64,000 nt of DNA from Gongronella butleri (lineage: Eukaryota > Mucoromycota > Mucoromycetes > Mucorales > Cunninghamellaceae): positions 310,001 to 374,000 of the forward strand of contig JAIWZP010000010.1 of NCBI GenBank assembly GCA_025201375.1. Reading direction: 5' to 3'. A program made the position numbers and the translations under genes. How positions within the stretch are numbered: position 1 is the stretch's first letter; the number at the start of each line of letters is the position of its first letter. Shown one piece after another: positions 1-64,000 of the stretch. Below the pieces are notes generated by a model. It worked only from the letters and a program-made list of their open reading frames with translations. It had not been told where the DNA came from and ran no database searches.

Positions 1-170
1 TCTGCCCAGAGCAACGCCAGGTACCTTGTTGCATTTTGAGCAAGTCGCGTCTTTTGAATGAAAAATGCAGTTTTGGTGCTGTAGGCTCCATTTTTGTTTC
101 ATCTCCATTTTTGTTTCATCCATTTGTTGCATGACCATTTGGAGGATATCATCTTAATTTTTTTTATTGT

Positions 171-1499
171 TTAAATTAGTTGCTGTTTGAGGACGAGGGC
201 GGATTTCATCTTTTTGAGCAATGGTCTACACTCGTGCAAGAGCAATTGTGTAGATTTGCTTGCGGATTTGACAAGGGGCGTGGACAAGCGACGGAGGTCA
301 ATGACGGGCTGGCCATTGGCATCGTTTGGGACGAAGCGCTGGACCTTTTTCTCGATGATCATGGATGTGCGTGTCGATTGATAGCATTCATGGCACAAGA
401 GTCGGGTCGTGTACACCTTGTCAATGCACGGCCAGCCGTGGCAAGTGTCCATGCACATGCTGCAGTCAAATTGCACATCGTCGCGTCCATGGATTACCTC
501 TGGCCATGTTTCTAGCCCGTGCTGCTCGGCCTGCTCATACGCGACGGCCATCAGGCGCAACGATGTCCATTGGGCGTCATGTAGGTCATTGGAGGAACGG
601 GACGAGGAAGAGGAAAGAATGGATGGGGACGAAAAAGTCCGGAATGAGGCTGCGGAGGCCATTGGACGCGATGGTGACGCGTATGATGCCACGGAAGGCG
701 ACGCCATGGGCGATTTGGGGCCAACTGGCATGGACGATGAGCGCAACCGTTCATTTAGCCATTCAAGGCACGGCTGCAAGTGCCGCGTATCGAATTGACA
801 CCAATAACCCTGGGCTTGTTGCAACTGCTTAAGCAACAGTTGCTGTGCTTGCAATTGATCGACCGTACTACGCCTTTCCACCTCGAGCGCGTCCATGCGT
901 TGCTGCGCATGCCGCCAATCTTGTTGTGACTCACGAATGAGATGCCGCAATGTCTCAATGGCATCGTGCACCTCGGATAAATCCTGCTCTACTTGTGAAT
1001 TCTTGTCTCGCGCACGCATGTATTTCTTCTTGTATTGTGCACTGATCACAGGTAACCGGTACATGTCGTGGTATTGCCGTTCACGACGTGCCTTTTTGTC
1101 GCGCCGCTGCTCCGCATATGCTCGCAAGTCTTGCAATTCCTGTTCAAGCACGGTCAATCGCTCTTCAGCCTGCCGCTGGTCACGCCGACGCACCTTGTCT
1201 TGGTACGCTTGGTCGTCCATCTCATCCTCAAGCCGAGACACCAATTGCGCAAGGCTGTGCCGCACACGACCATAGTAGACTTGCAGCGCATCCACCGTCA
1301 AGAAAAACACACGCAGCTGCTTTTGCCGCTGCTGAAGCACACGCTGCAACACGCGCCATTGCGCCTTCTCGTGTCGCCGGTCCGCACCAATCTGTTGCAA
1401 AAGACCTTCAATCGTCGCCACCGTGAACCGCAATGGCATCGACGATGACAATGGCGCCGCAGCAACAGGATGATAGCTTGGCACAGGCGATACAGGCAT
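171..1499 (-). CDS. coiled-coil protein with Cys-rich C-terminal module (unknown)
   Basis: Intronless 442-aa reading frame whose composition looks like real coding sequence. Residues of about 25-240 are rich in Q, R, E and L in heptad-like order with almost no proline or glycine, which predicts a long coiled coil. A Ser/Pro-rich linker follows (about 255-300). A Cys/His-rich segment then contains FDCSMCMDTCHGWPC and, after a short spacer, LLCHECYQ, which could bind one or two zinc ions. I do not recognise the family. A scaffold or cytoskeletal adaptor would fit the shape, but no function can be assigned. The start is the only upstream ATG in frame (MPVSPVPSY). The host-like GC content argues against a mobile-element origin. 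Confidence 0.65.
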   Translation of the reverse strand: MPVSPVPSYHPVAAAPLSSSMPLRFTVATIEGLLQQIGADRRHEKAQWRVLQRVLQQRQKQLRVFFLTVDALQVYYGRVRHSLAQLVSRLEDEMDDQAYQDKVRRRDQRQAEERLTVLEQELQDLRAYAEQRRDKKARRERQYHDMYRLPVISAQYKKKYMRARDKNSQVEQDLSEVHDAIETLRHLIRESQQDWRHAQQRMDALEVERRSTVDQLQAQQLLLKQLQQAQGYWCQFDTRHLQPCLEWLNERLRSSSMPVGPKSPMASPSVASYASPSRPMASAASFRTFSSPSILSSSSSRSSNDLHDAQWTSLRLMAVAYEQAEQHGLETWPEVIHGRDDVQFDCSMCMDTCHGWPCIDKVYTTRLLCHECYQSTRTSMIIEKKVQRFVPNDANGQPVIDLRRLSTPLVKSASKSTQLLLHECRPLLKKMKSALVLKQQLI

Positions 1500-2696
1500 T
1501 TCGTTTTCAAAACAGGCGGGACGAGGAAATCAAAGAAGAAAAAATCAAAAAAAGAAGCTCGTCGACAAAGTCAAAAGCAAGAAATAACCTAGGTGCCCCC
1601 TTATTATTATTGCCATTTCATCTTGACCGGGAAGTTTACCCTCTTTTTCCCTGTCGCGTCTTTCAAAAAAACAATTACCAGATTTAGTCATCCCACCTCC
1701 AAGCGCGCGGGCAGCAGCGGGCTTTCCCCATGTGGCCCGGGGCTTTTTTTTCTTTTGCTTTTTCGCTTTTTTTTTTTTTTGATTCCCTGCGCCCGGTTAC
1801 CTACATCCCCCCCCCATTTATTGTTTTGATGCATCACACAAATGGTCTTGCTCGGCTGTGTGCCGAGAAAGCAGCAGGGCAACAAAACAAATACCTCTTT
1901 GGTTCCTTTTTTTTTGTTTTTCGCTTGTTTCATTTTTTTTTAATACGCGTCGCGACCACGCTTCTTTTTTTTTCTCGATACTGCGGCCATGGATCGGCGT
2001 CTCCACATTAAGAAAAGTCTATCCTCGAGAATTTTTCCGTAGCCCGGTCGAGGTGATCCATCGCCAGAAAAAAAAAAAAATAGGGAGGTCCGAGATTTCT
2101 GCCGTCGGCCCAATTTGAATTTGGAAATGGATGCTGTTCTTTGGCGAACAGGAAGATTCATGGCTCACAAGACGCCCGTTTGCTCACGAAAATGGACATC
2201 ACACGGCTAAAATCATGAAAATCATGGTCACGCGTCACATTTAGGTGGTAATGAGGGGAACACTAGAGTAAAAATGAGCGGCAGAGCGCTCACATAGTGG
2301 TCTATCACATCCGAGCCGGGCGCGCTGCAAACCTAACGCGCGGAAAGCGCAGATCATCCGGGTAATTATTTTATTTTTGCGATTTGACTCGGATTTCAAG
2401 CTTGCCTCCCAAGCTGACGGCATCTTCATTTGATCGAGCTACTGTAGTATGCGAAGACGCGTATAACAGCACGGTCCATGCGCGTGGTCAGAGATCAAGA
2501 CGCCGTAAAAAGGCAACAATCGCCCATTTCTCGTCAGCAACCCTGCATTGTATACTAAACGCCCCTTCTTCTGGAGATTGACGGACGTTACATGGATCAC
2601 GCGATGTTGCTGTATACAATACACGACTTTACTTTTTATTCACGAGGAGGGGAGAGGGAGAATGGTACAAAATATATGAAAAAAGAGAAAAAAAAT
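1500..2696. other. intergenic, no gene seen
   Basis: This stretch separates the coiled-coil gene from the 3' end of the ETF-beta gene. It contains several T and A homopolymers (for example near 1746-1780 and 2069-2081) and one TACTGTA heptamer at 2440-2446. No reading frame has convincing coding character. Confidence 0.6.
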
Positions 2697-3732
2697 CTAC
2701 AACACCTTGGCTTCGTTCTTCAACTTGTCAATGAGGTCATCGACCGACTCGACCTTGCGACCACCCTCACGCTTGGCGGGCTCCTCAACCTTGATAGTCT
2801 GGATGCGGGGCGAAATGTCGATGCCGAGCTCTTCAGGGGTAATCTTGATCAAGGGCTTCTTCTTGGCCTTCATGATGTTGGGCAGCGACGCGTAGCGGGG
2901 CTCGTTCAGACTAAAAAAAAAAAAGGGGGGAGGGAACGGTCAAATGGGGTCCATGCAACGCGCCGCATCTTTTCCGCATTTACCGAAGATCCGTGGTGAT
3001 GACGGCGGGCAGCTTGGTTTCCAAGGTTTCCAAACCACCGTCGATCTCACGCGTGACCTTGAGAGACTCGTTTTCAATGGTGACCTTGGACGCAAAGGTG
3101 GTCTGTGTGGGCGATGAAAAAAAAAAGTATGAATTGACAGGTCCCGTGGGAATGGCGGGATTTCAAAGATGTTGTTACCTGAGGCCACTTGAGGAGGCCA
3201 GCGAGCATTTGGCCGGTCTGGTTGGCATCATCATCGATGGCCTGCTTGCCGAGGATGAAGAGATCGGGCTTCTTTTCCTCCTTTTCGGCGAGCGCCTTCA
3301 GAAGCTTGGCAACGGCAAGAGGTTGCAGGGTGGCGTCGTCCTTGACCTCGACGTGGACAGCACGGTCGGCGCCCATGGCCAATGCCGTGCGGAGCGTCTC
3401 TTGCGCTTTGGCGGTGCCGCACGAAATCGCAACCACCTCGGTACCCTTGGCCTTTTCCTTGATGCGCACCGCCTCCTCGACGGCAATCTCATCAAAAGGA
3501 TTCATGCTGTGCTTGACGTTGCGGTCGACATCCGTCTTGGCCGGATTCACACGTACCTTGACAGCTGCATCAGCGAAAATACATAAAAAAGACAAAAAAA
3601 AACGAAAAACGTGGTCAAAACAGTGTTGCCAACACGCGTGCGGACGCGCTTTGGCGCGCCTTTTGCGCGTCATTCTTTACCAAAGTCGACGACGCGCTTG
3701 ACAGGGACAAAGATACGCAGAGGGTTGGACAT
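2697..3732 (-). CDS. electron transfer flavoprotein beta subunit
   Basis: Four exons: 3681-3732, 3179-3564, 2984-3102 and 2697-2910. All introns are GT-AG and the frame is kept, giving 256 aa, the usual length for ETF beta. The protein starts [17 protein letters not shown], the standard N-terminus of the family. It continues with the conserved [19 protein letters not shown] and GADRAVHV blocks and with [18 protein letters not shown], which belongs to the nucleotide-binding site. The C-terminal exon carries the [17 protein letters not shown] region. ETF alpha/beta passes electrons from mitochondrial acyl-CoA and related dehydrogenases to ETF-ubiquinone oxidoreductase. The beta subunit normally has an internal rather than a cleaved targeting signal, and none is seen here. 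Confidence 0.95.
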
Positions 3733-4019
3733 TTTTTTTTTTGAAAAAAGAGAGTGGTGCAAAAAAAACAAAAGAAAAAAAGGGATTGGCCGACATTGAC
3801 GAGGGGCTCCCCTCCACTTTTTTTTGAGCGGTGTTCAAAAGTTTAGCCTTTTTGGCCTTGTCATCCTGGTGGATCTGGCCACTCACAATTGCCGGGCCTC
3901 AATCACATGATTATGCCCACAATTTACGCCTCAATTCTTTGCCGTGATTTTTTTTTTTAAAAAAAAAAAGGGGGGGTGGACGAAGCTTGTTTCCCCACAA
4001 TCGACGTAGTGCTTTAGAA

Positions 4020-4859
4020 ATGGCTTCGTCCAGCAGCAAAAGAGCACGAAAAGAGATCGATTATATCGAGAGCGAGCCTCTTCTGGCTGCAAATGTACAC
4101 AAGACCAGCGACTGGACAACAAAGATCACCCACGACATGCATATCCGCGTCCACGACCAGGAGATTTTCGCCCTCCTTGCAGAGTATCCCGACAGAGAGG
4201 TGCATTTGGAATGCATAGCAGACGATGCGTGGAGAAGCTACATCGATATCGACAACCTGCCTGTTGGTGCCGAGTATAAGTCGCTCGTTGACGAGGTGAA
4301 GACCGTGTATGATGCCAACAACAACCTGTCTGAATACTATGTCGACACGTTCGTATCCACACTGTTCCATGTGATGAAAATGAATGACTATCCTCTCTCT
4401 ATCAACGCGCAGCATGTTCTGAAGGTCGATATTGGCGAGCAAGAAGAGCCGATCGTGTCGGTGCCTGAATTCATCATCCGATCGAGAAAAAGCAAGATGC
4501 TGGTTGTGGTCGAGGACGAGAACGCGAGCAACGCGAAGTACGTCAACCAGTGGAAAGAGAACCAGGTGATGGGCGACATATTCGTGGCTGCACACAACAT
4601 GAAGGTAACAGCACCTTCCGAAATGTATGCCATAAGAATCATCGGTACGCTATTCACGTTCTACAAGGTGTTCATCTCGCCTGAATACATCATGGAGTCG
4701 CTGCTAGGTTATCCGCAAGAACAATACACGGATGTGCACCGCTATCCACCGCCTGGACAGACAGCATTCTCGCTCAATGCGCTGGACTTTTGCAAACTCG
4801 AGCACCGGAAAGTCATCGCCCACTATCTGCACATGATCAGCACCGAGTTGAGTGCGTAA
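4020..4859 (+). CDS. PD-(D/E)XK nuclease-like orphan protein
   Basis: Intronless, 279 aa from the ATG at 4020 (context agaaATGg); no ATG lies further upstream in frame. The N-terminus is a short basic Ser/Lys stretch (SSSKRARKE) that could be a nuclear signal. Near residues 150-175 is a core PEFIIRSRKSKMLVVVEDE, followed by a helix with NQ. Further on, IIGTLFTFYKVFI resembles the late strand-helix of restriction-endonuclease-like proteins found in large families in early-diverging fungi. The canonical (D/E)xK lysine is not obvious, since VEDE stands where VEDK is usual, so catalysis is doubtful. The absence of introns beside intron-rich neighbours is compatible with a transposed or fast-evolving gene. 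The family assignment is an inference from pattern only. Confidence 0.55.
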   Translation: MASSSSKRARKEIDYIESEPLLAANVHKTSDWTTKITHDMHIRVHDQEIFALLAEYPDREVHLECIADDAWRSYIDIDNLPVGAEYKSLVDEVKTVYDANNNLSEYYVDTFVSTLFHVMKMNDYPLSINAQHVLKVDIGEQEEPIVSVPEFIIRSRKSKMLVVVEDENASNAKYVNQWKENQVMGDIFVAAHNMKVTAPSEMYAIRIIGTLFTFYKVFISPEYIMESLLGYPQEQYTDVHRYPPPGQTAFSLNALDFCKLEHRKVIAHYLHMISTELSA

Positions 4860-5221
4860 GTATACCTGCAAATCTCGGATTAAAAGTTGAAACTCAGAAC
4901 TTGGTTATGTGAGGCAGCACTGTGTTGGAGGCAGAGAATGTGTATATAATACGATACACGAATTTACAGAAATAACATTTTTGAGAGATGTGAAGCTATG
5001 GGAGAGTAAGAGGGTGACCGTCGGTGTTCAACGCAATCATTTATTTTTAACGAAAAATTGGAGAAGCGAGGACAAGGTCAATGAAAGGTGAGGAAAAAAA
5101 AAAGGAATGCAATCAGAGGAGGGGGGGATATTTTCAATGTAGGAAATGAATTAATGCAATAAAAAGAGGAAAAAAAAAAAGGAGAGAGAGGGAATATAAA
5201 CACTATTTTTTTTTTTTTTGT
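4860..5221. other. intergenic, convergent 3' ends
   Basis: This is the space between two converging genes. It is A-rich, with runs at 5094-5103 and 5170-5180 and a T run at 5207-5219 next to the ATPase stop. No gene is seen. Confidence 0.6.
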
Positions 5222-5857
5222 CTAGGCGACGTCGTCCACGTCATCGAGATCATACGACTGGACAGGCTGATAGCGTGCGGTCTTATCAAGTCGGCGAGGG
5301 AGCCATTGATGCAAAAAGGCGGGCCATTTGGAAGCCGTAGATGTGAGTTCATTTGTGTCGGCGCCGTCGATGACGGGTTTGCGCCAGAACCATTTGAGCA
5401 TGAGGCTGGAGACGACGACACTCGTTGAGCTTGCGGCCATGGCGAGGCCAGCCATCATGGGGTGCAAGTGGAAGCCCCAGGGCATGAACAGGCCCATGGC
5501 GAGCGGAATGCCCACTAGATTGTAGATGCACGCCCATATCAGGTTGATTTTGATGCGGCGGAAGATGGTGCGTGATAGATCCAGGGCCGTGACAACATCT
5601 TCCAGGTGATTGCGCATCAAAACAACATCGGCCGCCTCCATGGCTACGTCCGTCCCGCTGCAGAGCGCAATACCGAAATCAGATTGCACAAGCGCAGGCG
5701 AGTCGTTGATCCCGTCGCCAACCATCGCCACTACAGACGTCTCGAGCGATACGTCGCCGCCACGTCGTCCAAAACACCTCCACAGCGAACGGCCGCCACG
5801 GCCCGACCGTGTCAATGGCGGCTCGCGCTGCATGCGCTGCACCTACGAATGAAATTG

Positions 5858-5893
<36 letters not shown>

Positions 5894-8861
5894 AAAGCAT
5901 AAGTGAGCAATATTGAAAAAAAGGAGAAAACGCTTCCTTCCAATCTCCTTCCAATGCCCAATTCTCTCTCCAATTCCTTTCCACAAGCCCAATTCCCCCC
6001 TCCAATGTTCCAATTTCTTTCTTTACCAGCTGAGTCTTGCCATTGGGCGAGATGCCGGCATGGACTTCTTGGATGCCAATGAGATTGGCGATAGTGTGTG
6101 CTGCGAGGGCATTGTCGCCAGTGACCATGGCGGTGGCGATGCCCATGCTGTGCAAGGTGGCGATGACATGCTTTGCCTCGGGCTTGACCTGGTCCGAGAT
6201 GGCAATGTAGCCGACGGCGGTGCCATTGATGGCCACGAGGATGCAAGTGTGGCCGCGGCGCTCCTGGTCTTGCACCAGGTCCAGTTGCTGCTCCGACAGC
6301 GCCATCTGCCATTGTGATTGGAACCATTTGGCATTGCCCACGACAACGAGGTATTGGTGCATCTGGTCAATGAGCGTATTCTCCAGCGCGTGTGCATAGG
6401 ATGTCTTGCCGTATAGCCCGCTAAGTGCTTGCATGCGCACGTCCACATGGCTTTCAATGCCCGCGCCCGTCTCGCTCTTAAAGTTGGAAATCGTCGCAAG
6501 CGCGTCGAGACCTTCCACGTTGAGCAATTGCTTGACTTTGTTGACAATGGCGCGTCCAAGCAAATGTTCACTTCGCGTCTCGACCATGGCGGCCAAAAAG
6601 AGCATGCGATCGCGCGTCGACGCACGTCCATCAAATGACGCGTATGTCACCACGTCCACTTTGCCCGTGGTCAGCGTGCCCGTCTTGTCAAACACCACTT
6701 TGTTCACTTTTTGTCCCTTTTCAAGCACAGGTCCACCTTTGAACAGCACGCCATTCTCTGCAGCAAGGCCCGTGCCCACCATGACGGCCGTCGGCGTCGC
6801 GAGACCAAGCGCGCAAGGGCACGCGACAATAATCACGGAAATGCACATCTTGAGACAAACAAAGAACCAATCCCCATGGCCCTCCATTTCAATTTCCGAT
6901 CGCATTGTTGGAGGCATGTGGTCTACGCCGAGCACCGCCACCAGGAACGTCCACACCACCAGGGTCGAGAGGCCGAGGGCAATCACGCTTGGCACAAAGT
7001 AACCAGCAACCACATCGGTAAAAGCTTGAATGGGCGCCTTGCTGACTTGCGCATCTTCGACAAGACGCACGATTTGGCTGAGAGCCGTGTCTGCGCCCAC
7101 GCGTGTCGCTTGCATCGTGAATGTGCCAAGGCCATTGACTGTGCCACCAATCACCGTGCTGCCTTCTTGCTTGCCAACAGGATCCACCTCGCCTGTCACC
7201 ATGCTTTCGTCCACCGACGAGCTGCCTTGCACAATCACACCGTCCGTGGGGATCTTGTCGCCAGGCACAATCTTGAGGAAATCGCCTTGCTGGATCAATT
7301 CAGAAGCAATGCGTCGATCCCCCGTGAAAACAAGGCTTTTGGATGCATCTTCATTTTCCACCTGGACGACAAGGCATGCCGTTGACGGTGTGAGTGACAT
7401 GAGCTTGGACAATGCCGTCGACGCTTGGCCCTTTGCCTTGTTCTCCAGGTACCGGCCCATCAGAATAAACGATAAAAGCATGGTCGTCGTGTCGAAAAAT
7501 ACGGATGGCCGCTCAGATGCGCTGGTGACCACGGCATGCAGCATGGACAAGATGGAGAAGAAAAACGCGGCCAATGTCGACAGAGACACGAGCACGTCCA
7601 TGGTCGGCGCCTTGTGCAAAATGGACCGATACGCAGATACGAGGAATCGGCGGCCCACGAAGAATTGAGCAGGGATCGCAAGCAGCAATTGGGCAATGTC
7701 CATGATGTAAAGACCAGGTACCACGGTCCATTGATAGACAGGATGCAAGAATGCGAATTTCGGCAAGATCATGGCAATCAGAAACACGGGGATGGAAAAA
7801 AAGAGACTGGCAACAAGGGCACGACGCCATTGCTGAATTTCGCGCACCTTGGACAAGCTTTCAAGCTGCGAATCCTTGTTCTTGTCCGCCACGAGCGCGT
7901 CAAAGCCGAGACTCTCGATAGTGTCGACAATGGTGCGCACGCCAATCACCTGGCTGTTGTAATGCACCTTGGCAAGCTCCGTCATCAGATTCACAGACAC
8001 CGAAACGACACCCTCGAGCTTGCCAACACCTTGCTCGATGCTGTGCACGCATGATGCGCACGTCATCCCGTAGACTTGCAACTGGATATGGTCGTCTAAT
8101 TTTCGTTCTAATGCCGTCGCTTCAAATCCGCAATCTTCGATCGCCTGAACAAGCGCCGACGCATCAATGATCGTCTCATCGTGCTCCACGGTCGCTCGCT
8201 CCGCCAGCAACGACACCTTGATCGAATGGACACCCGCAAGCCCTTGCACCGCACGCTCAATGCTGTTGACGCACGATGCACATGTCATGCCGCGCACTTC
8301 TAATTGCGTCACACACCCATCCACCGCCATGGCCGCTTTTTTGCTGCCGACGGCTTCGTCCAAAAGCGGCGCCTTGTCGTCCAATGCGTCGATTTCGTCG
8401 ATTTTTTCGATTTTGGCCGTTTCGTCCTTGTCGCCATCGACAACATCAAAGCCACAGTCTTCAATGGCTGTGACCAGCTGCTGCACGGCGTCGCTCGTGT
8501 CCTGGTCGTTGTATAAAATGGTGGCCGTCTCGGCGGCCAAGTCGACATGGGCCGCGACAACAAACAACAGCCCATCCAAAACGCCCGTGACGGATCGCAC
8601 ACAGCTCTGGCACGTCATGCCGAGCACCGTGACCGTCTTGCGCTGCAGCGGCACATCAAACCCGCAATCTTCAATCGCCTGCACCGCAGAAAACACCACC
8701 GAGCTATCGCTCGCTTGAATCTGCGCTTGCTCGTGCTCCAAAAGCACCTCCACGTGCACAACGCCGGGCAAACCCTGCACCGCCTGCGTCACCGACTTGA
8801 CACACGACTGACACGTCATGCCAAGCACCGGGATATCGTATCGTCGAGCCTTGTCGTTCAT
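5222..8861 (-). CDS. CCC2: copper-transporting P1B-type ATPase, four metal-binding domains
   Basis: Two exons, 6028-8861 (its last base may be 6027) and 5222-5842, joined in frame for about 1,151 aa. Four N-terminal HMA domains each carry GMTC(Q/A)SC at roughly residues 15, 82, 192 and 268, two more than yeast Ccc2. Downstream are a membrane region, the TGE phosphatase motif (DESMVTGE), the copper-channel CPC in [13 protein letters not shown], the phosphorylated DKTGT and the hinge [10 protein letters not shown]. The protein should move Cu(I) into the Golgi lumen to load cuproenzymes. Two oddities are visible. The nucleotide-domain SEHP motif reads SEHL. Exon 2 begins with an Arg/Gly-rich stretch ([16 protein letters not shown]) before VVAMVGDG that is longer than usual, so the acceptor could lie elsewhere. 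The intron holds repeated ATTGG units and a long T/A run. Confidence 0.95.
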
Positions 8862-10240
8862 CGAAAACCAGTCAAGCGCATAAACAAAAAAGAGAAATTA
8901 AAAAAAAGAAAACAAGGAGGAAAAATAAAAGACGTCGGGGAGGGCTTTTTTTTTTTTTTTTTTTTTTGTCCATCTCTCGGTTCTTGTGTTGCCCAAAAGG
9001 GGCAGCTGCCTAGCGGACCCCCCTTTTGCTCGCTTTGTGCGTTGCTCCAGCGCCCCAATGGTTCCACAAATCCCAAACAATCGCAAAATATTTTGCCGTG
9101 AGATCCGGATGCGGGCTTCCATTTGTAAGCAGTCGCTTCATCCCCATCGGCCCTTATCAGATCTTTTTTGCCGGGGTTCCATTTCTCATGTTTATTTAAT
9201 GTCATCAATGCCGCTGCAGCGCATCGATGTACGTGCCAATTAGCACATCACGGGAGAGAAAATGTGAAAGGGGGCAATGTCAAGCAAATGCCGCTTGTTG
9301 CTTGGGGAAGAGCGGGCTCATCAAAAATGCGAGCCACAAGGTCACCTGTACAACATGGGCTTTGGCAGGGACAATCATGCGCACGAAAATGGCACAATTG
9401 ACCAGGCGGGGTGTCCACGGCGTCGCCAAAACAACAAGCCCGGGCGCCGCACACTACAGCCCTGCTCTACTCTTCCATGACCATCCATGGTGCACGGTGA
9501 ATGCATATTCTTTTTCTCTTGAAGCGATGATCACAAACAAAGATGCCCAATGCATTGCCCCTCCCCCAGGGGCCCAAATTGACGCTAAGAAAGGGGGAAA
9601 CAAAAAAAAAAGGGGGGGGAGCAAGGGCGCACTTGGGATTCCCAGACCATGTTTTCCCCATACATCGGAACCAGCGTGGCCTGAAAGTCACCTACAAATT
9701 GATTGTTCTTGCACAAAAAAAAAAAAAAAGTGCTTGTCCAGCAGATACTTTTAATCGCCATGGTTGCAACTGTGTGTATGTGTGTGTGGGGGGGGGGAGA
9801 CCAAGTCGCGCATTGTCTGCATTGGTATGAAATCCAATGCTACCTGGCAACGCCACGCGTCAAACAATGAAAAAGGAACAAACAACCCGCTCTCCTCACC
9901 TCTCGTGGCACCGTTGCCTGCTGACCAATCCACCCCAGGTTTCGCGGCTCAACTGGCAATGGCGCAGCTAGTGTTGCGATAGGATATCTTGGTGGTGATG
10001 CCGCGCAGCGACCCATCGACTCATCGCCTTTTATGGGCGGCACTTTTACGGGTGGCACCTCGTTTCTTTTTTTTTTTTTTTGGCTGTTTTGCCTAGCCAT
10101 TCATAATCACATGTCTTTATCTCGCAATAAACGTACCCAGAGGCATACAGTCTATTCACAATGAACATGCCCAGCGACATGCAGCCCATTCGCAGGCTCA
10201 AAAAAAAAAAGAAGACGATGTAGTGACAATAGACGCGCCA
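8862..10240. other. intergenic, upstream of copper ATPase
   Basis: No credible gene. It contains a 23-bp T run near 8946-8968, a GT-rich simple repeat followed by a G run near 9771-9799, and several A runs. Reading frames here are short and broken by homopolymers. Confidence 0.55.
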
Positions 10241-11119
10241 ATCGCTATGGCACGCAAGAGCACGTCCTTGGAGCTGCATCGACATATTCACTAGCAAAGG
10301 AAGTTCGAAATATATGGATTCGACTTGAAACGGACGCGCTTAAATCAAAGTCTGACGCGGTTTTTAACACGTCCAAGTTATCCCGCAAACAACCTGTTCG
10401 CGTCAATTCTGCCTGGATCTCGTTTTTTGACGTGAACATCGATGGCCACATACGCAACAGCCCGTGCTCTTTCTTGTGAGCCGCGTTTTGAGGATCTGCG
10501 GCCAGTCTTTGTCAAGTTTGTCTTGTGGCGAAAATACGAAGTAGATTGCATTTTACAGGAGAACCAGTCGATGGAGCCCCGGGTTTTATGGCATTTTCAT
10601 CGACAAATGGACGCATTCTACCATGTGTGAATGGCACGGCGATCCGAGGAACCAAGTTTTGCCAGGTTAAAATTCGTGACTGTACCCCTTGCGTTTGCCC
10701 TTTGACTATTTCGCCGCGCCTTATTCAACAACAAAACATGAAACCCCAAGATTGACTGGATCGTTTTGCATACAGTATGAATTCGAAATCTCGACATTTT
10801 TACAAATGCAGAATTAAATGCCACAAATCATCATGGTTGGGTCGCCCAAAATCTACACATAATGTTTTACCGACGCGACTACTCTTTTTGAAAAACCGTT
10901 CAAACCAGGAGTCGACCACCGAGTCATTGTTGTGGTATCAAAGCTCGCGATGTCGCATGAGTGCGCTTGCTGTGGCGCAGCTGTCGCGCCGCATTGACGC
11001 GTCAGCAAGCTTAAAGGTCATGTGTGCATGAACGAGTGTCCGATCATGCTTCCCCCAAACGAGAATCACCTGGGAAAAGGAGTGTCTAAGCTTGGCACGC
11101 TTAGATCACACCGCGTCAA

Positions 11120-11148
11120 CTTACAATTGCGCGCCCGGCAATTGTAAG
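11120..11148. repeat. perfect 11-bp hairpin
   Basis: CTTACAATTGC and GCAATTGTAAG form a perfect inverted repeat separated by a 7-base loop (GCGCCCG). It lies inside the dispersed repeat and has no neighbouring gene, so its role is unknown. Confidence 0.75.
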
Positions 11149-11419
11149 GCGATTAAAATACGCGATCAACGCGTAAAATAAGCAGTGGCCGGTCACCACT
11201 GTGAAAAGAGCCACCAAAGAGATCAAGTGAACGCGCATAAGCGGCGGAGGCTGTGTTGAATTAAGCGTGGCATATTTGTATGCCACAGCCACACACAGGC
11301 TAGTCAGAAAGGGCCGCAAGAATGGATGTGCCTCTCTCAAAGGGGCCACAGCGTTCACTTCACTCCGCACAGCAACTCAACAATGAAAATAAAAAAAAAA
11401 AAATAAAAAAAACGAATGA

Positions 11420-11590
11420 GAACGCCTCGTGCCAAAATGGCACTCGAGAATGAATGAAGCTAGAGTGCCTTGCGCCAAAGCAATGGCACTCGCTCTAAAA
11501 GAAAAGAAAATAAAATAAAAAAACAAAAAAAAAAAAAAAAAAAAAAAAGGCTAGAGCGCCCTGTGCCAAGACGGCGGCGCTAACCACAAA
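11420..11590. repeat. three degenerate copies of a GCGCCnTGTGCC motif
   Basis: Three related units (about 11421-11450, 11460-11495 and 11550-11580) read as variants of 'gctagagCGCCtTGtGCCaaagcaatGGCaCTCgct'-type sequence, each able to fold on itself. A-rich tracts with runs of up to about 24 A separate them. This could be the tail region of a short interspersed element, but no polymerase III boxes are evident. Confidence 0.45.
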
Positions 11591-12464
11591 GAAAATGATT
11601 CACACATGCAAATAAGGAGGTGAGAGGAGAACCTTGAAACTTGTACACGCTGCAGTTGTACAATGACGCGCCCCAGGTTGGCGTGTCCATCACCACAGCC
11701 CAATTAGATTATGAAACACTTGCACACGGTGTCCCTGGCGCGCCATCCCCGGTTACAAGGCTGCGAATCAAGGATGAACGAATATAGATGGGGCAATAGG
11801 CCTTTCTGGATTTTTTCTTTTCTCTTTTCCCTTTTTTTCTTCATATTCAAATTTTTTATTTTTTGACGTGTGATTTCTCATTAAAGCCTACACCAAGCTT
11901 TTACAAAGGAACCATCTACGTCATTTTATTTCTATTTCTCAATCTACACATTCAACACCTATCACAATTGTGCAGATGAATCCAAAATTCTGACATTTCC
12001 ACAAATGCGGCACGAGTCTCTCAAAATATTTTGTGGATCGCGGTGAAATGGCACCGATCGAAAGAGACGCACTCGGGTGTCATTTCCTGCGCTGATTGTT
12101 TGCTTGCCCGATGGATGAATTTTGCCGCTTGCAAAAGTCGATCAAACATTGGATTAATTTTCAAACTTGCTTTTCTCGACAACTGGAAAATAACCAACAA
12201 TGCTTTTAATGTGTCAAATACTGCTGCTGAATCTCCACTGAATGAAACAAGTTTCACGGTGATCTGATCAAAACTGGCCGAGGAAATACACTTTTTCAAC
12301 AAAAAATTCAATGACGATTTGCTCGACAACTGCCTAGTCGACCCCCTATTTTTATTTCAGATTTAATAAAAAACAGAGGGGCAAAGCATCTAATCGGATG
12401 ACTTGCAGGGTGCTAGCTTGGGTTTTAACTTTTTGCATCGGTCATTTCACCAGCTTGCAGCCCA

Positions 12465-12890
12465 TTCTACAGCGCACAAAAACCTGCAAAAAAATACAGT
12501 AAAAGAATTTCCATGCAATTTATGCACCTAAATTTGGAAGTTTCAAACCTTAAATTTTTGCAAAAAAATCTTGCCCAAAGTAGGCACTTTTTCTCAGTCG
12601 ATCGCCGTTCATGCGTCACTCTTTGGACATTTTTCCTACGTTGGGCAGCCTGGCATTTTGTCTGCCAATAGCAAATAGTCGGAGTTACCTACTTGGGATG
12701 CATTGATCACTCGGAGTTCGAAATTTACCAAATTAGGCATTTTATGAGATTGAAATTTGTGACCCCTGAGTGACCCCTGAATTTTTCAAAAGTGGTCGTA
12801 GCGCTTTCGGGGTTTGAGCTTTTTTGTTGCAAATTTTGCGCTGAATCCGATGCAGCTAATTTTGAGCGGGGTCGATCATGCAAATGGAGT
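12465..12890. repeat. best-conserved block of the dispersed repeat (partner 41885-42310)
   Basis: The two copies share long near-identical stretches, such as GATCGCCGTTCATGCGTCAC and TGACCCCTGAATTTTTCAAA, in the same order. Differences between them include short TACAGTA gains. Copy A has the heptamer at 12495-12501 where copy B has a plain TA. Copy B has it at 42282-42288 where copy A reads CTAATTTTG. Confidence 0.85.
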
Positions 12891-13350
12891 GATGAATGCA
12901 AAATAGTATAAATGGGAGTTTTTTGGCATTTTCGACAGCCCAAAAATTATTATGCAGTGTAGCGCGATACTGTAGATGTGACGCGCCGGGATTGCCTTGA
13001 GTGAGCGTGCCCAAAAACACGCCGATATTCAAATTTTATCAGAATCATCGTTGGAATGGGCTTTTGGCATGTTTTTACAGTAGATCCTCGCTATAATAAT
13101 AACGTCCCTCAATATACTGTAACGTCGCAGATTGACCCTTTCACTTAGCAGTGTGTAACCAAAAAAGTCACGTGCATGCAATTTTATAACGTCATTTGGC
13201 CGTGATTTTTATAACGTCGTCATTGACCAAAGTCAAAAATTCTGAATGAAGTTATATCGATGATCTACTGTAGGTACAGTATAAAACCTTTTAGTAGTAG
13301 TTGAGATTTTTTTTGCCAATTCGATACTCATCGTTTGATTTAAGAAAAAA

Positions 13351-13956
13351 ATGACAAACACCGCTACCCCCAACAAGCGACCTCGGCCGGGCCGTGGTTG
13401 AATCCGGCAATCGCCCCCCACCACGCCATCGGTATCTTCGCCAATTGCAAACAAGGTGTGCACCTTGGAGCGACAGATCGGGCACCACCTCGGGCACACG
13501 TGAAGCAACGCCACGCTCTCTTTCGAGCGAACGACGACCACAGAACTGGGCAGTACAGTGCTCCGTTTGGAACAAGCCATTGACGACGGGCGATCGCAAG
13601 TTGTGCAATTGCAGGAGCAACTTCATCGTTTCATGCATGGTGACGAAGGCGCGACTGCTAAGAAGTCGAACCGAGACAGACAAATGAAGTGGTCATTTCA
13701 GTATGATAAGCCTCTCCGTCTTGTTGGATTGACAGTTGCTACTAAATACCGTACAGCAATGTCGTCTCACTCCCCTCTTTATTATTATTTTTAGAAAGCA
13801 ATCAAGGACACTATGTTTTTGAATGGGTGGAAATGGAAAGGGAAGGAGCTCTTCACTTCCAAACACAACCAGGGTGTGGCCAAGGACTGTGTCAATGCCA
13901 TCCGCAATGAGTACAAGTCGCAAGGATCTGAAGGGTCTGGGATCAAGGGCTTGTGA
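13351..13956 (+). pseudogene. decayed coding sequence of the recombinase element (unknown product)
   Basis: One frame from the ATG at 13351 reads as protein but is broken by TGA codons at 13399 and 13501. It then runs on with coiled-coil-like sequence (LEQAIDDGRSQVVQLQEQLH) and a basic segment. A probable intron ends at the TTTTTAG before 13795, and the frame continues KAIKDTMFLNGWKWKGKELF to a stop at 13954-13956. I do not recognise the family. Its position just upstream of the tyrosine-recombinase start suggests an accessory gene of the same transposon, now dead. Both stops sit where CGA>TGA changes are possible. Confidence 0.45.
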
Positions 13957-14182
13957 AGCAATTGGTGAGGCGCCGGCACCGAGACGTTTTTCCCGTGCAA
14001 TTCGCTCGCGCTTGAAATACGGTATAATCTAAAATCACGAATTATCGCCAGCCACCTGGTCGATCCCACTCTTTTTTGGTGTTTTCTGTGGTTTTTCCCT
14101 GCATTGTTGTTTTTTGTGTGCAAGTTTCTCCAGTAATGCTCAAGCGAAGAAGCGCTGAGCTTACCGACTACTGTATGCAAGA

Positions 14183-14425
14183 GGAGGTCATTCAATTCCA
14201 CTTGCATGACATTCCCTTTGATAACTGTCTATTAATTTAGGTCGGCTTTATGTTCAAAGATCAATAAACGACGTATTAATCGACAACATCTAATAAAGCC
14301 AGGTCGTTCCGATTCTGCATAGCGCACAATTTCAACCACCCCTATTCGATAAGATTTTCGACGATTTATTAATCAACAATCGTTTATTAAATTGACAAAC
14401 GATTTAAAAAGGTTGAACGACCTCC
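14183..14425. repeat. left 243-bp terminal direct repeat
   Basis: Identical by eye to 18937-19179. It is itself bounded by a 13-bp inverted repeat GGAGGTC(A/G)TTCAA. Its interior has AT-rich palindromic pieces such as CGTATTAATCG and copies of CGTTTATTAA. The base triplets outside the outer ends match (AGA), but those at the inner ends do not, so the two repeats moved as one unit rather than as separate short elements. Confidence 0.9.
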
Positions 14426-14459
14426 TAGTTTTGGATAGAAGAGTGAATGAGTGTGAGAA

Positions 14460-14494
14460 GGGTGGTTGAAATCATGCGCTATGCAATTAGAACG
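14460..14494. repeat. inverted subterminal copy of terminal-repeat interior
   Basis: Just inside the left terminal repeat, GGGTGGTTGAAATCATGCGC and the following bases are a slightly diverged reverse complement of 14305-14341 within that repeat. Subterminal inverted copies of this sort often serve as transposase binding sites; that role is inferred. Confidence 0.6.
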
Positions 14495-14622
14495 AGAGAT
14501 ATCATGGGAAAGAGGAGATGCTTTTAAAAAAATTATCGGATTTAAATTTGATCATCGTCTTCCAGGATGGACAGGTGTATAGACAGGTTGATCTTTTAAA
14601 AGGAGGTTCTGTAAATAATTGA

Positions 14623-16350
14623 TTAAATAATTTTGCAATTGACTTTATGAACACCTTTGGCTCGAGAGTTACGAGTGACCTCAAAAGAGAAGCTGACTCC
14701 GGCATCAATTTGGGGTTCGATGGCTGCTTTCATTTCTTCGCCGCATCGAACATGCACACCACCTTCCAGAGTCAGATACAAATATGGCTTCTTTCTAAAG
14801 TCACCATATCCATACTCAATAACAGTGTATTGATGGTGTTCCACCAAGCAAGCGTAATCAGATTGATACATCGAATTGACAATCAATTCGAGTCTGGTTA
14901 GCAAACGACCTGATGATGATGATGGTAAAGCATCTATCATACTTGTCATTTCAAACGCGTCGGAAGCAAGAGAGGCCGCAGGAGAAGGTGACAATTGAAC
15001 AGGTGTCACCGTAGTAACTGAATCATACCTTTTTCGTTGCAATCGGTTGTCTGGCCATTCGATAAAGATATTCTTGTAATAGTCAAGTCCAATTTCTCGG
15101 AATTTGACATTTCGTTGAAGTCCGTTACGAGTTGGAAATAGACCATTCCTGATGCTAGGTACGAATGTCATGGCTCGGCAATCATCTGGTCTCTTATGAC
15201 ACGTTTGTTGAACAACTTGATATTTGTCATCACCCATTGACCTGATGACAAAGTAGTGTATTAAACGGTCATTAAAGCTAAAGTTGGCCAACAAGCATGG
15301 AATAATGAGGCTCTTGTCTTCTTCAGAAATACAGCCTTGAATCCTCTTTGTGCAAGAATTCCACCAGTGGCAATAAGCAAACATCTGCTTGTCTTCCAAG
15401 TACACAGCTACAACTTGCGTCAGCTTATCAACAATCATATGCCATTGATGATTCAAAGGCACTTTATATGTAGGACAAGAGGCAAGTTGTTGCTTGACAT
15501 GATCCATTTCCATGATATACATAGCTGATTGTCTAAGCGAACTACTGTAGACACTCAATTCAATACGAGTATATCCTTTGGACAGGTAATTCATCAGCTT
15601 GTCGACAAAAGCAGGATCAACAGGGTCAGCTACAAGATGGCTGAGACGAGAGCCAATCGATTCATACAGGTTTGCACTTTCAAGGACTTGAACAAACTTG
15701 TTATAAATTTTGACACGCAGCTTGCAATCTAATACACTCGCAGGAAGATAAAATGAGATACAATTATCACCAACAGAGTGTTGATCGTCGACAATTGCAG
15801 ATGAATCCACGATACCACGTGAAAGAAGATAATGCTCAATGATGCTACGAGTTGAAATGTATGCACAGTCACAGGTGATATCAATGCTTTGAAGAATGAC
15901 ATCGGTTAACCCAGCAAGCATGATATTGAGTTTAGCAAGTAGATTATCGATCATGAGATTATGGAACGAGATTTTGATGGCAATGTAGCCACTAATCCAT
16001 CCCGCCGGATCCATATTCTTCTTATCAGTATCCATTTGCCGCGACCTGTCATCAAAAGCTTGCCATTTGCCACTTCTAACAAACTTGATATCAAATTCAT
16101 GAACATCAAATGTATCATCAAGAGCTTTACGAATCTTCGACATGTGTTCAGATCGCCATGTATTCAAAATGCCAGCCATGTTGTAGATGCACCATATTAT
16201 AATGCTATCACAAAAAGGAACAGTAAAGTCACTCCAACCGCTTAAAGGTGCATAATCTTGAACATAATTAATTCCATATATATCATTCATAAGGTCAGAG
16301 TGACCATAAAAGAATGCTTTGAGTACATTTTCGTCGTCAACACCCGACAT
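14623..16350 (-). CDS. 575-aa element protein of unknown function
   Basis: Intronless reading frame of 575 aa starting MSGVDDENVLK, inside the 5-kb element. Composition is AT-driven (rich in I, K, D, S, Y), unlike the host genes. Visible blocks are NYVQDYAPLSGWSDFTVPFC near the N-terminus, LRVKIYNKFVQVLES near 200, then YTRIELSVYSS about 50 residues on, and a Ser/Pro-rich linker at about 430-460. The K-x-Y-x-K then R-x-E-x-S order is reminiscent of some replication-initiator proteins, but no HUH motif is present and I cannot claim homology. The predicted promoter motif lies 27 bp before the ATG. It is the largest gene of the element and appears intact. Confidence 0.75.
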   Translation of the reverse strand: MSGVDDENVLKAFFYGHSDLMNDIYGINYVQDYAPLSGWSDFTVPFCDSIIIWCIYNMAGILNTWRSEHMSKIRKALDDTFDVHEFDIKFVRSGKWQAFDDRSRQMDTDKKNMDPAGWISGYIAIKISFHNLMIDNLLAKLNIMLAGLTDVILQSIDITCDCAYISTRSIIEHYLLSRGIVDSSAIVDDQHSVGDNCISFYLPASVLDCKLRVKIYNKFVQVLESANLYESIGSRLSHLVADPVDPAFVDKLMNYLSKGYTRIELSVYSSSLRQSAMYIMEMDHVKQQLASCPTYKVPLNHQWHMIVDKLTQVVAVYLEDKQMFAYCHWWNSCTKRIQGCISEEDKSLIIPCLLANFSFNDRLIHYFVIRSMGDDKYQVVQQTCHKRPDDCRAMTFVPSIRNGLFPTRNGLQRNVKFREIGLDYYKNIFIEWPDNRLQRKRYDSVTTVTPVQLSPSPAASLASDAFEMTSMIDALPSSSSGRLLTRLELIVNSMYQSDYACLVEHHQYTVIEYGYGDFRKKPYLYLTLEGGVHVRCGEEMKAAIEPQIDAGVSFSFEVTRNSRAKGVHKVNCKII

Positions 16351-16376
16351 TTAGACGCTTCTCTTTATTTCAACTA

Positions 16377-16394
16377 TATTGTCTATTCACATAA
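16377..16394 (-). promoter_or_regulatory. element promoter motif, 575-aa gene
   Basis: On the + strand it reads TATTGTCTATTCACATAA, ending 27 bp before the start codon of the 575-aa gene. The same 18 bases, at the same distance, precede the zinc-knuckle gene. Next to the motif is GTCGGAGTTT, which occurs inverted beside the second copy. Confidence 0.65.
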
Positions 16395-16492
16395 GTGTCG
16401 GAGTTTAAAATCAAAAGAAACCCCCCTGTGTCAACCTTTATCCGTTTGATTAGGTAAAGGTTCTTGGGGGGTTCTTATATTTTTTTGGTTGG

Positions 16493-17350
16493 CTACAACC
16501 GTTTTTCTAGATCGTCGAGCATTGATATTGTTTCGTCTCGAAATTCTGTAATGTCAATTTCATTCAACTGATCATTATCCAGGTAGCCATTGAGAAGTGC
16601 CGCTCTAGATTTAAAGAGCTCACAAATCATCTGTTCGTCGCTTCTTTTGGATGATGCCATGTTATAAATGGCTATAAGTGTACGTGCCGTTTTTATTTTT
16701 GATTGCTTTTCTTGTTCGTCAACAACAGTAGAAGATGAAACAGCAGAAGGAAAAACAGAAGAAACAGCAGCAGGAGGAACAACAACAGAAGAAACAGCAG
16801 AAGAAACAGCAGAAGAAACAGCAGAAGAAACAGCAGTGTCGCGATGCAAATGGCAGTGACTTGCCTTTGTCATTTTTCGGCAACGTACGTTCTTCTTGGT
16901 CATGCTCCTGCATGTCTCAAGGGGCTCTCGAGGAACAACAAGATGTGGACTGTTGTTTACCGTCAAGATGCCTTTCTTGGAGCGCAGCATGTCATGGTGC
17001 ACACGACAAAAAGAGCCAAAGCATCTATTCATGCATTGAGTTTTCTTTTTGGTCAGCGCCTCGCATCGTTGTTTCGTTGCACATGCGTCATAAACATCAA
17101 TCATTCGTCGCAATTCCTTGCGAAAAAAGGCATGCTTATTATGAGCACTGTCACAGGAGGAACGGAATCTCTTGTACGCCAACTTATTAGAAGAAGACAT
17201 GCAAAAATTCAACATACTATCAAAGCATTCAAACAAGTCAACAGCAAAATCGTCATCTTCAGCGAAATCAAACACTTTTTTGGAGATTGTGTTGATGATT
17301 CTATATTGACCGCGTGTCAGAATGCTTACGTCGATATTCAAAACGTTCAT
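16493..17350 (-). CDS. double zinc-knuckle protein of the 5-kb element
   Basis: Intronless, 285 aa, starting MNVLNIDVSIL. Two copies of a C-x3-TKK-x3-C-x(7-8)-C-x2-H knuckle are present: CEALTKKKTQCMNRCFGSFC followed by RVHH, and CRSMTKKNVRCRKMTKASHC followed by HLH. This layout is common in small proteins of giant DNA viruses and phages, and occurs scattered in mobile DNA. A low-complexity AVSS repeat follows, encoded by 12-bp tandem units near 16780-16835, and then a charged C-terminal helix region. Nucleic-acid binding is likely from the motif; any specific role is unknown. The shared motif at 17377-17394 lies 27 bp upstream of the ATG. Confidence 0.8.
   Translation of the reverse strand: MNVLNIDVSILTRGQYRIINTISKKVFDFAEDDDFAVDLFECFDSMLNFCMSSSNKLAYKRFRSSCDSAHNKHAFFRKELRRMIDVYDACATKQRCEALTKKKTQCMNRCFGSFCRVHHDMLRSKKGILTVNNSPHLVVPREPLETCRSMTKKNVRCRKMTKASHCHLHRDTAVSSAVSSAVSSAVSSVVVPPAAVSSVFPSAVSSSTVVDEQEKQSKIKTARTLIAIYNMASSKRSDEQMICELFKSRAALLNGYLDNDQLNEIDITEFRDETISMLDDLEKRL
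16744..16835. repeat. 12-bp tandem repeat in zinc-knuckle gene
   Basis: Units of GAAACAGCAGAA recur, perfect over the last four and degenerate before that. They encode the repeating Ala-Val-Ser-Ser tract on the minus strand. The length is likely to vary between copies of the element. Confidence 0.75.
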
Positions 17351-17376
17351 CTTTGTCGTCGGTCTTTGACCCCACC

Positions 17377-17394
17377 TATTGTCTATTCACATAA
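17377..17394 (-). promoter_or_regulatory. element promoter motif, zinc-knuckle gene
   Basis: TATTGTCTATTCACATAA, identical to 16377-16394, again ends 27 bp before the ATG (17350). It is followed by AAACTCCGACA, the inverse of a block beside the first copy. Confidence 0.65.
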
Positions 17395-17424
17395 ATTCAA
17401 ACTCCGACATGTTTTTAAACGATG

Positions 17425-18855
17425 TTATTGAATGTTGGACACGTATCTTTCAATCATCGGACCATCATCAAAAGCATCTTTTTCAATCCATGTATTATGA
17501 CGATTATCGTATCCTTTCCATTTAACCTTGAACTCCATAACACCATGAGGATTGATTCTATGTGTAATTATATTTTCAACTTCATGATGCATCTCTGTAT
17601 CAGTATCATCCGGTTGTTGCATAATTTCAATATCATTATTATCAGTTGCATCATCTTCATTCAAGAAGATCAAGGCTAAGCATCTGTTGCTGAATAAGCT
17701 CCATAGCACCTTTCTGATTACGACGATCTGCAATACTCAAAACATCGACAGCATCATATACAGAACTACCAAGTGGAGAGCCGGTATAGTAATCAAAGCA
17801 GGGTTGCATCCAATATGCATGATGTTCAGCATGATGGATACCTACCTTGTTAACGAAGTTCTTAATATTGCTCAACACACATGCCAGCTTTAATTGCAAT
17901 GAAAATATATCGCTATCGGCCACGCGAATGACAGACTGGCCATTAAAACGATGAAAGAGATGTCCAATTTCACCAAAACGAGATTCAATTGCAGATCTAA
18001 AACCACCATGAAGCTGATTATATAATGTCTCTTCATCGCTAAGATTAACGCCTTTCGATTTTCTAATGGGAGTCACAAAGCTACCTGATTGAAGATGACG
18101 ATTTAATTGCAACACACGATCGATAAACAAGGTGTACCCACCGTCAACAGCAACAACATCATAGCGGCTGATCTTACCTGCAAGATTCAAAGATACCAGC
18201 ATCGAGCCGTCGTTATTTATTCCACATGGATCTGCTTTTGATAAAAATATAATCATGCCATTGATGTCCATGGCTACTTGAGTGCGAAGGCCAGACTTCT
18301 TTAGTTTATATGAATAGTACTCTGATCTGTCAGATGCGTTAATATATGTCACTCGCGAGTCATGGCCATCGAGCATCATTGTGACATGCTTAAATTCATT
18401 AGGATTCATTAAATTGGCACACATCACTCTGATCTTTATATTGGAAAACATCTTGGCAAGGCATTCATCTAGCTTACTTTCTAACCACTCTTTTTGCTTC
18501 GAATAAAATGCAACATAGACCGAATTGAAAGAACTTATAGGTATAAACTGCCCCATTTGAGCCATTGAGGCGCCAGTCAGCAAGTGGTATAAAATCAGTA
18601 AGCCTTTTTCCACACCACGGTAAGGACCCGGAAAGTCCTTGTTGGCAAACAAAATGGACAAGAAAAAGAACACTGGTATGTACCCCAAATGTTGAAAGAC
18701 ATGGCTCTTGACATTCTCAATGCCGGGTATGTCTTTAATCTCTGTACGATGACGCTTTTCTGATCTTTTTTTACAGTAGGCCAATCTTCACGCAGGAACG
18801 CCCAATGAACGCTTCCAAGCTGATGGAATAATGTCATAATATCTTCGTTGAACAT
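17425..18855 (-). pseudogene. DDE (Harbinger/IS5-like) transposase with C-terminal chromodomain, frame-broken
   Basis: The only ATG start is 18855 (MFNEDIMTLFHQLG). That frame runs to REDWPTVKK and must change to the frame covering 18784-17657. The second frame holds DDE-type boxes: MMLDGHDSR, VVAVDGGYTLF and FRSAIESRFGEIGHLFHRF, preceded by a TP-R-KSKG-LS-E pattern as in DDE_Tnp_4. The frame change falls at a TACTGTA heptamer (18772-18778, + strand TACAGTA); collapsing it to TA puts both frames in register. At the 3' end the frame meets TGA after SLDLLE. The overlapping +1 frame encodes a chromodomain (EFKVKWKGYDNRHNTWIEKD) ending at 17425, without its own ATG. A 34-nt GT-AG intron or a +1 shift would join them. 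Confidence 0.75.
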
Positions 18856-18901
18856 GGTAATTTCTAATAAACTATCTTTTGATTTAGTTTTCTTATTAAT
18901 A

Positions 18902-18914
18902 CCTCTTCACATAA
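18902..18914 (-). promoter_or_regulatory. weaker copy of element promoter motif, transposase gene
   Basis: CCTCTTCACATAA resembles the core of the two perfect motifs (CTATTCACATAA). It lies about 47 bp before the transposase ATG, between that ATG and the right terminal repeat. Confidence 0.45.
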
Positions 18915-18936
18915 ATCAAAGATCTCGAATCATCTA

Positions 18937-19179
18937 GGAGGTCATTCAATTCCACTTGCATGACATTCCCTTTGATAACTGTCTATTAATTTAGGTCGGC
19001 TTTATGTTCAAAGATCAATAAACGACGTATTAATCGACAACATCTAATAAAGCCAGGTCGTTCCGATTCTGCATAGCGCACAATTTCAACCACCCCTATT
19101 CGATAAGATTTTCGACGATTTATTAATCAACAATCGTTTATTAAATTGACAAACGATTTAAAAAGGTTGAACGACCTCC
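18937..19179. repeat. right 243-bp terminal direct repeat
   Basis: Same orientation and sequence as the left copy. It is followed by the AGA duplication at 19180-19182 and then by the interrupted recombinase coding sequence. Confidence 0.9.
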
Positions 19180-19856
19180 AGAGAGGGCTGCAGGTGCCAC
19201 ATGGGAAACATGGTGCTTTCATCGCTTCATCGACCCCGATTGTCCCTCGGCTGCTGACATCATCCTCGCCCACACCACCGATGTGTCTGCTACATGGCAA
19301 GAAAACTCCAAGCGCACTTTCCTCGGCAATGTCACGCGCTTGCTCACCTTTGAGCGCCGATGCGCCATCCAATCGCACCCGGATTACATCCGTTTCCATC
19401 GTTTATCCAAGGCCGGCGAAATCCACCAGCCGGTGCGCAATGGCACCTACGACTTGTCGCCCGCTTTCGCCTACATTCGCACCCTCGGCGAAAACGACGT
19501 GCTCACCAACAAGCAAGGAACTCGCGTGCAAAACCGCCTTTCTCCTCGGTTTACAGTATCCGGCTTTTACCGGTCTACGTAGTGACTTGGCTCGCATTAT
19601 TGACCTCGCCAATTTCTCCTTTGACCGTGTTGCACTCGATTCCGACCGCATCATCCTTGCTTGTGTCGCCCCCAAGGAGATGCCCAGTGGTCGACATTAC
19701 ACGAGGTCGACGCATTTCACCAAGCACGCGTCGGACCCGCTTCTTTGTCCCGTACGCGCGTTTTACGCATACGTCGCTCGCTTCGCCTCCTCGTCTTTTT
19801 CCACCGCGCCCCATCCATCCATGTCTGGCACCACCATTGTCCCTTTGTTCGCCAAT

Positions 19857-20400
19857 TTTGAATTTTAGGGTACGATTTATCCTTTTTTGGAATCCTCCCC
19901 TTTTTTTGCGTGCTCGGTCCTTAGATCGACCAACAGCAATAGTTTTTACGTACAGTATCTTTTTATGATATTACGGTTTGTCTCTCTTGCTCTAATTTGT
20001 TCAGTAGAACGGCTTCTCACAAGCACAGTCGCTCGTCGTCACTCATTCAATACTGTAGTTGCGACTTTTTTCCCAGCCCTCTCTCTCGCACGTCTCTTTT
20101 TTTCTCTCTTGTGACATGTCGTTTTTTGGTGCGATGCGTTCTAAGAAGTGGAGTGTATGGCCAAACAACGTCAGTCAGACGCTTTCACAGAAACATACTG
20201 TAAAGAAGTGCACCTTTGCAACTAAAGTAAAACACGACGACTGCTCACTTCTGTCTCCATCCATGAGGAGGAAGATCTGTGCATGCAAACTTGCAAAAAA
20301 AAACAAAAGAAAAAAAGAGAATAAAATACATGGTGGGGAACGACGGCATAAAAAAAGGGGAGGACTCCAAAAAAGGATAAATCGTACCCCAAAATTCAAA
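19857..20400. mobile_element. 544-bp inverted-repeat insertion in the recombinase gene
   Basis: The left end reads TTTGAATTTTAGGGTACG and continues ATTTATCCTTTTTTGG; the right end is its near-perfect inverse. The inverted ends are about 45 bp with few mismatches. No long reading frame is present, so it is non-autonomous. It separates the two catalytic halves of the tyrosine recombinase. No clean target duplication is visible, so the exact borders may be a few bases off. It contains TACAGTA/TACTGTA heptamers at 19951, 20051 and 20196. Confidence 0.75.
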
Positions 20401-20753
20401 GTCGCTCGGCCTTTGTTCCGGCAATGCGATTCGCATGATCGTCCCGTTCGCCCCTCCACGATCAAGTCCTGGATCAACAACATCATGGAGCACGTCATCC
20501 GAGACCCGCCCAGCCTGAAGTTGCCCAAGACCCGCGCCCTTGGCGCCACCATTGCTTGTCTGGCCGGCACGCCCATCGATGCCATCACGGCGCGCGGCGG
20601 ATGATGGTCGTCCAAGGAAACCTTTCAGAACTTTTATCGTCTTTCCTCGGCCTCTACTATCGATTTTTTCACGGCGGTGACGCTCCCGCTTCTTCCTTCT
20701 CTGGATGACCCAGCACTGCAGCCCTCCTCGCAGCATAATAGTCTCCAGTCGCC

Positions 20754-21560
20754 TAGCTATAATTTTGCGTGGTGGTAAAGTATTTGGCTGGCAAGACGTT
20801 TTAATAATCTCTTGCTAGACGCCCCGAAATTGCTCTTAGAGGCTACAAAGCGTCGCCCCTGGATGTAAAATTTGATTTGGAATCGAATGGTGTTACTTTC
20901 GAGCCATGCTCTCTTAGTAAAAACACGAAAAATCAGGCATTTACTGCCAAAAATCAAAATCGGGCTGAAATGTCGTAAATTGCGATTATCTCGAAATTTC
21001 AGTAAGTTAACGGACATCGTGTGAGAACTTTATTCGATTCTAAATTAAATTTTACATTGGACTCGTGTGGCAAAATGGAGGTCGGTCATAATTGGTTGCC
21101 TGTGCTTAGTATGATAGATCAACATTTATTTTATAGGACATCTATGCCTTTAAAGTCTTTTTAATTGCACTGAACATTGTCTCCCGGGAAGACACTGTGG
21201 CCTCATACCCGTGTCTTTGCTTCGGTCCCGATTACGTAATCAATTGGTTTGCAAATGATTATCTAGACGCGTTTTAAACAATTAGACAAATTTTGAACAA
21301 AAAGACTTGCCCGATCGCCAATAGCGATTCAAGCAAGTTTTGAGGTACTTTCATTAGAGCAAACTGCAGCATTTGAGCCAGATGTTCTCCAAGTACTCAA
21401 AAACCTGCAATTGGACATGTAATTTAAACACCGCCAGGAGATTCTACGCCCTTGAAAACATATAAAACGCCATTTTCAGCTTCATCATTATTGACCAAAC
21501 CCTGAGTATAAGTGGGGTCGGGGTGACGAATTCTAACTTTACCACGCAAAATTCTAGCTA
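20754..21560. mobile_element. 807-bp non-autonomous inverted-repeat element
   Basis: The left end TAGCTATAATTTTGCGTGG and the right end (inverse TAGCTAGAATTTTGCGTGG) match over about 28 bp, apart from one base and a GGT triplet gain. Direct copies of GTCTCCAGTC lie just outside both ends (20741-20750 and 21564-21573), although these may belong to the flanking recombinase copies. No coding capacity is visible. Confidence 0.6.
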
Positions 21561-21563
21561 CGC

Positions 21564-21784
21564 GTCTCCAGTCATGCTCAAGCGAAGCGCTGAATGAGCT
21601 TACCGACTATGCAAGAGAGGGCTGCTGGGTCTCTTGGCCCACCCACCCTCCTTGCATTTGTCCTTTGTCCTTTTCTCTCTCTTAGAGATTGATTGTAGTA
21701 TAGACTTTTCCCTTCCCTTTCTTTTTTATTTCGTTCGAAGCGGAGAAGATGAAAACCCAGCACTGCAGCCCTCCTCGCAGCATA
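21564..21784 (+). pseudogene. internally deleted copy of the recombinase element
   Basis: Its left part (21566-21626) matches 14127-14182 plus 19183-19191. Its right part (21755-21784) matches 20708-20737, the recombinase 3' end, over 30 identical bases. The catalytic interior is missing. It lacks both the 5-kb insertion and the CTGTA gain found at 14171-14175, so it records the pre-insertion state of both sites. Confidence 0.7.
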
Positions 21785-21786
21785 GT

Positions 21787-23416
21787 GATGGAAATCTTCT
21801 GAAGACTCATTTTTCAATTTTGGTTTTGGTGGGCGCTCGCCACGACTAAAAATTAATTTGCGTGTGGCGCACCCCGATGCCTTTTGGCACTTTGCAGCAA
21901 ATTGGATGCCTCTCGAGGTTTCTAGCCCGCCATTTACGCTACGTCGTACTGTATTTTGAGTCATCATCGGGACTGGCTGATCAATTTTAGTTGCCCTTCT
22001 GTTAAAATGAACCATCATCTGGGGTGTTTCTCTTGGTACACTCGTGCAAATGGTCACAAATGCATACCGAGGGCGAAACACCTCCTCGGTCGTGGCTATC
22101 CACGGCACCAAAAAACGAGTGCAGGCTTGCAAAATAATCTCAACAATATCCTTTTTCCTAGTCAATGCATCAACGAGTGTTAAAAAAAAAGCAAACAATC
22201 TCTCTCTCCTTTTTTTTTTGTCGCTGCAACACGATTTTCCACTCCAGATCGCTGCTGGACACACGATGCAGCGAGACCGACAAAAAATATTGTCACAACA
22301 CAATACCTTTTCCCTTTTGTCATCACACAAAATAAATTACCGATCCTTCTCTCGTCTTTTTTTGGTCAATATCATACGTCAAAGAGTCCCGCATTCGGGT
22401 GCAAAGAAGGGTTGAGAAGGTCGCTGGCTCGTTGCTTGTGGGCGACGAAAAAAAAGAATGCCTTCACGAGAAAGACGGATGTGACATGGCATGCACACTC
22501 AATTCCTCCTCCTTTATTTTTTTTGCCTCGAAGAGTGTGCAAAATTTGGAAGCAATGAGTTAAATGAGTCGCCGCCCCTGGGCAACGCCCAAAAAAAGGG
22601 GAAAAGAAGCGAGATCAACCACAAAAAAAATGCCGGACGTGCCAATTTTTTTTGTCCGATGCGCAACAGGGTGACTCCCTTCAATTTTGTTCTACAGCTT
22701 AATGAAGCTTTTTGTATGGAAATCAAAGGACATGTCGCAAAAGTAAAAGAAATATCAAAAGAGGAGAGAATTCGTCTCTTAAGATTAAGGTTAGACATGT
22801 TGTGTGAAAATTTGAAGGCAATCTACTTTGTAGAAAAAAGAAAAAATGGGCCTTTGATATTGCTTGGGGGGTTTTAATTATAGATTCGCCGAGAGCTCGA
22901 CGCGATCTTTTCAATACGCAATCGCTTTTGCCGGCTCTGGTCACATATTCATTTGAGGCAACTCGCACATCGATAGTTTGCGTCCTTGTCGCGAGCATTT
23001 CCAAACACGTAGTGCAGACAGATTGTGTTTTATGCACTTTACCGGCTCACTTCCTTTTTTAAATGAAAAAAATGGGCATGATATCATACTATAGATTTGT
23101 AGTTTGAAGGACACGAAACACGCGACCCAGAGATGAAAAAGACTCGCAACAACGCAAAACAGGCGTATTGTTGTCGCACTGTGTTTGCGCCAGCGGACTT
23201 GCGAGTGTATGCATAAATTGCAAAAGACGTAAATCATTTATGATAGATTCAATCTTTATTCGTGTGTGATACTGTAAGATGCAAAATTTCTGTTCACTGT
23301 TGATCTGGAAGTCAGCATTGTGTTGAATTAGATCACGCGTGGATGCTTGTAAAGACAATTATACTGTAATAATGCGCACTCTAAAATTTGCACATTGCCA
23401 TTTTTTAAATCACCAA

Positions 23417-23450
<34 letters not shown>

Positions 23451-23972
23451 GCACTGTCCCCTCCGGCAATCAATTGATTGATTGCTTCGCCATTTTGTAT
23501 GTGGCGATAGGCTGTATATTGAAAGCAAAGTGGCAGGTGTAAGTGCCGCCTGCCCCTGCTTTTCTTATCTTTTTTTTTTTTTTGGGCTCTTGATCGTTTG
23601 TGTACAGAGCAATTAGGTGCCCGCGCCTTATTTTTTTTTTTTTTTTTTGCCATCTCCCAACTTCCGCGAGCGTAATATCACAGCAACTTTTTGTCCTTGC
23701 CAACAAAGAGTTAAAAAAGAAAGCCGTCAATGTTTTTTTTTATGTTTTTTTTTTTGGGCCGACTGTGTACTGCGACGGCCTTGGTACAAGGGTCTTCTCT
23801 GTGGAGGGCTCGGGCTCTTGTTTCACCTTTTGTCGGGCGGATGTTTATGCAAATATGGCGCTAGAAGATCACCCGTTTTTTTTTTATTTTCGTCAGCCGC
23901 ACATCATTGACAAGCCTTGGTTCGCTTTTTCTTCCTTGTTTTTCTTGCTTTTTTCTCTTAATTTTCACAATA
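21787..23972. other. gene-poor stretch upstream of L2HGDH
   Basis: No gene is supported. Long T runs occur at 23419-23448, 23572-23583, 23630-23648 and 23873-23884. TACTGTA heptamers lie at 21947, 23270 and 23362. A 250-codon open frame on the minus strand (21578-22330) overlaps the deleted recombinase copy and has no recognisable content. Confidence 0.5.
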
Positions 23973-25020
23973 ATGTATCCATCAAGCCGATTACCCGTTG
24001 GGCGAGCATGGCAACGGGCTGCTGCGGCAGCAACAACGGCATCGGTGCGCCGTACCGCCTCACGACCGCTACACAGCACCGCAGCGCGCTCGCGGTTATA
24101 CAATTTTGACCATTTGCCAGGCGAGCGTGGCGACGTGAGCCAAGGATTGCAGCGGATGCTCGGCAACGTGCGCGAGGAAAACTATCGTCTCGGCAAGGTG
24201 GCCAACGAGGCGGCCACAGAGACTTACGACATGTGTGTTGGTAAGCAAAAGGGCGTTTGGCATCGACAACGAGCGACAAGCGAGGCCAAAAGAGGCAATT
24301 GAAACAGCATGCAACCACGGCTGACAATGAAATGTTTGTTTATAGTGGGTGGTGGAATTGTTGGTCTGGCAACGGCGCGTGAACTCATGCGGCGATACCC
24401 TGGGATGACCATTTGTGTGCTCGAGAAGGAGGCCGAGGTTGCACACCACCAAACAGGCCACAATTCGGGCGTGGTAAAAAGGAAACAAAACAAAAAAAAG
24501 GATTCGGACGTGAATTCATGCGCCATGGCGCCTTTTTTTTTGGGGGGGGGACAGATTCACAGCGGTATTTACTACCAGCCTGGAACGGAGATGGCGCGTT
24601 CGTGTGTGCGCGGCGCGGATCTGATGTATCAATACGCCGAAGAGCATCAGCTGCCCGTTGACAGGTGCGGCAAGCTCGTGGTCGCGACAAATGAAGAGGA
24701 ACACGCCAAAGTGGAGCTCCTATACAACCAAGGCGTGGCCAATGGCGTCAAAGACCTGGAAATCATCTATCGCGACCAGGTAAAATAGCCGATAAAAGCG
24801 ACAAATGGAGGGTGCGACGCGCTGACCCGTTTTTTTTTCTGAACACAGATCAAGCAATTGGAGCCCAATATCGAGGGCTACAGCGCGCTGCTGTCGCCCA
24901 ACACAGGCATCATCAACTTTTGGCTTGTGAGCCAGCGCATCTTGGAGGAATTGCGGCTATCAGGGTAAGAAAACAGAAAAACGAGAAAAAAAAGGGGCCG
25001 TCTCACACGCGTCGCATCGC

Positions 25021-25056
<36 letters not shown>

Positions 25057-25489
25057 TCGTTGTAGCCGAGTGGATGTCAAGACAAACTTCCAAGTGAAAA
25101 AGTTCAAAAAGGAAACCAGCGGCGATATCAGGGTAAGGAAAAAAGTCACCAAAGGATGGGGATCGCTGCGGCAGGGCGACAATTGGCTGGCGATTGGCTG
25201 ATTTGTTTTCCCTCCCTTTTGTGGAGCGCAGGTCAGCGGCAGCGAGCTAATGATGGACGGGCCCGTGCAGCAAGTCCTTGCACGCAATGTGATCACATGT
25301 GCTGGCCTATATGCAGATAGAGTCTCGGGTTTGGCGGGTGGCAATGATCGTGTGCACCGCGTTGTCACGTTCCGTGGACAATATTACCAAGTCAAGGCCC
25401 AGCATAAGGCATTGGTCAAGCGAAACATTTATCCAGGTAAGAATTTGAGGAGAAAAAAGAGGCACGTGTCATGAAGGCAGTTTTGACGC

Positions 25490-25521
<32 letters not shown>

Positions 25522-26111
25522 GCAGTGCCCACATCGGGTGGCATTCCTGTCGGTGTGCACTTTACGCCGACGATTGATCCTCGTCGCGGCAATCAATTGA
25601 TCATTGGCCCTGGTGCGTGTTTCACGTTCAGCCGCGAGGGATACCGATTCTTTGACGTACGCATGGGCGATGTGTGGGATAATTTCGTCAATGGCGAGTT
25701 TTGGAAGTTTGCATTCAAGAACATCAGCGTGTCTTTTGGTGAATTGTACCGCGATTTGAACAAACGAGCGTTCTTGGCACACGCACACAAGATCATGCCC
25801 GCCCTCACCCCAGACATGGTCGAACTCAGCTTTGCGGGCGTCATGTCCCAGGTGTTTGTCGTAAGTATCTATCTCCGTCAAGTTGCTTGTGACAAGAGAA
25901 ATGGGCTCACGACACTTTTTTTTTTTTTTTCTATATGTTTTAGAATTCCGTGGCGGCAGCTGACTTTATTGTGGAGCGCAAAGTGATGGGCGGTTCGATC
26001 CTCAACGTGCGCAATGCGCCGACGCCTGCAGCCACAGCGTCGCTGGCCATTGGCGAACTTGTGGCCGACTGCGCCGACCAAGACTTTGGCCTGAAAAAGC
26101 GATTCAATTAG
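23973..26111 (+). CDS. L-2-hydroxyglutarate dehydrogenase, mitochondrial
   Basis: Eight exons: 23973-24240, 24346-24473, 24555-24779, 24849-24964, 25066-25132, 25232-25436, 25526-25860 and 25944-26111. All junctions keep frame and give 503 aa. The N-terminus is Arg/Ala/Ser-rich without acidic residues for the first 40 or so, a good mitochondrial presequence. The FAD dinucleotide fold is VVGGGIVGLATARELMRRYP, followed by HNSGV-IHSGIYYQPGTEMA across the exon 2/3 junction, a hallmark of the L2HGDH family. The late GP-ACFTFSREGY region and C-terminal RNAPTPAATASLAIGE complete the DAO fold. It oxidises L-2-hydroxyglutarate, a side product of malate dehydrogenase and related enzymes, to 2-oxoglutarate. 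Introns carry T runs of up to about 35. Confidence 0.93.
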
Positions 26112-26696
26112 AAAAAAAAAAAAAAAAAGCAATAATAAAAATGATTTAGACATGGCCGTGCACGTTATAAATCATCGGTACCATCTTCGCGGGTAAGACG
26201 ATACACGAAAAACAATGTTTCCAATTCGCGTAAAACATGTTCAATGGGGAAAATCATGTTCATCTAATTGTCATTTTTTCGACTACCTTAGCAATGTTTG
26301 CCTTTTCTTAGGGAATAAATGCGAGCGCGAGCTGACTGCGGCAAGCAGCTTTACCAGCCGCCAAAGATTGGGGCAGTCTTTTTTTGGAAAATGCCCAATT
26401 TGACGTGGAAACCAAAGCGCAACGACAGTTTGAGAGAAAAACTTTCAGTCTACCTCCCTGGGGCGGTGCTTGGGTGGTGGACAAAGTTCCAAAAAAGGGG
26501 GACAGGCTTAACGTGATTACCCTTTTTTTTTTCCAAATCGATGCCGCTCTCAACACGAGTACCACCCTCTCCCAAGCCTTACCCTTGCTCAGCACAATCC
26601 CTACTGTTGCTTTGCACGCACTCCATTCATTTCGTTTCCCCACGCCCCACCTCACTCCGACTCACATCTGCCTCTTAATAAATCTTTCTTCTCCAC
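26112..26696. other. intergenic between L2HGDH and LETM1 genes
   Basis: A-run at 26112-26128, then mixed sequence. A pyrimidine-rich, CTC-rich promoter-like stretch (26540-26690) precedes the LETM1 start. No coding signal. Confidence 0.5.
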
Positions 26697-27888
26697 ATGT
26701 TTCATCTACTTGCCTCTTGGCCAAGGTTAGCACATTGCAAACACGCGGACGGACCTGACCTGAGACGATAACTCTTTTTTTCACTTTTTCTCAACTGCTT
26801 TAGTGCTTTTACTCTGTCCTACGTCCGTGTCGGCTCTGTGGGCGTGCGTTCTTTGTCCATAAGGTTCGAAAGGGGTCCAGGTTTCCTGGGCATTTTTTCT
26901 TGACCTTTTTACTTCTTCCTCTTCTTTTTACAGTCGCCCCTTTGTTTATGTTCGTTTCCAGTCATCGTCGTCGTCTTCTACTTCCGAGGCGGCGGTACCC
27001 AAGTCGCGCATTAGGCAATTAACTCAGCAATCCAAGGAATGGCTCGCTTTTTACAAAAATGGGCTCAAGTTGGCGTTGGACAACAACGAAACCGTCAAAG
27101 TGCTTCAGGGTCAGGTCAACCAGGATGGCTATCAATTGACTCGCGCGGAATATCAGCTCGTAAGATTTCCATGGCTCACATTGCGCCATTCGTTACTGTA
27201 TGGTATTCTGTGTTGCTCATAGCTTCCCCCCTTTTGTTTTTAGGTGCACCATACCAAGAATGATATGTGCAAGCTAATTCCCTTTGTCATCCTACTACTT
27301 ACTAGGTCTGAACATGCACCTGTATTTCCCGTATCGTGTTATACTTTGGCTATTTACGTAATTGCGTCATTTTTTTAGTTTTTTTTTTTTTTCAGCGACT
27401 GACTCCTTTTTTAATTGCGCATCGATTAGGACCCCTCATTTTTCAACATGGTGCCCCCTCTGATTCCGAGTCTTATGGTGTTTGGTCTGATCCCGAGTAC
27501 GTACTTGTTTGGTCTGACCCCGAGCACGTGCATCAAGCATGCGCAATTGGAGAAGCAGCGCGACAAACTTGACAAGCAACGCCAGATAATGTCGAGCAAT
27601 ATCGTACACTCTGAGCTGGCGGGCAAGGGCATTTCGCCCAACGATTTCCTGTCGGTGCCGCGCTTCAGCAAATTCAACAGCCACTACGGCCATCATTTCA
27701 CCCTGGACAAGCTCGATCGGGACCATCTTTGGGCCTATTGTCGCTTTATGGGCTTGAGCAGCTGGGGCACGCGCGGCATGCTTCGCAGCCGCCTTGCATA
27801 CCACTTCGACTATATCAAGAAGGACGATCAGGTTAGAATGACTGCAATTGGGCGTCAATTGGGGCCGAAATTGCTTTAAGTCGTTTTT

Positions 27889-27925
<37 letters not shown>

Positions 27926-28222
27926 CTGCTCTCGTTGGAGGGCATTGACACCCTGACGCTACATGAGCTCCAGCAAGCCAATGAGGAGCGTGGCATGTAA
28001 GTTTCGGAGGAGAGACGCGTGCTGACGCTCGTATTCTTACTCATTTCTTGCAACAGGCGATCTTTGGCCAAGGATGAGGACGCGTTGCGCTCGAGCCTCA
28101 AGAACTGGCTTGCGACTAGATCGATTAAGCCCGAGTTGCCCACAGGTCTGTTGGTGTTTAGCCGCATGTTCCTGCTGAATGCCAATTATGACGCCAACAA
28201 GTTTGTGTCGTTGCAGAATTAG
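26697..28222 (+). CDS. LETM1/Mdm38 family mitochondrial inner-membrane protein
   Basis: Exons 26697-26725, 26804-26863, 26934-27159, 27244 to about 27310 (end uncertain), 27430-27831, 27926-27996 and 28057-28222. The first exons give MFHLLASWPSAFTLSYVRVG and further Arg/Ser-rich sequence, a mitochondrial presequence. KNDMCKLIPFVILLL begins the membrane segment. The ribosome-binding-like LETM1 core follows, with LWAYCRFMGLSSWGTRGMLRS, IKKDDQ and GIDTLTLHELQQANEERGM. LETM1/Mdm38 proteins act in mitochondrial K+/H+ exchange and ribosome tethering. Between the membrane segment and the core, a 9-residue unit (FGLIPSTYL / FGLTPSTCI) is tandemly duplicated. The exon 4 donor is unclear: GTATTT near 27321 keeps frame, as does GTAATT further on. 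Confidence 0.85.
27481..27529 (+). repeat. 27-bp tandem duplication inside LETM1 coding sequence
   Basis: TTTGGTCTGATCCCGAGTAC and TTTGGTCTGACCCCGAGCAC are two units 27 bp apart, which adds nine codons in frame at the PSTC loop that follows the membrane segment. Confidence 0.75.
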
Positions 28223-30503
28223 ATTTTTTAGATGTATAACGAGCAAACATTTATTGTAGAGCTCCCATATCTACATAAATGGAGACCTGGAAAAGAGGTG
28301 TAGGGACTACGGTAGTGACTTTGGCAAGTGCAAATCTTGTGAATATGGGCGGAAATGCATTTTAAAGACGATTGGCTGTGGAAAGTGGTTTCTTGAGCTG
28401 TGCAAAGGTACAAAAGGCGAACAATAAGGACGAAAGGGTCACGCATGAAAAAATTGAATTTGCTGTATGCCTTGCTCGACTTGGCCGCTTTTTTGCGCGT
28501 TTTGCGCAGAATTAGTGATTTGCAATCTTGAATTTGCGTGATACTTTTGCTTGGCATCTTGTATTTTGAAGGGTGTTTTAGATGTAATCGAGGGCTTAGA
28601 ATCGCATGGCGGTGTTAAAAGTACATATTGCTTTGCTAAATTTCGAGTTATTTAGCGATATTAAGAATTTTTTTGTTTGGTCATAAGATAGATACCTCAA
28701 AAATACACAAATCGCAAATCTGACACACGAGTCCGATGCAGAATTTGAGCATTTTGACTGATCGTACAACAACTGGGGATACAATACTAGCAAGTAAAAA
28801 TCGTAGTTAGCATATTTGGTCTTTGTTCCCCGTGTCAGTGACATTGGCTCTGTCAAACTACAGTATACTATAGTCCTGTTGCACTCGCACACACGTCATA
28901 TCCATTCACTGGTTTTCACTGCGGTCATAACCCAACAGTGAAAACATAATATACTGCACAGTGTGCACAAAATCGTATATTGCGCTGGTACTGCATGTAT
29001 CACGGCATGAACGGTCGCATTGAATCTATCTAATTTCACCACGACTGTGTGAATCAATCCCATATCATGTGGCAATTGAACAAAAGTAGACCTTTTGGCG
29101 TCAGATTGAGTAAAAAAAAAAAAAAGCAGTCTGCGAAAAACTGAATTCTCTATTGTTGACTTTCTTGCCAGGCGCCGCGTAGTCCTGACTCCTGAAGCAA
29201 GCGATAAAGTTGAAGTACAATTCAGCTCCGTGCAGTTGACAAAGATTCAAGCTGTTCGGATATTACCGAAATGTCGTCAAGTTGGCTCACATGCAAATCA
29301 GCATGACTGCCAGCGAAAGTTGTGGTGATAATGAATGTGAATCGATGCACTTATTTTTCGAATGAATTGGTTAGGCTGGATAGGCCAGAATGGCAATTAA
29401 CCGATAAAAATGCAAATTTGGCTAATTTTTGCACTTTCGACAAGACAACGCGTAAAAAATCTTCACTTGGGACTGTGTAAATGGGTCTCCAGCTGATGAT
29501 CTTGAACATTTATGTCAAAAAAATAAAAGTGAGCGAGACATCGGGTCGCGCGTCATCGCACCTGTTTGGATGCGTGGCCTTTGGCGGCTAGCCAGTCGGA
29601 TGGGGAGTTCTTGGTGGCTCGCCGGCTTCGAGGCTTGTTGAAAACAGCTCCATCTGTAAACAAAGACCAACAGTTGGGTCGTAACAAGCACGATTAACGA
29701 TTTTTGTTCTTGGCGTCCCCCACGATGCTTTCTAAATTGTTCTTTTCATTGCTTTTAGTTCCAAAAATAGACGGTGGCGCTTGCACTGTGTGATGATACC
29801 AAACCACTGAACCGGTGATCCATGGCCAAGTGGCCATGGCAGCATGCTCAATGGCCCAGAAACCAAATTTTTTTCGATTTTAGTCAAAATAGCATTCAAT
29901 TGATTCACTTTGCCTCCAAAGCACCTGTGGATTCGTTTGGCGGGCTCTGCTGGTCCCCTCGTTTGCAAGTAATTGGCGGCTGAATGTTTATGGGCGCTTG
30001 GTAGGTCACATGCACAACCTTTGCCACCCAGCCGCGCATCTCAATCACGAAATATTCGCAACCCGGTGCCTCAATTGCTGCCATTGTTCGCCAAACTAAG
30101 CATCCAAGCAATGTAGCACTCAAAAAACAACTAGATCAAACTATCCCGCGCATCTTTTGCTCGAAAATAGAATTCAACACGCAAAAAAAAAAAAACAAGG
30201 AAAAACGCGAAAGTTGTTCTTTTTTCTTCGTGTACCCCAGGAAGCCAAGCATCTCGTAGTCTGAGAAGACGCGTCCTTGACTTTATTTTTTTAATTCGTG
30301 GTCAGAGGGAGAATAAGGCGATGCTAAATACTGATGGTGGTAAAAAAAAAAAAAAAAAAAAAAGGAGCGAGAGAAAATGCTATGAAATGCAGAGACAGGG
30401 ATACAGAGAGATAAGAAAGGGAGAGGGAAACAATGCATAGTTGGCGGGAGATGAGAAAAAAAAGGGGGAGGTGGATGGAAACAGGAAAAGAAAAAAAAGG
30501 GTC
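28223..30503. other. gene-poor interval, convergent 3' ends
   Basis: This lies between the LETM1 stop and the Rad2 stop. It is AT-rich with scattered A runs (29112-29124, 30182-30193, 30342-30363) and one TACAGTA at 28859. Short minus-strand frames at 29732-30123 have no recognisable features. No RNA gene was identified. Confidence 0.5.
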
Positions 30504-33500
30504 CTACTTAGCCGTGCGGCGGCTGCGAGTAGTGCGAATGAGCGGGGATCGCTTCTGTTTCTTTGCAGGGGGACTGGTAAAGGCGATCTCGCTGTCATCA
30601 GTGTCGTCATCGTCATCGTCGTCGGACGTGACGGAGCTCTGATCATTGTCACGCTTGCGGAAGGCATCAACAGCCTTTTGTATACGTTTGCTCTTGTGTT
30701 TGACCTTTTGATCGCGCTTGTACGTGGACGACAAGCCTGCCGACGGGTCAAAGTAATTGCTGAGCGTCGGCTGGATGCCTTCCATCTAGAAAAGAGTAGA
30801 GATAGGAGTCAGCATGACGCGTTTTGTCATTTTCAAGCGCGTTCCACTCTCCACTCTCTCTTTTTACCTGGCGCTTGTTCATTTCGCGGATGACGGGCAG
30901 CAAGACCTCGTCAACTTTTTCCTCTGGCCAGTCGAACGTCTTTTTCAGGTACACACGGAGAGTGTCGACTTGGGGTGCAGCCCAGTTGAATTTTTCGAGC
31001 GATTCGTCGACCATTGGGTGTAAATACGCATCCTTGACTAATGGGTTGGGGAAGTCGTCTGGGATGTCCAAGTGCTTGTGCTGTCGACGGAATGACTTTT
31101 CAAAGGAGGTGGTGTCGACGCCCTTTTCGTACCAATCCTTGAATCGATGCAAAGGAGCAAGGACGGGGTCCTTGTCCTCGTGTTTTTCGCCCTTTTCTTG
31201 GAAATTGGCGAGGATCTCGAGGGCGGCGACGGGGCCGATGCCCGTAAGGCCGGGGGTGTAGTCGCTGCCGAGGAAATAGGCCAATTGGATGAGCTGCGTG
31301 CGCGAGATGGACATATCGCGCTCAATGTCGTTGAGCACGTAGCACTCGACGTATTTGAGCTGCTGGAACATGTTACGGTAGATGCGGACGCCGCCAAAGA
31401 GGAAGCAATCCGAGTCGTCGGTGACAATGCCATCCACAAGGTCGTGTTGGAGCAAAAACGCGCATTGCGCCTCGGCTTCCATCGGGGCTACGACGTACGG
31501 TACGCCAAAGAGCTGAAGTAGGTGCTGGATGTCCTGCACCATCTGCTGCGTGACCGTGTCCGCGTGCGCCATCTGCTTTTGCTTTTGCGCCGTCAATTGT
31601 GACAAATCGCGTTGAATCTCCTGCTGCACCGCGCTCAGATCACGCGACTGAAGATCCGACACAAAGCGCGCGAATTCAGCAGCCTCCTCGTCGGCATTCT
31701 CCATCATCTTTTCCTCCTCCTCTTCAGACATGAATGGCACCGGCGCCAAATTGTCGTCATTGTCATCCTTTTTGTCCTCCGTGTCCTCCGTGTCCATGAT
31801 GCCCTCCTTTGTGTCATCCTTTTTGTCGTCCTTGTCCTCTGCGTTCTCCTTTTCGTTCTAGGCGATGCAAAAAAAAAAAAAAGAATCGTGCATGAGAAAG
31901 AAAAGAAATACACGCATTATTTCTTTTTTTTCATTTTTCCTTTTTTTTTTTTTTACCTCCAGAGATGCGACGGACTGATTCACGGTGCTCTCGTCGTCTG
32001 TGGGAACAGGTGTGGTGGAAAAGACGGTGTTGGTGGTATCAATTGTGTCCTTTGGCTGCTCGGGAGTGGAAGGCGTGGTATCTTGGCGTGGTGCCGGCGC
32101 GAGGAAGCTCTTGCCGAGATTGGCCTGCAGGACAGGAGCTGCGGTGGTGCCATTGTTGGCGAGGCTCGTGCCATTGGCGGGGAGGATGCGGTCTTTTGGT
32201 GATTTTGGTGATTTTGGCGATTCCTTGTTCATAAAGACAATGGGCACATCCTTGTCGCTATCGTCGTCATCCGAAAGCAAAATGATTTCCGGCTGCTGGT
32301 TTTTTTCGTGCTGGAGGCAGAGCGTCTTCCAATGGGCGACGGCCTCGAGAAAGCGCAAATGGAAAGCAAGCGCATTTTGATGAAGCGGATTGGCACTGCT
32401 TGATTTGCCAAAGGATTTGCGCACCGAGCGCAGCTTGTCATTGATTTCGTTAATCGAATCGTCAAAGATGGGGGCCGCCAGCAAGGTCTTGTACTCGTCA
32501 TTGAGCGAATGTGCGTAGACAAAGTCGTCGGCGACGCAGCTCAGCCATTGGTCATAGTAGTCTTGAGGGGAAACAGGACTGACGTCCACGGGATCGACGG
32601 CCTGGATTTGAGGCAGCATTGGCGGCGCAGACGAATCGCTTTTTTCGTCGGATGGACTCTTTTTGTCGTAAATGCGCCACAAGATCTGATCCACAGCCAT
32701 TTCCTCGGAATCGACGGTCACCTGCTCATCGGTCTCTTGCGTGTCGGGCAATTGGGGGACGCCAGTGTGCACACGCTGCGACAGATACGGATTGTCAGGT
32801 GCATTCGCGTAAAAAAGAGGCTGATCGTCGTCGTCCGAGTAATCTTCGTACGAAGCAAATTCATCCTCGTCTTGATCGTCGTCTTCCAGATCAAACTCGG
32901 CGCCTAGGGCACTGTCTTGTGAGGAAAGATTGTTGATGGCGTGCGACGTCGAGTTCATGAGCGACGCATATTGGTCCGGCGCCTCCAATTGGAAGCGCGA
33001 CATGGAGAATTTGGGCCGATGATCAATGAAACGCGGAACAGGGATGTTTGGACGTGGCGCGTGTGGTTGTGGCAACGGTGACGGCGACGCGCTGCTCTCT
33101 TGGGACACGAGATCGATCAAATCGGGTCGCTTGGCCATGGCTCGGGCCACAGGGTCGTCCGAATCGTCTGCCAGCTCATTTTCCTCCTCGTCAACGCCAT
33201 CTTCATCCTCATCGTCATCCTCGTCATCGTCAAGGGTCGCAGCGAGCGAGGCCAATGCGGGATTGCTGGCGAGAGCGCGTCGAACTGGGTCGCTTTCTTG
33301 CATTTCCGGTTTCATTTCGCCGTGATCGTGCATCTGGAGGACAAGAGGCGGCTCAGGGGCAGTGTGGGCGGCACCTTGCTTTTTGTCGTCATCTTTGCGC
33401 ACCGATACACCAGGAAGACGCCAGCCAAGGCCCTCTTCGATGTTTTCATTCTTGACGAGAACGTACGAGCGGCCTCTTTCGCTTGCGACGCGTCCCGGCT

Positions 33501-34555
33501 GGTTGTTTGTAGGTTTGCTGGCCATGTTGTTCATCTGCAGCACGCGCTGCGTCATGTCGTTGCGTCGGCCAAGCTGCACAATCTGCTGCTTTGAAAAATC
33601 CATGGCTGTTTTGCTGTTGGACACCATTGTCTGGAGACGCGCATACGATGTTTGACGCGACCGCAGCTTGATGTCCTGAATAATCTCGTACTGGATCTCG
33701 GGCGGCAGCGCCTGGAACGTCTCCGAGTCCATGTCAATGTCCGCCGGCCGGAATTCGCTGACGAAATCAAGCAATTCCTCCTTTGTCGCCAAACGCGGGT
33801 CAATCGCGCCAGGACGCGCCGCCACAGGCGCCTCGGGAGGCAGCTCGTACTGGTCTTGCTTGATCTTGTTCTGGTGCCGCAGATGATCCACCGCAGCAGC
33901 ATGATCCAGCTGCTCAAGATACGTGTACGACTCTTCATCGCCATTACTAGCCTCCGTCTCTTCCTGAATTCCCTGGCGTCTATTTAAAAAACAATGAAAA
34001 TGACAATGAAAAAAAAAATGAGGAACAAGCACGCTTTTTCCGTCCCTTTTTTTTTTTTTTTGTCTACTTGGCCTTTTTTATGCACTTTTTTTATATCAAC
34101 GTACCGCTTCTGCTCTTCATAGACGGCCTGGCCCATGAGCTGTGCGTTGAGGATCTTTTGAGCGGTGCGTTTGATATTGGATTGCACGCCCTGGCGGCGC
34201 TGCTGGCGTGTACGCTATGAGAAAAAGTGTAAAAAAAAAAAAAAAAAGGGTTAATCAAGGTTCATTTTGTCGTTTTTTTTTTTCCCAATACCATGGTGGC
34301 CAGCTTCATAGTGGGCGCGGCGCCATCAAAGACAAAGACAGGCTTAATATTGTAAAAGAGAAGCTTGCATAGACGACGGAAAAAGCCCAAGATATAGCCG
34401 TGGCGCAGGGCATTGCCGTCGCTGGATCGCATAGTGCGAAGGAACTGGTATATCCAAATACTGGCGTCGATGGCCAACTTGCGGTTGCGCAGCCTCTCCA
34501 GCTGTACAGGCCGTGCTGACGGCTGCACCAACGTCCATAAGCCCTGAACACCCAT
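30504..34555 (-). CDS. RAD2: DNA repair endonuclease Rad2/XPG (ERCC5)
   Basis: Five exons: 34292-34555, 34105-34214, 31957-33979, 30868-31857 and 30504-30785, all in frame, giving 1,222 aa. The XPG N-domain starts MGVQGLWTLVQPSARPV and includes AIDASIWIYQFL and PVFVFDGAAP. A long acidic spacer (exon 3 and the start of exon 4), typical of Rad2/XPG as opposed to FEN1, separates it from the I-domain. That domain carries PYVVAPMEAEAQCAFLL and GIVTDDSDCFLFGG with the catalytic acidic residues, then the helix-hairpin-helix GSDYTPGLTGIGPVAALEIL. The C-terminus has a PCNA-binding PIP box (QPTLSNYF) and a basic nuclear-signal-like end. It makes the 3' incision in nucleotide excision repair. Confidence 0.96.
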
Positions 34556-34766
34556 GAAAAATGATGTAAAAAGGACAAAAGAAGCGTCGAGGAGGGGGAC
34601 TATCAAGCAATCAACAAAGACAAAGAAATTGAAAGAGAAAGAAAAAAAAAAAGGGAAGGAGCTGCGGCGTCGTGCCCCTTCCTTTTTAAAGACCCGATTT
34701 TTGGCGGAGCCCTCTTTTCACGCCCTTTTCCCCTCTGTTTCGTCCTCCGTTTCTTATGCACATGTC

Positions 34767-35154
34767 ATGCGCACCGTCATTGGCATTGTCATCTTGGCTT
34801 TCTGGCTCGGCTACTTGACAGCTACCTGTGACCTCTTTGACCTGCTCTCCCACGTCGTAAAACGCGCAAAAAACGCCTATTCGTCCCCTTTTTACCCACC
34901 TTTTTTTTTTTTTGCGTTTTTGCTTCCTAGCGCCCTGTGATCTATATCCTCTGCACTATCGGCAGTCTGTACCTGTCGATCCTGATACCCTTGGAGCGCC
35001 TGGCCGACAATGAGGCGCGAAAGGTAATGTCACGCGCCCCAATTCGCGTCAAAATGGCTCATTTTATATCTTTTTTTTTTTTTATTTAAAGCACCCAAAA
35101 ACATCGTTTCGAACGTCAGCACAGGAGCACCTCAAGCGCCGAGGCAGCTTTTGA
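34767..35154 (+). CDS. small two-helix membrane protein, unknown
   Basis: Three exons (34767-34856, 34931-35023, 35092-35154) join in frame to 81 aa. Two hydrophobic segments are clear: VIGIVILAFWLGYLTA near the N-terminus and PVIYILCTIGSLYLSILIPL in the middle. A basic hydrophilic tail follows, ending HLKRRGSF. Consistent splice sites and coding-like exons make it credible despite its size. It shares a 211-bp divergent promoter region with the Rad2 gene. The size and layout resemble small subunits of ER membrane enzymes, but I see no diagnostic motif and assign no function. Confidence 0.6.
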
Positions 35155-35394
35155 CAGGGAGAATTTGATTTTTTTTATTGGTTTGCTTTAGAAGAGGATC
35201 ATTTACAAAAATAATAAAAAAAGAACAATGTACAAAGAGTGAGATGCTACAGAAATTGGAAACGAGAGTGGAGGGGGAGGCAAAGAGGGGGTAATACACA
35301 GGGCGAGAGAAAATTGGGTGGGAGAAGTGTGGAATCATGGAGAAAAAGCGTATCAATTGGATCCATTTGGCTCAAAAGACGACATTTTTTTGTT

Positions 35395-36088
35395 TCAATT
35401 GGCGAGCACGTCATCGGGGGGTGTCTGAGCGATCTGGTTGGCAAGGGGCGAGGCCTGCGCCTGATGGTGTTGCTTTGTCTTCTCGGGGCTGCTGGGCGGC
35501 GACATGCGAATGGGTGTCGACGTGCGCGGCTGGAGATAATGCATGAGCGGGCTGCTGTTCGGGCTCGGCTGGCCACTACCATGGTTGCTAGGTGGCGTCG
35601 AATTCAGTTTAAACGTCACGCGGCCGCGCGTTCGATCCTCAAACAGCGTCATGATATTGCCATGGTCCCCAACACGGTACGACACGCTAAACGGATCGAT
35701 CCAAAGCACAAAATCCTTGGGCAAATGCGTCAAAAGCGTTTGCACCGGCACATTCGACTTTTGCGCAGCTGCAGAAAAAAAGAAAAGAAGCAATTGAATA
35801 CGATTGACAAACAAAGGGTCCAATTTTGGCAGAATTCTCCCAAAATGTCGCTCAATTCCTTGTTTTATATGTACCTTGGATCAAAACCGGATCCAGCAGC
35901 TGGTTAAAGTTGGAGAGGGCGCGGTAAGCATTGCCCTTGAACGGCTGCTGGGGATCCCAGTGGTGCGTAAACCGTGCTTTGAGCAGCTCGGCAAGTTTGT
36001 CCTTGAAAGACGCAAGGCTATTCTCGTCGATCTTGGCGTTCAATAGTCTTCCCAGAAAATCAATGGCTTGTGCTATTTCCATATGCAT
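35395..36088 (-). CDS. BTG/Tob family antiproliferative protein
   Basis: Two exons, 35875-36088 and 35395-35768, in frame, 195 aa. The BTG domain fills the first 120 or so residues: EIAQAIDFLGRLLNA, then FKDKLAELLKARFTHHWDP and GNAYRALSNF (box A), then PKDFVLWIDPFSVSYRVGD (box B). The C-terminal 70 residues are Ser/Pro/Gln-rich and disordered. BTG/Tob domains bind the CAF1 (CNOT7/8) deadenylase and recruit CCR4-NOT to mRNAs. Such proteins are well known in animals and reported from some early-diverging fungi. The CAF1 gene of this genome lies only 2.4 kb away, on the other strand. Confidence 0.9.
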
Positions 36089-36623
36089 CTTTTATATCAG
36101 CATTGAAGGGTTAAAAAAAAAAAAAATAGACAGGTAAAAGAAGAGAAAAAAAAAAAAAAAAAGAAGCGAGGCTGCTTTTTTTCTCATTCTCTCAAAGTGA
36201 AACTTGACTGACAGACCAGCGGGGCTTTGATTGGTGCGGCTGGTCCTCTTTGCAACTCACCAATCACCCTTCTCGTAGCAAAAAAGTGACAAAGCGACAT
36301 CGTGGAGATGAAGAAAAAGATGTTTGGCAGGCAATTGAAGCAATTGGAGCATTATGCAAGCCATGGCAACAAATAGGACATTCTTTTGTTTTCAAACGGG
36401 AGATCAATGGCTGCCAAAAGATCGTGCACGGATGAAAAATGGGCGAGAACAATGATGTCCGGAGTTTGATTGGCCGTCAGGAAAGCTGAAATCGTGCTTT
36501 GTCCTATTTTCTTGCTCCTTTTTTTTATTTTCTTCTTTTTCTTTCTTTTTTGCGTCTTTTTTTGCCCTTTTTACACGCCTTTACACACGTTTTGCCTATT
36601 TTTCTCTCTTTTCGATCTACACC
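36089..36623. other. divergent promoter region, BTG/Tob and GATA genes
   Basis: The two genes are transcribed away from this 535-bp region. It has A runs beside the BTG start and a long T/C-rich tract (36517-36605) ahead of the GATA ATG. No gene is seen. Confidence 0.55.
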
Positions 36624-37969
36624 ATGCCAAAACGAAAACGATCCTCCAGTCTTGGGGCCAACAGGTACAAAAGCAGCCAGAGTCGCGCAAAGCACTTGTT
36701 CCTTTTACGTTTTTGGGGAGGTTCCCCACACTTTTTCTTGATCTTGCGAGTTCTCGGCGGCATCCTGACACGACTTGTTCTCACTCGCTTTGCATAGTGC
36801 CTGGCTGCTCGACACTTTTGACACATACACGTTGCCGTCAGACGCCTCGGCGCGAATTGATCAGGGTTTACACTATAGGATACGTTGTCTAGGCACCGCT
36901 CGCTTGCACGTGCACCCGGTGCTCTTCTTCGAGGTCACAAAGTCGGAAATTTCAGACAATGATAAGGTCGACAAGGACGCATTGCCTCCAAAAAAGCGCA
37001 AAAAACGCCATGTCGAGACTTCCATCATCTTTTCACTCAACGACACCACCAATTCCTCGCCACACCTCGACCGCGATTACTTTCAATTCCCTGCCCATTG
37101 CCTCGTTGAGCCCATTTCCACAGACGAGCCATTTGAGGTAAAAAAAGAAAAAAAAAAGAATATCAGGGCCTATTTTTGTGCATTGTCATGGGAGTCAAGG
37201 CGACAAAGGAGGGCTCAATTGCTCTTTTTTTAGTTGTGCTGTACATTCTTCTCCCCAGCACTGATACAACAGTACCCGCTGCCATCGCCACCGCCTTCAT
37301 CGTCGTCACAAAAGCGAGGATCATCGCCATCACAACCACCCCGGCATCAGCGGCGGTGGACCGATCCCGGCCAGCGACCGTTCAAGGAGGATCCAATGAC
37401 TTTGCCCTTGTCCGGCGCATCCCACGATCTGTATCAATCCCTCAAACAGGCTGTTTTGCATTACGAAGCGTTCTGTCAGCAGCTGCTAGATCTCGTAAGC
37501 CCCAATGGACCTTTTTTTTTTTTTATCAATTGATTTCTGACGATCTTTTTTTTTTCTTTACGGGTAGAAGCAGCGCCATACCCAAAGTCTCGCGTCAGTG
37601 CAGAAAAAGCAAAAATCGTCGACAGGCAAACGCACGGCCAATGCCAACAAGCAATGCGCATACTGCCACTCCAAAACCACCCCCATGTGGCGCCGCGGGC
37701 CCGAGGGCGCTGGCACGCTCTGCAATGCCTGCGGAGTAAAGTGGAAGAACGGCAAAATCCTCATTCCCAAGAAATCGCCAAAAACAGAAGACAGCCTCGA
37801 CGTCCCGGCGCTTTCCTCTTCATCCTCGTCAGAATCACCCTTGCCCTCCTCATTCAGCTCATCACCATCGCCGCCACCCGCGCGCTCATTCGACACGCCC
37901 AACATAAAACTCCAGGATGTCGAAGCGGCCGCTCTACTCACTCTCTTAAAGCAAAGCAATACACAATAA
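36624..37969 (+). CDS. GATA-type zinc-finger transcription factor
   Basis: Four exons: 36624-36664, 36798-37137, 37234-37494 and 37568-37969, in frame, 347 aa. The N-terminus is basic (MPKRKRSSS), and a second basic cluster PPKKRKKRH is a probable nuclear signal. The single GATA finger near residue 240-265 reads CAYCHSKTTPMWRRGPEG then LCNACG, a C-x2-C-x18-C-x2-C finger with the usual T-P-x-W-R-R core. The region after it (VKWKNGKI) is the basic tail. A Ser/Pro-rich stretch and a C-terminal Leu-rich helix (ALLTLLKQ) follow. Fungal GATA factors control nitrogen use, light responses or iron uptake; which applies here cannot be told. Confidence 0.92.
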
Positions 37970-38526
37970 AAGCTCTCTATTTTACTGTAAATCGAAATGG
38001 CATTTGGGCGCGTCTCGCACTTGCGCGCGCGTACCATCCAGGTGTTGTGTGGATTCCATCGAATTACTCCTTCAACTTGCTTTTTTGCTTTCAATTCCCG
38101 CTCCATGCACAAAACGGGACGCAAAAACGCAAAAAAGACGGGATACAGCCATGTGCAAAAGATCAGCAGGAGCGACACGACCATCAATGGCTCCGCGGAT
38201 GAGATGGAAACAGTGGGAATTGGCGCATTTTGTTGCCAAAAGAATCAAAATGGTGAAAAAAAGAACGCAGCAATGACCCCAATGGGCTACATTGAGTTCA
38301 TGCAGACCATGCGTCACTCCCTCTTTTTATTTTCATTGAGTTTAAATTGGGCACTTGCTGCTTGCAAAAAAAAAAAAAAAAAGCATCCCCGCTCTGTGGG
38401 AGATAGACTTGCCTTTTTCTTTCTCATTCACTTTTTTCTTTCCCAGTTGTTTACGTCAATCTTTTGCTTCCCGTGCGCGCGTCCCCTCCGTCCCATCCTC
38501 CCACACACATACAGCGCCCCCCAAAC
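37970..38526. other. intergenic before CAF1 gene
   Basis: It contains a TACTGTA at 37983-37989, 14 bases after the GATA stop, an A run at 38366-38382, and a pyrimidine-rich tract ahead of the CAF1 ATG. No gene is evident. Confidence 0.5.
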
Positions 38527-39659
38527 ATGCCCATAAATGAATCAAAATATATTCGAGAAGTCTGGGCTGAGAACCTAGAGGAAGAAATGAAGTATTTGCG
38601 CGACTTGGTCGAGGAATACCCATATCTTGCGATGGTAAACCCCCCGCCCCCGAGTGTCTCGACTCGCTTGCTCACTCGTTTTTCATGTTTTACAAACAGG
38701 ACACCGAGTTTCCTGGCGTCGTCGCGCGCCCAATAGGCACTTTCCGCACGTCCTCCGACTATCACTACCAAACACTACGGTGCAACGTCGACTTGCTCAA
38801 GATCATCCAGCTCGGCGTCACCTTTGCCGACCAACACGGCAACCTGCCTGCCAATGTGTGCACATGGCAATTCAATTTCAAATTCAACCTAGAGTAGGGC
38901 AAAAAGACGCGACACGAGAGGAAAGGAAGAGAAAAAAAAAGACAACGCGGACGCTGATCACGCCCTTTTTTTTCCCTCAGGAGTGACATGTACGCGCAAG
39001 ACTCCATCGACATGCTGACAAAATCGGGCATCGACTTTAAAAAGCATGAGGAATACGGCATCGACGTGGAACACTTTGGCGAGCTGTTGATCAGTTCTGG
39101 TTTTGTGCTGCTGGATGATGTAAAGTGGATCAGCTTCCACAGTGGCTACGATTTCGGCTACTTGCTCAAGGTGCTGACGTGCACAAACATGCCGGCCGAC
39201 GAAACAGAGTTTTTTGACCTTTTGCGCACCTATTTCCCCTGCGTATACGACATCAAATACCTCATGAAGAGCTGCAAGAACCTCAAGGGTGGACTCCAGG
39301 ACATTGCCGACGATCTGCAGGTCGCTCGCATCGGACCACAGCACCAGGCAGGATCAGATTCGCTTCTAACAAGCGCAACCTTTTTCAAAATGCGCCAAAT
39401 GTTCTTTGAGGACAAAATCGACGACCAAAAATACCTGTACGTGCTGTCCCTCTCTGCTTATCCGCCAGTCCATAGCCCTCAGCTCACCACTTTTTCTTCT
39501 TTTTTTTTTTTTTTACAATCTAGTGGCTACCTCTTTGGTCTTCGATGCAGCCCCAATGCCATGCAGACCCTCACCAATGCTGCCGCTGGCCTATCACTCA
39601 GCGACGAGCCCGTCAATGGCAAGCCAATGGCCAATGGCACCACTACGGGCAAGTCATGA
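38527..39659 (+). CDS. POP2: CCR4-NOT deadenylase subunit CAF1/POP2
   Basis: Four exons: 38527-38634, 38700-38893, 38981-39436 and 39524-39659, in frame, 297 aa. The protein begins MPINESKYIREVWAENLEEE as in the family. DEDD-nuclease motifs are intact: MDTEFPGVVARP across the first junction (motif I, D and E), GYDFGYLLKVLT (motif II, D) and ARIGPQHQAGSDSLLT (motif III, D with H). The C-terminal exon carries KYLGYLFGL and a short Gly/Asn-rich tail. It removes poly(A) tails as part of CCR4-NOT. Intron 2 contains GACGCG beside the branch-point-like GCTGAT, as many introns here do. Confidence 0.95.
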
Positions 39660-39888
39660 TCGTCGCCGTCTTTTTTTTTCGCTCCTCCCCGTGTTTTTGC
39701 TTTTGTCTTGTTGTTTTTATCCCCCCACCCCCCGCCAACGACCACCTCATTAAATCAATAAATAAAAAAAAGGTTAAAATCAAAAACGTGTTTTCCAGTC
39801 GTGATCCGTGGTAAAAAAAATTCAACGCGTTATTTTTCACGCGTTTCATTGCACAGCAGCGCAAAGTAAGCCGTGCCCTTAAATGTAC

Positions 39889-42800
39889 TACAGTATATCG
39901 GTACAAAAAAGCACCCCCTCTTCGTCTTTTGCACTGCAAATTTGTAATGAAAATCGCGTCGCGATGCCAAGAAAAACCAATACTGATTGAAAATACGATG
40001 GTGATGAATTGCCAAGTTTCGACATTGCATCATGCAGCACCTTCTTCACTGCACTACAGTAGTACTGGAGTTCTGCGCGTCTCTTCTTCAAAAGCACCTT
40101 GCTTCAAAGTCGAGATTAGAGAGACCAATGCCGCAATGCGTCATCAATAATCGAACGGTTGTCGTATTACTGTATTCAGTTCTATGATACAGACATACAG
40201 TAAAATCCAATTCTTTGAAATTTTCACAAAGCCAGTCCTTGGCACAACAAATCATGATTACAGTATTACCGGTAGATTGCTGCCAAACTTGTCGTTTGGT
40301 GATTTCGGCGCGTCTTTTCGACAGAAAAACACTGAAAACCAGCGCTTGATGATTACTGGGTCATTGCCCACCAGATGAACGCAAAACTTCGATACGTATT
40401 TGCATTAATCCATCCAGGCAGGGATGGCTTGTCAATTTTTCTTTGATCATCGCAATGAGAAAACTTCTTGCATCATTAGTGCTCGAATGAGACGAGCGAG
40501 TTCGTTCGACATTTCTGGATTGTTTGCTCGCCCGATGGATGAACTTTGCACGCTATGATGATTCTGTACAGTAGAACGCTTTATCATATGATAAAAAAGT
40601 CGATCAAACATTGAATTAATTTTCAGGCTCGCTTTTCTCGATAACTGGGAAAACAATCCAAGGGGTGCTTAACGTGTCAAATGCAGCAGCTGAATCTCTG
40701 TCGAATAAAAAAGTACTGTAATTAAAAGTTTCACCACGATCTGATCAAAACAACTGATACGTATGATAATTGACAGAAGAGAAAAAATAGCTTTTTTGTT
40801 GACAATTTGATCCTCTTACGTAAGTGGCGGCGATTTGCACGATACTGTAAGTACGGTCTAATAAACAATCTGCGATTTTTATCCCAGTTTATTACTACAG
40901 TACAGTAACAAACAGAGGGGCAAAACATCTTGTTTTCTATAGTAATCTTGAGATGACTTGCAGCAGCGCGCTAGCTTGGGTTTAATAACTTTTGCATCAG
41001 TCATTTCACCCACCAGCCCACAACAACAGGCCGCCTACTCATCAGCGTGTGAAATGGGTAGAGGAAAAAAGTCAAGAAAAAGGGAAAACAAGTAAATACT
41101 TTGAGAATAATCGAATACGGTTTATTAGGGAAATGAAAAGATTCTCTATTTAAAAGAAATGAATAAAACTAGGGTTTCAAAATAGCAAGGTGTCGATTGA
41201 TGTCTGGATGCATGGCTGTCAAGCATGCATGTCCTTTCCGAGGCATGTATAAAGTGAGCCGCGCTCAATTAGCAATTGAGCTTGACCCCGGATGATATTG
41301 TTACAAGCAGGGATGCGCTGTCCATGGCCAATTGACCCTTGGACACGTCTGAGGCATCATGAATGGACAAGTAGGACTCCATTGGCAAGCCGACAGAAAA
41401 GAAAGTTTTTTTTATCTGTCTTTCGGGGGGCTTGCACGTGCCCATATCCTGGTCCATGCAATCCCTGTTCAGACATCACAAATAAGACATCTTATCAAGG
41501 GTGCGTACAAGAGAGCGAATAGTATGTAGAAAGGGTGCGCTGTCCTTTCATCACAAAATAAAAAAGTGATTAAATGGGTAAGACCTGGCGACAGCAGCCA
41601 ACGTGTGAGCGGGGCTTAATTAGCCGGACTAGGCAAGTACCCGTCCATCTGGAGGATTAGAATCCAGGAATGCGGCATAGAGCATGTACGACGCGATTTG
41701 CATCGCGTTGCTTTCACTTTCTTTTTTTTTCTTTTTTATACAATTTGAGAAAGACAAGCCCAGACACGGCCAGCACGTCTGACTTGGGGTAATCGTACAA
41801 TATCTGCTCTTTCACATGGACGTACGTATCCATTGCGATTTAATTTAATTAAGAATATCACGCTCTGCAAGCAGCAAATACAACACAGCGCACAAAAATG
41901 TGCAAAATAAAAAATAAAAAAAATTCCATGCAATCCAGACGTACTTTAATTTGGAAGTGTCAAACCTTATTTTTTGCAAAAAAAATCTTGTCCATAGTAG
42001 GCACTTTTCTCAGTCGATCGCCGTTCATGCGTCACTCTTTGTTGGGCTTTATTCTTCAAGTTGGGCGACTTGCCATTTTGTCAGCCAATCGCAAATTGTC
42101 GGAGTTACCTGTTTGGGATGCATTGATCACCCGGAGTTCGAAATTTCCCAAAATTAGGCATTTTCTGAGATTGAAATGTGTGACCCCTGAGTGACCCCTG
42201 AATTTTTCAAAAGTGGTCGTAGCGCTTTGGGGGGTTTAAGCTTTTTTGTTGCAAATTTTGTTGCGCTGGATTCAATGCAGTTACAGTATTTTTGAGCGGG
42301 ATCGGTCAAGCAGTTGGCGATATACAGTAAATACAAAAGAGGCCAAACTTGGCGTTTTTTTTGGAATTTGCAGGCTCAAAAAAATTGCGTGCACCCGTCA
42401 TCATACTGTACCGTAAGCACCAGGCAGTAGTACATACAGTACTGTACGGTACCTACAGTAGTTCGTGGTGCCGTGACACGATTTTCATCGGCGAGCAGGT
42501 GGGCTGTAAAAAAATTTCTGGAGGCACAACCAACAGAAGAACTTCATAGTCCCAAAAAGCACACGTTGTCATTTTCTTTAAAGGCAAATGCGTTCCTTGT
42601 TGTTCAGCGCAGGTGCGTACATCATACAGTTTCATACAGTAGCACGCTGCTAAAGAACTTTGATACTGTACAACAAGCATTGAAAAACAAATACAGTAAA
42701 ACGCGTCAAGTTCTCTCCATTGTGATTAACTGATTATTATCATAGGGAGGAGTAATTACAGTACTACTGTAAAAGCCCACAGATCAAACGTAAAACGTTT

Positions 42801-43330
42801 TTCCTACCGTATGTACAGTATACGGTACAGTAGTATTATTTGTGGTAGTGTAAAATACCAAAACCATGAAAATATCATAGTACGTAATGCTTGTGCAATT
42901 CCTCGGGCTTCTGCGGCTGACCCATATTTTAAAACCGAAACAACATATGATATCATACGCTTCACATACACTTGCAGCAGCACCTTACGTACAGTATAGT
43001 ATCATACTGTAATCATACAGTATCATATGATAATCGCCAATGGGCAACCTCTGAAAGGAAAGCAGACAGTGCAAGAAATCATGTGTAAAAAGCTACAGTA
43101 AAAACGCGCAAAATTCGAAACCTTTCGTCATTCGCCATGCACACCCACAGTTTTTTGATGCCTACGTATATTTTTGCAGGCCAAAGAATGATGATGAGTT
43201 GATGACACTGTTTTTTGATAAAGGGTGTATGTATTATTGCTTTTAACAGAATCATCCTGCTGGACGCGCGGCGTCACGGTGGTGTGGCCCAAAAAAAACA
43301 GGAAATCCCCTCCGCGCTCCGCCTACAGTA
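39889..43330. repeat. cluster of TACAGTA/TACTGTA heptamers
   Basis: Twenty-eight copies of the palindromic TAC(A/T)GTA are found by eye in this 3.4 kb; fewer than one would be expected by chance. Several overlap as TACAGTACAGTA (40896-40907) or TACAGTACTGTA (42435-42446). The densest part is 42282-43100. Related TACCGTA and TACGGTA forms also occur. There is no gene in the region. Confidence 0.9.
40180..42310. repeat. dispersed degenerate repeat, copy B
   Basis: Bases 40490-41010 match 12060-12470, 41885-42310 match 12465-12890, and 40250-40370 match 59720-59810. Copy B differs from copy A by many short insertions that contain TACAGTA or TACTGTA. No coding frame remains. Confidence 0.7.
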
Positions 43331-43642
43331 TTACGTATCCTGCGCCAACGTTCATTAGCGATCGTCGCGGAAATTGCCTTTTGTGCGACGCGAGTCGAGC
43401 TGGCATGTTTGAGTCAGGCCATCTTTTTTTTTTCTTTTGCGTGAAATTGATGCTTCCTGGCAAAGATGACTATTATGCTGTGACAGGGCCATTGCTCACT
43501 AAAAAAAAATAGTTGTGACACGAACGAGAATGGTTCAATTGGTACATGTGCGCGCAGGGCGCCGAACATTAGTCCGATGGTTTTAATTGCAAAAGGGGGA
43601 TATTTCTTTTTTTTTCTGTCATGTACAAAGCAATCAAACAAT
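42311..43642. other. non-coding, heptamer-rich interval before MDH
   Basis: Apart from the heptamers (to 43330) there is a T run at 43423-43436 and A runs near 43500. No gene is supported. It separates repeat copy B from the malate dehydrogenase stop. Confidence 0.5.
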
Positions 43643-44881
43643 CTACAGCTTGGCACCCTCGGTGATGAAGGAGGCACCCTTGGAGATGTTGCCCTTCAAC
43701 TCCGGGATGGCTTCCTGGAAGAGCTTCTTCTCGAAATCGTTGAGCGAGCCGATGGGCAGGATCTTTTCGGCACCGCTGGGGCCCAATTGGACGGGAACAG
43801 AGAAGTACTCGAGGTCGTCGCCAACGACGGCCTTGGTGTCCTTGGCACCCTCCTTATCGGCGTCCAAGTGGACGTAGGTGCACTCGACGACGGGCGTGCC
43901 GTTGATGGAGGCCTCCAAGATGTTGAGGGCGAAGCGAGCGCCGGCATAGGCCATGGAGAGCGTGGCCGAGCCCGCACCGTCCTTGGCCTTGACAACCTCG
44001 TCACCACCAAATTGGATGCGGTTCGTCACCTTCTCAATCTGCTCCTGGCTCAGCTTTTCAGTGCCGGCAACCTGGCTCAAAAGAGGCAGAATCGTCACAC
44101 CGCTGTGGCCACCGACAACGGGCACGCGAAGAGTCGCGGCATCACCGCCAATCAGCTCAGTCACAAAGGTCGAGGCACGAACAATGTCCAAGGTGGTCAC
44201 ACCAAAGATGCTAGAAAAAGGACAAAACAACAACAATAAAAATGAGTCACCGTGCCCATTGCACGCCTCTTTTTTTTTTTTCTGAACTTTTTTGTCCTTA
44301 CCGCTTGGGATCGTAGACGTTGAATTGCTTGAACACTTCGGTGACAATGGGCACAGTCGAGTTGACGGGGTTGGAGATGATGCACATGAAGGCCTTGGGG
44401 GCAAATTTGGCGGCAGCGACGGCAAGATCGCGCACAATGCCGGCATTGATCTTGAACAAGTCGTCACGAGTCATGCCAGGCTTGCGGGGTACACCAGCGG
44501 GAATCACAACTAGAGAAAGAGAAGAAAAAAAAAGGCAAATGTCAGGTCGGAAACGCGGAAAAAAAAAAAACCAAGGGCGCACCACGCGCAAAAAAAAAAA
44601 AAAAAAACGCGACGCGTCATCGCGAAAAAGACCCCTAACGCCATATCCATTCCTCTGTTCTTACCAACATCCGAGTCCTTGATAGCCTCCTCGAGCTGGG
44701 CGTTGCCAACGTGGCCAGTGACCTTGGCCTTGGTGTTGATGTGGCTCAAGTCGGCGGCAACACCAGGCGTGTTGACGATATCAAAGAGGGACAGATGGGT
44801 GATAAGGGGCGACTGCTTCAAGAGCAGGGACAGGGGCTGACCAATGCCGCCAGCAGCGCCGCAAACAGTGACTTTAACCAT
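43643..44881 (-). CDS. malate dehydrogenase, probably peroxisomal
   Basis: Three exons: 44665-44881, 44302-44509 and 43643-44210, in frame, 330 aa. The NAD fold starts at residue 2 ([22 protein letters not shown]). [20 protein letters not shown] spans the first junction, and the catalytic region [15 protein letters not shown] is intact. It belongs to the mitochondrial/glyoxysomal NAD-MDH class. No cleavable mitochondrial presequence precedes the fold. The C-terminus is AKL, a recognised peroxisomal targeting signal type 1 variant. A glyoxylate-cycle or peroxisomal redox-shuttle role therefore fits best, though a cytosolic enzyme is possible. Intron 2 has complementary ends (AAGGACAAAA near the donor, TTTTGTCCTT near the acceptor). 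Confidence 0.95.
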
Positions 44882-45818
44882 TTTTATATTTTAAGAGTGA
44901 AGAGAAGGAGGAAAGAAAAGGAACAAGGAAAAAAAAAAGGTGGGTGGGAGATTTTCGAGCCCTTCTCTTTTATATACCTCGGATTTTCCGCCCCCCCACG
45001 TTTTCAAACACTATCGATTTCACCCTCCGATTGCGCCATGGAACATGATTTGGCCACAGAAGCGCCAGTACCTTTTGATCCATTCGTCATGGAAATACCC
45101 CTTCCACATGTGACGCCCGAGGCATGTGAAGAAATCAGGGCCACATTTCAATTCAAGTCTCATCCGCTCATAAAAAACAAAGAAAAAACGCATCATTGAC
45201 ACAGAAAGACATGGTGCATTGGACATGAAGTGATTGCCCGCCGGGAAGCGCGGCTCTCACACCTTTTTAATTCTACGTTTGCCCCTTTGCCCCCAACAAA
45301 AAAAAATGTGTAAGACATGGACAATCATGCGTTTTTTGCCATGCAATGAGACAAAATACACGCCATGGTGTATAAAAAGTAAGGGGGGCCTGTCAAAAGA
45401 GTGCAAACGGAGGACAAAGGGTCCAAAGAGACCTAATTTCGGCTGTTTTCGGGAGGATGGGCCCAAAGGACGAGGTGATTCCGTGTTGCGGCCCCGTCCA
45501 TGTTTTTGCATTGACGAAAAATGGATGATCAAACAACTGCCCCGCCCCTCCGCCTGGCCACCCTCCTTTCCTTACTCGCGCCACTTCAGCTTTTTCTCCT
45601 GGCCAATCCAAAGTGCGGCTATGGCAACAGACCCTGCCCAATTCAATTGGCCGTGTGAAATCATCAAAGCGTCATTTTTTCTTTTTGCGTGTCTTTTTCT
45701 CCCTCAATTTTGTCGCCCTTTTTTTTTTTTGCTTGTGCCACTTGTTTTTTTTCCTTGCTTTCTCTTTTTTCCTCTTTCTTTTCCTTCTTTTATTTAGTCG
45801 TGCGTTCCCTTTTTTTTC
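44882..45818. other. divergent intergenic region, MDH and trehalose genes
   Basis: A 53-codon frame from the ATG at 45038 to 45199 (MEHDLATEAPVPFDPFVMEI) is the only coding-like piece, and it is not convincing. A T/C-rich tract (45675-45818) leads into the trehalose-gene ATG. Confidence 0.45.
45038..45199 (+). CDS. possible 53-aa protein, unknown
   Basis: The ATG at 45038 opens a frame with balanced composition (PVPFDPFVMEIPLPHVTPEA) in a promoter-sized region divergent from MDH. No motif, no intron and no neighbour link is seen. It may be a real small protein, a first exon, or chance. Confidence 0.2.
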   Translation: MEHDLATEAPVPFDPFVMEIPLPHVTPEACEEIRATFQFKSHPLIKNKEKTHH

Positions 45819-48800
45819 ATGACGTCCTCGTTTATCACGGAAAGCCGCGTGCTGACAGTTTCTTTGTTTCTGCCGTACACGGTTGACGTTGGCGTGAGCG
45901 GCATGGCGACACCGCAAGCCCCCACACCAGCTGACACGGCGGAGGCACCGCCGCGCACACTCATTGACACGCTTGCCGCGCAAAAGCGACCGCCACACAC
46001 ATCCGTGGTGGACAGTCAAAAGCAATTGTTTAATGTCGATGTGCCTGCGCCTGTCCAGCCATCGGCGACACTGACAAATATCTCAATGCCGCCTGCGACC
46101 GCCACGGCGCCTCAGCCGCTCATCGACGACGTCGTGTGGTCGATTAAACCAGCGACTTCCGGTAACATTGGCCTCCACAATGCCATGCGATCCATCGACA
46201 CGCGATTAAAGGAACATACCTGGGTCGGCACACTCGGCAACATCTCGCTCGACGCGCTCTCCCCTTCCGCAAAAGATAAAATGGCCGCCACACTGCAACA
46301 GCGCTTCCAATCGTACGCGATCTTGCCACCTGACGATGTATTTGAAGGCCATTACAATCAGTATTGCAAGCAAGTAAGCTAAAAATAGGAAAGAAAAAAA
46401 AGACAATGAATTGGCGATGGGCCAGGGAACAGCCAGGGGTAAAATGAGCGGTTAATGACCTCATTGTGCGCGCCCTTTTTTTTTTTTTTTTTTTCCGCGT
46501 CCGCAGGTGCTCTGGCCTTATTTTCATTACGTGATGCAAGATGACATTCAAAGCGAGATGCGAAATGACGGTGCGTGGCCTGCGTATGTCAAGATGAATC
46601 AGCTTTTTGCTGACAAGATTGCAAGCATCTATCAGCAAGGCGACATTAGTATGTTGACAGGGGGGTGGAAAAAGGAGCCAATGGGGATTATGTTGGGGCG
46701 CTGATGCGGGCACATTTGCTCAAACGACGCGCACGCGTTGTCATCATTGGCGTTTTATTTCATCAGCTCATCTCCTTTTTTTTTTTTTTCCCTTAGTTTG
46801 GGTCAATGATTATCATCTGATGCTGCTGCCAAAGATGCTGCGCGACAAGCTGCCAAACGCGATCATCGGGTTCTTCATGCACATCCCATTCCCGTCGTCG
46901 GAGCTCTTCAGGTGCTTGCCGTCACGCAAGCTGTTGCTCGAGGGCATTCTGCAAGCCGATCTCGTGGGGTTCCAGACGTATTCATTTGCGCGCCACTTTT
47001 TGCAGACATGCTCGCGCATCTTGTCATTGGATTCCACGCCATCCGGCATCCAAATGGACTCGCATTACGTCGCCGTGGGCATTTATCCCATTGGCATCGA
47101 TATTGCCGCATTGAAACGCAAGAGGTGAGCGCCCCCCCATTTTTTTTACGACGCGCTGATGCCAATGTGTCATTTTTTTCTTCTAGGCAGCAGACCGATG
47201 TCGCCGAGTGGATGGCCATGCTAAAGGAAAAATACGCAGGCAAAAAGCTCATTGTGGCGCGTGACAAGCTGGATTATGTAAAAGGTGTGCGTCAAAAGAT
47301 GCTTGCCTTTGAGCAATTCCTCATCCGTTATCCTGAATGGCGTGGAAAGGTAAAAAAAAAAAAAAAAAAAAGAAAGAGAAAAAAAACGAGGGTGCACGGC
47401 CCCTGACTCCCCCCCTTTTTTTTATCTTTCTTTTATGCAGGTGGTGCTTATCCAGATTGGCCTGTCAACGTCGGAGCAAAATGAGCTGCGTGCACACATC
47501 TCAGATGTGGTGTCGCGAGTCAACAATTCGCGCTTCAGCAACATTTCGTACCAGCCAATCGTCTTTTTGCATCAAGACATCTCGTTTCCGCAATATCTGG
47601 CCTTGCTCATGTGCGCCGACGCGTCGCTCATCACGCCATTGCGCGATGGCATGAACTTGACATCCCATGAGTACATTGCGTGCCAGGACGAGCATTACAA
47701 CCCGCTGATCTTGAGCGAGGTATAAGAAAGGGAGAGAAAAAAAGATGCATTACGCCTCACCACTTGGTTTTTCACTAGTTTACGGGCACCTACGGTACTT
47801 TTGGCGCATGCTTGCGCGTGAATCCTTGGGACTATCGTGTATGTCGCATCACTTCCATTGAAATTTGGCTGAATTAGTGCATTTGCTCACACATGATCTT
47901 TTCTTCTTCTTTCCCTTTCTATAGCAAGTCGGCAATGCGATCCACGAGGCACTGTCCATGTCCCCGGAAGAGAAAAAATCGCGCTGGAAGGAACTGTACA
48001 AGTGCATTGAGGTGAATTCGGCTCAGGCATTTGCGACATCCATCATTTCCGAGCTTGCCGAGGTCCACAGTGCCACGGGCCGACGCTTCTCCGCCGAGAT
48101 TCCCGCTCTGCCCATCGACCCACTCAAACAATGCTTTGCCAAAAGCAAAAAGAGACTGCAAGTTGCTGCAAAAAAAAAAATGAAATCACAGGGAAAAAAG
48201 CTCATATTTTGTCTTTTTTTCACAGATTCCTCTTTGATTATGGCGGCACCCTCGTGCCCCACGGCCGCGCGGCAAGCGGTAAAGACTTGGATCGCCTGAC
48301 GCGCGTCTTGTGCAAGCTCACGTCCGATCCATGCAATGCTGTTTATGTCATTTCGGGCCGAACAAAGCGCGACGTCGAGCGTGACTTGGGTGACGTGCCC
48401 AATCTCGGTCTTAGGTACTTTCCACAGCGCACCCACATGATCTTCAGGCTCATCATTTCTTTTTTTTTGTTCGCGGGGGACGGGATAGTGCGGAAAATGG
48501 ATTTTACATCAAGCCGCGCGGCGAGGATTGGCAATCCTTTTTACCACAGGTGGATCTAACGTGGAAGCCTGCCGTCAAGGAAATCTTCCAATACTACACG
48601 GAGCGCACCCCTGGCGCGTACATTGAGGCCAAGGAATCGTCCATCGTCTGGGTAAAAAAAAAAAAAAAGATAAATGGCATACCAATTACTGACGCACTGT
48701 CCATTGCTCACCCCGTCTCGCTTTTTACAGCATTATCGCACGACCACAACACCGGGCCCTGACGCGCAATATGTGTAAGTGGCTGTTTCGTGACATTGGC

Positions 48801-48982
48801 TCTCCAATTGGTTCTGATTTTTTTTTTTTTTTTTTTGTCTTGCAGCGCGTGGCAAGCCGCCGAATGTCAAAACCATATTGCCGACTCGGTAAACAAGAAT
48901 TTTGCCGTTCACACCGTGGCCGGTCGCACCAACATTGAGGTAGAAAATTTAACCAAAAAAGGGTTGAACAAAGGGACACTCA

Positions 48983-49016
<34 letters not shown>

Positions 49017-49291
49017 ATCAGGTGCTTCCGCATGACGTGAACAAGAGCGGGATTGCCAATCGCGTCCTGCAAGATATCCAGCCTGATTTTGTACTCTCCA
49101 TTGGCGACGATCGCACGGACGAAGACATGTTTGCATACCTGAACAAGCAGCAGGGCACTGTAGACACCGTCATCACCTGCACCGTCGGCTCGCGCAGCAC
49201 CGAGGCAAAGTATTACATTGCCAATGTCGACCATGTCATCAAGCTTCTAAATACCCTGGCTTCTGCGCAGCAAAAGCCTGCGCCGCTTTGA
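45819..49291 (+). CDS. trehalose-6-phosphate synthase with degenerate phosphatase domain
   Basis: Twelve exons: 45819-46373, 46507-46648, 46797-47124, 47187-47349, 47441-47719, 47779-47838, 47926-48158, 48226-48414, 48489-48651, 48731-48774, 48846-48939 and 49022-49291, all in frame, 839 aa. The GT20 synthase domain shows VWPYFHYVMQ, WVNDYHLMLLPKMLR, FFMHIPFPSSELFRCLP and the later DGMNLTSHEYIACQ. The HAD phosphatase follows, with SGRTKRDVER and GDDRTDEDMF. Its first motif reads LFDYGGTLVP where active enzymes have DYDGTL, so the acid/base Asp is Gly. The phosphatase is probably inactive, as in yeast regulatory subunits Tps3/Tsl1. The intron after exon 7 starts GCAAGT, a GC-AG intron; without it the frame breaks. 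Confidence 0.92.
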
Positions 49292-52200
49292 TTCCCACTC
49301 TGTTCCCCCTTCCTCCGTTCCAAAATTTGCTTTTTATGCCCCTTGACCCCATTTTATTTATTTCTCATTCTTCTCTCATTGCAATAAAGTACCTTGCTTT
49401 TTTTTTTTACGCAATTGTGTCATGAATTTCAACAAAAAGAGCCAAATTTCACGGTTTGCCCATTTTAAAAGCTTGTTGCTGATCCAAGACTATCGCAAAA
49501 CCCTGAACTCATCAAGTTCTTGCTTCGTGCATCCCGTGGGTCCACTCTGAGTGCAGCTGGACCATGTTCATCAGAAAAAAAAAAAGCATTAATGGCACTT
49601 TTAGCGGCAAATCTGCATTTGCTCGCCATCCTGGAGCTGTACACCCCTGAAACGCGTCCTCGGGTAACGTGGCGCGCTTAAAAGCCGTCAGGAACTCAAT
49701 TTGCAGCATTCACAAATGCCTGGAGCGCCACCACACGCAAATGAAAATCTACTCGTGGCGAGGCCTCCAAATCAAAATTGAAAAAGTAGGTCTCCAGATT
49801 TCCACCAAACTTGCACACAAAAGGTAATGCAGGGAGAAATCACGAATAACGCTAGAAAAGAGTGGGATCGACTTGTTGGTTGACGAGCAATGCGTGTTTT
49901 TAGATTAAATTTCAATTGCGAATGGCACGGGAAAACGCGCTCATAGATCTCCGCCGACGCGTCCCCTAGCAAGAGAGGCGTCAGGTGCATGAAGTTGGTC
50001 AGGAACAGGCACGTGTCACTCGACGCTTGACGCGCTTTTTTACGCGTCGAAATTGCCCAGCAAATGGATTGTTCGCTTCAATTCTGCGTGGAACTCGTTT
50101 TTTGCCGTGTTCATCCCTATCCACGGACGCAACAGACCGTGCTCTGATCTCTGTTTCGCGGCTCTGTAATCAATTTTCGTCGATCTAGCCTTGAGGCGAA
50201 AAAAAGAGGTAAATTGCGTTTTACGCGACAATTAGTCAATGAACCCCTGGTTGTTATTGTGTTTCCATAGGTGAACGACAAGTGCTTACCATATGAGTGA
50301 ATGGTGTGGCGATCCAAGGACCAACGTTTGCCGATTTTCAAATCCTCGACTGAACCCCTTGCAAAATCGTCATTTTGAAAATCATGATTGCAAGACAACC
50401 TGTGACCGTGATGCCACAATGGTGGTCTCGTTCGAACGAGAAAGTGTGGAATCGCTGATGGCAAGAGCATGTTACGTTACAAATGATCACTGATTATCGA
50501 GAAAAGATCAAAAGACACCAATAGAGCCATAATTGCCATTTTCTCGACAGCCGCCTTGTGGACCTCCTTTTTTTGTCGATCAGCACGCGATCAACGGAAA
50601 CTTAAAACAGGACGCACACAAGTTTGACTCGATCAGCGCAAAGAGCAAAAGGGAAAATGCATCGACTTGCCAAAAACACATCAATTTGCCATTATCGGGT
50701 GTGATTTCGAGCGTGTCTAGCAATGGATGCCAAGAAAAAAGTGCGTCATTTGAGTTTGCTACTTTTATGTATACATGGGAAAAGCAATGTCAAGGGACTT
50801 ACATATAAAAAAAGTGTCCAAACGCCAACTTTTTTTTTTTTTTTTTTTCGCACATCGTTAATTATCCAAATTTGGGCATATTTTTTTGCCTGTGTGAATC
50901 AAGGGGGCAAAAAGACAATGGTGCGACCATGATCAAGGTTTTTGTTGGTCTATTTTTTCTTTTTTTATCGTCAACGCAATGCCCAAAAGAAATCGCTCAA
51001 ATAGATCATCTCTATTCGTGCTTCACAGAGCCCCGAATATCTTGGCTCTTGCTTTGTATTTCCAAGGGCGATGGTTTTCATCTTGTATGCCAAAGGATGG
51101 ACACGGAGATGGACACAATTGGCGTTGCTATTGGTTGACGCGTTGTCCCATGACCCAAAAGGAACTTGCCCCCCGCCAACGCGTCTTATCAATCGGTGAA
51201 ATAGACCTCATGTCATTCACGTTCCGTTGGCTCGTCGGCGTAAAAGAAAAAAAAAGATGGGGGGAGCGAGGAAAGAAGGAGCAAATGCGTCAAAAGTGGC
51301 GTTTGATCAAAGGCGATGCGTGTTTCATGATGTGCATCGATCAGTGTGTGGATCCTTTTCTCCCTTTTTACTTGCTGTTCAGTCTGTGTTCATAGCCGGT
51401 GGCGTTCTGTTTCCATGAATATGGGCCACGTGGAATCACCATTGCCTACTCTCGTCTTCAAAAACCCCCCTTCACCCCGCTCTCAGCGTTGAATTGATCG
51501 CCCCCTGACCTCATTGTTGCTTGGAAAACGCCTTTATCTTGCTTTTCTCCTTCCTTTTTGCCGCGTGGAAATCTGTTTGGAAATTCACTCTATCGAAAAA
51601 AGAGCCATACAACCTGTCGAAAGGAAAAAGGGAGTGGTCATGCCAAGGAATTGCGCACGCCCATGACGCGAGAATGATCAAAGTGCCCCCTGCGCGTGAG
51701 TAATGTGCCAATGGTAGTCCGTGGCTCGGCATGTTGGGTGACAACAAATAAAAAGAGAAGCATGACGAACCTTTTGTTACTAAAATTGAGGATTATGGAA
51801 CACTCGTCAGAGAGGGGGGTGGGCCACCCAACTGACCACCAGAATAATCTGGGTAGGCGTACGTAAGAATTCCAGGAGAGTGAGTGAAAAAAAACGACAA
51901 ATTAAAGTTCGGCACCTCTTCCTTAATGCCACTCCAAGGTCATTGACCAGGGAAATCGCTTGGCACGACGCGATTTGTCCGTCGTCTTTCGTTGCCAGGG
52001 TTGCTGTGAACATGTTGCGCGGCAGAGCGGGGGCCGCCCAGATCCATTGGATGGCCGACGAACGAGCAATTGTTGTCATGCCAAAAGGGGTCCCATTTGC
52101 AAAACGAACAAGGTGCGCGGAACAGCGCGTTTTTGGCTGGCAATGGGCCCGTGTGACACGCATCCTCCTTCCGCAATGGGAACGCCATGATACGTGAATT

Positions 52201-53469
52201 CCTCCTTTTCTACTCGAGCCATGGAAACAGGCAAGATCAAACGACAAAAGCGGGGGCAAATCACGCATTACAGCACGACACACGCACACCAACATGCGCG
52301 CGCTCGGTCACCAGCCTTGCCCCCATCACGCTCATTTCAGGCATGTTGGCCAGATCATAACAATTCAATAAAAGGCAAGGCGCCAAGAACAAGTGTATGT
52401 TGCACACGGCCGCGTTTTTTGAATTTACAGATCCGTCGCGTGATTCAAATTATTCAAAAAAAGCTAAAGAACTGGCCATTGGGGCTCCAGGGCACTGGCA
52501 ATGGCCATTGACCCGCATGCAAATGAGATCAATTGTGCCTTGAACGGCGTCATCATGTTTGTGAAAGAGAAACGTGTGATTTTTGCCGTCATTTTGCTTG
52601 TTTCAAGATACAACAGACAGCCCAATGGACGAGAAAAAAAAATAAAGAAGCGGACATGGTTACACGGATGCAATTGAAAGTGTCTGGGGGGGGAGGAGGA
52701 GGCCACCTGAGAAATAAAAAAAACCGACCAGGTGACACAAGGCCGGCGACATGGTCTCTGGAATTGACTTTTTTAGTTGCCAGGACGCGACAGCAGGTGC
52801 ATGATGGTGGGATTGGGGGGGGGGAGGGAAGGGTGGCGACCTTTTAACCAATCACGGATTTTTATAAAAAAAGGGGGGGGACAAGGTGGCAAACATTGTT
52901 TTTTTTCTTTCAATTGCTGCCGGCGGAAACAAGCCTGCATTATACCAAAGCCCATCCTGCCCTCAACAGCATGAGCATGGTTATCCTTTGGATGACATTG
53001 CAGAGCCATTGTGTGCTTTGGGGAATCGCAATGGCTCATGAAAAAAGGGCAAGGCGGCCGGGTAAACTCATCCCAACGCAACAATGACTAATGGAGGACA
53101 GCAGGGGTTAACTTTAAAAAAAATGTTGCGTCCCCCTCCTCCGGGTGCCGACGTCGCAGTCAAGAGTGGGTCAATGGAATTCTTTGAAAAAATACATCCA
53201 ATACACGTGAGTAGAAAAAAAGAGGCGATGAAAAACTTTTTTCTACGGCGGGGCATGGGTAAATGATTCCAAGTAGGATTCAAAAGGTCAGCGGCGCGCC
53301 GTGAGTGGCCAGGAAGAATTCGGCACCCGAGGGGCGGGTCAAGTTTTCTGTCAAATAAAAGTACGAAAATTGGGGGGAGTTGTCTTTTATTTCTTTTTTC
53401 TTCCTGTTTCTTTTTGATTTCATTGTTGTGCCCACTTTTTTTTTTTCTCCCCCTCCCCTCCCGCTGACG
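49292..53469. other. 4-kb gene-free interval with repeat copy C
   Basis: Bases 49740-50480 belong to the dispersed repeat family. The rest (50500-53460) is unique by eye, with homopolymers (50830-50848 T) and G/A-rich stretches near 52685-52700 and 52810-52880. No splice-consistent coding sequence was found on either strand, and the heptamer TACWGTA is absent. Confidence 0.5.
49740..50480. repeat. dispersed degenerate repeat, copy C
   Basis: Bases 49765-49980 match 58240-58440 (shared GAATGGCAC and TGACGAGCAATG). Bases 49990-50345 match 10330-10660 (shared GTTTTTTG-CGTG, ACGCAACA-CCGTGCTC and GTGAATGG-GGCGATCC). It is non-coding. Confidence 0.65.
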
Positions 53470-55113
53470 ATGACAAAGGATAAGATAACACCTTTGTTAT
53501 CACAGCCATTGAAGCGGTGCTCGATCTACGATTTGCAGTACGCGTTTCTTGGTGTGATTTTAGCATTTGATTTTGCCATCATTGCTTCCCCTGGATGGCT
53601 GCTAAAGTCGCTCATTGCGCTTGCCTTGTTGTCATCGTTCTTTATCCCCTTTATTCGTCGCTTCACGCGGCCGGCACTGCCTATTTTTACATGGCTCTTC
53701 ACGTTTTACGCCTGTCAATTTATACCAACCGAGTATCGCCCGAGCCACATCTTTGTCAACATCCTGCCGACCCTCGAGCGCATTCTCTATGGTGCCAGTC
53801 TGTCTGAGATTATCTCAAAGCACACGCACCCCGTCCTAGACGTGCTTGCATGGCTGCCCTATGGCATTTTCCACTTTTCGTTGCCATTCATCTTCTCGTT
53901 GCTCCTATTCGTCTATGGCCCGCCCGGCGCTTGCAATGTTTGGGCAAAGGCCTTTGGCTACATGAACATTGCGGGCGTCCTCACGCAATTGCTCTTCCCC
54001 AATGCCTCACCATGTAAGTTTTTATTCAAAAAAAATGAAAAGAAAAATTGAGGGCCACATCGTCATTGGCTGGCCCACAATGGCACCTGCGCGCACTCCC
54101 ATGGCTTGCTTTGTGGAGTTGTCATTGAATGGTTGATGCCATGCTGCGTGATTGTTTTGATCCCGTGAACCAATTTTGGGCAATGGGCGTGTCATGCATG
54201 ATTTTTTTTTCTCTCGCGCCTCCTTGGTTGTTGTTTATGCTACTGTTGTTTGCTCATGCCTCTCTCTTTTGTTTTTCCTTTTTTTTTGATTTTTGCTTCA
54301 GGGTATGAGATGACCTATGGTTCTGCGCCGGCCGACTATTCAATTCACGGCGAAGCCGGTGGCCTTGCACGCATTGATGATCTTTTGGGGCTCAAGCTGT
54401 ACGGGTCGACCTTTGGCACGTCGCCTTTGGTGTTTGGCGCGTTCCCATCGCTGCATTCAGGCTCGGCGACAATTGAGATGCTCTTTGTCACGTACTTGTG
54501 CCCCAAATTGTGGCCCGTGGCCATTGGCTATACCATGTGGATGTGGTGGTCCACCATGTACCTGACCCATCACTATCTCATTGATCTCGTGGGTGGCTCC
54601 ATTTACGCATTCTTGACCTTTTTCGTCGCGCGTCAATTTTTGCCAAAGGTCGACGCGACCAAGCGCACGCGCCTCGCGTACTTTGGCATCGAACATGTAT
54701 CCATCAGCAACTTTGTTCGCAGCATCGAGTTCTCCATGAACTTTGGCACGACCGGCAAGCATGATGGCGTCAACGACGAGGAATTGGCGCTAAAGGATTA
54801 TGACGTGTTGCACTCCACCGTGATTCTCGACGACAGCGAATTCCAGGATGTCTACGTCGTTGCCCAGCCTCAATTGCTCTCTGCATCGTCTTCCACATCC
54901 ACGGTCGCAAGCACCGCATCGTCCTCCAGCAGCAAACATCGTCCTCAGCCGCTGTTCCAGCCTATTCGCATGCGACGCGTCGATTCCTACGAAGTCGACG
55001 ACACCGACTCGGTGCCCTGCCTCTCCTCCCCACATTCGACGCCAACCACCTCAGAGCCAAGTTCCCCCGTCACGCCTTATTCACCTATTGACATGCAGCA
55101 TTGGAAGGACTAG
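53470..55113 (+). CDS. AUR1: inositol phosphorylceramide synthase
   Basis: Two exons, 53470-54013 and 54302-55113, in frame, 451 aa. Multiple membrane helices occupy residues 25-310. The PAP2-type active site is present as GAFPSLHSGSATIEML and THHYLIDLVGGSIYAFL, which supply the catalytic His and Asp residues. The junction reads NASPWYEMTYGSAPADYS, a block conserved in Aur1. The last 120 or so residues are Ser/Pro-rich and cytosolic. It transfers phosphoinositol from phosphatidylinositol to ceramide in the Golgi, an essential fungal step and the target of aureobasidin A. Its presence is the clearest evidence that the window is fungal. Intron 1 is unusually long here (288 bp). Confidence 0.95.
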
Positions 55114-55714
55114 AACATCCCTCAACCTTTCAATGGCTCTTCCACCGCCTCACCCACCCCCCATCTGTGTACATTTTTCTGTATTTTTTTCATCCTTCCT
55201 GCATTTCCATTCACCGCACCCATCCATCCCTTTTTCTCTCTGATATTGCCTTTTTTTTTTACGTTCTTCTTGTACTACTACCCATTTAGACTTATTTTGT
55301 ATGCAACGCTCTACATGTATGACCTCCCCCCGTAATCCTAATTTATCCCAACCAATTCGTTGATCTCACGGTCAACCTAATAAAGAACCCTCCAATTCCA
55401 CGCTTTGCATGTTTTCAGCCATTTTTATCCTATTGGTACAGATCGATTGAAATAAAAGAGAGGGAATGGAAGATGGAACGAGAGCATTGGGCAAGGGGAC
55501 ACGTGAATTGGTTGGGTCAGCGTGAGTCTAACCTAAAATGAATGGAAAACAGGGGCAATCTGAGAGCGTGAGCGAGGGAATTGATCTAGATGAGGTGCCA
55601 ACGGTGCGCATGCAGGGAGGGAACGAGGGCGGAAAATCACTGGGACCCATGCGGGGCTGCCAGTGGCAAAACGGGATAAAAAAAAAGAATATACAAAAGA
55701 TTCGATGGAATGGC
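55114..55714. other. convergent 3' region, AUR1 and Nudix genes
   Basis: Pyrimidine-rich 3' untranslated sequence of AUR1 (55130-55300) is followed by AATAAA-like sites near 55379 and 55451. No gene is seen. Confidence 0.5.
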
Positions 55715-57143
55715 TCATCGATGACGTCGCCAGCGCAAAAACCCGCGAACACATAGGGCCGCAACGACGCCGCGCATGATCAAGGCGAGCAAAATGCCAC
55801 GACGGATCGATGCAAAGTAAATCTTGTCCCAGAGCGAAGGGTTAGGGAACGTGCTGCGCATATCCATCAAAAAAAAAAAAAAGAAAAAAATGAAGTGAGT
55901 GTCCAATGCACGCTTTCTTTCTTTCTTTTTTTTTTTTTTTTTTTGCCATTGGATGCAGGCATTGAGCCCATTTCAATCCAAATTTTACCTTTTAGCACGG
56001 CGGCGCCTGGCTGCAACAGAGGCGATACACCAGACCCAAAACCCAATGTCCTTGTGTGAATAGGTTGGCGGCGTGTTGATGGTTTGCAAGAGCGGCAGCG
56101 ACGGCACGTTGAGCATCTGAATGAGCTCTTTGGTCATGCCGAGCGTCAGACCCCACAGACGGAAGCGCAATGGCGAGCTGACGGGCAGATCAATGGCGGG
56201 CAATGCAATGGTGCCAAGAAGCATCTGATGTACACGTCGACGCAGACCTTGGACGTTCCTGGGCACAAGGCTCTCATGCACCTGTGCAAGGTGCGGTGTC
56301 AATTCTTGCCGCGGCGCCACAAACAATTGCCATGGAATCCCTTTAAAATAAAAAAAAACCATATAAATCATAGAACGCGCATTAAATGGCCATCTTCCCC
56401 GGCCTCTCTCCTTACAGTCCACAGCAGCCACCTCGCCTGCCTCGAGCGTCATCTCTGGTGTGTGCTGCACCACTTGCAGAAACACTGAAAATATAAAAAA
56501 ACACGTGAGCGCGTCGTAAATTAGTGATAAACGGGAAACCCCCCCGTGTTTCATCTTACCAAAGGGCACGAGAATCATGATCAATTTCTGATTGCTTCCT
56601 GTGAGTTCCCTGTCGTTGAGTTTGCCGAGAGGAATGAACGCGTCGCTCGCGAGATCGAGACCAATTTCCTCTTGCACCTCACGCACGACCGTGTCTTTGT
56701 CGGTTTCGCCAGGCTCATTCTTGCCGCCGGGGAAGCACACGTGATTGGAGAACGGGTCGCCTTTGCGCGTCGCGCGCAGCATGTACAAAATCTCGAGACG
56801 GCCGTGCGCGTCATCCTGCACCCACGACTGCGCCAAGAATTCCTGCAATGACGTTGGCGGCTGCACCGCAGCCGACGACGACGACTGGCCAGCGCCTTGT
56901 GCCGTCGTGTGCCAGCGCAAAATCGCCGCGACACAGCCTCGGCGCTTTTGGTGAGGCGGGGACGCAATGGCCTGGTGTGGATATGCTGTAAAATGAGCGT
57001 CTATCGACTGAAGGATATCTGTAGAACCATTGACATGAGCAACAGTGGCAACAGGGGAAAAGTGGGCCAGCCTTCATGGACGATAAGCGTCCAGGTGCCC
57101 GTAATTTCTCGTTTTTTTCGTTTTTACCTTTGTCGGTTATCAT
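55715..57143 (-). CDS. Nudix hydrolase (CoA diphosphatase-like) with C-terminal membrane segment
   Basis: Five exons: 57128-57143, 56560-57018, 56416-56484, 55989-56340 and 55715-55853, in frame, 344 aa. The Nudix box is complete: GGKNEPGETDKDTVVREVQE followed by EIG (G-x5-E-x7-REVxEExG). The upstream PFSNHVCFPGG is typical of the CoA-pyrophosphatase branch (NUDT7/NUDT8/Pcd1). These enzymes cleave CoA or oxidised CoA in peroxisomes or mitochondria. The first exon is only 16 nt (MITDK), chosen because it restores the frame to a good start. If exon 4 is not spliced at 55989, the frame stops a few bases later (AAAAGGTAA). The splice adds a tail, IYFASIRRGILLALIMRGVV, with one likely transmembrane helix and a basic end. 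Confidence 0.85.
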
Positions 57144-60100
57144 GTTTTCGTGTTCCGTCGCTCTGGGCTGCTGGTAGGTGGAGGACAGGAAGGTCAGGGA
57201 CGCGGAGGGTGGGGCGCGGATATAGTATATGCGTTTGTCGGTAGAGGAGAGAGGGTCAGAGCAACAGGGGGGCAATTGGTGATGACTCAGATTCCGCGGC
57301 AGAATAAAAAGCCCGGAAAGGGCTTGTGTAACCTAGGGGTGCCGAATTCTAAAGCTCCCCCCAATTTCAAATGCTCATGTTGCCTGACATTTCGGGTCGG
57401 ATCAAGATCCCGAGTAAGATTCCCATGTTGTTGTTTTTTTTTGAAAAAAAAAGCCATCGATCCTGGCCTTAAGGATGAAGTCGCTTGTTCTTCACTCATT
57501 CTTTTATGAAGCAATTGTCTTTGTGTTATTGTTGAAAATACAGCAGAATTGAGTTTTAGATGTGCTCCAATATTGGGTCGTCCCCCGTGCCCACGAAAAA
57601 GGTTCAAAAAGCACGAGGATGTGGGGATGGGTGGCCATTGACGTGGACGACAGGCGACACTGGATAAATTAAAATAAAAGTGCCGACAAAAGCGGACGGG
57701 GGGCCTCATCAGTCCCTGGTTCGCGCACCATTCCCTGTTTCAGGAACAGGTAAAATTTTGTCGGACCGCACTGACATCCAAATACCCGGTCATGGTCAAC
57801 CTCTTACGCCGCCGCCGTCGCTCGGGCGCCGAGCGTCCCCTCGGCCATGTGATGCCTCGTTGCGCAGACATCTCAATGTGACAAATGATCGTGGTTGCGC
57901 GCGACGGAATCCAAGAATGTATCTGCGCGCCCGCGGACTTGGATACACACTGCATGCCTTTTTTTTATTGAATTCCTCCATGTCCAGTGTCGTCTGGTTC
58001 AAGTCTGCGGCCGATTGAAAAATGCAGATCCTGGAGAAAATGAGGAAATGGCGATATTGGCGACGAAATCAGGGATTGAACAGATCAAGCACACGCCACA
58101 TTTACGTTGAAACACGTTCTGTTGCCAAATGCGCAAGCAGGAGACTCCAATGGGCCAGTGGGATGCAAGTTGCAAGCCGTCAAGAGTGTGCTTCCGGCAA
58201 ATTCATAATCAGCCGTCGCCGAGCTCCCAAACAAAAATCGAAAAAATAGGTCTCCAGAATTGCGCCAACCCCTCTTGCAAGAAAGAGGGCATGGAGAAAC
58301 CACGAAAAATGCCAAAAAAGAGCGAGGTCCCATTGCACAGTGACGAGCAATGAGCCATTTTCGAATTAACTTTGCAGGCGAATGGCACACGAGCAACGCA
58401 TCACAGAGCCGCCCTGACGCATTAACCCCTAGAGACGTACCAGACACATGAATTTGCTGCGCTCGAGGAGCGCCTACCATGGATTCGGCGCGAAAAATGA
58501 CGCGTCCAGATCGAGCCAAAAAAGACCCGTTTTCTGGTGCAAGTCAATTACACTGAAAACACATCTTTTCCACCGCTCACCGGCATGCACGTATGCATCA
58601 GAGTCTACTCTTTCTGATGGTTGTTTTTTCAGCGCGCTTCAACCAATTTTCGTCGAGATGCCCTTGGGGAGAAAAAAAGAAAAAAATCTCAAAAGGTTGT
58701 ATTTTACGTCATAACCAGCTAATTGACCCAAGGTCTTTACTGCATATTTATCGGTTAATGATGCGCGTTCGCCATATGTATGAATGGCGTGGCGAGATGA
58801 GAACCTCAATTTATTCATTTTCAAATCCTGGACTGCACCCCTTGGAAAATGGAGGAAAAATCGCGACTTTTGAAAATCAACATAGCGCGGCATCAAGTGG
58901 CGTCTGCCCCATAAAACTTCTCTATTGGGATAATTTGGCCTCCTGCTTCTCGTAAATGATCTGAAAACGGTGTGCCAATCAGCCCGTTGACGAGAAATTG
59001 GACGTTTTCCCAGAAATCTGCAATTTCGGCTCCAGCGCGTTAAATTACGAACTGATCAGGCTGAAAACTTACCTGTGGAAAGGGACGCGCGTGAGTGTCA
59101 TTTTGTCCCAGCCCGGCAAAGCCGATGCGCAAATTTTGCCCACTTGCAACATCCAAACAAACATTTCAATCTCATTTTTCTCAGCAATGGACAAAATAAA
59201 GGACAGCGTGCTGCAGTGACCATAAACGCAGAATTCGATTCTCTATCGGATGAACCCAGTTTCACCAGAGTACGACCAAAACTGACTCAGAAACTTCAAT
59301 TTCTAAACTTCGGCTTTAATTGCTCTTTCCTCGAAAACGGCTCGATCGACCCTCGATTTTTATTGCAGATTTGCTTAGAAAGAGGGAGTCAATGCATCTA
59401 ATGACATGACTCTCAGATGTCCAATGTGTAGGTTGCCAAACGGGTTTGAGACCTTTGTCTGGGCTGGCCCTCTCGAAAGCTATGGACCCTCCAGATGCAT
59501 TTTGACCTGACCCACTTTTTTTTTTCTAAATTTGAAAAAAAAAATTCGTCACCAAGGACTCATCATCGCAGCGCCACGAAACTTTTACATGTAATGGATG
59601 TTGCTCCTCTCTTCTCAGAAAAAAATAAAAAACCAAAGGTCGATCATGTGGTTTGTCGGGAAGCACGACATTGCTGAAAATTTGGCTGTAGCGCGTTTTT
59701 GAAAAAATCATTTCGCGGTAAAATCATGATTCGATCATTGCCAAACTTTGCCACTTTACTATTTCAGCGTCTCTCTTTGAAGAAAAAATTAAAAAACCAG
59801 AGGTTGGTTGGGATTTTTTCGAGTCATTCGCCGTTTTCAAGAATCGTCACAAATTCAATGATGACTCACACAAATCGTGATTAATTTGCCTCCCAACCCT
59901 TTACCTTTTGATTATTTCGCCGCGCCTTATTTAACAAGACATTGAAAACCAGAGGTTGACTGGGTCGTTGTGCAGATAAATTCGAAATCTGGACATTATC
60001 ACATTTACAGAATTAAACACCACAAATCATCATGGTTGAGTAGCGCAATCGTTGCACGTTACTCTGGCGGCCCCGATGCTCTATTGATGGCACGCAATGG

Positions 60101-60187
60101 CATCGCCAAGTGCAAAAGAATCTACAATGTACAATGATTTTATTGCTTGTCCGCAACAAAAGAATCTAATTTTTGGAAACATAAAAA
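57144..60187. other. 3-kb gene-free interval with repeat copy D
   Basis: Bases 57144-58030 contain no recognised gene. Bases 58240-60044 are repeat copy D. No splice-consistent coding sequence is evident. Confidence 0.5.
58240..60044. repeat. dispersed degenerate repeat, copy D
   Basis: Blocks match copy C (58240-58440), copies A and C (58580-58830), copy A at 12310-12410 (59280-59410), copy B at 40250-40370 (59720-59810) and copy A at 10690-10850 (59880-60044, including CACAAATCATCATGGTTG). The block order differs from copy A, so the family is mosaic or rearranged. No TACWGTA heptamer was seen in this copy. Confidence 0.65.
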
Positions 60188-60897
60188 CTATGACACGATG
60201 ACTTTTTCGAGAATGTACGCGTCGCGCGGTTCGACGTTCTTGTAGTAATCCTGTTGCGTGCCGGTGACATCGAAGCCATTCTCTTTGTAAAACTCCACGG
60301 CGGGATCGTTGTTGATTTGCACGTGCAAGTACACCTTGGCAATTGCCTGATCCTTTTGTCCCGCCTCGTTCATGATGTGATCCAACAGCTGCTTGCCTGA
60401 ATGTACGTGTAAGCGCGTCGTTCATGACCCTAAACCTCCCACAAAACTAGCTTTTACCAAGTCCAAGGCGACGATACGCCTGCAAGACGCCCAATGTCAT
60501 GATGTACAGATTCACCTTGTCGCTGCCCTCGACCTCTTCCTTGCGGCAGCACACCGCGCCTGCGCACACGTCATTGTAATACACTACGCGTGACCAAAAA
60601 CGAAAAAAAACAAGAGATATGAGCATCCAATGTGCCATTAGCGCCATGTTGCACGCGTCTTTTTTTTTTTTTTTTCTCTCTCTCTCTTTTTTTTGGCATC
60701 TATGCGTGCAGATCCATCTTGCATCAACGTCAGCAAAGCAACCTAAAAACTTTACCAAGTTTGGCAAACTCGCCGACGGCAAGCACATTTTGGTAAAAAG
60801 ACTCCTTGTACTCGACGGGGAAGAGGGTCGCGTTGAGCTTGCGCAGCTGTCCAAGATTGTTGGGTGTCACGTCGCCCAATGCAATACGTTGATACAT
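60188..60897 (-). CDS. N-alpha-acetyltransferase NAA50-like (GNAT)
   Basis: Three exons: 60756-60897, 60458-60583 and 60188-60396, in frame, 158 aa. It begins MYQRIALGDVTPNNLGQLRK and has LNATLFPVEYKESFYQNVL, the conserved NAA50 substrate-pocket region. The acetyl-CoA loop is RRLGLGKQLL across the second junction. The strand YLHVQINNDPAVEFYKENGF and the final YYKNVEPRDAYILEK are typical. NAA50 acetylates Met-starting N-termini and associates with NatA. Length and motifs are complete. Introns carry GACGCG(C/T) motifs, and the first has long A and GA runs. Confidence 0.94.
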
Positions 60898-61002
60898 GGC
60901 GGAAAGGGGGAGAGGAAAAAAAAAAAAGCGGAAAGAAAGGGACAAAAACAACAAAAAAGCGGATTCGAGCGGTCCTTTTTGAAGCCCAGTGCTTGTGGAA
61001 AC

Positions 61003-61033
<31 letters not shown>

Positions 61034-61174
61034 AGGAACATTTTCGTTCTTTTATTATTACTGGAGTACAAATAAAAATATGCTTTACACAACAAGAAAC
61101 GATGCTAAATGATAATCTATAGGGGGATGGGAAACAATTGATGAAGTAAAATCGGCCATTGGGGGGGCGCATTG

Positions 61175-62040
61175 TTACCGGCGACGGCGGTGGTCATCGT
61201 CGTCGTCGTCATCAGGGAGGTACTGAGTGCTATCGAGTGAGGCGCGTTCATCAGAGTCATCGTCCGTGGTCGCATGTGACACGCTAAGACTGTGTGGATC
61301 GGCCGTGGTATATATGGATGTTGGCAGCAGGGTGGTGCCAGCTTGGTGTTGCTGTGCGGGTGAGCCGTGATGGCTGTGGTGGTCGGGGATGACAATGGTA
61401 ATGGCTGTTTGACGATGCGCGGCCGGTGGTGGTGGCGTTGCGGCGTGTGTGTCGCTTAATGTGGCAAGGTCGAGCTCTTTGCCGCCATTCATAAGCATTT
61501 CCGACGGCGTGCCGCCATTTTCGGCCCTCTTGGGGTGGTCAAAGTACTCGGATGACGAAGTGGTGGACGGCATGCCCATGGCGGCATGGTGATCCTCGCT
61601 CAAGCGGCGCCTGAGCCGTGGCAAACGCAGAATTTGTGTAGGTGTCGTACCTGCAGACGACATGCTGGTGCGCGTCAGCGTGCGGCTCGCAAAGGTGCCA
61701 ATGTGGAATAATGGAATGGTGATGCCGTGCACAATCACCGACGAAAGCACCATAAAATACACAATTGGCCCCACAAGCCCGCGCACACGCGCATCCGGGC
61801 CATCCTCGGCAAAATTCTCAATGGCTTCCGTGTAATAAAAGATGGCTCCGACACCAATGGGGCCAAACCACCCCGTGAAGAGCGCCTCGCGCCACGTATG
61901 GATCGCCGGCACCCATTTGTAAAGCCCAACAACCACTGGAAGCCGACGCAACAAGAGCACTAGAAGAGCCAACACGACAAGCCGCCAAGGCGTCAATTGC
62001 AAATACTCACTGTAAAACATCGCCCATGGCTAATAAAAAA

Positions 62041-62075
<35 letters not shown>

Positions 62076-63413
62076 TCAGAAACAAGGTTGTGACGCGGCG
62101 TGTTGTGTCTTTAATTTACCATCGTGGCGCCAATGTAGACAAACATGCTCAAATTGAGCAGCAAGTCGACAACTTCAGACATGTGTGCATTCTCGGTTTC
62201 TTTTCTGAACCAATCGTCCCAGGTGAACGAATTGCCAGCGATAAAGCATGCAAGCAGGTCATCGCTGCCCATGAGCGACACGGTGCCCATCAAAAACAGC
62301 GCCAGAGCAATGGCGTAGACCAAAAACGACTCCTTGTCGATCAATTTGCTGATGCAATGGCGGAGAAATCAGTGAAATTGTTACAAAAAAAACAGCACGT
62401 TTTTCTTACTTTTTCTCGGCGAGTTTGAGCAGCTTGCGCGCGACATAGCCGACAGCAAAGCCAATGATTGTGGAAAGCAAGATTTCATAGACAAGCACAT
62501 GATAGGCCCACTCACCAAGGGCAGGGCCCACAGGTTGCTGCATGAGATAAATCGCAAGGTACAAAAAGGGGAAACCAAGACCGTCATTCGCACCACTGCG
62601 TCACAAAAAAATAAAAAAAAATGAGCATGGAATTCCAAGGTGACAGGGTGTTCCCCTTTTTGGAGTCTGAGCAACAAAACGTGACAATTCGTCTTGGTGT
62701 CTATACCTTTCCGACAAGATCAAATGACGCACATTGATCGGGACGCGCTTTTCTGCAAATTTGCCAGAGACGATGGAATTGGCAAGCACCTACAGCCGAA
62801 AAAAAGGGAGAGAGAACGGTCAAAATTTCTGTCCAATAAAATCGGCTGCATAAAAAAGCCAGAAAAAAGGGGTGAGATGCACGGCTCCTTACGGGATCTG
62901 TGGGGGTGAAGCATGAAGCAATCATCAAGGATTCCAGCTAGATGAAAAAAAAAAAAGGAGAAAGGGATCGTCAATTGAGGGGAAGGGGACAGAACGGGTG
63001 GCGACGTTCTTTTTTTTTCTTACATAGCTGAGGTTGGGAATCATGGCCCACACACAGAGCGCCGTCATGATCCACATGACAATCATGACAGGTAAGAGCA
63101 TGATGGCCATGGAGCGCCATTCCCTGCGCAAGTAGGCCTTTGGCAGCGACACGCCGGCTGCCATGACCTGAATACCGATACAGAGTCGCGTCAATTCGCG
63201 AGTGATGTACGTCTCGTCGCCGCCCCAACTCGCCACATTGATGAAATTCGCACACAAGGGCCCAAACAGCACCCCGATGGCCACGGCTACCATGGCCTCG
63301 GAGATGTAAAGCCGCTCTTTGATTGTCAACGAGCACAAGCCATACAGCAGGATAAACCCGCCGAGAATGCTATATATGACCGAGATAGTTTCAACATGGG
63401 TCAAGTCCACCAT
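61175..63413 (-). CDS. Na+(K+)/H+ antiporter, CPA1 family (Nha1/Sod2-like)
   Basis: Six exons: 63024-63413, 62893-62937, 62707-62789, 62410-62595, 62120-62348 and 61175-62029, in frame, 595 aa. About a dozen hydrophobic helices fill residues 10-430. Diagnostic blocks are KERLYISEAMVAVAIGVLFG, ASCFTPTDPV (the TDP motif of the transport core), ESGANDGLGFPFL (the ND/DD ion site) and FTGWFGPIGVGAIFY. The C-terminal 150 or so residues are hydrophilic and Ser/His/Thr-rich, shorter than in yeast Nha1. It should export Na+ or K+ across the plasma membrane in exchange for protons. It lies upstream of NAA50 on the same strand, 277 bp apart. Confidence 0.94.
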
Positions 63414-64000
63414 AACGATCGAGAGAAGGTGTCAAGAGTCGGAAAACAAAGAAAACAAGGTCGAAAGCAGGGCCGTGCGTGACAAAAAAAATATGAAAAA
63501 AAAAGAAGGATATAGACGAGTGCCGAAAAATAAAAACGTGCAAACAAAAAAAAAAGTAGCACGAGGTGGTATAGCGATTGGAAAAGAAAAAAGAGAAAAG
63601 AATAAAAAAAGAGGTAGAAAAGAAAAAAAAGTGTGTCAATTCCAAATTCCACCTTTTTTTTCGAATCCGAAAAAATCATGCTGAATCGGCCACCCGAAGC
63701 GGGGAAATGCTCGATTTGGGGCTTTTGTGCAACGTGCGTGATTTCTGCCAGAGGTCGAAAGGAGGGGGCCATGGCTTTCAAACACCATCACCGTGAACTT
63801 TTTGGGCCCGTTGACAGCTGTGTCACCGTGATCCGTTGATGCCGAATGCTTGCAAGCGTGAAAAATAAAAAAAACACATAAACAAGTATATCTTGGAGGC
63901 GCCATTGGGCACCCTATCTTGCCAATTGTCAAGGAGAAGTTGCAATAAAACTGATGCAAGGGGGAACTTTCTCGTCCACAACAGAATGCCAAAAAAAAAA
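63414..64000. other. region upstream of the antiporter, window edge
   Basis: A-rich promoter-like DNA (63480-63640) and then mixed sequence to the window end. No coding sequence is supported. Confidence 0.5.

What the first reader, a model, noticed from the sequence alone, without database searches (positions are those of the whole stretch)
14183..19179. A DDE transposon with LTR-like direct repeats and virus-like genes
Seen: identical 243-bp direct repeats at both ends, each bounded by a 13-bp inverted repeat; a 3-bp AGA target duplication; three minus-strand genes, two of them intronless with no transposase-like content. Known: Harbinger/IS5-type elements usually have short inverted ends and 3-bp duplications, not long direct terminal repeats. 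Knuckles of the C-x3-TKK-x3-C type are common in giant viruses. Inference: this may be a distinct class of composite element, or a virus- or virophage-derived mobile unit using a DDE enzyme.
Basis: partly seen in the sequence, partly recalled or inferred. Interest (0 to 1): 0.9.

Follow-up and report, generated by a model that had tools for sequence, protein, structure and literature searches.

The report
Fungal transposon with plasmid-like replication gene
A fungal jumping gene has matching direct repeats at both ends, like a retrovirus, and carries both a DNA-joining enzyme and what looks like a plasmid-type rolling-circle replication starter, which if confirmed would be unexpected in a fungus.

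The parts
14180..14182 (.). left copy of the 3-bp target duplication, AGA
14183..14425 (-). left terminal direct repeat (TDR), bounded by GGAGGTC-type inverted ends
14623..16350 (-). ORF2, 575 aa, Rep_trans-like TBP-fold protein
16383..16394 (-). shared upstream motif TTATGTGAATAG before ORF2
16493..17350 (-). middle gene, 285 aa, two TKK cysteine knuckles; no second copy found in this genome
17383..17394 (-). shared upstream motif before the middle gene
17425..17733 (-). reading frame with the chromodomain of the transposase
17657..18784 (-). reading frame with the DDE core of the transposase (PF13359, E 5.8e-10)
18760..18855 (-). N-terminal piece of the transposase, in another frame than the core
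18903..18914 (-). shared upstream motif, one mismatch, before the transposase
18937..19179 (-). right terminal direct repeat, identical to the left one
19180..19182 (.). right copy of the 3-bp target duplication, AGA

Best explanation
The unit is a copy of an old family of DDE transposons of Mucoromycota-type fungi with the plan TDR-INT-TDR, each TDR carrying both inverted ends. SHOWN: the plan, 3-bp target duplications, solo TDRs, near-identity of the two TDRs of an element, purifying selection on transposase and ORF2, and an ORF2 domain predicted to have the TBP-like fold with most catalytic residues of Rep_trans rolling-circle initiators. INFERRED life cycle: (1) recombination between the TDRs, or nicking and rejoining by ORF2, releases a circle with INT and one TDR and leaves a solo TDR; (2) ORF2 nicks the TDR of the circle and copies it by rolling circle; (3) the transposase joins the TDR ends of the circle to a 3-bp staggered target in a cointegrate-like step that copies the TDR, so each new insertion has two identical TDRs and a 3-bp duplication, comparable to IS26 translocatable units. 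The transposase may also cut and paste whole elements or lone TDRs. My odds by part: plan 0.97; ORF2 a Rep_trans-type initiator 0.85; circle step 0.45. The score below is for plan, ORF2 identity and a role of ORF2 in copying or processing the TDRs taken together.
Confidence: 0.6

Rival explanations
1. Plain cut-and-paste transposon that uses the outermost inverted ends. The TDRs are doubled end regions kept alike by gene conversion, and ORF2 is a DNA-binding helper with a TBP-like fold, in the place of the Myb/SANT partner of other Harbinger-type elements.
For: 3-bp tandem-duplication scars, 13 of 26 indels; a TBP-like fold binds DNA in other proteins and TBPs are the top rows for the whole ORF2 model; gene conversion would also give concerted TDRs.
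Against: A mere binding protein would not need the Rep catalytic set, which is kept in 77-78 of 78 relatives; the scars may come from another 3-bp element.
Confidence: 0.33
2. The transposase moves only the lone TDR; INT travels as a circle that enters a resident solo TDR by homologous recombination, as one of the models in PMC9587614 proposes for KolobokP.
For: Solos (25 counted) outnumber full elements (12); this also gives exact outer duplications.
Against: Solos and elements do not share sites in one genome, so the model cannot be tested here; within-element TDR identity would then depend on the resident solo being the same sequence.
Confidence: 0.15
3. Virus- or virophage-derived mobile unit.
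For: ORF2 looks like a replication initiator; a viral structure library lists an Inoviridae REP at rank 24, E 0.011; the middle gene has TKK cysteine knuckles.
Against: No relatives in pattern-based scans of viral contigs; no capsid or packaging domain; the organism names seen among relatives are Mucoromycota- and Mortierella-type fungi.
Confidence: 0.03
4. Two independent insertions of a 243-bp element around unrelated DNA.
For: Solo 243-bp copies with their own duplication exist.
Against: The inner flanks (TAG, CTA) do not match the outer AGA pair, and 11 other elements show the same plan with related genes inside.
Confidence: 0.01

Closest known systems
KolobokP (Kojima and Bao 2022, PMC9587614; outline, abstract and passages seen)
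   Same: INT flanked by long terminal direct repeats that each carry short inverted ends; solo repeats with target duplications; internal DDD/E transposase plus a second protein that acts, or may act, on DNA.
   Different: Kolobok superfamily in animals, repeats about 450 or 660 bp, His-Me finger nuclease as partner, multimers common. Here PF13359 transposase with chromodomain, a fungus, repeats 221-246 bp, Rep_trans-like partner, no multimer seen among the places listed.
Rep_trans (pT181-type) rolling-circle initiators and archaeal Rep-Arvir (PMC4797284 passages; PMC13107129 passages)
   Same: TBP-like fold; catalytic tyrosine in a YNK context; acidic residues and the R-x-E motif in the same order; similarity seen in structure rather than in sequence, as reported for Rep-Arvir.
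   Different: Encoded in a fungal DDE transposon; about 280 further residues after the catalytic domain; no PF02486 match; PMC13107129 says Rep_trans enzymes appear restricted to bacteria.
PIF/Harbinger and related PHIS transposons (PMC12730594 passages)
   Same: DDE_Tnp_4 transposase, 3-bp target duplications, a second encoded protein.
   Different: Long terminal direct repeats, a chromodomain, and a partner without a Myb/SANT match.
IS26 translocatable units (as discussed in PMC9587614; otherwise recalled)
   Same: A circle with one terminal unit would insert with two direct copies of that unit.
   Different: In IS26 the repeated unit carries the transposase gene; here the repeat is non-coding.

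Membership tests
PIF/Harbinger-type (PHIS) transposons | DDE_Tnp_4 (PF13359) transposase | tested here: met
   E 5.8e-10, above the curated cut-off
PIF/Harbinger-type (PHIS) transposons | 3-bp target duplication | tested here: met
   11 of 12 elements, 23 of 25 solos
PIF/Harbinger-type (PHIS) transposons | Myb/SANT partner protein (as in the Nuwa group, PMC12730594) | tested here: not met
   no Pfam Myb/SANT match in ORF2 or the middle gene at E 1 (the latter listing the first 25 of 40 families)
KolobokP | INT flanked by long terminal direct repeats, each with its own inverted ends | tested here: met
KolobokP | Kolobok-type transposase | tested here: not met
   transposase is PF13359; no other family above cut-off
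KolobokP | His-Me finger nuclease | tested here: not met
   no such Pfam match in ORF2 or the middle gene at E 1
Rep_trans rolling-circle initiators | TBP-like fold of the catalytic domain | tested here: met
Rep_trans rolling-circle initiators | catalytic Tyr, metal-site acids and R-x-E motif | tested here: met
   Y216 78/78, D157 77/78, E264 77/78, R262 78/78; D48 as partner of D46 is inferred from position; R140 and A144 not kept
Rep_trans rolling-circle initiators | sequence match to PF02486 or to a Rep_trans profile | tested here: not met
   no PF02486 match in the genome; hhalign with five Rep_trans proteins no better than controls. So ORF2 is called Rep_trans-like, not a member
Rep_trans rolling-circle initiators | nicks its origin and starts rolling-circle replication | not testable with these tools
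   needs an assay
LTR retrotransposons | reverse transcriptase | tested here: not met
   no such Pfam match in the four reading frames scanned
IS26-type composite elements | transposase gene within the repeated unit | tested here: not met
   the TDR is 243 bp and no gene of 80 aa or more lies within it

The most novel reading that the evidence does not exclude
A eukaryotic transposon that lives as a rolling-circle plasmid between jumps: a TBP-fold Rep_trans-like initiator, not found described from eukaryotes in the papers I saw, copies a single-TDR circle, and a DDE transposase inserts it so that the TDR is doubled. That would be an LTR-like element without reverse transcription.
Probability: 0.42. 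Interest if true: 0.93.

Novelty: new variant of a known kind. Interest (0 to 1): 0.85.

Why it matters
It is a second LTR-like plan among DNA transposons, in another superfamily and kingdom than KolobokP, which suggests that the plan is a repeatable solution. It puts a plasmid-type replication initiator with most of its catalytic residues inside a fungal transposon, while PMC13107129 says that Rep_trans enzymes appear restricted to bacteria, with a distant archaeal branch. It makes directly testable how such elements keep two identical ends and how they copy themselves.

Tried and rejected
Viral origin: pattern-based scans of viral contigs with ORF2 and transposase alignments found no relatives, nor did ORF2 in prokaryote genomes. 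Two independent insertions: contradicted by the flanks and by the 11 other elements. LTR retrotransposon: no reverse transcriptase match. Sequence support for Rep_trans: hhalign against a five-sequence set failed, as did controls; PF02486 in the genome, none; phrog_702 in the genome, none, and it rang in no control genome either; Pfam on 78 ORF2 members, no consistent family; PDB sequence search with two ORF2 profiles, none; known Rep_trans proteins hit phrog_453, not phrog_702. In one search (whole ORF2 model) no Rep_trans structure is among the 50 rows shown. The plain PDB Foldseek search never ran. The viral Foldseek list has 5 matches at E 0.001 or better, none of them named as a Rep. DNA hairpins in the TDRs: z -0.6 to -3.2 over 8 strands, inconclusive. 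Multimers: none among the TDR places listed.

Rows left out of counts: one search gave 27 places, of which 12 at 79% identity or less were left out (at least one further subfamily, ends not resolved); one search gave 11, one 59-bp piece left out. Two of the 25 solos (L077, L078) are one site in an inverted duplication. Transposase or ORF2 places whose ends I did not resolve: C78 (two), C69, C18, C54, C34, C47; C105 has a right TDR that stops after 154 bp. The genome searches give lower bounds. Literature searches on this plan; of what they listed only KolobokP has it. Repbase reports and subscription journals are not held, so an earlier description there is not excluded.

Full report
CHECK. 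The inner flanks are TAG and CTA, so only the outer pair reads as a target duplication. The window lies in a 33-Mb genome of 110 contigs.

A FAMILY. The transposase core has 24 matching places in the genome and ORF2 has 20 (lower bounds, fragments included); where both are present they mostly lie side by side, divergent or in tandem. Comparison of 17 such regions with themselves showed direct repeats of 221-246 bp at both ends in 11. A twelfth element, C20, is split by a large insertion but keeps both repeats and TAG/TAG flanks. C105 keeps one longer and one shortened repeat. Outer 3-bp flanks match in 11 of 12: CAA, TTT, TTT, TAA, TAT, ATA, CTA, TAG, TGT, TTT, AGA; C50 (ATT/AAT) does not. Each repeat has a GGAGGTC end and a C-rich near-complement at the other end, so it looks like a small transposon itself. 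Inner flanks are conserved within a subfamily.

SOLOS. Searches with four repeat types gave 25 counted lone repeats: 5 of the window type and 7, 7 and 6 of the others. Their own 3-bp duplications match in 4, 6, 7 and 6, that is 23 of 25. Two of the 25 are one duplicated site. One solo lies in the window (21077-21319, AAT/AAT). Solos can come from recombination between two TDRs or from transposition of the TDR alone; both leave the duplication, so I cannot separate them.

CONCERTED REPEATS. In 11 elements measured, the two repeats are identical in 7, one base apart in 3 and one 3-bp indel apart in 1, while repeats of different subfamilies align poorly. Variants that mark an element sit in both of its repeats: a 3-bp CAC insertion in C100b, an A or C site in C17/C61 against C25/C100a, a G or C site in C29 against C52. 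C50, with unlike flanks, has the C form on one side and the A form on the other, as expected of a recombinant between two elements. So one repeat gives rise to both, or conversion keeps them alike; these data do not separate the two.

SCARS. Among ten near-identical copies in three groups, 13 of 26 indels are of 3 bp and all 13 are tandem duplications (one event, CAC in both repeats of C100b, counts twice). The others are seven of 1 bp, four of 5 bp, one of 2 bp and one of 9 bp. The 3-bp class looks like excision scars of an element with 3-bp duplications. Coding sequence favours 3-bp indels, but cases also lie in the non-coding repeats. So cut-and-paste probably goes on too, by this family or another. 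That the 5-bp insertions look like Tc1/mariner scars is recalled.

SELECTION AND REGULATION. dN/dS between subfamilies is 0.07-0.13 for the transposase (3 pairs) and 0.11-0.14 for ORF2 (4 pairs, one partial); synonymous sites are near saturation in most. For C17 against the C45/C59 group the transposase is much closer (dS 0.53) than ORF2 (dS 2.45), which suggests exchange of modules. A motif TTATGTGAATAG or a near form lies upstream of ORF2 in 6 of 6 elements tested: at most one mismatch in 4, two in C17, three in C29. For the transposase, 5 of 8 have it with at most one mismatch, two of these being the site shared with a divergent ORF2; the rest are C17 (two), C105 (three, on the other strand) and C18 (none). 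The middle gene of the window has a perfect one. In the window the motif occurs 5 times with at most one mismatch against 0.25 expected; three of the five lie before the three genes. So the middle gene is wired like an element gene. Its one relative (61%) has the same listed contig length, 3933, as ORF2 relative P0011; that they share a contig is inferred.

MECHANISM. Shown: plan, duplications, solos, concerted repeats, selection, and a Rep-like residue set on a TBP-like predicted fold. Inferred: a circle with one TDR, copied by ORF2 from a nick in the TDR and inserted by the transposase with doubling of the TDR. This would explain identical TDRs, solos, why the TDR carries both inverted ends, and why a replication-type protein is kept. 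The main rival is cut-and-paste on the outer ends with gene conversion and ORF2 as DNA-binding helper. The window copy itself may be inactive, as its transposase has two frame changes; its ORF2 is open throughout.

KNOWN. The plan matches KolobokP of animals (PMC9587614, abstract and passages), described there as unlike any other DNA transposon; superfamily, host, repeat length and partner protein differ. My searches of the held open-access library found no such Harbinger-type element.

Noticed in passing
window 21077-21319: Solo TDR of another subfamily (C45 type) with AAT/AAT duplication, 1.9 kb from the element.
   Followed up: partly
window 14460-14485: Inverted copy (92%) of a TDR segment (14316-14341) just inside the left TDR; not seen in the four other elements compared.
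   Followed up: partly
G000:C18:525693-527069: Open transposase plus chromodomain frame (53% identical) with no TDR, inverted end or ORF2 found in the 1.5 kb on either side: possibly a domesticated transposase.
   Followed up: partly
G000:C50:232502-237833: Element C50 lies between 212-bp inverted repeats (94% identical) and has unlike outer flanks.
   Followed up: no
G000:C17 against C45/C59: Transposases 87% identical (dS 0.53) while ORF2 is 64% identical (dS 2.45): exchange of modules between subfamilies.
   Followed up: partly
metagenome proteins P0002/P0091, P0003/P0089, P0006/P0094, P0008/P0093: ORF2 and transposase relatives with equal listed contig lengths of 3.6-3.7 kb, about one element; these contigs could not be fetched.
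   Followed up: no
elements C17, C25, C61, C100b: 5-bp insertions with TA on both sides that resemble excision scars of Tc1/mariner elements (resemblance recalled).
   Followed up: no
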